DNA from: an uncultured Caulobacteraceae bacterium
GTDB taxonomy: Bacteria > Pseudomonadota > Alphaproteobacteria > Caulobacterales > Caulobacteraceae
DNA: 34,553 nucleotides
Assembly (NCBI GenBank): GCA_903929535.1
Contig: CAIYVC010000075.1
Location: 1-34,553, forward strand
Reading direction: 5' to 3'
Positions 1 to 34,553 of this stretch are shown here, in pieces. Within the stretch, counting starts at the first letter, position 1, and each line of letters opens with the position of its first letter. The position numbers and the translations under genes were made by a program. The notes under the pieces are model-generated. The model was not told the DNA's origin. It saw nothing but the letters and a program-made list of their open reading frames with translations, and searched no databases.

Positions 1-1
1 C

Positions 2-853
2 ACCATCGCGCGCGGCACGCCGGGCTTCTCGGGCGCCGATCTCGCCAACCTCGTCAACGAGGCGGCATTGATGGCGGCGCGCAAGGGCAAGCGTTCGGTC
101 ACCATGTCGGAATTCGAGATGGCCAAAGACAAGGTCATGATGGGCGCCGAGCGCCGGTCCATGGCCATGACCGAGGACGAGAAGAAGCTGACCGCTTATC
201 ACGAAGGCGGCCACGCCATCCTGGCCCTGACGGTTCCCAACACCGACCCGGTGCACAAGGCGACCATCATTCCGCGCGGCCGGGCGCTGGGCATGGTCAT
301 GCAGCTGCCCGAACGGGACAAGCTGTCGATGAGCTTCCAGCAGATGACTTCGCGTCTGGTCATCCTGATGGGCGGCCGTGTCGCCGAGGAGCTGATTTTC
401 GGCCGCGAGCACGTCACCTCCGGCGCCTCGTCCGACATCCAGCAGGCCACCAAGCTGGCGCGGATGATGGTCACCCAGTGGGGCTATTCCGAAGAGTTGG
501 GCGTGGTCAGCTACGGCGACAACCAAGAAGAGGTCTTCCTCGGCCACTCTGTCTCGCGCACCCAGAACATCTCCGAGGAGACGGCGCGCAAGATCGACAG
601 CGAGGTCAAGAAGCTCGTCCAGGGCGGTTACGAGGAGGCCAAGCGCATCCTGACCGAGCGGCTCGCCGACCTGCACATCATGGCCAAGGCCCTGCTCGAG
701 TACGAGACCTTGACCGGCGACGAGATCATCAATGCGCTGAAGGGCATCCCGCCGGTGCGTGACGACGCCGAGGACAACCGTCCGACCGGCCCGTCGGTGT
801 CGGTGCCCCTGACGCCTCTGCCGATCGGCGACGCCGGCGCACAGCCGGCCTGA
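2..853 (+). CDS. ftsH: ATP-dependent zinc metalloprotease FtsH, C-terminal part (5' truncated by window)
   Basis: Membrane-anchored AAA+ protease that degrades misfolded membrane proteins and regulatory proteins. The reading frame is open from base 2, so the gene begins upstream of the window. The first residues, [20 protein letters not shown], are the end of the FtsH AAA module. The zinc-protease motif HEGGH lies at bases 200-214, and the third zinc ligand is probably the Asp at 434-436 in ASSDIQQAT. The C-terminal helical region ([12 protein letters not shown]) is intact, followed by a Pro-rich tail, and the stop is at 851-853. The N-terminal transmembrane helices and Walker motifs lie outside the window. 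Family assignment is certain; folP lies a little downstream. Confidence 0.97.
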
Positions 854-868
854 CCGGGGATGGTGGCG

Positions 869-1249
869 ATGCTCGCAGACAGCAAAGCCGTCGCCTTCGC
901 CACCGTCTATGATCTGGACCGCGCCCGCGCCTTCTATGAAGGCGTGCTGGGTCTCAAGATCGTTTCGCAGGACGCCTTCGCCGTTATGGCCGAGGCGGGC
1001 GGGGTCAAGGTGCGCATCTCCCGCGCCCCGGTGGTGGTTCCCCAGCCCTATACGGTGATCGGCTTCGATGTGGCCGATATCGACGCGGTGGTGGCCGGAC
1101 TGACGGCCAAGGGCGTGGTGTTCGAGCGCTATCCGTTCTTCGGCGACGCCCAGGACGCCCGCGGCGTCTGGGATGCGCCCGGCGGGGCCCGTGTCGCCTG
1201 GTTCAAGGACCCAGACGGCAATCTGCTGTCGGTGCAGACGATGCCTTAA
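869..1249 (+). CDS. VOC (glyoxalase/bleomycin-resistance) family protein
   Basis: A single vicinal-oxygen-chelate domain of about 126 residues. The N-terminal module reads VYDLDRARAFYEGVLGLKIV, and the C-terminal strand FKDPDGNLLSVQ is the usual end of the fold with its metal-ligand region. The substrate cannot be read from sequence; relatives include lyases, dioxygenases and resistance proteins. Two in-frame ATGs exist (860 and 869). I prefer 869 because the purine-rich GGGGA at 856-860 then sits at a normal ribosome-binding distance. The gene lies 15 bases after ftsH and could be co-transcribed with it. Confidence 0.85.
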   Translation: MLADSKAVAFATVYDLDRARAFYEGVLGLKIVSQDAFAVMAEAGGVKVRISRAPVVVPQPYTVIGFDVADIDAVVAGLTAKGVVFERYPFFGDAQDARGVWDAPGGARVAWFKDPDGNLLSVQTMP

Positions 1250-1338
1250 CCAAGGCCCGCGACGACAAGCCCCAGGTCTGCCAGCTTGACGCGACTCCGC
1301 AAACCTCGTCCTTTCCAGCCAGAACGGGGAGACAGTTC

Positions 1339-1989
1339 GTGGTTCAGGGGCTTACCAAGGCAGGGGGGCGCGTCGCGCTCATGCTCGCCCTGGCGTGTGT
1401 GTTGATTGCACCGGTAGCCCGGGCTGCAACCGCCCCCCGGTCCGCGACCTACGACAATACCGCCCAGATTCTGAAGACCTTCCCCAACGTGGCGCGCGCC
1501 ACGCCGCTGGGCGTCACCCTGCATCTGAAGACGGGCCACTGGGTGGATGTGAACGGCAACCTGTTCGGCAAGGCTCCGCCGGTCGTCTGCTGGTATGCGC
1601 CTGCATTGAACGTCGCGGGCGTCTGCATGAACGGGCCGGGCGTGACCGTCACGATCATGGTGGACTTGCGCAACGGAAAACAACTGTCGGCGCCGGGCCG
1701 CGCCTCCCTGACCCCGGACCCCACCCTGATCGCCGTCGGCCCGGATGATCCCCGCAAGGTGCCCGCCGACAGCTTGACCCTGATGCGCGTCGCCCCGACC
1801 GAGCTTCTGGAAGAGGGCGGCGAAGAGTTCAGCGGCGACTACGGCCCCGGAGCCTGGGTCGACGACAAATGCTACCGCCTGACCGCCTATGGTCCGGGAC
1901 CCGGCGGCTGGCTGGAGAAGGCCGACAAGGACTGGCGCGAAGTGCCCGCCACCAAGTCCACCTTCTGTCAGAAGCGCCATGGCGGCTGA
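1339..1989 (+). CDS. Secreted hypothetical protein with four cysteines
   Basis: A 216-residue protein of unknown function that starts with GTG, preceded at good spacing by GGGGAGA (1326-1332). Residues 11-30 form a signal peptide (ALMLALACVLIAPVARA, cleavage near ARAA-TAP), so the product is probably periplasmic. The mature part carries Cys84, Cys96, Cys178 and Cys210, which could form two disulfides. I recognise no catalytic motif. The gene ends 8 bases before the folP start codon and may be translated from the same message, which says little about its job. Confidence 0.75.
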   Translation: MVQGLTKAGGRVALMLALACVLIAPVARAATAPRSATYDNTAQILKTFPNVARATPLGVTLHLKTGHWVDVNGNLFGKAPPVVCWYAPALNVAGVCMNGPGVTVTIMVDLRNGKQLSAPGRASLTPDPTLIAVGPDDPRKVPADSLTLMRVAPTELLEEGGEEFSGDYGPGAWVDDKCYRLTAYGPGPGGWLEKADKDWREVPATKSTFCQKRHGG

Positions 1990-1997
1990 CCGGCGCC

Positions 1998-2822
1998 ATG
2001 TCTGACCCTCGCCCCCGGGTCATGGGTGTCGTGAACGTTACCCCCGACAGTTTCTCGGACGGCGGACGCTTCCTCGATGCCGAAGCCGCCATAGCCCATG
2101 CCCGCCGCCTGCTGGGCGAAGGGGCGGACATGCTCGACATCGGCGGCGAGTCGACCCGGCCCGGCGCCCAGCCGACCTCCACCGAAGATGAGATCGCCCG
2201 GATACTGCCCGTCGTGCAGGCCATCCGCGCTGAAAGCCGCGTTCCGCTGTCGATCGACACGATGAAGCCGCAGGTGATGCGCGCCGCCGCCGCCGCCGGA
2301 GCCGACATCTGGAATGACGTCACCGCCCTGGGTTTCGCGCCTGACAGCGCGGCTGTGGCCGCTGAACTGGGCTGCGGCGTGATCCTGATGCACATGCAGG
2401 GCGCGCCCGCCTCCATGCAACTGAACCCGGTCTACGCGGACGTGGTCGGCGAGGTGGCGGCCTTCCTGGGCGAGCGGGCAGAGGCCGCGATGGCGGCGGG
2501 GGTCCGGCGAGAAGCGATCTGGGTCGACCCTGGCATCGGCTTCGGCAAGACCCTCGAACACAACCTCGACCTTCTAGCCCACCTGGACCGGATCAAGGCG
2601 CTGGGCCTGCGCACCGTGCTTGGGGTCAGCCGCAAACGCTTCCTGCGCGCCATCGACGCCAGCGCGGTGGAAGCCGCCGACCGGCTGGGCGGCTCATTGG
2701 CGGGCGCGCTGATCGGCGCCGAGGCCGGGATGGATGCTGTGCGGGTGCACGACGTGCGCGAGACGGTCCAGGCGCTTACGGTTTGGGCGGCGGTGGGGGC
2801 TTGCCGGCCTGGGGCTCGGTGA
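1998..2822 (+). CDS. folP: Dihydropteroate synthase
   Basis: Condenses 6-hydroxymethyl-7,8-dihydropterin pyrophosphate with p-aminobenzoate to dihydropteroate in folate synthesis; target of sulfonamides. The TIM-barrel signatures are all present: VMGVVNVTPDSFSDGG (pterin-binding loop, residues 9-24), DMLDIGGESTRPGAQP, SIDT, NDV, WVDPGIGFGKTLEHN and GVSRKRFL. The start ATG at 1998 is chosen because the family begins a few residues before the MGVVNVTPDSF strand; an open frame continues upstream without such similarity. The product is 274 residues, normal for the family. The last 47 bases overlap the 3' end of the convergent SRPBCC gene. Confidence 0.96.
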   Translation: MSDPRPRVMGVVNVTPDSFSDGGRFLDAEAAIAHARRLLGEGADMLDIGGESTRPGAQPTSTEDEIARILPVVQAIRAESRVPLSIDTMKPQVMRAAAAAGADIWNDVTALGFAPDSAAVAAELGCGVILMHMQGAPASMQLNPVYADVVGEVAAFLGERAEAAMAAGVRREAIWVDPGIGFGKTLEHNLDLLAHLDRIKALGLRTVLGVSRKRFLRAIDASAVEAADRLGGSLAGALIGAEAGMDAVRVHDVRETVQALTVWAAVGACRPGAR

Positions 2823-3327
2823 TCCCTGCCGCCAGCAGGTCCTGTTTGTAGGCCTCGAACAACGGCGCCCAGCCGCCCACGCCGCCAAGATCGCCGCGAT
2901 CTCCGGCCGCGGCCTCGAGCCGCTGGATACACACATCCCAGCCGGCCAGGGTGCGGGCTAGGATGCTCGGATCGTCTGTCCGCTGGCGCATCACCAGCAG
3001 GCATCCGCCGCCGGGCTCGGGGGTGATTTCCCAGCTGATCGGATTGGGCGGACCGAAGACGCCGCGCCATTCCCATTCGATCAACCGGCCCGGTTCCAGC
3101 CGGGTGACATGCCCCTCGCTCCATTGATCGATGACGGCGTGATGGAAGCGGATCACCGATCCGACCTTCAGGTCCTCGGGCATCTGCGTGGTGTCGAACC
3201 AGCGGCTCATCTGACCAGGGCCGGTGATCGCTGCCCAAACCTTCTGCGGCGGATGGTTCAGGCGCCGCTCGAAGCGCAGTTCGTAGTGATCGCCGACCTT
3301 CAGGACCGCGCCGTGTCGTCCGTCCAT
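2776..3327 (-). CDS. SRPBCC (AHSA1-like) domain protein
   Basis: A 183-residue protein of the START-like/SRPBCC fold, a helix-grip hydrophobic-pocket domain. The N-terminal strand and helix (YELRFERRLNHPPQKVWAAI) and the PGQMSRWFDT segment are typical of the Aha1-C-like subgroup. The C-terminus is Pro-rich (KPPPPPKP) and runs into the 3' end of folP on the other strand. It begins 2 bases after the stop of the arsR gene, so the two form an operon. This arsR-SRPBCC pairing recurs in bacteria, where the SRPBCC protein is probably the regulated effector. Its ligand is unknown. Confidence 0.9.
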   Translation of the reverse strand: MDGRHGAVLKVGDHYELRFERRLNHPPQKVWAAITGPGQMSRWFDTTQMPEDLKVGSVIRFHHAVIDQWSEGHVTRLEPGRLIEWEWRGVFGPPNPISWEITPEPGGGCLLVMRQRTDDPSILARTLAGWDVCIQRLEAAAGDRGDLGGVGGWAPLFEAYKQDLLAAGITEPQAGKPPPPPKP

Positions 3328-3329
3328 CC

Positions 3330-3638
3330 TCAGTGCTCCGCGTCCAGATAGCGTTCGAGATCGTCCAGCTTGCCGCTCCAGAAGCGGCGGAAGGGTTCGA
3401 GCCAGGTGTCCAGTTCGGCCAGCGGCTCGGGGCGCAAGCGGTAAAGCCGCCTCTGGGCGTCGGCCCGCACCTCCGCGAAGCCGCTGTCGCGCAACACCTT
3501 CAGGTGCTTGGAAACGGCCGGTTGGCTCATCTGCAGCGCGGCTACCAGATCGCCCGCCGATTGCTCGCCGTGACGCAGCAGCGCCAGGATGCGGCGGCGG
3601 CTGGGATCGGCGAGTGTCTCGAACAGCCTGCTTTCCAT
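3330..3638 (-). CDS. ArsR/SmtB-family transcriptional regulator
   Basis: A 102-residue winged-helix repressor. It opens with LFETLADPSRRRILALLRHGEQSAGDL, and the recognition helix is in QMSQPAVSKHLKVLRDSGFAEV, followed by the wing RRLYRL. There is no CxC or other obvious metal-binding cysteine motif, so it belongs to the group of ArsR proteins that probably sense something other than arsenite or zinc. It leads a two-gene operon with the SRPBCC protein. The AT-rich gap before thiD (3639-3754) is the likely operator region, and autorepression is expected by analogy. Confidence 0.93.
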   Translation of the reverse strand: MESRLFETLADPSRRRILALLRHGEQSAGDLVAALQMSQPAVSKHLKVLRDSGFAEVRADAQRRLYRLRPEPLAELDTWLEPFRRFWSGKLDDLERYLDAEH

Positions 3639-3677
3639 GATCTCATATCGCCACGAGGAAATATAACGTTCAAGGCA

Positions 3678-3683
3678 TATAAT
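3678..3683 (+). promoter_or_regulatory. Possible -10 element for thiD in the arsR-thiD divergent gap
   Basis: A perfect TATAAT sits in an unusually AT-rich patch between the divergently transcribed arsR and thiD genes. A start near 3690 would give a leader of about 65 bases for thiD. The -35 region (about 3655-3660, GAGGAA) is a poor match, so the call is tentative. The same patch is also where the ArsR operator would be expected. Confidence 0.3.
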
Positions 3684-3754
3684 GGATGGCAGCCAACGTT
3701 GTCGTGATGAAAATCCGCGCCCACGGTGGCGCTTGGCCTGCTAGATATGCCGCC

Positions 3755-4564
3755 ATGTCATCCAGTTCCCAAGGCCGCGTCCTGATCATCGCCGGTTCCG
3801 ATTCCGGAGGCGGGGCGGGCGTGCAGGCCGACATCAAGACGGTGACCATGCTGGGCGGCTACGCGGCCACGGCCATCACCGCCATCACCGTGCAGAACAC
3901 CCTCGGCGTCTCCGACGTCTTCGACATCCCGCCTAAGATCATGCGCGCCCAGGCCAGAGCCGTGCTCGACGACATCGGCGCGGACGCCATCAAGACCGGC
4001 ATGCTGGCCAGCCGCAAAATGGTCGAGGCGGTCGCGGAAATCCTTGAGAGTGCGCCGGATACACCCGCCATCATTGATCCGGTGATGATCGCCAAGGGGG
4101 GGCAGTCACTGCTTTCGGACAAGGCGCTGGGCGCGATCCTGAACCTGCTGGTCCCCCGCGCGGCCCTGCTCACGCCCAACGCGCCTGAGGCGGAGGCCCT
4201 GACCGGGATCAAGATCGAGGACCTGGATGGCCAGAGGCGGGCAGGGGAGGCGCTGCTGGCGCTGGGCGCCCGTGCTGTGCTGCTCAAGGGCGGCCATGTG
4301 CCGGGCCCTCAGGTGATCGACCTGCTGATGACGCAGGACGGTGAGACGCTGCTGGAGAGTCCCCGCCTCGATACCCGCCACACCCATGGGACCGGCTGCA
4401 CCCTGGCCTCGGCCTGCGCCGCCGGTCTGGCGCAAGGCTTGAAGCTCGAGGAAGCGGTCGCCCGCGCCTGGGCCTATACCGCCGAAGCCATCCGCCGCGC
4501 GCCGGGTCTGGGCGCCGGGCATGGGCCTCTGGATCACGGCTGGCCATTGCGGGAGGCGCCATGA
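3755..4564 (+). CDS. thiD: Hydroxymethylpyrimidine/phosphomethylpyrimidine kinase
   Basis: Phosphorylates HMP and then HMP-P to give HMP-PP for thiamine synthesis or salvage. The ribokinase-like signatures are clear: VLIIAGSDSGGGAGVQADIKT at the N-terminus, VIDPVMIAKGG (centre), LLTPNAPEAEALTG, and the anion-hole/catalytic stretch HGTGCTLASACA near residue 212. The ATG at 3755 is chosen because family members start just before the VLIIAGSDSGG strand; the upstream in-frame ATG at 3686 would add a non-conserved leader. Length is 269 residues. The stop overlaps the next start (ATGA), so translation of the following gene is coupled. Confidence 0.95.
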   Translation: MSSSSQGRVLIIAGSDSGGGAGVQADIKTVTMLGGYAATAITAITVQNTLGVSDVFDIPPKIMRAQARAVLDDIGADAIKTGMLASRKMVEAVAEILESAPDTPAIIDPVMIAKGGQSLLSDKALGAILNLLVPRAALLTPNAPEAEALTGIKIEDLDGQRRAGEALLALGARAVLLKGGHVPGPQVIDLLMTQDGETLLESPRLDTRHTHGTGCTLASACAAGLAQGLKLEEAVARAWAYTAEAIRRAPGLGAGHGPLDHGWPLREAP

Positions 4565-5151
4565 GCCTGGAGGCCGATCTGAAGCGCACCGTACGCGCCA
4601 GCGCGACCCTGATGCGGGTGCTGCAGGGCGTGCGCGCCCTGAATCTGCCCGATTGGCGGCTGGTGTCCGGCTGCGTCTATCAGACGGTTTGGAACGCCAG
4701 GACCGGGCGCGATCCCGACTATGGGCTGAAGGACTATGACGCGGTCTATTTCGACCCGGATTCGTCCTACGAGGCCGAGGATGTGCACATCCGCCGGGCG
4801 GCGGCGGCCTTCGCCCCGCCTTTGGACGCGATGGTCGAGGTCAGGAACCAGGCGCGGGTGCATCTTTGGTTCGAGGGCAAGTTCGGCGAGCCCTATCCGG
4901 CCCTCGCCAATACCGATGAAGCGCTTGAACGATTCATTTGCCCGGCCTTCGCGGTCGGCATCCGGCTGGAGGCTGACGATGAGATCAGCGTGGCGGCGCC
5001 CTTCGGGCTTCAGGACCTGGCCGACATGAGGCTGCGGCCCAATCCGCATCGGGCGTTCAATCGCGCGGGCTTCGAGCGCGTGGTGGCCTCCGCCCAGGCG
5101 CGCTGGCCTGAACTGACCGTGGAAACACCGGCGATGAGGGAGGCGGGCTGA
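4561..5151 (+). CDS. Nucleotidyltransferase-like family protein (DUF925/COG3575 type)
   Basis: A 196-residue protein matching the NTP-transferase-like family PF06042. The segment [19 protein letters not shown] carries the GxxxQxxWN pattern, followed by [22 protein letters not shown], with acidic residues suited to metal binding, then [18 protein letters not shown]. The family has a nucleotidyltransferase-like core but no settled substrate. It overlaps thiD by four bases at its start and the PhzF-family gene by one base at its end. All three are therefore probably made from one transcript, though a thiamine role is not implied by sequence. Confidence 0.88.
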
Positions 5152-5960
5152 TGCGCCAGTGGCTGGTGGACGCCTTCGCCTCGGCTCCTCTGCGCGGCAA
5201 CCCCGCCGCCGTGGTCGAACCATTCGACGCCTGGCCCGAGGACGCCTGGATGCAGGCCCTGGCGCAGGAGAACAATCAGTCCGAGACGGCCTTCCTGCTG
5301 AAGACGGACGATCCGGCCCGTTTCGGTCTGCGCTGGTTCACGCCGTCGATGGAGGTCCAACTGTGCGGCCACGCCACCCTGGCGAGCGGCCACGTGCTGA
5401 TCCGCGAACTGGGAGCACCGCCCCGGATCACCTTCGACACCAAGTGGGGCGTCCTCAATGTGACCGAGGCCGGCGGCCGCTATGAGATGAACTTCCCCGC
5501 GGACAATCCGGTCAGCATCGCCCCACCCGAGGGCTTGGCCGAGGCCTTGGGGGCCGAGGTGCTGGAAGTGTGGGCGGGCGTCTATCTGGTAGCGATCCTG
5601 AAGGACGAGACCGCCGTGCGCCGCCTCAAGCCCGATCTGCGCCGACTCAGCGGGATCGGCATGGAGGCCAAGAGTGGCCCCGGCGCCGTCTGCGTGGCGG
5701 CCCTCGCCGACAAGAAATCCCCTTACGACGTGGTCAGCCGCTTCTTCGCACCTGGGGTCGGCATCTCCGAAGACCCGGCCACGGGCTCATCCCACTGCAT
5801 GTTGTCTCCGCTGTTCTCGGCCAAGCTGGACCGCGAGCATCTGCGTTTCCACCAGGCCTATCCGGGCCGGGGCGGGGACATCGGCGCGCATAAGAATGGC
5901 CCGCGAGTCATCCTCGCGGGCCAAGCTTTCACAGTCTATGAGGCGGTGCTGAGACTCTAG
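5151..5960 (+). CDS. PhzF-family isomerase/epimerase
   Basis: A 269-residue member of the PhzF/diaminopimelate-epimerase-like fold. The start [16 protein letters not shown], the catalytic-acid motif NNQSETAF (Glu45), the [12 protein letters not shown] loop and the C-terminal-domain phosphate-like loop [11 protein letters not shown] are all conserved. The phenazine enzyme PhzF gives the family its name, but there are no phz genes here; most members are isomerases of unknown substrate. The start codon overlaps the preceding stop (TGATG), so it is translationally coupled to the nucleotidyltransferase-like gene. Confidence 0.93.
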
Positions 5961-5982
5961 CCTTCAGCTCCGCCGGAACGGC

Positions 5983-6189
5983 TTAGCGCCATTCCACGTG
6001 ACGGTGGTGCCAACGGTCGAAATAGACGACGCGGTGACGGTGGTGGAAGCCGCGGTGCTCGACGACGCCGGCCTGACGCACCACTACATCGCCGTGACGG
6101 TTTTCGCGCACGACGATCTGAGCGGAGGCGGGGACAGCGGCGCCGATGGCGGCGACAGCGACGAGGCCAAGGATAATCTTCTTCATCAT
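5983..6189 (-). CDS. Small secreted His-rich protein
   Basis: A protein of about 68 residues with a clear signal peptide (MMKKIILGLVAVAAIGAAVPASA, cleavage after ASA). The short mature part is rich in His, Arg and aromatics (HRGFHHRHRVVYF, DRWHHRHVEW). The start at 6189 is preferred because AAGGAG lies 6 bases upstream of it; the in-frame ATG at 6195 directly abuts that ribosome-binding site, and the one at 6186 is also possible. The His clusters suggest metal binding or an envelope role, but no function is established. It is convergent with the PhzF-family gene, 22 bases apart. Confidence 0.7.
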   Translation of the reverse strand: MMKKIILGLVAVAAIGAAVPASAQIVVRENRHGDVVVRQAGVVEHRGFHHRHRVVYFDRWHHRHVEWR

Positions 6190-6407
6190 GTTCATCTCCT
6201 TGCCGGTGGGGGGAGGCCGGCGGTTGAATGTCTCGGGACCAGCCCGACCGCTCTTTCGAACGTAGGGCTATGATCGTCCCTTGCAGATGAAACGCGGCTG
6301 AACCGGATTAGGCTGCACCGTTCAGCTTTGTTGTTTTCCGTTCATCCGGGGCGCGGCGACGGATCACGAAACTTTCGCTCGCCATCGGGGCGACTTGGTG
6401 TATGAAC

Positions 6408-6470
6408 CGCCCCGGGCCACGCCCTCCCAACGGGGCGCTGCTCATCTGTAAGGATGGGAGACAATCCATG
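6408..6470 (+). promoter_or_regulatory. Structured serC leader (candidate serC-type RNA motif)
   Basis: The 60 bases before serC contain competing pairings. CGCCCC (6408-6413) pairs with GGGGCG (6432-6437), enclosing GGGC-CAC-GCCC (6414-6424). Alternatively CTCCCA (6424-6429) pairs with TGGGAG (6455-6460), which contains the ribosome-binding site. A small GGAT/ATCC stem also frames GGGAG. A serC leader RNA motif is known from Alphaproteobacteria; identity with it is inferred here from position and fold, not from a covariance search. Confidence 0.5.
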
Positions 6471-7640
6471 ACGACCCTCGCCAAGCCGGCAATGCGCCCG
6501 GCTCGCCCCGAATTTTCCTCCGGCCCCTGCGCCAAGCGCCCCGGATGGAAGGTTGAAAACCTGCAGGGAGCCCTCCTCGGCCGCTCCCACCGCTCCAAAC
6601 CCGGCAAGGCCCGCCTCAAGGAAGCGATCGACCAGACCCGCGCGGTTCTGCAGGTCCCGGCCGACTATCTGATCGGCATCGTGCCCGCCTCCGACACCGG
6701 CGCCATGGAAATGGCGATGTGGTCGATGCTCGGCGGTCGCCCGCTGCAGATCGTGGCCTTCGAATCGTTCGGCAAGGACTGGGTGACGGATGTCACCAAG
6801 CAGCTGAAGCTGAAGGACGTCGAAGTGCTCGACGCGCCCTACGGCCAACTGCCCGACCTGACCAAGGTGCGCGGCGACGCCGACCTTGTGTTCACCTGGA
6901 ACGGCACCACCTCCGGTGTGCGCGTGCCCAACGCCGACTTCATCAGCGCGGACCGTGAAGGCGTCACCATCTGCGACGCCACCTCAGCGGCCTTCGCCAT
7001 GGATCTGCAGTGGGACAAGCTCGATGTCGTCACCTTCTCCTGGCAGAAGGTGCTGGGCGGGGAAGCGGCCCACGGCATGCTGATCCTCAGCCCCCGCGCC
7101 GTGGCGCGGCTGGAGAGCTACAGCCCGCCCTGGCCCATGCCCAAGATCTTCCGCATGACCAAGGGCGGCAAGGTCAGCCTCGACATCTTCGAGGGCGCCA
7201 CCATCAACACCCCGTCCATGCTCTGCGTCGAAGACTATCTGGACGCGCTGAAGTGGGCCTCGTCGCTGGGCGGCCTCACCGGCCTGCAAGCCCGCGCCGA
7301 CGCCAACCTCAAGGTGCTGGCCGACTGGGTGGCCAAGACGGCCTGGGTCGAATTCCTGGCGGCGACGCCGGACATCCGCTCCAACACCTCGGTCTGCATC
7401 AAGGTGGTCGACAAGCGCGTCACGGGCCTGTCCGCCGACGCCCAGGCCGACTTCGCCAAGAAGCTGGGTTCGCTCCTCGAAAAGGAGGGCGTGGCCCTGG
7501 ACGCCGGCGGCTATCGCGACGCTCCTCCGGGCCTGCGCATCTGGTGCGGCGCCACGGTGGAGACCTCCGACGTCGACGCCCTGACGCCCTGGCTGGACTG
7601 GGCCTTCGAGACCCTCGCGTCCGAACTGCAAGCCGCCTGA
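6468..7640 (+). CDS. serC: Phosphoserine aminotransferase
   Basis: PLP enzyme converting 3-phosphohydroxypyruvate plus glutamate to O-phosphoserine in serine synthesis (it also acts in the B6 pathway in some bacteria). The opening [18 protein letters not shown], the [11 protein letters not shown] strand and the Schiff-base lysine in [11 protein letters not shown] fit the SerC class. Length is 390 residues, matching the longer alphaproteobacterial form. The ATG at 6468 has GGGAG seven bases upstream; the upstream in-frame ATG at 6402 lies inside the structured leader. The pathway partner serA follows after 95 bases with a hairpin in the gap. Confidence 0.96.
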
Positions 7641-7646
7641 ATTCCG

Positions 7647-7668
7647 CGCGGGCCTGAGGGCCCGCGCT
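7647..7668 (+). terminator. GC-rich hairpin between serC and serA
   Basis: GCGCGGGCC and GGCCCGCGC form a perfect 9-bp stem with the loop TGAG, directly after the serC stop. There is no T-run behind it, so it may be a weak terminator, a processing or stability hairpin that sets different serC and serA levels, or a pause site. Confidence 0.4.
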
Positions 7669-7735
7669 TCAAACATCCCTAGCCCGGGCCCTCGGACACG
7701 ATTCGGGGCCCGGCGCTGACCCAAGGACAAAGCCC

Positions 7736-9313
7736 ATGGCTCCCCGCGTACTCATCGCTGACGAACTTTCCCCCGCCGCCGTCGCCATCTTCAAGGATCG
7801 CGGCATCCAGGTCGACGTGAAGACCGGCCTGTCGAAGGAAGAGCTGATCGAGATCATCGACCAGTACGACGGCCTCGCCGTCCGCTCCGCCACCAAGCCC
7901 AACAAGGACGTCATCGCCAAGGCGACCAAGCTGAAGGTGATCGGCCGCGCCGGCATCGGCGTCGACAACGTCGACATCCCCGCCGCCACCGCCGCCGGCA
8001 TCGTGGTCATGAACACCCCCTTCGGCAACTCGATCACCACCGCCGAGCACGCTATCGCCCTGATGTTCGCCCTGGCGCGCCAGATGCCCGCCGCCGACAT
8101 CTCCACACAGGCCGGCAAGTGGGAGAAGAACCGCTTCATGGGCGTGGAGCTCTACGCCAAGACCCTCGGCCTGATCGGCGCCGGCAACATCGGCTCCATC
8201 GTCGCGGACCGCGCCCAGGGCCTGAAGATGAAGGTCGTGGCCTACGATCCCTTCCTGTCGCCCGAACGCGCCGTGGAAATGGGCGTTGAGAAGGTCGAGC
8301 TGGACGAACTGCTGGCCCGCGCCGACTTCATCACCCTGCACACCCCGCTGACCGACAAGACCCGCAACATCCTGTCCAAGGAAAACCTGGCCAAGACCAA
8401 GAAGGGCGTGCTGATCGTCAACTGCGCCCGCGGCGGCCTGGTGGATGAGGAGGCCCTGCGCGAGGCCCTGGACTCCGGCCATGTCGGCGGCGCGGGCTTC
8501 GACGTGTTCGTGACCGAACCGGCCAAGGAAAACGTTCTGTTCGGCGCGCCCAACTTCGTCGCCACGCCCCACCTCGGCGCCGCGACCAACGAAGCCCAGG
8601 AAAACGTCGCCCTGCAGGTGGCCGAGCAGATGTCGGACTATCTGCTGACCGGCGCGGTGACCAACGCCCTGAACAGCCCCTCGGTCAGCGCCGAGGACGC
8701 GCCCAAGCTGCGCCCCTACGTCTCGCTGGCCGAAAAGCTCGGCGCCTTCGCCGGCCAGATGGTCGATGCGGGCCTGAAGTCGATCGAGATCGCCTACGAA
8801 GGCGACGTGGCCAAGCTCAACGTCAAGCCGCTCAGCGCCGCGGCCCTGGCCGGCGTGCTGCGCCCGATGCTGGCGGAGATCAACATGGTTTCGGCGCCTG
8901 CCGTGGCCAAGGAGCGGGGCATCGCCGTCACCGAGTCCCGTCTGGAAGACTCGCGCACCTACGACAGCCTGATCCGCATCACCGTGGTGTCGGATAGCGG
9001 CTCGCGCGCCTTCGCCGGTACGGTGGTGGGCGGCGTTCCGCGCGTGGTCGAGGTCAAGGGCATGGAACTGGACGCCGGCTTCATGCCGTCGATGCTCTAC
9101 GTCAACAACCTGGACAAGCCGGGCTTCATCGGCCGCCTGGGCTCGATGCTGGCCGACGCCAACATCAACATCGCCACCTTCAACCTCGGCCGCGTCGAAG
9201 CCGGGGAGGACGCCATCGCCCTGGTCGGCGTCGACCAGACGCCCTCGGCGGAGCTGATTGCCTCGGTCAAGGCGACCGCCGGGGTCAAGGAAGTGCGCGT
9301 CCTGGCGTTCTAA
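7736..9313 (+). CDS. serA: D-3-phosphoglycerate dehydrogenase
   Basis: First committed enzyme of serine synthesis, oxidising 3-phosphoglycerate with NAD. The 525-residue length marks the long type with an intervening (allosteric substrate-binding) domain and a C-terminal ACT domain. The NAD-binding motif is GLIGAGNIGS (near residue 146). The active-site segments are NCARGGLVDEEAL and PHLGAATNEAQENV. The ACT domain begins at about residue 450 (LYVNNLDKPGFIGRLGSMLAD), which suggests feedback by serine. The ATG follows AAGGAC at good spacing. It sits with serC as a serine-synthesis unit. Confidence 0.97.
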   Translation: MAPRVLIADELSPAAVAIFKDRGIQVDVKTGLSKEELIEIIDQYDGLAVRSATKPNKDVIAKATKLKVIGRAGIGVDNVDIPAATAAGIVVMNTPFGNSITTAEHAIALMFALARQMPAADISTQAGKWEKNRFMGVELYAKTLGLIGAGNIGSIVADRAQGLKMKVVAYDPFLSPERAVEMGVEKVELDELLARADFITLHTPLTDKTRNILSKENLAKTKKGVLIVNCARGGLVDEEALREALDSGHVGGAGFDVFVTEPAKENVLFGAPNFVATPHLGAATNEAQENVALQVAEQMSDYLLTGAVTNALNSPSVSAEDAPKLRPYVSLAEKLGAFAGQMVDAGLKSIEIAYEGDVAKLNVKPLSAAALAGVLRPMLAEINMVSAPAVAKERGIAVTESRLEDSRTYDSLIRITVVSDSGSRAFAGTVVGGVPRVVEVKGMELDAGFMPSMLYVNNLDKPGFIGRLGSMLADANINIATFNLGRVEAGEDAIALVGVDQTPSAELIASVKATAGVKEVRVLAF

Positions 9314-9348
9314 GGGACGCTTGACGCTAAGCCGTCCGGATGGTCTTA

Positions 9349-9378
9349 GGGGCTGACACGCGCATCGCTGTCGGCCCC
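9349..9378 (+). terminator. Hairpin between serA and purA
   Basis: GGGGCTGACA pairs with TGTCGGCCCC (ten base pairs including one T-G), with a ten-base loop. It lies 36 bases after the serA stop and about 100 bases before purA. No T-run follows, so it could be a Rho-assisted terminator, a 3'-end stabiliser or part of the purA leader. Confidence 0.35.
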
Positions 9379-9474
9379 GCCGCCGGTCCGTATGTCTCAA
9401 AACCTGTTACCCGTTCCCCGCCGAGACCTGTCGAAGGGCGGAAGGACGCCTTGGGCAGGTGAGGAACCGTATCC

Positions 9475-10767
<1,293 letters not shown>

Positions 10768-10844
10768 TTCAGCCGTAAGCGGAAATTTACCTGGGCGTGG
10801 CAGGCTCCTTCGGTCCGACACCGAAGTGACCCGAACCGTACGCC

Positions 10845-11621
10845 ATGAAATTCGCCCGCATCATCGTGATCGATCCCAACGGGCCCAACGCCAAGATGTT
10901 GGCGAACCTGCTGAAAGGGTTGAACCCTTCCTGCCAGGTCTATGGCTCGACGGGCGCCGAGCATGCTCTGGCCTTGGCGCGCGAACTCAACCCGGACCTG
11001 ATCTTCGTGGAGTCCACCGGGCCCGAAATAGACGGCATGAAGTTCGCCCGCGATCTGCGCCGCAGCGACTTCGCCTGCCGCGAGGCGGCGATGGTCATGG
11101 TTTCCGCCGACGCCACCGCAGGCATGATCCTGGGCGCCCGGGACGCCGGCATCCACGAATTCCTGCGCCGTCCCTACACCATGGGCGACCTGCAAAAGCG
11201 GATCGACGCGGTGTCGGGCAAGCCGCGCGACTGGATCGAGGCCATCCAGTACATCGGCCCCGATCGCCGCCGCTTCAATTCCGCCGACTACAGCGGCCCC
11301 AAGAAACGCCGCAACGACGGCTCGCCCAAGATGGCCAAGATCAACCAGGCCCTGAAAATCGTGCAGTCCGCCGTCGGCGCGGTGGAGACCGACCCGGTCC
11401 AGGCCCAGCGCGCGCTGACCACCCAGGCCCGCATCCTGGTCGAGGTGTCCAACGGCCAGGAGCAGTTCCGCAAACTCGGCGCCGTGGCCATGCATTTTCA
11501 GGCCTATCTGACCGGCACGGTGGTGCGCGAGAACGGCCTGTCCAGGGAGCAGGTCGAAACCTTCGCCGCCAACCTCGTGCTGGTGGCGCCCGCCGAAACC
11601 CGGCCCCAGGCGGCCGCCTAA
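10845..11621 (+). CDS. Degenerate receiver-domain (pseudo-response-regulator) protein
   Basis: A 258-residue protein. Residues 1-125 look like a CheY-type receiver (IIVIDPNGPNAKMLANLL; PDLIFVESTGPEIDG; MVMVSADA; IHEFLRRPY). The phosphorylation chemistry is altered: the acceptor position is Glu56 instead of Asp, the acidic pair near residue 10 is reduced to a single Asp10, and the invariant Lys is Arg109; Ser87 keeps the Ser/Thr position. The remaining ~130 residues are mostly helical and match no output domain I recognise, with no HTH or cyclase motif. It therefore probably acts as a phosphorylation-independent adaptor. It lies 77 bases after purA. Confidence 0.85.
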   Translation: MKFARIIVIDPNGPNAKMLANLLKGLNPSCQVYGSTGAEHALALARELNPDLIFVESTGPEIDGMKFARDLRRSDFACREAAMVMVSADATAGMILGARDAGIHEFLRRPYTMGDLQKRIDAVSGKPRDWIEAIQYIGPDRRRFNSADYSGPKKRRNDGSPKMAKINQALKIVQSAVGAVETDPVQAQRALTTQARILVEVSNGQEQFRKLGAVAMHFQAYLTGTVVRENGLSREQVETFAANLVLVAPAETRPQAAA

Positions 11622-11682
11622 GGCCCTTCCCCCCGCGGCGTTGTGGTCCATACTGGCCGCAACAAGGATATCGGGGGCGGAA

Positions 11683-12414
11683 ATGATCCAGGGCGGCAAG
11701 GTTTTCACGCGCTTCGGTCTCATGGCGCTTGCCGGGGCCCTTCAGGCCTGCGGGCCGGGCAAGCCCACCGCGCCCCAGCTGACCCCAGCCGAAGCCTGTT
11801 TGCAGACGGTCGATCCGGCCGCGGGGCTTGATGCCTGCAAGGCGGCCATAACGACGGACCAGAACAACCCCGCCTTCCGCCGCCGGGTGGGCCTCCTGCG
11901 CCTCAAGAGCCATGAACTGGCCGCCGCGCGTCAGGCCTATCAGGTCGCCATCAGCATGAGCTCCGCCTACGACGCCGAAGCCCAGTTCGGGCTTGGACTG
12001 ACGCTGGAAGCCATCGGCGAGCCCAAGGCCAACCTCAAGAAGCTGGAGGCGGTCCAGCACGATCCCACGGTCGTGGACAAGTTCCGCAAGTACGGCGTCT
12101 CCGACGTCGACCTGATGACCTTCGACACCGCGCCCGAGATCGTCGGAGGCCAGAGCCCCTCCGCCGACAAGTCGATGATCCCCAAGCAGCCGCTGCCCCA
12201 GGGTCTGACCGTGGATGTCCGGTGTCAGGCGGCGCTGGACGGCAAGCTGCACGACTGCATCGTCACCTCGCCGATCAAGCCGGATCAGGCGGCGTTCGGA
12301 GAGGCGGCCAAGGCCATCCTGGCGACCACGAAAGTCCGGCCCGCACGTAACAAGGGCGCGCCCGTGGCGGACGCGCCCATCGTCTTGACCTACGTTTTCT
12401 GGCCTCAGTCTTAG
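11683..12414 (+). CDS. Lipoprotein with TPR-like helices and a TonB-C-like domain
   Basis: A 243-residue protein. The N-terminus is a lipoprotein signal with the lipobox LQAC (Cys23). The centre (about residues 45-105) has TPR-like helical character (FRRRVGLLRLKSHELAAARQ). The C-terminal ~70 residues (VDVRCQAALDGKLHDCIVTS to LTYVFW) resemble the TonB C-terminal fold, and two cysteines there could pair. The ATG at 11683 is chosen over the frame's first codon because it follows a G-rich ribosome site and gives a proper signal peptide. It converges on rpoH. Function is unknown; an envelope role is inferred. Confidence 0.7.
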   Translation: MIQGGKVFTRFGLMALAGALQACGPGKPTAPQLTPAEACLQTVDPAAGLDACKAAITTDQNNPAFRRRVGLLRLKSHELAAARQAYQVAISMSSAYDAEAQFGLGLTLEAIGEPKANLKKLEAVQHDPTVVDKFRKYGVSDVDLMTFDTAPEIVGGQSPSADKSMIPKQPLPQGLTVDVRCQAALDGKLHDCIVTSPIKPDQAAFGEAAKAILATTKVRPARNKGAPVADAPIVLTYVFWPQS

Positions 12415-12449
12415 CGCGCTACCGCTTCGCTGCTTGAGCGCGGGGAGCG

Positions 12450-13340
12450 CTAGGCGTCCAGCAGATGCCGTTCGCCCGCCGCTGCCCGCATCGCCTTCTG
12501 CAGCTTCTCGAACGCCCGCACCTCGATCTGGCGCACCCGTTCGCGGCTGACGCCGTATTCCGAGGCCAGTTGCTCCAGCGTGGTCGGGTCGTCCTTCAGC
12601 CGGCGCTCGGTCAGAATGTGCCGTTCGCGGTCCGAAAGCTCCTGCATGGCTTCCTGAAGCAGCGACATGCGGATGCCGCTCTCTTCGGAATTCGCCAGAG
12701 CGGTTTCCTGGCTGACCTGAGTGTCGTCCTGCAGCCAGTCCTGCCACTCGCTCTCGGAGTCCGAGCGCAGCGGCGCGTTCAGCGAGGAATCCGGGCCTGA
12801 CAGGCGCCGGTTCATCGAGATGACTTCCTCGTTCAGCACGCCCAGCTTGGTGGCGATCTGCTGCACGTGATCGGGATGCAGGTCGCCTTCTTCCAGGGCG
12901 CTGATCTCGCTCTTGGCCTTGCGCAGGTTGAAGAACAGCTTCTTCTGCGCCGCCGTCGTGCCAATCTTCACCAGCGACCAGGACCGCAGGATGTATTCCT
13001 GGATCGAGGCGCGGATCCACCACATGGCGTAGGTCGCCAGGCGGAAGCCCTTGTCGGGCTCGAACTTCTTGACCGCCTGCATCAGGCCCACGTTGCCTTC
13101 GGAGATCACTTCCCCAATCGGCAGGCCGTAGCCGCGATAGCCCATGGCGATCTTGGCCACCAGACGCAGGTGCGAGGTGACCATCTGATGGGCGGCGTCG
13201 GTGTCCTGGTGTTCCTTCCAGCGCTGGGCCAGCATGAACTCCTGGTCCTTAGCCAGCATCGGGAATTTGCGAATCTCGGTCAGGTACCGGGACAGGCCGC
13301 CATCCGGCGACATAACTGAAAGTGTGTTGGCTGCAGCCAT
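12450..13340 (-). CDS. rpoH: RNA polymerase heat-shock sigma factor (sigma-32)
   Basis: Alternative sigma factor that directs heat-shock transcription. Region 2 (HLRLVAKIAMGYRGYGLPIG, then GFRLATYAMWWIRASIQEYIL) is followed by the RpoH box QKKLFFNLRK (residues 132-141), which separates RpoH from RpoD. Region 4 carries the -35 binding helix (TLEQLASEYGVSRERVRQIE). Length is 296 residues. AAGGGG precedes the ATG. It lies 205 bases downstream of rluD on the same strand and has its own candidate promoter. FtsH, whose gene is at the window start, is the protease known to degrade RpoH in model bacteria. Confidence 0.97.
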   Translation of the reverse strand: MAAANTLSVMSPDGGLSRYLTEIRKFPMLAKDQEFMLAQRWKEHQDTDAAHQMVTSHLRLVAKIAMGYRGYGLPIGEVISEGNVGLMQAVKKFEPDKGFRLATYAMWWIRASIQEYILRSWSLVKIGTTAAQKKLFFNLRKAKSEISALEEGDLHPDHVQQIATKLGVLNEEVISMNRRLSGPDSSLNAPLRSDSESEWQDWLQDDTQVSQETALANSEESGIRMSLLQEAMQELSDRERHILTERRLKDDPTTLEQLASEYGVSRERVRQIEVRAFEKLQKAMRAAAGERHLLDA

Positions 13341-13407
13341 GATGACCGGTCCCCTTGTGTCGGACGGTCCTGGCGCACCCCGCGCTAACCGCCCCCGACA
13401 ACTGAGC

Positions 13408-13438
13408 TAGATAGGTATCGGTTGCAGTTATTTAAGGG
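13408..13438 (-). promoter_or_regulatory. Candidate sigma-32-type promoter of rpoH
   Basis: On the minus strand, CCCTTAAA (13431-13438) and CCTATCTA (13408-13415) are separated by 15 bases. This resembles the heat-shock consensus (CTTGAA, then CCCATNT) with one or two changes in each box. The predicted start near 13401 gives a leader of about 60 bases. It implies that RpoH activates its own gene, as described in Caulobacter. Read by eye only. Confidence 0.5.
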
Positions 13439-13545
13439 CGCAAGACCCCGAAAAACTGAGCCGCGCGACACTTCTGTACCGACTGGTTTGAAATCCAAGG
13501 GGAATTCAGCCCAATCTGGGTCAGAAAATATTTTCGCACAGGCGG

Positions 13546-14571
13546 CTAGAGCCGTTCCAGCAGGGCTTCCAGGGCCTGCATGTCCCCCGGAAGAGGCGTC
13601 TGGAAGCGCATCGCCTCACCGGTCACAGGGTGGATGAAGCCCAGCACCGAGGCGTGCAGGGCCTGGCGGTGCAACCCCGCCGCCGCCATCGCCTCGCGGA
13701 TCACCAGCGCCGGGACGCCGGAGCCATAGATGGGGTCGCCCAGACACGGAGAGCTCTTGGACGCCAGATGCACGCGGATCTGGTGTGTGCGCCCGGTCTC
13801 CAGCTGGCAGGCGATGCGCGAAGCCATCGGCCTTTCCTGGGGCCCGAAGGTCTTCTGCACCCGGTATTTGGTGATCGCCTCACGTCCGCCCGAGCGCAGC
13901 ACCGCCATCTTCTTGCGGTCGTGCTTGGAGCGGCCGATCTGGGTGTGGATCACGCCCGACGGCGCGCTGGGCGTCCCCCGCGTCAGGGCGATGTACGTCC
14001 GCTCGATGTCGTGGGCGGCGAACAGGGCGCTCAGCCCCGCGTGGGCCGCATCGCTCTTGGCCGCGACCATGACGCCGGAGGTATCCTTGTCCAGCCGATG
14101 CACGATCCCCGGCCGCGCCACCCCGCCGATGCCCGACAGCGATCCCGCGCAATGGTGTAGCAGGGCGTTGACCAGGGTCTCGTCGGGGATGCCGTTGCCC
14201 GGATGCACGGCCATGCCCGCCGCCTTGTTCAGCACGATCAGGTCGGCGTCCTCAAAGAGGATATCGAGCGGGATATCCTGAGCCTCGGGCTCGGCGTCGG
14301 TCGGGGCGGGGACGCGCAGATGATATTGACCGGCTTTCGCCTTGGCCGAGGGGTTGGACATCACCTGACCGTCCAGCGTCAGGGCGCCTTCCGCCATCAG
14401 CGCCTGCAACCGCCCGCGCGACAGGTCCGGCAGATGGCTCGACAGCACCTTGTCCAGCCGCTCGCCGGCGTCCTGGGGCAGCAGGGATATCTCGACCGTA
14501 TGGCCCCCATCTTCAACAGACGGGTCTTCCTGCTCGATGTCTTCCACGTCGTCGCTCTCGGCGCCGCTCAC
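13546..14571 (-). CDS. rluD: Ribosomal large-subunit pseudouridine synthase D
   Basis: Isomerises specific uridines in 23S rRNA (helix 69 in the RluD group). An S4 RNA-binding domain (about residues 30-85: [21 protein letters not shown]) precedes the RluA-type catalytic domain. The catalytic Asp is in [15 protein letters not shown], and the later signature is [12 protein letters not shown]. The acidic N-terminal ~25 residues look disordered. The start codon is GTG, overlapping the hisI stop as GTGA, so translation is coupled to hisI. Length is 341 residues. RluC is a possible alternative, but the sequence and position beside rpoH favour RluD. Confidence 0.92.
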
Positions 14572-14966
14572 GACCGTTCGACCAGCCGGCCGTCCTGATA
14601 GACACGGTAGAAGCAGGAGCGCGCGCCCGTGTGGCAGGCGCCGCCGTCGCCCTGGGGCGACACCTTGATCCAGATCGCGTCCTGATCGCAGTCGATGCTC
14701 AGTTCGTGCACGATCTGGATCTGGCCGGAGGTCTCACCCTTCTTCCACAGCGCATTGCGTGACCGGCTGAAGTAGTGGGCCTCGCCCGTCTCCAGCGTCA
14801 GCTTCAGCGCCTCGGCGTTCATCCACGCCAGCATCAGCACCTCGCCGGTGTCGGCGTGGGTCGCCACGCAGGCCACAAGCCCGTTGGCGTCGAAGCGCGG
14901 GGTGATCGCCGGGCCATGCTCGAGCGCGGCCTTGTCGCCGGGAGGAGGGAAGGGGGATGTGGTCAT
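14568..14966 (-). CDS. hisI: Phosphoribosyl-AMP cyclohydrolase
   Basis: Third step of histidine synthesis: opens the adenine ring of phosphoribosyl-AMP using bound zinc and magnesium. The core [37 protein letters not shown], the Mg site CDQDAIW and the zinc site [14 protein letters not shown] are intact. The gene encodes only the cyclohydrolase, with no fused HisE. The ATG at 14966 is chosen because the family starts shortly before this core. It sits apart from other his genes and overlaps rluD by four bases (GTGA). Confidence 0.95.
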
Positions 14967-15061
14967 GAGGCTATAGGTAGACCGGATGGGCGGGACTTGC
15001 TCGAATTTCCTCAAAGGTTCAGGCAAAACGAACCGCCGATGATCTGGAGCGTTTGCAGGTC

Positions 15062-15439
15062 ATGAAAGCTTCCGCCCTCGTTCTGTTCGCCGTCCTGACC
15101 GCAGCGCCGATCGTCAGTCGCGCCGCCGACGCGCCGCCCGCCAATGTCAAAGCCGCGTTCCGTAATACCTTCCTGACCATCGATTCCGACGGACGGACAC
15201 GAAAAATCTGGCTGGAGCCCGACGGCTCCTGGACGGGCAAGAGCCGACGCGGGCTGGACCTGGCCGGAAAGTGGAAAATGAATGGCGAGAAGCTGTGCTT
15301 GAGCCAGTCAAAGCCCGCCCTGCCTATCGACCTGTGTCAGACGCTCCCCAACGATCTCAAACTGGGCGGCCCTGCGGTGAGCGATTCTTCGAACAAGACC
15401 GGCCAGCTCAAGCTCGTCAAAGGCCGCGACGCCAACTAG
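15062..15439 (+). CDS. Secreted hypothetical protein
   Basis: A 125-residue protein with a signal peptide (MKASALVLFAVLTAAPIVSRAADA, cleavage near ADA). The mature part is a small predicted beta-rich domain (TIDSDGRTRKIWLEPDGSW, LAGKWKMNGEKLCLSQ) with two cysteines (LCLSQ, DLCQT) that could pair. No known family is recognised. It diverges from hisI with about 95 bases between them. A GGAG lies 12 bases before the chosen ATG; a TTG at 15053 is closer to it but would extend the signal peptide oddly. Confidence 0.65.
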   Translation: MKASALVLFAVLTAAPIVSRAADAPPANVKAAFRNTFLTIDSDGRTRKIWLEPDGSWTGKSRRGLDLAGKWKMNGEKLCLSQSKPALPIDLCQTLPNDLKLGGPAVSDSSNKTGQLKLVKGRDAN

Positions 15440-15445
15440 GGCGTC

Positions 15446-15463
15446 GACAGCGGCTTGGCTGTC
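15446..15463. terminator. Hairpin between convergent genes
   Basis: GACAGC and GCTGTC form a 6-bp stem around GGCTTG in the 31-base gap between two converging genes. It is short and lacks a clean T-run in either direction, so terminator function is only suggested by position. Confidence 0.3.
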
Positions 15464-15470
15464 CTCTGGT

Positions 15471-15947
15471 CTAGCCCGCCTTCGCGGGACGCCGGCGGCG
15501 CGGAACGCGGACCGTCGCTTCGCCGTCCATGATCATGTCCTCGCCCACGAAGCCTTCGCACGTCAGGACGACCCGCGCCGCCGCCTCATCGATCGTCGCG
15601 ACGGTCACGCGCGCCAGGACGACATCGCCGATGCGGACCGGTTTGTGGAAATTCAGCGTCTGGCTCAGGTAGATCGCGCCCGCGCCGGGCAGGATCGTGC
15701 CGACCACTGCCGAGCCGAACGACGCCGACAGCAGCCCGTGCGCGATCCGCCCGCGATAGGCGGTCTTGGAGGCGAACGCCTCGTCCATATGCACGGGATT
15801 GAAGTCGTCCGAGGCTTCGGCGAAGGCTCCGATGCGCTGCTCGGTGACGGTGACTCGCTTCTCGGCGGTCATGCCGACAGCCAGCTCCTCCAGGATGTAC
15901 CCGCCCGACGGATGGGGCTCGATCATGTGGAGGGGGGATGTGCTCAT
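15471..15947 (-). CDS. MaoC-like (R)-specific enoyl-CoA hydratase family protein
   Basis: A 158-residue hot-dog-fold protein. The hydratase-2 signature DDFNPVHMDEAFASKTAYRGRIAHGLL holds the catalytic Asp and His, and LSQTLNFHKPVRIGD is the typical later strand. Such enzymes hydrate trans-2-enoyl-CoA to (R)-3-hydroxyacyl-CoA (PhaJ-like, feeding PHA or fatty-acid metabolism); the substrate here is not decided. The start could be ATG 15947 or ATG 15926 (MIEPHPSG). It is preceded by the strong terminator of the glycine-zipper gene, so it has its own promoter. Confidence 0.9.
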   Translation of the reverse strand: MSTSPLHMIEPHPSGGYILEELAVGMTAEKRVTVTEQRIGAFAEASDDFNPVHMDEAFASKTAYRGRIAHGLLSASFGSAVVGTILPGAGAIYLSQTLNFHKPVRIGDVVLARVTVATIDEAAARVVLTCEGFVGEDMIMDGEATVRVPRRRRPAKAG

Positions 15948-16008
15948 GCCCCTAGTTAGCCCGGCCGGGCCCAATCACAAACCCGTCGCCACAAACCCGG
16001 CAAGCGAA

Positions 16009-16038
16009 AGGAGGCCCGGACGAGTGTCCGGACCTCCT
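16009..16038 (-). terminator. Rho-independent-like terminator of the glycine-zipper gene
   Basis: AGGAGG-C-CCGGAC, loop GAGT, GTCCGG-A-CCTCCT: a 12-bp stem with a single internal mismatch. On the minus strand it is followed by TTTCGCTTG. It lies 40 bases past the stop of the minus-strand glycine-zipper gene, where a terminator is expected. Confidence 0.8.
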
Positions 16039-16078
16039 CTGTTTCGTCTTTGGATGACCGCCGAAGCGGCCGCTCCAA

Positions 16079-16531
16079 CTAGTTGTGGGCGGAAGCCGCC
16101 CCGGCGACAGCGCCCGTGCCGCCGCCGATGGCCGCGCCGGCCGCCGCGCCCGGGGCGCAGCCGATCGGAAGCGTCACGAGACAGCCGATGGCCGCGCCGA
16201 TACCGGCGCCCGTCGCGCCGCCCGACACCGCGCGCGCGGCCGGATCGGCATGCCACTCGCCGCGCATATAGTAGCCGCGGTCATTGGCCGGGTCGTCGCG
16301 CCAGTGGATGCGCTCGTCGGTGCGGTGGGTCTCGTACCAATCGCCATTGTAATAGGTGATCGGCGCGGCGGCCCCGTAGGCGTAGCGGTTGTGCACGCGC
16401 CAGCAATCGCCGTCGGCGTTACAGGCGACGTAGGTCGATCCCTGGGCGCTGGCGACCGTCGGCACAGTCGAGCTTGCGGCCATGATGGCCAGGAACGAAC
16501 TCAGTCCCAATGCAGTCTTGATGATCTTCAT
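16079..16531 (-). CDS. Secreted glycine-zipper protein
   Basis: A 150-residue exported protein. The signal peptide spans residues 1-30 (MKIIKTALGLSSFLAIMAA to VASA). The next part is polar and aromatic (YYNGDWYETHRTDERIHWRDD), and the C-terminal ~45 residues form a glycine zipper (GGATGAGIGAAIG, then GAAAGAAIGGGTGAVAGAA), a membrane-associating motif found in envelope proteins. Four cysteines could form disulfides. The ATG at 16531 is chosen because it starts the signal peptide and AAGAGG precedes it. Function is unknown; envelope localisation is inferred. Confidence 0.85.
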   Translation of the reverse strand: MKIIKTALGLSSFLAIMAASSTVPTVASAQGSTYVACNADGDCWRVHNRYAYGAAAPITYYNGDWYETHRTDERIHWRDDPANDRGYYMRGEWHADPAARAVSGGATGAGIGAAIGCLVTLPIGCAPGAAAGAAIGGGTGAVAGAASAHN

Positions 16532-16642
16532 GGCGTGACCTCTTTTGCGATGGGCAGCAGGCGCGCCAGCCATCCGATCTGCAACAAACGAGGGCCAAGG
16601 ACCTTGGTTCCAACAAGACATGGCGGGAGCCCGACTTACCCA

Positions 16643-16678
16643 CCGCTCATCCCGGCGACGGCCGGGACCCAGATCATA
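16643..16678 (+). repeat. Palindromic repeat, copy A (36 bp)
   Basis: A 36-base unit: a head CCGCTCAT, a hairpin core CCCGGCGACGGCCGGG and a tail ACCCAGATCATA. It differs from copies B and C only in two bases of the loop (CG for AT), and lies in the same orientation as copy B. It is about 100 bases before the orphan gene at 16777. Confidence 0.9.
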
Positions 16679-16776
16679 TGGCGCGGAGGTCTACTTTCGA
16701 CCCATCTCGGACGCTGGGAAGGGCTGCTTTCCGGAAGCGAGCCACTCAACTACCTTTGACGCGGCGGGAGATGCCG

Positions 16777-17145
16777 ATGTTCGGGTTGTTCAAAAAGAAA
16801 GCTGGGGCGTCGGGCCTTCAACCCGAGAGCAAGTGGTTGCTGTCCATCAACGGCCAGATGATTACCGTGACCGACGCTAAAGGGCAGGTCTCTTCAATCA
16901 GCGACGCTGACCTCACAGGCATTGCCATAGAGACAAATGACAGTGGGCCGTGGGGCATCGATTTTTGGTGGCTGCTATTTGGTCCGGAGGACAAGTTGGC
17001 CTGCGCCTTTCCCCAAGGCGCTACCGGCGAGTCCGAGATATTTGGATATCTAAAGGGGTTGTCAGATGTCGATTACGACCACATGAAAAAGGCCATGAGC
17101 TCGACGCAGAATGCTGTGTTCGCGGTTTGGCGGAAACCTGCTTAG
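16777..17145 (+). CDS. Orphan hypothetical protein in AT-richer DNA
   Basis: A 122-residue protein beginning MFGLFKKK, with GGGAG six bases upstream of the ATG at 16777 (16771 is an alternative). It looks like a small soluble alpha/beta domain: WLLSINGQMITVTDAKGQ, DLTGIAIETNDSGPWG, DFWWLLFGPEDKLACAFPQG, AVFAVWRK. There is no signal peptide or membrane segment, and no known motif. Base composition is visibly less GC-rich than the core genes. It may belong to a conserved hypothetical family, but I cannot name one. The setting (repeat copy A before it, a gene remnant after it) suggests an accessory gene. Confidence 0.75.
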   Translation: MFGLFKKKAGASGLQPESKWLLSINGQMITVTDAKGQVSSISDADLTGIAIETNDSGPWGIDFWWLLFGPEDKLACAFPQGATGESEIFGYLKGLSDVDYDHMKKAMSSTQNAVFAVWRKPA

Positions 17146-17193
17146 ACCGCTCCCCACCCATAGTCGACACCACGCCTGCTCGTGATGGTCCCT

Positions 17194-17396
17194 CTAGTTC
17201 TTCATGCATGGACCGGGGCGGAATGTAGCTTCCTTCACCCGGGCCGCACCGGCGTCATTGCCGTAAGGCGGATCGCCTAACTTTACGACATACAGACACT
17301 GATTTTGCCTAACGAAGGCCATAGCGCAGTAGTCCGAGCCAGCACCCGCGCATGACTCAATCTCGGGGAAGTGATCTTCCCCCGAATTAGTGGACG
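17194..17396 (-). pseudogene. 3' remnant of an unidentified gene
   Basis: An open frame of about 65 codons that abuts the end of the hydrolase gene in a different frame and has no plausible start of its own at the junction; the only ATG inside leaves 42 codons. The peptide (GSDYCAMAFVRQNQCLYVVK, then GDPPYGNDAGAARVKEATFR) reads like the cysteine-containing C-terminal end of a real protein. DNA here is AT-richer than the core. I interpret it as the tail of a gene whose 5' part was lost in a deletion that also clipped the hydrolase. The family is not recognised. Confidence 0.4.
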
Positions 17397-18127
17397 TCCC
17401 AGTGCGGAAAATGGCCGGAGTTTTCGAACCAATGGAGCTGAGCCTTGGGGAAGGCGGCCTGAGCACGATGGGCTTGGCGGGGCAGGAGCAGGCGATCCTG
17501 GCGGCCCCAGCCAATCGTCACACGCCCGGGCGTGATATCCATTCCGGCCTGCAAGGGGCCAGTCGCCAGCTCGTGCACGACGTCGTCAAACACCCGCGTG
17601 GCGGAGAAGGTCTTCATCTCCGTCAGGACCACATCCGGCGCGAGCGCCCAAGGCCTGTTGGACAGCTGGGCCAACAGCAGTGTCCGGGTGATCGCATGCC
17701 GTGACAGGAACGGCATCACGGGCTGGAGCCCTCGGACCAGCTTGATGGACGCTCCAATGGTGGTCTGGAAAAACCGCGTCTCCCAGCCTTGCCAGAACCC
17801 GCCTGGATCCAGCGCTACACAATTGCCTCCGACGCCGCGACGGGACAGCTCCAGCACCAAGCGGGCGCCCACGGAACTGCCGACCAAATCCACCGCGCCA
17901 AGCCCCTCACTTTGGATGAAGTCGGTAAGAGCGTCGGCGAAGGCGGAAATGCTTTGCCGTCCCGGCACTGGCGGCGAGCGCCCATGTCCGGGCATGTCGA
18001 TGAGGACCAATTCACGAGAGCGGCTAAGCGCCGGCGCGATCGTGTCCCACGACCGTATGCTTCCACCTAGGCCGTGGACCATGAGCAGGCGAGGTCCCTC
18101 GCCTATGCGTTCAGAATGCAAAACCAT
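17387..18127 (-). CDS. Alpha/beta hydrolase, apparently clipped at the C-terminus
   Basis: A 246-residue alpha/beta-hydrolase: oxyanion region MVHGLGGSIRSWD, nucleophile elbow VGSSVGA (Ser85), acid in GRQDRLLLP (Asp211) and catalytic His239 in SGHFPHW. The catalytic triad is therefore complete. The protein stops four residues after HFPHW, whereas relatives usually continue for 12-20 residues through a final helix. The last residues (DVH) may come from junction DNA. The substrate is unknown. It is probably still foldable, but may be a damaged gene. It is divergent from the gene at 18285. Confidence 0.8.
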   Translation of the reverse strand: MVLHSERIGEGPRLLMVHGLGGSIRSWDTIAPALSRSRELVLIDMPGHGRSPPVPGRQSISAFADALTDFIQSEGLGAVDLVGSSVGARLVLELSRRGVGGNCVALDPGGFWQGWETRFFQTTIGASIKLVRGLQPVMPFLSRHAITRTLLLAQLSNRPWALAPDVVLTEMKTFSATRVFDDVVHELATGPLQAGMDITPGRVTIGWGRQDRLLLPRQAHRAQAAFPKAQLHWFENSGHFPHWDVH

Positions 18128-18284
18128 ACCGACACAACGACGCCTTGATGCGGCGGTTCAATTCAAACGCGAGTACGCGCAAATGAGCTGGATTTTGGGA
18201 GGTGAAGTCCGCTTTCCACCCTTCGCCGCCATTCCCTTCGCGTCTTGATATCCAAAAAGACTCAGTTCATGATTTGTTCCAAAC

Positions 18285-18998
18285 ATGAGCATTGAAACCC
18301 CTCCCATTCCCGAACCGGCCCCAGACTCCGACTGGGCGCGCCCGCTCATCGAGCGGCAGCTTGCGCTGCTGGGCCGTCTGGCTGAGGCGGGACTGGAGAT
18401 CGCCCTGGCTGTCGAGCGCCAGGCAACCGGGCAGCAGGCCCAAGATGAAGCGCCTGTGGCCGCCGACGTGTCGCTCGCCTACGCCCGCGTCTCGCGCGCC
18501 GTGCGCCTGACCGTGGCGCTGCAGTCCAAGCGCATTGAGGCCCTTCAGGCCCTGGAGTCCGGCGCGGTCTCGGCGCGGGATGAAGCGCAGGACATCGCCC
18601 GTCGTCTCACCCCCGAATACGGCCGCAAGGCCCGCGTCGAGCGGATCGTCGAGCGCGTCATCAAGACCGAATACGAGAAGGCCGACGCCGAAGAGATCGA
18701 GGAAACCCTCGACCGCATGCTCATCGAGGCCGGCGAACGGCTGGACGACGAAGATCAGTACGGCGACGTGCTGGACCGGCCCCTGAGCGAACTGGTCGCC
18801 GACATCTGCCGCGACCTCGGCCTCAAGCCCGACTGGTCGGTCCTGTCCCAGGAGCCCTGGGCCGTGGCGGAACTCGAAAGCGGGGAGATAGGAGCGCCAC
18901 TGTCCAAGTTAGAGCCAGCTTTCCCCCTCGATGCCGCTCGACCACCACCCCAAATCCGCTCATCCCGGCGAATGCCGGGACCCAGATCATATGGCTGA
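18285..18998 (+). CDS. Helical hypothetical protein with a repeat-encoded C-terminal tail
   Basis: A 237-residue, charge-rich, mostly helical protein of unknown function (RPLIERQLALLGRLAEAGLE, IARRLTPEYGRKARVERIVE, EEIEETLDRMLIEAGERLDD). No signal peptide, membrane segment or catalytic motif is visible; the character suggests a cytoplasmic coiled or DNA-associated protein. The last 13 residues (RSSRRMPGPRSYG) are translated from palindromic repeat copy B, and the ~20 residues before that are low-complexity, so the native end was probably near GEIGAPL. The start has only a weak ribosome site. Confidence 0.75.
   Translation: MSIETPPIPEPAPDSDWARPLIERQLALLGRLAEAGLEIALAVERQATGQQAQDEAPVAADVSLAYARVSRAVRLTVALQSKRIEALQALESGAVSARDEAQDIARRLTPEYGRKARVERIVERVIKTEYEKADAEEIEETLDRMLIEAGERLDDEDQYGDVLDRPLSELVADICRDLGLKPDWSVLSQEPWAVAELESGEIGAPLSKLEPAFPLDAARPPPQIRSSRRMPGPRSYG
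18956..18991 (+). repeat. Palindromic repeat, copy B (36 bp, left arm)
   Basis: A 36-base unit with the core hairpin CCCGGC-GAAT-GCCGGG, head CCGCTCAT and tail ACCCAGATCATA. It is an exact inverted match to copy C (19316-19351). It overlaps the 3' end of the upstream gene and ends 15 bases before the GIY-YIG start codon. Confidence 0.95.
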
Positions 18999-19006
18999 AC
19001 CGCCAA

Positions 19007-19354
19007 GTGAGTTTCTACGTCTACACCGTCGCCAGTGGCCGCAACGGTACGATCTACGTCGGGTCGACCGACAATCTTTCGCGCCGCGTCTGGCAGCATA
19101 AGACCAAGGCCTGTTCAGGCTTCTCCAAAACCCATGGCTACGACCAGCTCGTCTGGTTCGAAAGCTTGTCGTCTCGCCAAAACGCCTTCAGCCGCGAGCG
19201 CCGCATCAAGGAATGGCGGCGCAGCTGGAAGCTGTTGCTGATCGAGGAGGAGAACCCCAGCTGGCGCGATCTTTATGAGGAGTTGAACGGAGCCCCCGAC
19301 CCAGACGGCCCGCTTTATGATCTGGGTCCCGGCATTCGCCGGGATGAGCGGTAG
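19007..19354 (+). CDS. Small GIY-YIG nuclease family protein
   Basis: A 115-residue single-domain protein of the GIY-YIG superfamily (UPF0213/YhbQ-like; often mislabelled excinuclease subunit C). The GIY-YIG halves are FYVYTVAS and GTIYVGSTDNLSRR, with the catalytic Arg in SRRVWQHK. The metal-binding Glu is in the helix FSRERRIKEWRRSW, and EEENPSWRDLYEEL is the usual end of the family. A further ~25 residues follow, the last 12 (YDLGPGIRRDER) encoded by repeat copy C. The start is GTG with little ribosome-site match. No DNA-binding add-on domain is present. Confidence 0.9.
   Translation: MSFYVYTVASGRNGTIYVGSTDNLSRRVWQHKTKACSGFSKTHGYDQLVWFESLSSRQNAFSRERRIKEWRRSWKLLLIEEENPSWRDLYEELNGAPDPDGPLYDLGPGIRRDER
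19316..19351 (-). repeat. Palindromic repeat, copy C (36 bp, right arm)
   Basis: Exact reverse complement of copy B. It forms the last 12 codons of the GIY-YIG gene, whose stop lies at 19352-19354. The core is again a CCCGGC/GCCGGG hairpin with a four-base loop. Confidence 0.95.
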
Positions 19355-19390
19355 GTGGGGGCCCTGAAAGAGCCGGACGCATCCTCCAGG

Positions 19391-20035
19391 CTATTTCCGA
19401 TTGCAGAAGCTCAGGAACCGGTCCTGCAGCGCCTGGTCCGTCTTGAACACGCCCGTGAACTGAGTGGTCAGGGTCGAGACGTGACGGTGGTGCACGCCGC
19501 GCGTGGTCATGCACTGGTGCTCGGCGTCGATCAGGATGGCCACGCCCGCCGGCTTCAGGTGCTCGGTGATGGTGTTGGCGATCTGCTGGGTCAGGGTTTC
19601 CTGGGTCTGCAGACGGCGGGAGAAGATCTCCACCACCCGCGCCAGCTTGCTGATGCCGACAACCTTGTTGGTCGGGACATAGGCGACATAGGCCTTGCCC
19701 AGGAAGGGAGCCATGTGGTGCTCGCAGTGGCTCTCCACCTCGATGTCACGCAGCATGACCACGTCGTCGTAGCCCTGCACGTCCTCGAACACGCGAGACA
19801 GTTCCTTTTCCGGGTCGGCGTCATAGCCGTCGAACCATTCGCCGTAGGCGTCCACCACACGGCGCGGCGTATCCAGCAGGCCCTCGCGGTCGGGATTGTC
19901 GCCGGTCCAGGCGATCAGGGTGCGCACGGCTTCCAGCGCCTGTTCGCGGCTCGGCCGGTCGGCGACCGGCAGGGTGCGGGGCTGGGGAAGGTCGCGGGCG
20001 TCGACCAGTTTGCGCTTGTTGACGATGGCGTCCAT
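19391..20035 (-). CDS. folE: GTP cyclohydrolase I
   Basis: Opens and rearranges GTP to 7,8-dihydroneopterin triphosphate, the first step of folate (pterin) synthesis. The zinc site is visible as Cys and His in [11 protein letters not shown] and the later Cys in [30 protein letters not shown] and the C-terminus FLSFCNRK fit the family. The ATG at 20035 gives 214 residues, preceded by GAGGTT; longer in-frame starts are not conserved. Together with folP this places two folate genes in the window. A hairpin lies in its leader, and cysS diverges from it. Confidence 0.96.
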
Positions 20036-20064
20036 GGCGGGTTCAACCTCGGGGCTGAGTTGCG

Positions 20065-20082
20065 CCAGGGCGATGGCCCTGG
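20065..20082 (-). promoter_or_regulatory. Hairpin in the folE leader
   Basis: CCAGGGC and GCCCTGG form a perfect 7-bp stem around GATG, 30 bases upstream of the folE ATG. It could affect folE message stability or translation; no known motif is recognised. Confidence 0.3.
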
Positions 20083-20143
20083 AATGACGCGTGCCACCCC
20101 TTCCACACCTTCGCGGCGGATCATCGCCGGGCGCCGGGCGCCA

Positions 20144-20165
20144 AAACCACACCGATGCGTGGTTT
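20144..20165. promoter_or_regulatory. Inverted repeat between folE and cysS
   Basis: AAACCAC and GTGGTTT are perfect 7-bp arms separated by 8 bases, in the 194-base gap between two divergent genes. The spacing suits a dimeric repressor or activator site, or an RNA hairpin in the cysS leader. The binding protein is unknown. Confidence 0.35.
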
Positions 20166-20229
20166 CCCGAAGGACACATGGGTATATGGGGCAACCGCGA
20201 GCCTGCGCAATAACCTGACAAGCTTAAGT

Positions 20230-21648
20230 ATGACCCTGTATCTGCATGACACCCTCGCCCGCGAGAAGCGCGCCTTCGTCCCAGCCCATGCGGACCGGGT
20301 GACGCTCTATGTCTGCGGGCCGACGGTCTACAACTACGCCCACATCGGCAATGCGCGCCCGGTGGTCGTGTTCGACGTGCTCTACCGGCTGCTGAAGCGT
20401 CTCTATCCCGAGCGCCGGGTGACCTATGCGCGCAACATCACCGACGTGGACGACAAGATAAACGCCGCGGCCATCGCCCAGGGCGTCGACATCTCCGCCA
20501 TCACCGACAAATTCACCGCCATCTACGAAGCCGACATGGCGTCGCTGGGCGCCCTGACGCCCGATCAGCAGCCGCGCGCCACCGCCCACATCGGCGAGAT
20601 GACCGTGCTGATCGAGGACATGATCGCGCGCGGCCTGGCCTATGAGAGCGCGGGCGAGGTGCTGTTCGATGTCGGCGCCTATGACGCCGGATCGGGGCGC
20701 TATTCCAAGCTGTCGGGCCGTTCGCTCGACGACATGATCGCCGGCGCCCGCGTCGAGGTGGCCGAGAACAAGCGCCATCCGGCCGACTTCGTGCTGTGGA
20801 AGCCGTCCAAGCCCGGCGAGCCGGAATGGACCGGGCCCCAGGGCCTCAAGGGGCGCCCCGGCTGGCATATCGAATGCTCGGCGATGGCGGAAAAGGCGCT
20901 CGGCCTGCCGATCGACATCCACGGCGGCGGCCACGACCTGATCTTCCCCCACCACACCAACGAGATCGCCCAGTCCTGCGCCGCTCATGACTCCGGCGAG
21001 CCCGGGGACTATGCCCGCTACTGGATGCACAACGGCTTCCTCGACTTCTCCGGCGAGAAGATGAGCAAGAGCCTGGGCAATGTGGTGCTGGTCCACGACC
21101 TGGTGCAGCAGTACCCGGGCGAGGCCATCCGCTGGGCGCTGCTGAGCGGTCACTACCGCGCGCCCCTGGACTGGAACGGCGATCTGATCGCCCAGAGCCG
21201 CAAGGCGCTGGACCGGCTCTACGGCGCACTGCTGCGCAACGCCGACATCACCTTCGACCCGGACGCCGCGCCGCCCGAGGCCTTCCTGGAAGCCGTCTCG
21301 GACGATCTCAACACCCCGCGCGCCACCGCCGAACTGTTCGCCCTGGCCAAGGAGTTGGAGAGTGCGGAAGGCATCGGCGCCAAGCACGAGGCCAAGTCAG
21401 CCCTGCTGGCCGCTGGGCGGCTGCTGGGCTTCCTGCAGGCCGAGCCGGACGCCTGGTTCGAGGGCGGGGCCGACACCGAGCTCAAGGCCAAGGTCGAGGG
21501 CCTGCTGGCCGCGCGCATCGAGGCGCGCAAGGCCAAGGACTGGGCCACGGCGGACCATATCCGCGACGAACTGACCGCGCTCAACATCGTTGTCATGGAC
21601 GGGCCGACCGGCGCGACATGGCGCCTTGGCGTCTCCGAACCTACCTAG
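20230..21648 (+). CDS. cysS: Cysteinyl-tRNA synthetase
   Basis: Class I aminoacyl-tRNA synthetase charging tRNA-Cys. The HIGH-type motif is in [11 protein letters not shown], preceded by the zinc-binding Cys in [10 protein letters not shown]. The other zinc and active-site parts are WHIECSAMA and [19 protein letters not shown], and the KMSKS loop is [10 protein letters not shown]. Length is 472 residues. The ATG at 20230 is chosen because MTLYLHDT is the family start; the ribosome site before it is weak (AAGCTTAAGT). The SRPBCC gene follows after 8 bases. Confidence 0.96.
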
Positions 21649-21656
21649 AGCCTGAC

Positions 21657-22130
21657 ATGATCAAGATCGAACACCGCAGGGGCGTGCCCAGCGACTCCAA
21701 GGCCATCTGGGACGTGCTGTCCGACCTCGGCCGCTGGCATGAGTGGAGCACCGTCTATCCGGAGGTCCACGGCCTGCTGCGCATCGCCCAGAAGCTGACC
21801 ATCAAGGAAGTCTTCCCGGGCGCCGAGCCGACCACCATCACCCCCACCGTGATGGACTGGGTGCCCAACGAGCAGATCATCTGGACCATTTCGGCCAACG
21901 CCGGGCTGGTGAAGCGCATCCGCTATATCGAGATCGAACGGTTGGGCGAGGAAGACACCAACTGCATCCTGTCCAACGGCGAGATCTGGGACGGGCTGAT
22001 CGGGTCCGGTATCGGCAAGCGCCGGCGCCGGCAGCTGCAGAAGGGCTTCGAGCAGTTCAACGAGGACGTCGTGGCGCGCCTGGAGAAGGTCAAGGCCGGG
22101 ACCGCCATCGCCGAGGGGGATCGGGGCTAG
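21657..22130 (+). CDS. SRPBCC family protein (polyketide-cyclase-like)
   Basis: A 157-residue START-like domain protein (VPSDSKAIWDVLSDLGRWHEW, a typical first helix; then LTIKEVFPGAEPTTITPTV; the C-terminal helix RRRRQLQKGFEQFNEDVVARL). Members bind hydrophobic ligands; the ligand here is not known. It begins 8 bases after the cysS stop and ends 2 bases before the GTG of the Fe-S scaffold gene, so the three are probably co-transcribed. It is not closely similar to the SRPBCC protein at 2776-3327. Confidence 0.88.
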   Translation: MIKIEHRRGVPSDSKAIWDVLSDLGRWHEWSTVYPEVHGLLRIAQKLTIKEVFPGAEPTTITPTVMDWVPNEQIIWTISANAGLVKRIRYIEIERLGEEDTNCILSNGEIWDGLIGSGIGKRRRRQLQKGFEQFNEDVVARLEKVKAGTAIAEGDRG

Positions 22131-22132
22131 CG

Positions 22133-22555
22133 GTGATCGACGACCTCTACAGCGCCAAGGTCCTGACCCTGGCCGCCAACATGCCGAGGGCAGGGCGGCT
22201 GACGGCGCCGCAAGGGACGTCGGAGAAGGTCTCCAAGCTCTGCGGCAGCCGCGTCGTGGTCGATCTGGTGCTGCAGGACAGCCGCGTGGCCGACTTCGCC
22301 CAGGACGTGAAGGCCTGCGCGCTGGGCCAGGCCTCCGCCGCCGTGCTCGGCGCCAATGTCATCGGCGCGAGCATCCCCGAACTTGAATCCGCCCGCGACG
22401 CCCTCAAAGCCATGCTCAAGGACGGCGGCGCCCCGCCGCAAGGCCGCTTTTCCGACCTCCGCGTGCTGGAAGTCGTGCGCGACTATCCCGCCCGCCACGC
22501 CTCGACCATGCTGGCCTTCGAGGCGGTGGTGGAGGCCGCGCACCGGGCCTCCTAG
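22133..22555 (+). CDS. NifU/IscU-type iron-sulfur cluster scaffold protein
   Basis: A 140-residue scaffold protein starting at GTG 22133. Cys37 (KLCGSRV) and Cys62 (VKACALGQAS) match two of the three cluster-binding cysteines of IscU/NifU; the third position is Ser124 in PARHASTMLAFEAV. This variant appears to be the usual alphaproteobacterial form found near folE/hisI rather than a damaged gene. It may deliver or bind Fe-S clusters in an unconventional way. Its stop overlaps that of the convergent VOC gene through CTAG. Confidence 0.88.
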   Translation: MIDDLYSAKVLTLAANMPRAGRLTAPQGTSEKVSKLCGSRVVVDLVLQDSRVADFAQDVKACALGQASAAVLGANVIGASIPELESARDALKAMLKDGGAPPQGRFSDLRVLEVVRDYPARHASTMLAFEAVVEAAHRAS

Positions 22556-22962
22556 GCGGGCATCCCGAAGTCGCCGGTGTGTTGGATCAGATCCCAACGG
22601 TTGCCGTAGAGGTCCTCGAATACCGCGACGGTCCCGTAGTCCTCCACCCGAGGCGGCTCCACGAAGCGGACGCCCCGCTCCAAGTAAGCGTTGTAGTCCC
22701 GCTCGAAGTCGTCGGTGTCCAGGAACAGGAAGACCCGCCCGCCCGTCTGATTGCCCACCGCCTGCGACTGGCGCTCGTTCTCGGGCTTGGCCAGCAGAAT
22801 GCAGCCCCTGCCGCCCCCGGCGGGCGCCAGCACCACCCACCGCTTGGTCGGCGACAGGACGTTGTCCAGCCGCACCTCGAAGCCGAGCTTGCCTGTGTAG
22901 AAGGCGATGGCCTCGTCGTAGTCGTGGACCAGGACGGCGGTCAGGAACAGCTGCTGAGTCAT
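22552..22962 (-). CDS. VOC family protein (glyoxalase-like)
   Basis: A 136-residue single VOC domain. Features are the N-terminal FLTAVLVHDYDEAIAFYTGKLGFEV and the C-terminal metal-ligand strand VAVFEDLYGNRWDLIQ. The middle part (GCILLAKPENERQ, then GGRVFLFLDTDDFERDYNAY) is typical of uncharacterised glyoxalase-like enzymes. The substrate is unknown. It overlaps the 3' end of the scaffold gene by four bases and diverges from the cytochrome gene. Confidence 0.9.
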   Translation of the reverse strand: MTQQLFLTAVLVHDYDEAIAFYTGKLGFEVRLDNVLSPTKRWVVLAPAGGGRGCILLAKPENERQSQAVGNQTGGRVFLFLDTDDFERDYNAYLERGVRFVEPPRVEDYGTVAVFEDLYGNRWDLIQHTGDFGMPA

Positions 22963-23051
22963 CCGGTGAGGCTAACGCCATCCCTTCACAAAGCGAATTG
23001 ACCGACGCAGAGCGGGGCCGAATACTCGCCTCAACAATAGGGGAGGGGCGA

Positions 23052-24041
23052 ATGAAGGCTTTCGTGCTGGGCGCATCCATCTTGGCCTTGGCCATACCGC
23101 TGAGCGTCGCCGCTCAGGACAAGGCGCCGGAGCCGCCTCTGTGGGCCTTCCCGGTCACCCAGCCCGTCGGGCCGCCCAGCAAGGTGGTCGACCAGAAGCT
23201 TCCAGGCTCCAGCGTCAAGCTCAGCGAAGAGGCGCTGAAGGACCGCACCACGGCGGTCGACTGGTTCCCCAAGGCGCATCCGGCCATGCCCCCCGCGGTC
23301 AAGGGCGGGCGCAGCGACGTGTTTGCCTGCGGCTACTGCCACCTGCCCAACGGCAACGGACGAGCCGAGAACGCCGACCTGGCGGGCATGCCACTTGCCT
23401 ACCTGACCCAGCAGCTGGCCGACTTCCGCTCCGGCGCGCGGACCCTGATGGATTCCCACTTCGGTCCCGCCGGCAACATGATCATCACCGCCGGCCAGAC
23501 CTCCGAAGCGGACGGCGTGGAGGCGTTCAAGTACTTCTCCAAACTGCCCTACGTCTCGCATGTGAAGGTGGTCGAGACGGCCGACGTGCCCAAGACGACG
23601 CCCAACGGCTTCCTCTATGAGTTCAACAAGGGCGGTCAGCGCGAGCCCCTGGGCCAGCGCATCATCGAAGGCCCCGATGACTTCGAGCGCTTCGAGATGC
23701 GTGATCCGCGCATGACCTTCACCGCCTATGTGCCGGTGGGCGCTATCGCTCGCGGCAAGGCCCTGGCCAAGGGCGACGGGTCGGCCCGCCCGGCCTGCGA
23801 GGGCTGCCACGGCGTGGGTCTCAGGGGCGGCATTGTCGGGCCGCCGATCGCCGGACGCTTCCCGACGGGCGCCTTCCGCCAGTTCTACGCCTTCAAGATC
23901 GGCTCGCGGAACGGCCCCGGCGCGGCCTTCATGAAGCCGATCGTGGCCAACCTGTCGGAGCGTGACATGATCGACCTGGCGGCCTACGTCGGCTCGCTGC
24001 CGTCGTCCGCTCAGAAGGCTAAGCCGTCTCGACCCAATTGA
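23052..24041 (+). CDS. Di-haem cytochrome c family protein
   Basis: A 329-residue exported protein: signal peptide residues 1-21 (MKAFVLGASILALAIPLSVAA). It has two covalent haem sites, CGYCH (93-97) and CEGCH (249-253), each in a class-I cytochrome c setting (LPNGNGRAENADLAGMPLAYL; GVGLRGGIVGPPIAGRFP). Candidate sixth haem ligands are Met113 and the Met in AAFMKP. It is probably a periplasmic electron carrier; no partner oxidase is adjacent. The ATG at 23052 follows GGGGAGGGG. The open frame continues far upstream, but that part lies antisense to the VOC gene and is not coding. Confidence 0.92.
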   Translation: MKAFVLGASILALAIPLSVAAQDKAPEPPLWAFPVTQPVGPPSKVVDQKLPGSSVKLSEEALKDRTTAVDWFPKAHPAMPPAVKGGRSDVFACGYCHLPNGNGRAENADLAGMPLAYLTQQLADFRSGARTLMDSHFGPAGNMIITAGQTSEADGVEAFKYFSKLPYVSHVKVVETADVPKTTPNGFLYEFNKGGQREPLGQRIIEGPDDFERFEMRDPRMTFTAYVPVGAIARGKALAKGDGSARPACEGCHGVGLRGGIVGPPIAGRFPTGAFRQFYAFKIGSRNGPGAAFMKPIVANLSERDMIDLAAYVGSLPSSAQKAKPSRPN

Positions 24042-24303
24042 ACTGCAGCTCCTCGCGGAAGGCGAAGCGTTTGACGTGCTCCGCCACCACGTCTTCCATC
24101 CGGGCCAACTGATCGTCCGGAGCGTCGAGCCGAAGGCCGAGGCCCTCGGCGTCCGCGTCCAGGATCAGCACGCCGACGGACAGTTCGATCCGGCCGTTCT
24201 GCGGCGTGAACTCCACCGGGAACTTGTGGCTCCAGTGCTGGCACAGCTGCTGCAGGTAGCGGCTGGCGTGGGTCGTGGGGACCCTGACCGAGGCGGCACC
24301 CAT
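24019..24303 (-). CDS. DUF2218 domain protein
   Basis: A 94-residue protein of the DUF2218 family (THASRYLQQLCQHWSHKFPV, RIELSVGVLILDADAEGLGL, VAEHVKRFAFREELQFNWVE). In many proteobacteria this family is encoded beside siderophore-interacting ferric reductases and His-rich PadR regulators, which suggests metal homeostasis; that link is from gene context, not biochemistry. It begins 2 bases after the padR stop and is clearly co-transcribed with it. Its 3' end overlaps the end of the cytochrome gene by 23 bases. Confidence 0.9.
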   Translation of the reverse strand: MGAASVRVPTTHASRYLQQLCQHWSHKFPVEFTPQNGRIELSVGVLILDADAEGLGLRLDAPDDQLARMEDVVAEHVKRFAFREELQFNWVETA

Positions 24304-24305
24304 GC

Positions 24306-24872
24306 TCAGCTTTTCTCGATTTCGAGGGCGGCGGCGTCCAGGGCGGCGGCGATGCGGTCGACCTGCTCGGAAGTCATCGACCCCTGGGACAGGCGCAGGC
24401 GCAGAGCCAGCTTCACATTGCCCATGGCGCGCATGATGCGTGGAGCGAAGTCGCGGCCGGAGCCCGCCTGATCGATCCGGGCGAACAGGGCGTCGACCGT
24501 GGCCTTGTTCTGCTCGAGCCACGCCATACCTTCAGGGGTGACGGTGTAGAGCTTCTTGGGGCCGTCGGATTGGCTGACCGTGGCGTAGCCGAGGTCTTCC
24601 AGCAGGGTCAGGGTCGGATAGACCACGCCGGGGCTGGGGGAATAGGCGCCGCCGAGACGGTCCTCGATCTCCTTGATCAGCTCGTAGCCGTGGCGCGGCT
24701 GCTCGGCCAGCATGGCCATGATGACCAGGCGCAGGTCGCCCTGATCGAAGAAGCGCCCGCCGCGTCCGCCCCGGCGGAAGCCGCCGCGCCCGAAGCCGCG
24801 TTCATGGTGGTCATGGCCGTGGTCGCCGCCGTGGCGGTGGAAGGGATGGTGATGGTGTCCAAAAAATCTCAT
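24306..24872 (-). CDS. PadR-family regulator with His-rich N-terminus (YqjI-like)
   Basis: A 188-residue regulator. The first 23 residues hold ten histidines (GHHHHPFHRHGGDHGHDHHE), followed by a Gly/Arg-rich linker. The PadR winged helix starts at about residue 44 (DLRLVIMAMLAEQPRHGYEL) and contains SPSPGVVYPTLTLLEDLGY. Residues 125-188 form the C-terminal helical dimerisation part. This layout matches E. coli YqjI, a nickel-responsive repressor of a ferric reductase. By analogy it represses itself and the DUF2218 gene until metal binds. The metal is inferred. No siderophore-interacting gene is adjacent here. Confidence 0.9.
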   Translation of the reverse strand: MRFFGHHHHPFHRHGGDHGHDHHERGFGRGGFRRGGRGGRFFDQGDLRLVIMAMLAEQPRHGYELIKEIEDRLGGAYSPSPGVVYPTLTLLEDLGYATVSQSDGPKKLYTVTPEGMAWLEQNKATVDALFARIDQAGSGRDFAPRIMRAMGNVKLALRLRLSQGSMTSEQVDRIAAALDAAALEIEKS

Positions 24873-24885
24873 GGTTTCTCTCTAA

Positions 24886-24910
24886 TTCGATACAAGTTCG
24901 ATGTATCGAA
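24886..24910. promoter_or_regulatory. Palindromic operator upstream of padR
   Basis: TTCGATAC-N9-GTATCGAA, with perfect 8-bp arms, centred 26 bases upstream of the padR start in an AT-rich patch. Its inner part ATACA-N7-TGTAT resembles PadR-family operators. It is probably the autoregulatory site of the adjacent PadR protein. Confidence 0.6.
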
Positions 24911-25041
24911 GTGTTAGATATATCGGACTTGTTCTAATGACAAGGCCACGTTTTGAAAAATTTCGACACGGGACGGCAGGTGGCGCGGCGCGGCTTGCCG
25001 TGTTAGGTCGCGCAGCCCGTATTCCGATGGGAATCGACGTA

Positions 25042-25305
25042 ATGACCGGCCTTTACGAGCGTTCGATCAGGTTCGCCCTGACGCTCTACAAAGGGGCGCT
25101 GTCGCCGTTCATCGGCCGCCAGTGCCGTTTCACGCCGACCTGCTCGGAGTATGCCGCGGACGTTCTGATCGGGCATGGGCCTGTGCAGGGCGGCAAGTTA
25201 GCGCTGGCTCGGCTTTGCCGTTGCCGCCCCATGGCGAGGTGGGGGTATGATCCTCCGCCGCCCGGGCCGCGCGCTGGGATAGGGAATTGGAAGTCCGAAC
25301 TATGA
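25042..25305 (+). CDS. yidD: Membrane protein insertion efficiency factor YidD
   Basis: An 87-residue peripheral inner-membrane protein that assists YidC-dependent insertion. The N-terminal amphipathic helix ([20 protein letters not shown]) and the conserved cysteine block [15 protein letters not shown], then [17 protein letters not shown], are diagnostic. The ATG at 25042 gives the usual length; 25027 is an alternative. The stop overlaps the thrS start as ATGA, an arrangement that would couple the two. It is unlinked here from rnpA and yidC, as in other Alphaproteobacteria. Confidence 0.93.
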
Positions 25306-27272
25306 TCGATCTGGTGTTTCCCGACGGCAGCGTTCGTCAGTTCGAAGACGGTGCGACGGGGCGCGATGTCGCCGCCTCCATCGCCAAGTCGCTGGAAAAG
25401 CGCTCGGTGCTGGTCAAGCTCGACGGCGCGCTGCTGGACCTCGACCGCCCGCTGACCCATGGCGGCAAGTTCGAGCTGCTGACCCGCGAATCGCCCGAAG
25501 CGCTGGACGCTCTGCGGCACGACGCCTCCCACATCATGGCTGAGGCCGTGCAGGAGCTGTTTCCCGGAACCCAGGTGACCATCGGCCCGGCCATCGAGGA
25601 CGGTTTCTATTACGACTTCGCCCGAGAGGAGCCCTTCAGCCTCGACGACTTCCCGGCCATCGAGAAGCGCATGGCCGAGATCGTCGACCGCAACGAGAAG
25701 ATCCGCCGCGAGGTCTGGGATCGCAACGACGCCATCGCCCACTTCGAATCGATCGGCGAGAGCTACAAGGCTCAGTTGATCCGCGACCTGCCGGAGAGCG
25801 AGGACATCTCGGTCTATTTCCAGGGCGCCTGGAAGGACCTCTGCCTGGGGCCGCACTTCCCCTCGACAGGCTTTGTCGGCAAGGCCTTCAAGCTGACCAA
25901 GCTGGCCGGCGCCTACTGGCGCGGCGACGCCAAGAACGCCCAGCTGCAACGCATCTACGCCACCGCCTGGGCGACTCAGGCGGACCTGGACGCCTACCTG
26001 CACCGCATCGAGGAAGCCGAGAAGCGCGACCACCGCCGCATCGGCAAGGCGATGGACCTGTTCCACATGCAGGAAGAGGGCCGGGGAATGGTCTTCTGGC
26101 ACGCCAAGGGCTGGGTCCTGTGGCGAGTTGTGGAGGCCTATATGCGCCGCCGCCTGGACGAGGCCGGCTACATCGAGGTCAAGACGCCCCAGGTGCTGGA
26201 CATGTCGTTCTGGCAGGCCTCCGGCCACTGGGACAAATACCGGCCCAACATGTTCGTCTGCGAGACGGTCGAGGGCGAGGTGCTGTCGCTGAAGCCGATG
26301 AACTGCCCGGGCCACGTCCAGGTGTTCAAGTTCGGCCAGCGCTCCTATCGCGAACTGCCGATCCGCATGGGCGAGTTCGGCGCCTGCCACCGCTATGAGC
26401 CCTCCGGCGCCCTGCACGGGCTGATGCGGGTACGCGCCTTCACCCAGGACGACGCCCATATCTTCTGCCGCGAAGACCAGATCGTGGAAGAGACTGAGAA
26501 GTTCATCCGCCTGTGCCGGTCAGTCCATGCCGACTTCGACATGCAGACCGCCTACATCAACCTGGCCACGCGGCCGGAGATGCGCATCGGGACCGACGAC
26601 TTCTGGGACAAGGCCGAGGGCATGTTGGGCGAGGCCGCGCGTCTGGCCGGCGTGGAGCCAGTGATCGCCGAGGGCGACGGCGCCTTCTACGCGCCCAAGC
26701 TCGACTTCGTGGTCAAGGACGCCATCGGCCGCGAGTGGACCTGCGGCACACTGCAGCTCGACTACATGCTGCCCGAACGTCTGGACGCGGAATACACCGC
26801 TGAGGACGGCTCCAAGCAGCGGCCCGTGATGCTGCACCGGGCGATCCTCGGATCGTTCGAACGCTTCATCGGCATCATGATCGAGAACTTCGGCGGCAAA
26901 TTCCCGCTTTGGTTAGCTCCTGTTCAGGTTGTCGTTGCCACCATCACCTCGGATGCGGACGACTATGCCCGCTCCGTCGCGGCCAAGCTGCAGGCCGCGG
27001 GGCTGCGGGTGGAGACTGATCTGCGCAATGAGAAGATCAACTACAAGATCCGCGAACACTCCGTGGCCAGAACCCCGGTGATCGCCGTGGTCGGACGCAA
27101 CGAGGCTGAGTCAGGCAATGTGGCGCTGCGCCGCCTGGGCTCTGACGGCCAAACCATTCTATCCGTAGAAGAGGCTGCAGCCCTGCTCAGCCATGATGCA
27201 CTGGCGCCTGATCTGAAACGCGAGGCCGGTCCCCCGCCGCAGCCCGCCAAAACGGACCCGCAATTCGCCTGA
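25302..27272 (+). CDS. thrS: Threonyl-tRNA synthetase
   Basis: Class II synthetase charging tRNA-Thr. The domains in order are TGS (residues 1-60), editing/SAD (about 65-240, with [16 protein letters not shown] as the first zinc-like His motif), the catalytic core (from [19 protein letters not shown], with zinc ligand Cys in [10 protein letters not shown] and the final His in [13 protein letters not shown]), and the anticodon-binding domain ([11 protein letters not shown] to the end). A short Pro-rich tail ([13 protein letters not shown]) extends beyond the usual end. Length is 656 residues. Its stop overlaps the next start (TGATG). Confidence 0.97.
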
Positions 27273-28216
27273 TGAGCAGCGACTTCCGCCCGATCCGCGC
27301 CGACGCCATACTGACTCAGCTGCCGAGCGAACCGCCGGCGGTGTCCGTCATCATGGTGGTCTACAAGACCGGCCCCGCGCTGTTCCACTCGATCGCACGA
27401 GTGCTCGGCGAGCCGCTGATCGACGAATTCGTGGTGGTCGACAACGGCTCCGCGCCCGACGACGAAGCGCGGCTGCGCGAGATCGCCGAGCAGGAGCCGC
27501 GTTTCCGGCTGGTGCAGGGGCACGGCAATATCGGCTTCGCCCGCGGCTGTAACCTGGGCGCCCGTACGGCCAAGGGCCAGCACCTCATCATCCTCAATCC
27601 CGACGCCTATCTGCAGTCCGGCTGCGTCGCCGCCCTGCTGGAAGGGGCCGAGGGTCATTCTTCACCCTGCGTGGTGGGCGCGCGGGTGCTCAATACCGAC
27701 GGCAGCGAGCAGCGCGGGGGGCGCCGCGGCGAGGTGACCCCGGTCACCACCCTGCTCAGCTTCAGCCATCTGTCGCTGTCGCTGTCCTTCCTGCGCAAGT
27801 TCGAGATCCACCGCGAAGACGAGGCCATCCCCACGGCGCCGATCTTGGTGCCGACCATCTCGGGCGCCTGCTTCTACATGAGCCGCGAGGACTTCCAGCG
27901 GCTCGGCGGCTTCGACGAGCGCTATTTCCTCCATGTGGAAGACATCGATCTGTGTTGGCGTGCGCGCCGCATGGGCGGTTCGGTGGTGTTCCAGCCCGCC
28001 GCCACGGTCGAGCACCTCGGCTCCACCAGCCACAAGCACCCGATCACGGTCGAGTACCACAAGGGCCGGGGCCTGATCCGGTACTTCCGCAAGCGCGCCG
28101 ACAATCCCTGGCGCTACGCCCTGGCGGTCGCTCTCAGCCCGCTCATTCTCGGCGTTTCGGTGCTTCGCCCAGGGCTTCGCGGCCTGTTCGGCCCGTCCCG
28201 GGGCCGGCGAAAGTAG
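27272..28216 (+). CDS. Family 2 glycosyltransferase (rhamnosyltransferase-like)
   Basis: A 314-residue GT-A fold enzyme. The first strand is VSVIMVVYKTGPAL, the nucleotide-sugar region EFVVVDNGSAPDD and NIGFARGCNLGAR, the metal site LNPDAYL and the acceptor/catalytic segment GACFYMSREDFQRLGGFDERYFLHVEDIDLCWRARRMG with the ED motif. It resembles WcaE/rhamnosyl transferases that extend surface polysaccharide; the donor is not known. The C-terminal ~30 residues contain a hydrophobic stretch that may touch the membrane. It overlaps the thrS stop by one base, an unusual partnership. Confidence 0.93.
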   Translation: MSSDFRPIRADAILTQLPSEPPAVSVIMVVYKTGPALFHSIARVLGEPLIDEFVVVDNGSAPDDEARLREIAEQEPRFRLVQGHGNIGFARGCNLGARTAKGQHLIILNPDAYLQSGCVAALLEGAEGHSSPCVVGARVLNTDGSEQRGGRRGEVTPVTTLLSFSHLSLSLSFLRKFEIHREDEAIPTAPILVPTISGACFYMSREDFQRLGGFDERYFLHVEDIDLCWRARRMGGSVVFQPAATVEHLGSTSHKHPITVEYHKGRGLIRYFRKRADNPWRYALAVALSPLILGVSVLRPGLRGLFGPSRGRRK

Positions 28217-28257
28217 ACCGCTTGGGCGATGGCGTGCATCGTGGGTAAGAGAGCCCC

Positions 28258-28773
28258 GTGAAAGCCGTCGTCGCCGCCATAGCCGTTCTGGCCCTGCCTG
28301 CCGCCGCCGGCTCCGCCGAGGCGCCTCTGACCGGCGTCACGGTCACTCCGCCTGTTATTTGCCTCCAGCCCCGCAGGCCGCCATCGCCCGATGTGCCCGC
28401 GCCCAAGGTCGTCAGCACCTTTCCCGCCAAGGGCGCGGTGGTGCGGCCTGGCCGGCTGGTCCTGCGCATCACCTTCGACCTGCCGATGGCCTGCGACGGC
28501 ACCTTCCTGGACGCGCCGCAGCTCAAATCGCCGCTATCCTGGGGCGACCGGGTGGTGAAGCTGACCCGCGATCGCAAGACGTTCAGGATCGAGGGCCGCG
28601 TGGAGAAGAACAGCGCCTATGGTCTGCGTCTGAACCATGCGCCGACGCGCGACTTCGTCGGCCTGTCCGGCCAGCCGCTGGAACCCTTTGATCTCGACTT
28701 CACGACCTCCAGCGGTCCGGAGGTAGTCACGATCAAGGAGGCGTTGGCGCAGGACGTGGAAGCTGGGCGCTAG
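28258..28773 (+). CDS. Secreted Ig-like domain protein
   Basis: A 171-residue protein starting at GTG, with a signal peptide (MKAVVAAIAVLALPAAAGSA). The remaining ~110 residues look like a bacterial Ig-like (SbsA/Big_5-type) domain: VVSTFPAKGAVVRPGRLVLR, ITFDLPM, NSAYGLRLNHAPTRDFVG, GQPLEPFDLDFTT. Such domains occur in envelope proteins; the function is unknown. Two cysteines (ICLQP, ACDGT) may form a disulfide. It lies 41 bases after the glycosyltransferase and may be co-transcribed with it. Confidence 0.8.
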   Translation: MKAVVAAIAVLALPAAAGSAEAPLTGVTVTPPVICLQPRRPPSPDVPAPKVVSTFPAKGAVVRPGRLVLRITFDLPMACDGTFLDAPQLKSPLSWGDRVVKLTRDRKTFRIEGRVEKNSAYGLRLNHAPTRDFVGLSGQPLEPFDLDFTTSSGPEVVTIKEALAQDVEAGR

Positions 28774-28826
28774 CCTCTTGACGTGGGGCGCGGGTCCAGG
28801 CTCGCTGGCCCCTGCGGAGCGAGAAC

Positions 28827-29792
28827 ATGGTTCGATCAAGTGTATGGGCGGCGCTTGCACTATCCGGCCTGGCGCTCGGCGCCTGCGCGAGGGCGGATGC
28901 CCCGCCGCCATCCGCTCCGATCCATGTCGACTGCCGCGGCCAGCCTGGCGCCTCGCCCACCGTCGTTCTGGAATCAGGCCTTTTCGGCACGGCAACCGAT
29001 TGGGAGCAGGTGCTGCCGTTGCTGGCCCAGGGCGGCCGGGTTTGCGCCTACGACCGCAGCGGCCTGGGCCGCTCGCCGCCGAAGACAATGGGCGAGGATC
29101 CCGCCGCCATCGCGCGTGAGCTCAAGTCGGTGCTGGACGGTCTGGGCGAGACACGGCCCGTCATCCTGGTCGGCCATTCCAACGGCGCGCTCTATGTCGA
29201 GCAGTTCGCGGAACTATGGCCCAGCCGCGTGGCCGGCCTGGTCTATGTCAACGGCGTCAACAGCGACGATCTCGACTTCCCCGTGCTGATGGAGGACCTG
29301 GCCAAGGAGAAGACCCTGGCCAACCTGACCGTCGCGGCGGCCCATGCCGGCCTGGCGCCGCTGATCGCCGACTGGCTGACCGCCCGCGCGGGGCTGGACG
29401 GCCAGTCCGCGCTCGACAAGCGCAGGGCGCTCGGCAACCTCTACCATTTGCGCACCGCGCGCGATGAAGACCTCGCCATCATTCCAGGGCTGCAGCTGGT
29501 GCGCCGGCGCGAGAAGGTGTTGGACGACATCCCCCTGGCCGTGGTGGTCGGCGACAAGGACCCCGAGGCGGCGACGTCGAAGGCCTGGCGGGCGGCGGGG
29601 CTGGAGGAAGTGCAGAGGGCCAAGGAGTCCTGGCTGCTCGACGCGCCCGGCGTGAGCCACGCCTCGCCTTTGGCCAAGGACCGCCGCTATCTGCTGGCGG
29701 CGGTGAACTGGCTGCGCAGTCACCCCACGGTGGGCCACAGGACAGAGCTCACGGATGCGGAGGCTGAAGCCGACGGGTTCGACGTCCACTGA
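28827..29792 (+). CDS. Lipoprotein alpha/beta hydrolase
   Basis: A 321-residue hydrolase with a lipoprotein signal (lipobox LGAC, Cys20), so probably anchored on the periplasmic side. The core reads TVVLESGLFGTATDWE, RVCAYDRSGLGRS, the nucleophile GHSNGA (Ser118), the acid in VVVGDKDPEA and the catalytic His in GVSHASPLAKD. The substrate is unknown. A purine-rich GGAGCGAGAA precedes the ATG at close range. It converges on the minus-strand FemAB-like gene with 9 bases between the ends. Confidence 0.9.
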   Translation: MVRSSVWAALALSGLALGACARADAPPPSAPIHVDCRGQPGASPTVVLESGLFGTATDWEQVLPLLAQGGRVCAYDRSGLGRSPPKTMGEDPAAIARELKSVLDGLGETRPVILVGHSNGALYVEQFAELWPSRVAGLVYVNGVNSDDLDFPVLMEDLAKEKTLANLTVAAAHAGLAPLIADWLTARAGLDGQSALDKRRALGNLYHLRTARDEDLAIIPGLQLVRRREKVLDDIPLAVVVGDKDPEAATSKAWRAAGLEEVQRAKESWLLDAPGVSHASPLAKDRRYLLAAVNWLRSHPTVGHRTELTDAEAEADGFDVH

Positions 29793-29801
29793 CTCTGGCG
29801 G

Positions 29802-30974
29802 TCACTCGGCTCTGAACGGCGAATACTCCTCCGCCAGCCAGTCCATCTCCTGCTTCACCGCCTCGCGCTCCTGCTCCAGGTAACGGGCCACCGGCGTGCG
29901 CAGGGCCGGGTCGGCGATGTAATGGGCAGAATAGACGGCGGCGGGCAGATAGCCCCTGGCGATTTTGTGCTGGCCCTGGGCGCCGGCCTCCACGCGCGGC
30001 AGGCCCAGGCGGATCGCGTGTTCGATGGCCTGGTAGTAACAAAGCTCGAAATGCAGGAAGGGGATGTCCTCGCTGCAGCCCCAGTGACGGCCATACAGGC
30101 AATCGCCGCCGATCAGGTTCAGCGCCCCGGCGACCCAGCGACCGTCCTTGCGCGCCAGCAGCAACAGCACCTGATCGGCCATCCGTTGGCCCAGCTGCGA
30201 GAAGAAGGCCCGGTTCAGATAGGGCTGACCCCACTTGCGCTCGCCGGTGTCGGTATAGAAGTCGAAGAATGCGTCCCAGTGCTCTTCCTTCAGGTCGCCG
30301 CCGGTCAGGGGCACGACCTCGACCGCCGCCAGGGCGTCGCGCCGCTCGCGCCGGATAGTCTTGCGCCGGTTGGAGGAGAGGGCGGCCAGGAAGCCATCGA
30401 AGTCGGCGTAGCCCTGGTTGAACCAGTGGTACTGCTGGTCCTGGCGCCGCAGCAGCCCTTCATCGCCCATCAGCCGCCATTCCGCCTCGGTGGGGAAGGT
30501 GACGTTGACGCCCGAGGCGCCCAGTCGCTCGCAGAGGGTCAGGGCGCCGCCGATCAGCAGTTTCTGCGCCGCCTCGCGGTCTACGCCGTCGCGCACCAGC
30601 AGGCGCGATCCAGTCACCGGGGAGAAGGGCGAGCAGCTCTGCAGCTTGGGGTAATAGCGACCGCCCGCGCGCTGATAGGCTTCCGCCCAGGCGTGATCGA
30701 ACACGTACTCGCCGCGCGAGTGGGCCTTCAGATAGAGCGGCATGGCCGCCGCCGGCTCGCCCGCGCCGTCCCGCAACAGCAGGTGGCTGGGCCCCCAGCC
30801 GGTGCGCTCGACGGCGCATCCCGTCTCTTCCAAGGAATTCAGAAAATCGAATTTTATGAAAGGGTTGTCTGCATGATCTGAGGAATTTGCGCAGACATCC
30901 CAGTCCTTCCTGCCGATCTCGGCGATGCGGCGGTGAACCGAGACCTCGGCGCGCAGGCCCTCGCCGTCGCTCAC
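29802..30974 (-). CDS. FemAB-like/GNAT-fold acyltransferase family protein (DUF482)
   Basis: A 390-residue protein of the PF04339 family (peptidoglycan biosynthesis/recognition FemAB-like). Typical segments are NPFIKFDFLNSLEETGC near the start, YYPKLQSCSPFSPVTGSRLL, FLAALSSNRRKTIRRERRDA (centre) and HWGCSEDIPFLHFELCYYQ with EAGAQGQHKIARGYLP (end). The start is GTG 30974, overlapping the GDPD stop as GTGA; a much longer upstream frame is not coding. The acceptor is unknown. It is the last gene of the RidA-GDPD-FemAB-like operon. Confidence 0.92.
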   Translation of the reverse strand: MSDGEGLRAEVSVHRRIAEIGRKDWDVCANSSDHADNPFIKFDFLNSLEETGCAVERTGWGPSHLLLRDGAGEPAAAMPLYLKAHSRGEYVFDHAWAEAYQRAGGRYYPKLQSCSPFSPVTGSRLLVRDGVDREAAQKLLIGGALTLCERLGASGVNVTFPTEAEWRLMGDEGLLRRQDQQYHWFNQGYADFDGFLAALSSNRRKTIRRERRDALAAVEVVPLTGGDLKEEHWDAFFDFYTDTGERKWGQPYLNRAFFSQLGQRMADQVLLLLARKDGRWVAGALNLIGGDCLYGRHWGCSEDIPFLHFELCYYQAIEHAIRLGLPRVEAGAQGQHKIARGYLPAAVYSAHYIADPALRTPVARYLEQEREAVKQEMDWLAEEYSPFRAE

Positions 30975-31660
30975 GGAGCGAAGCCCTCGAAAATCAGGTT
31001 GTCGACCAGGGCCGACAGCCGTTCCCAGTCGGCGCTCTTGCGCACAGTCCAGGCAATGGCGGTGCGGCCCGCGCCGCGCCAGTCCTCGACGCGAGGATGG
31101 TCGGACAAGTCTATGGATATAGAAAGGAAATGAGGTCGGGCGCCGTCGATTTCGGCCAGTTCTTCCTCGGTTCCCACGTTGAGGCCGCGTATTAGACCGG
31201 GCGCGTGGGCGGCGACGGCGTTGAGGGCTTCGGCGTTGAAGCTGAGCACGCCGCATGGGCCTGTGTAGGCCGCCAGCATAGCGGCGACGCGGGCTTCCAG
31301 GGGGCTTTCCTGACCGGGCAGGGTTTTCAACTCCACCAGCACCAGCGAGCGCCCGGCGATAGTGTTCAGGGCCTGCTCCAGCGTCGGGATGGTCTGATCG
31401 GAGCCGAGCAGGCGCAGCTCGCCCAGCTCCTGCGCCGTCCGTTCTTCCGTCAGGCCGGATTCCGCCGTCAGCCGCTCCAGCGCGTCGTCGTGGAAGACGA
31501 TGGCCTCGCCGTCGGCGCTGAGGCGGACGTCCAGCTCGATGCCGTAACCGCCCGCGCAGGCGGCGTCGAAGGCGGCCAGGCTGTTTTCCGGCGGCCCGCC
31601 GACGCGCCAAAGGCCGCGGTGAGCGATGGGCGCGCTGAGCAGGCGGCCCTGGTGGCTCAC
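30971..31660 (-). CDS. Glycerophosphodiester phosphodiesterase family protein
   Basis: A 229-residue TIM-barrel enzyme that hydrolyses glycerophosphodiesters to glycerol-3-phosphate and an alcohol. The catalytic set is visible: AHRGLWRVGGPPENSLAAF (His-Arg and Glu-Asn), GIELDVRLSADGEAIVFHDD (Glu, Asp and the general-acid His) and LVELKT. There is no signal peptide, so it is cytoplasmic. The start is GTG, overlapping the RidA stop (GTGA), and its own stop overlaps the next GTG in the same way. Confidence 0.93.
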   Translation of the reverse strand: MSHQGRLLSAPIAHRGLWRVGGPPENSLAAFDAACAGGYGIELDVRLSADGEAIVFHDDALERLTAESGLTEERTAQELGELRLLGSDQTIPTLEQALNTIAGRSLVLVELKTLPGQESPLEARVAAMLAAYTGPCGVLSFNAEALNAVAAHAPGLIRGLNVGTEEELAEIDGARPHFLSISIDLSDHPRVEDWRGAGRTAIAWTVRKSADWERLSALVDNLIFEGFAP

Positions 31661-32118
31661 GTCAGCTCCACCACCGCATCGACCTCGACAGCGAAACCCA
31701 AGGGCAGGCGATAGACCCCGACCGCTGAGCGGGCATGGCGCCCGGCCTCGCCGAAGGCCTCGACCATCAGGTCCGAGCAGCCGTTGATCACCTTAGGGAT
31801 GTCGATGAAGTCCGGACCGACCTGGACGAAGCCGTTGAGTTTCACCACCCGCACGACGCGGGCGAGGTTTCCCTCTGCAGCCGCCTTCATCTGGGCGATC
31901 AGGTTCACGCCGCACAGCCGCGCCGCGGCGATGGCGGTTTCCAGGTCGACGTCGGCTCCTACCGTGCCTTTGATGCCACCGTCGGAGTCGATCGAGATCT
32001 GGCCGGAGATGTGAACCAGCGAGCCCACCCGCACGAAGGGCACGTAGTTCGCCACCGGAGCCACCGGCTGGGGCAGGGTGATGCCCAGAGCGGCGAGGCG
32101 TTTTTCGACGGTGGGCAT
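31657..32118 (-). CDS. RidA/YjgF family protein
   Basis: A 153-residue protein of the Rid family. Canonical RidA enzymes deaminate reactive enamine/imine intermediates. Family marks are VHISGQISIDSDGGIKG and the C-terminal GRHARSAVGVYRLPLGFAVEVDAVVEL, with the conserved Arg in HARSAVG that anchors the substrate carboxylate. It is longer than E. coli RidA (about 128), placing it in a divergent Rid subgroup. It leads the three-gene operon with GDPD and the FemAB-like protein. Confidence 0.93.
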   Translation of the reverse strand: MPTVEKRLAALGITLPQPVAPVANYVPFVRVGSLVHISGQISIDSDGGIKGTVGADVDLETAIAAARLCGVNLIAQMKAAAEGNLARVVRVVKLNGFVQVGPDFIDIPKVINGCSDLMVEAFGEAGRHARSAVGVYRLPLGFAVEVDAVVELT

Positions 32119-32173
32119 GGCGGCTCCACGGATTGGATCAGGCGATTGAGATAGCGCGAGGCGTGTGGCGATC

Positions 32174-33457
32174 CTAGGGCTCGTCCGCCTGTCGGCTGGT
32201 TTTCAGCGCACGGCCGCTGCGCACCGCGTCGGCGCCGAACTTTTCCCGCAGGGCGTCCATCGCCCGCTCGCTCTTCAGGGCCCGGGCCTCGTCCCCAGCG
32301 AACAGGTCGCTGGCTGGCCCCAGGGCATCGACCAGTTCGGTCGCACCAATGCCGATCAGGCGATAGGGGACGCCGTGGGCCTCGGGGGCCAGCAGCTCGC
32401 GCGCCACGGCGAACAGCCCCTTGGCGGTCTGGGTCGGCACCGCCAGGGTGCGGCGGCGGGTGATGATCTTGAAATCGGTGGTGCGCAGCTTCAGCACGGC
32501 GGCGCGGCCGGCGATGGCGTCGCGGCGCAGGTGACGGGCCACCTTCTCGCACAGCGGCCACAGCTGATCCTCAAGGTCGGCGACCGCGCTCAGATCGTCG
32601 TTGAACGTGGTCTCGGCGCTGACGCTCTTGCGCTCCTGATCCGGATCGACCGCCCGTGCGTCCTGACCCTGGGCCAGCTGCGACAGGCGCAGGCCATAGA
32701 CCCCGAACCGGTCCGCAAGCAGACGCGCGTCGGCCCGAGCCAGGTCGCCCACCGTCTGGAAACCGGCGATGGCCAGCGACTTCTGGAAGGCCGGTCCCAC
32801 GCCCGGCAGGATCGAGACGGGCTTGGTCGCCAGGAAGCTCTTGGCTTCGGCGCCGCCGATCACCGAAAAGCCGCGCGGCTTGTCGAGGTCCGAAGCGATC
32901 TTGGCCAGGAACTTGTTGGCGGCTAAGCCCACCGAAACCGTCAGCCCTGTCTCCCGTTCGATCTCCGCCTGCAGCCGGGCCAGGACCCAGGCGGCGGGGC
33001 CGCCGTGCAGCCGCTCGCAGCCGGTCAGGTCGATCCAGGCCTCGTCCAGAGACAGCGGCTGGATCAGCGGCGTCAGGGTCTCCAGCTTGGCCATGATGCG
33101 CCGGCTCTCGGCGCGGTATTTGGTGAAATCAGGTTTGATCACCGTGGCTTGCGGGCAAAGCTTCAGCGCCTTGAACATCGGCATGGCCGAGCGCACGCCG
33201 TTGATCCGGGCGATGTAGCAGCAGGTGGTGACCACCCCACGCTTGCCGCCGCCGACGATCACCGGCAGGTCGCGCAGCTCTGGCCGGTCGCGCTTCTCCA
33301 CCGAGGCGTAGAAGGCGTCGCAGTCCATGTGGGCGATGGTCAGCCGCTCCAGTTCGGCGTGCACGATCAGCCGGGGGGAGGCGCATTTCGGACAGCGTCG
33401 GGGCGAAGGGGCCGGGCCGCTCCAGAAGCAGTCGCGGCAGAGGGCGGGGTCGCTCAC
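32174..33457 (-). CDS. dinB: DNA polymerase IV with N-terminal zinc ribbon
   Basis: Y-family translesion polymerase of 427 residues. Palm motifs: IAHMDCDAFYASVEKRDRPEL (first metal Asp and steric-gate region), then PLSLDEAWIDLTG (catalytic Asp-Glu) and SVGLAANKFLAKIASDLDKPRG. The thumb (ILPGVGPAFQKSLA) and little finger (SAETTFNDDLSA onwards) follow. About 38 extra N-terminal residues form a CxxC-x11-CxxC zinc ribbon (Cys7, 10, 22, 25). The start is GTG 33457, overlapping the ROK kinase stop as GTGA. No LexA box was seen in front of the pair. The C-terminus shows no clear beta-clamp peptide by eye. Confidence 0.94.
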   Translation of the reverse strand: MSDPALCRDCFWSGPAPSPRRCPKCASPRLIVHAELERLTIAHMDCDAFYASVEKRDRPELRDLPVIVGGGKRGVVTTCCYIARINGVRSAMPMFKALKLCPQATVIKPDFTKYRAESRRIMAKLETLTPLIQPLSLDEAWIDLTGCERLHGGPAAWVLARLQAEIERETGLTVSVGLAANKFLAKIASDLDKPRGFSVIGGAEAKSFLATKPVSILPGVGPAFQKSLAIAGFQTVGDLARADARLLADRFGVYGLRLSQLAQGQDARAVDPDQERKSVSAETTFNDDLSAVADLEDQLWPLCEKVARHLRRDAIAGRAAVLKLRTTDFKIITRRRTLAVPTQTAKGLFAVARELLAPEAHGVPYRLIGIGATELVDALGPASDLFAGDEARALKSERAMDALREKFGADAVRSGRALKTSRQADEP

Positions 33458-34389
33458 GCCGGAGCGGTTTCGCGCACGCCCGTGCGGGTCTGATCCAGCG
33501 GCCACAGCCAGGCGGCGCCGCGCACGCCGGAGGAATCGCCGTGCACGGCGCGGGCGATGGGCGAGGACCAGCTGTCGGAGAAGACCCGCTCGGCGACCAC
33601 GGCGGGAAGGCGCTCGTAAAGCTCGGCGACGTTGGACATGCCGCCGGCCAGGACCATCACCTCCGGGTCGATGATGTCGGCGATCACCGCCAGGGCCCGG
33701 CCCAGCCGGTCAATGTAGCGGTCCAGCGCCTGACTGGCCCAGCGTTCGCCGCCCCGGGCGTCCTCGACGATCAGCGGCGCGCTGCGCTTGCGGCCGGTGG
33801 CGCGCTGGTAGTCGGCCTCGAAGCCCGAGCCAGAGATGTAGGTTTCCAGGCAGTGCGCTCGCCCGCACCAGCAGGGTGGAGCGCGGTCCTGACTGGTGAG
33901 CCAGGGCAGGGGCGTATGACCCCATTCGCCCGCCACGCCGTTGGCGCCCTCCAACAGCTGGCCGCCATGCACCACCCCGCCGCCGCAGCCTGTGCCGAGG
34001 ATGGCGCCGAACACCACGCCCCTGGCGCCAGCGCCCGCTCCGTCGGTGGCTTCTGATAGAGCCATGCAGTTGGCGTCGTTGGCCAGCCGCACAGGGCGGC
34101 CCAGCACCCGCTCCAGGTCCTCGCCGAGGGAGCGTCCGTTGAGATACTGGCTGTTGGCGTTGCGGATCAGCCCCGTCTTGGGCGAGATCGAGCCCGGCAT
34201 GCCGATCCCGACAGAGCCGCCGGCGCCGGCCTTGGTCTCCACCGTCCGCACCAGATCGGCGACGGTCTTGAGAGCCGCGTCATAGCTCCCCGGATTAGCC
34301 GCCCGCTCGCGCGCCACGACCGCGCCGGAAGCGTCCAGCGCCGCCGCCTCGATCTTGGTGCCGCCGAAATCCACGCCGATCCGGATCAT
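33454..34389 (-). CDS. ROK-family sugar kinase (fructokinase/glucokinase-like)
   Basis: A 311-residue ROK kinase. The phosphate-binding motif is VDFGGTKIEAAALD (residues 6-19), followed by GIGMPGSISPKTG, ANDANCMALSEATDGAG (with the catalytic Asp), GAILGTGCGGGVV, GEWGH and the zinc-binding ROK signature CWCGRAHCLETYISGSG. The adenosine site is VMVLAGGMSN. It lacks a DNA-binding N-terminus, so it is an enzyme and not a repressor. Fructokinase is the most likely activity, but specificity is not certain. It heads a coupled pair with dinB. Confidence 0.93.
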   Translation of the reverse strand: MIRIGVDFGGTKIEAAALDASGAVVARERAANPGSYDAALKTVADLVRTVETKAGAGGSVGIGMPGSISPKTGLIRNANSQYLNGRSLGEDLERVLGRPVRLANDANCMALSEATDGAGAGARGVVFGAILGTGCGGGVVHGGQLLEGANGVAGEWGHTPLPWLTSQDRAPPCWCGRAHCLETYISGSGFEADYQRATGRKRSAPLIVEDARGGERWASQALDRYIDRLGRALAVIADIIDPEVMVLAGGMSNVAELYERLPAVVAERVFSDSWSSPIARAVHGDSSGVRGAAWLWPLDQTRTGVRETAPA

Positions 34390-34444
34390 GGGATTAGCAT
34401 CGGGGCAGGGCGATGAGCGCGCAACTCACAGGTGCGGGACTGTG

Positions 34445-34553
34445 TCAGCGGGGTTCGGCGGACAGGAAGCGCAGCGCGTCGTCTACAGGGACGAAGAAGT
34501 TGAGGCCGGTGGGCGCGTCTTTGGTGCGTAAGCCGATGTCGGTGAAGCCGAGC
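34445..34553 (-). CDS. C-terminal end of an unidentified protein (5' part outside window)
   Basis: The last 35 codons of a minus-strand gene, with the stop at 34445-34447. The peptide LGFTDIGLRTKDAPTGLNFF then VPVDDALRFLSAEPR resembles the end of trypsin-like serine-protease or related periplasmic proteins (a GLNFFVPVDDAL-type strand and helix), but too little is present to be sure. The ROK gene starts 55 bases downstream of it. Confidence 0.55.
   Translation of the reverse strand, partial: LGFTDIGLRTKDAPTGLNFFVPVDDALRFLSAEPR

Follow-up and report, generated by a model that had tools for sequence, protein, structure and literature searches.

A small gene for a GIY-YIG nuclease lies between two inverted copies of one palindrome in the window (the whole stretch of DNA that was analysed, 34,553 nucleotides), and the question that this locus raises is whether gene and palindromes form a mobile unit whose nuclease acts on its own ends. 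The module is a 396-bp unit (18956-19351), which consists of a palindrome, 15 bases, the gene and the palindrome again, inverted. The left arm (18956-18991, plus strand) and the right arm (19316-19351, minus strand) are 36 nt each, are 100% complementary with 324 nt between them, and both have the head pointing outward. The gene (19007-19354, plus strand), identified as an open reading frame with a Pfam match, is stand-alone, begins with GTG 15 bases after the left arm and encodes 115 amino acids; the right arm overlaps its 3' end and provides the final 12 codons, which are followed by TAG at 19352. From base composition, the expected number of such 36-bp pairs at distances of up to 400 bp is about 1e-13, and both chance and an artefact are rejected as explanations of the perfect arm pair. 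The sequence-only reading had described this anatomy (two perfect 36-bp inverted copies around a 115-codon GIY-YIG gene, the 15-base gap, the GTG, the right arm as last codons), and it held exactly. The third nearby copy that it had placed apart from the gene held as well: it is a solo palindrome (16643-16678, plus strand), identical at 34 of 36 positions, with no partner and no adjoining nuclease.

The module lies between genes. The gene downstream, folE (GTP cyclohydrolase I), is convergent with it, and upstream an unknown ORF (18285-18998) runs through the left arm. This ORF has partial matches (79-81%) elsewhere in the same genome, at G000:C147:113-463 and G000:C161:2-266, one of them on the contig that carries the truncated second module described below.

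In its minimum-energy structure, a single arm folds into a stem of 7 bp (18963-18969 with 18974-18980 in the left arm) closed by a loop of 4 nt (18970-18973), and leaves unpaired the head CCGCTCA and the tail CCCAGATCATA. This layout is close to that of the CGTC REPs defined by Di Nocera et al. in 2013, who counted C. crescentus among the hosts (PMC3733652). CGTC REPs have a short stem-loop with a loop of 4-5 nt, an unpaired head and a CCA tail, and they occur mostly as inverted dimers. They are found mostly in Alphaproteobacteria and include the dRS3 repeats of Neisseria and two RPE families of Rickettsia conorii; no transposase genes are associated with them, and a dedicated transposase is apparently missing (PMC3733652). 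The tail of the window palindrome, CCCAG, contains CCA and its loop has the expected 4 nt, but the stem has 7 bp instead of 8-9, the palindromes bound a GIY-YIG gene, and the head reads GCTC where the class has CGTC, TGTC or CCTC. Several relatives have arms that do read CGTC or TGTC.

The other known system of comparison is the RAYT REPtron, which is built on GTAG REPs (PMC3733652). The two have in common a small nuclease gene between REPs, gene-less dimers and a patchy distribution, and the window module meets the defining arrangement of a gene framed by inverted REPs that are also dispersed in the genome. They differ in that the protein is a GIY-YIG and not an HUH/tyrosine enzyme, and that the palindromes are CGTC-like, without a GTAG tag (the head is CCGCTCA). 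The term GIY-YIG does not occur in PMC3733652, and no paper linking GIY-YIG nucleases to REP, RAYT, dRS3, REPIN or CGTC repeats was found in the literature searched, which lacks most subscription papers.

The 115-aa protein matches the Pfam family GIY-YIG PF01541 (E 4.7e-13, 49.7 bits for a cut-off of 22.6), which is its sole domain match; in NCBIfam the only match, TIGR01453, is below threshold (22.5 bits for a cut-off of 56). In an alignment of 28 proteins including a homologue from the gonococcus, Y6, G14, Y17, R27, H31, E64, K68 and N83, among others, are invariant. Some of these residues are catalytic in GIY-YIG enzymes. The alignment was made without L073 and L055, which have in-frame stops, and without L053, which was left out by our own choice and not flagged; the ends of L020, L024, L034 and L047 were trimmed. 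The AlphaFold2 prediction has a mean pLDDT of 79.6; for the most part it is confident over residues 1-90, though less so at 31-50, and the tail encoded by the right arm is disordered in it. The nearest solved structures are 1zg2 (the UPF0213 protein BH0048, E 8e-5) and Slx1 (E 6e-3), which resemble the protein in fold but have little identity to it in sequence (20-28% for the top hits); a sequence search of the PDB was dominated by beta-propeller and designed proteins.

Other kinds of element were considered for the module. A homing intron is rejected: the gene is intergenic, no conserved gene is interrupted and TIGR01453 stays below its cut-off. For a classical IS or MITE, no transposase domain was found in the module protein and no target-site duplication was seen. 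Finally, no vehicle was identified for phage or plasmid cargo: the search returned one weak phage record and 35 plasmid records, which range in size from 70 kb to 4.9 Mb and of which 34 are typed as non-mobilizable. The records filed as plasmids in PLSDB include two of 2.17 Mb from Neisseria gonorrhoeae (NZ_CP119140.1 and NZ_CP119142.1), which judging by their size are likely chromosomes.

The genome of the window is a draft of 3.02 Mb in 172 contigs. The pattern CCCGGCN4GCCGGGACCCA has 10 exact sites in it, and the reversed control has none. They are dispersed and often form inverted dimers, as do CGTC REPs: besides the module and three solo copies (L002, L003 and L005, the last being 16643-16678 of the window) there are four inverted doublets (L001, L004, L008 and L010) spaced 58-96 bp start to start. 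At L009, the start of the same nuclease gene comes after the palindrome, and the sequence then breaks off. L009 and the module align without gaps over 100 bp from the first base of the arm, and L009 is therefore a second, truncated module at another locus. What departs from chance is the long arms and the whole-genome counts, not the bare core: within the window, the 16-nt core with up to three mismatches has 3 matches for 2.19 expected, neither rarer nor commoner than chance.

The arms were then sought around relatives of the nuclease. In a survey of one genome per species (84,980 species), 139 stretches matched the query peptides and 106 of them encode a relative; the best 80 of these were analysed, with 29 testable loci from relatives' genomes, the window locus included. 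Arms were called matched when the 300-bp flanks on either side of the gene shared an ungapped inverted match scoring at least 20 (+1/-2). They were found at 36 of 80 and 16 of 29 loci, compared to 1 of 430 and 0 of 56 shifted windows. After removal of duplicates, 50 of 105 distinct loci from several phyla, the window included, have matched arms (1 of 486 for the pooled shifted windows), and the other 55 have none under the test used. This count leaves out L148, with a flank below 100 bp, and the duplicates L127, L132, L142 and L137; L127, from G011 (of the same family as the window), is identical over 3285 bp to L015, which is on a public Caulobacter sp. S45 contig, and from this the window is inferred to belong to Caulobacteraceae. 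Duplicates were not removed from the shifted-window controls. When the left flank of one locus was paired with the right flank of another (200-bp flanks), 6 of 160 combinations reached a score of 20, which is what palindromes shared between related loci would produce. The reading frame is interrupted at two of the 50 arm-bearing loci (L055 and L079). On a plasmid of Rhizobium (L157), inspection by eye showed no palindrome pair immediately next to the gene, but an inverted pair at a greater distance downstream.

The arms are lineage-specific. They read CGTCATTCCGGCGAAAGCCGGAATCCAG at L033 (a deltaproteobacterial bin), GTCATCCCCGACTTGATCGGGGATCC at L052 (Roseibium), CCGTCATGGCCGGGCTTGTCCCGGCCATCCACG at L088 (a Hyphomicrobiales bin) and CGTCATTGCGAGCGAAGCGAAGCAACCCAG at L078 (a Sphingomonadales bin), and they differ again at L062 (a Chloroflexi bin) and L041 (a Magasanikbacteria bin); the CGTC-type layout is kept, and the two arms of any one locus match. 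A simple motif test applied to the 50 arm-bearing loci classed the heads as outward at 29 and inward at 5, with 16 unclassified. Over these loci, the distance between arms follows the distance between proteins (Spearman Mantel r 0.41, reached in 0 of 5000 permutations, phylogeny uncorrected). The pairing of nuclease and palindrome lineage by lineage is shown as an association.

The ends of the unit are defined by close relatives. The alignment of the window with the locus of Caulobacter sp. S45 (L015) ends at the outermost base of each arm, with an offset of 0 at both loci. In G041 and G011, the DNA that matches this region covers 18955/18956-19351 of the window. The alignment of L015 with L126 begins within a base of the arm and extends about 15 bases beyond the far arm. 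For more distant pairs, in the part of the alignments examined, homology is mostly confined to the gene interior; sharp ends are therefore shown only for close relatives. In G011, the module and nine doublets share the ends CCGCTC...GAGCGG, and the 12 bases on either side look unrelated. No target-site duplication was visible by eye at the empty sites and doublets examined.

These results bear on an ordinary explanation, namely that the palindromes are terminators or regulatory hairpins that happen to surround a small intergenic gene. REPs are usually intergenic (PMC3733652), the right arm overlaps the gene end, and at a site in the genus g3 (see below) some genomes that lack the unit have other short hairpins. 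On the other hand, only 1 of 486 shifted windows of the same loci gives a match, the palindromes vary by lineage and yet match within a locus, and the homology of close relatives stops at the arms. We regard this explanation as very unlikely.

At the module's own site, the empty state is blurred by a larger segment. In L096 (same genus), L098 and L099, the part of the window that ends at about 14.90-14.96 kb lies next to folE (about 19388 onwards), the flanking genes being 93-206 bp apart; in L097 (G002, same genus) only the folE side was found. G001, G033 and G044 lack, in one block, the DNA from about 14957 to 19387, a segment of 4.4 kb that contains both the module and the solo copy of the palindrome. 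The module is missing together with this block, and its own insertion can therefore be neither isolated nor dated there. An empty site was sought in the genus of G011, and none of the three genomes available gave a clean one. The 4.4-kb segment also encodes MaoC-like and alpha/beta hydrolase proteins and unknown ORFs, and the site between the pseudouridine synthase gene and folE looks variable.

Presence and absence of the unit can be compared at two other, orthologous sites. The first lies between fnrL and a response regulator on megaplasmids of Sphingobium, where 17 records match the query; the megaplasmids fetched all name one sampling place. Seven of the 17 match at full length (three of these were aligned), four have both flanks and are about 350 bp shorter, and the remaining six match one flank or arm-sized pieces only. 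In TomTYG64, the place of the module is taken by a single perfect palindrome, fused and double-headed, and TomTYG74 has a slightly changed version of it (AP027328.1 and AP027342.1 for the fused palindromes, L158 and L159). TomTYG72 and TomTYG65 have neither the module nor its palindrome at this site, where other short hairpin-like DNA is found. The fold of the fused form in TomTYG64 is much more stable than that of one arm (-18.2 compared to about -9 kcal/mol). The fused form corresponds to what a deletion between the copies of ACCCCGGG in the two arms would produce, though it may instead be an insertion target.

The second site, that of L143, is in the genus g3 (131 genomes), of which at least seven genomes have one full-length match. 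Twenty genomes, picked as informative and not at random, were inspected closely. In four, the module is present and flanked by its two arms (G203, G226, G239 and G229), and two (G250 and G292) have the nuclease and an adjoining doublet, the far arm being not detected or not fetched, so that two of the six nuclease-bearing sites do not show both arms. A doublet without nuclease is present in three genomes (G212, G264 and G141, the last with a divergent second arm seen by eye). Eleven of the 20 lack both nuclease and palindrome of this kind, and some of these have other DNA at the site, including other short hairpins; in G025 the empty state consists of only 15 bases between the flanks. It is thus shown for both orthologous sites, in Sphingobium and in g3, that the unit can be present, reduced to a doublet or a fused palindrome, or absent.

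The palindrome of the window (X) and a second type (Y) were counted in 198 genomes of the order of the window. X is found in 25 and Y in 34 of them, and the reversed controls in none. The nuclease family is patchy, with a match in 124 of the 198 genomes, and homologues from other genera can be closer to the window protein than those from its own: G041 and G011, from other genera, are 68% and 65% identical, compared to 44-52% for G001 and G002 of the same genus. Among 118 genomes of the family of the window (its own genome excluded), 31 of the 33 with at least three X and Y palindromes taken together have a nuclease match, compared to 37 of the 85 with fewer (Fisher p 2e-7). Among nuclease carriers, the presence of at least five X palindromes goes with nucleases closer to that of the window (Mann-Whitney p 7e-5). 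The co-occurrence test is not corrected for phylogeny, and the thresholds of three and five copies were chosen after the counts had been seen. The two exceptions are G040, with 5 X palindromes, and G152, with 7, both without a nuclease match; they could be relics after loss of the nuclease, or the match could fall in draft gaps (G040 is 85% complete).

Among the sites inspected, the seven inverted pairs spaced 150-1500 bp all enclose the nuclease (in G000, G011, G002, G019 and G136, and two in G102). At least 39 other inverted pairs have a start-to-start spacing of only 52-106 bp, which leaves no room for the gene. Both counts were made by eye and are lower bounds.

Another explanation is that the gene lives on REP doublets as a homing-type parasite: the doublets would spread by other means and have their interior invaded by the gene, and a full module would be a doublet with the gene added. 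The GIY-YIG fold is indeed a fold of homing endonucleases. Short doublets outnumber the long pairs that hold the gene (39 to 7 among the sites inspected), and G212 and G264 have doublets where G136 has a module. However, apart from the arm itself, doublets and module ends are hardly alike (at most 79 bp at 85%, counting the arm), and precise insertion of the gene into a doublet is therefore not seen. Moreover, palindrome-rich genomes (at least three X and Y) without nuclease are few, 2 of 33. This explanation is considered unlikely.

The sequence-only reading had proposed a mobile module, analogous to REP systems, in which a GIY-YIG nuclease recognises or disperses the palindrome. The module itself is supported, whereas the cutting or dispersal of the palindrome by the protein remains inferred. 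The states that it asked about were found at different loci (solo arms, full modules and empty orthologous sites), and doublets and the truncated second module were found as well. The enrichment of repeats at GIY-YIG genes held for this nuclease family, and so did the co-occurrence of nuclease subfamily and palindrome. None of the outcomes that it named as refuting (a repeat common genome-wide without enrichment at GIY-YIG genes, orthologous loci always holding the gene without arms, arms varying independently of the nuclease) was met, although more than half of the distinct loci lack matched arms under our test.

The most serious alternative comes from Neisseria. The gonococcal homologue is 43% identical to the window protein, and the 3.3 kb around it contain 16 dRS3-like palindromes, one of which begins 10 bases past the match. 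Chenal, Veyrier and colleagues (Nat Commun 2025) are reported to have described Ssn, a family of GIY-YIG nucleases that cut single-stranded DNA at specific sites and have cognate repeats in Neisseria, in a paper whose abstract reportedly concerns transformation and biotechnology. We take the gonococcal homologue to be the Ssn protein, and the window gene to belong to the family described under that name. The likeness lies in a small GIY-YIG domain that stands alone, has the conserved residues and shows homology to the protein of Neisseria, and in a genome repeat that goes with the nuclease, which is an association and not evidence of recognition. The nuclease could be a sequence-specific ssDNA nuclease that serves its host, with palindromes as targets which limit or steer natural transformation, while the unit would move passively by homologous recombination between shared palindromes. 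In favour of this possibility are the gonococcal homologue, embedded among many dRS3 copies and not in one clean pair, the association of nuclease and palindrome across genomes, and what the abstract of the Ssn paper reportedly says. Against it, the homology boundaries at the arms and the full, reduced and empty orthologous sites resemble the movement of a defined unit, and the distribution of the family is uneven, with a match in 124 of 198 relatives. It remains possible.

The reading that we prefer is that of a CGTC REPtron, in which inverted CGTC-class REPs are the ends of the unit and the GIY-YIG nuclease recognises its own palindrome. We lean towards it, with a probability of roughly 0.65, which the two nuclease-bearing g3 sites without evidence of both arms lower slightly; recognition, nicking and nuclease-driven spread are inferred, as there are no data on cutting or movement. 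According to the mechanism that seems most likely, the nuclease would bind the hairpin or the tag when the palindrome is single-stranded (on the lagging strand, during repair or during DNA uptake) and would nick it. Repair or copying of the nicked stretch would then move or duplicate the unit and, in trans, the gene-less doublets, and subsequent deletions would leave solo arms.

A bolder version of the CGTC REPtron would make stand-alone GIY-YIG nucleases the missing dedicated mobility enzymes of CGTC REPs across bacteria. The palindrome-nuclease-palindrome unit would be the autonomous element, the inverted doublets its non-autonomous derivatives and the solo REPs remnants, and the whole would form a second class of REPtron, with a catalytic fold unrelated to that of RAYT. 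The evidence weighs no more for this generalisation than against it. The Ssn paper probably ties GIY-YIG nucleases to cognate repeats already, and the claim to novelty is therefore limited to the CGTC-REPtron reading (sharp ends, gene-less doublets, and orthologous sites that are full, reduced or empty). How the widespread CGTC REPs spread was left open in 2013, and a nuclease that matches them lineage by lineage is a candidate for the missing partner. Should the nuclease prove to disperse its own palindrome, a means of spreading REPs would have arisen two or more times in evolution, each time with an unrelated enzyme. The joint travel of nuclease and matching palindrome also raises a question that the bench can address directly, since each species needs only a single small protein and a single short oligonucleotide.

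Two further observations concern palindromes outside the module. G110 has 84 Y palindromes, and the 8 inverted pairs examined there, like the 5 in G103, all have a spacing of 59 bp; these pairs resemble a recently expanded non-autonomous element. The genome of the window also contains other GIY-YIG loci: the core palindrome pattern is absent from L012 within 2 substitutions, and L013 and L014 match it only with 2 substitutions. The gene of L013 (G000:C80:34498-34704), a different GIY-YIG gene, is framed by two repeats of 39 nt (L013 1406-1444 and 1749-1787), which are in direct orientation, 97% identical and partly self-complementary, and might constitute with it a second pairing of nuclease and palindrome.
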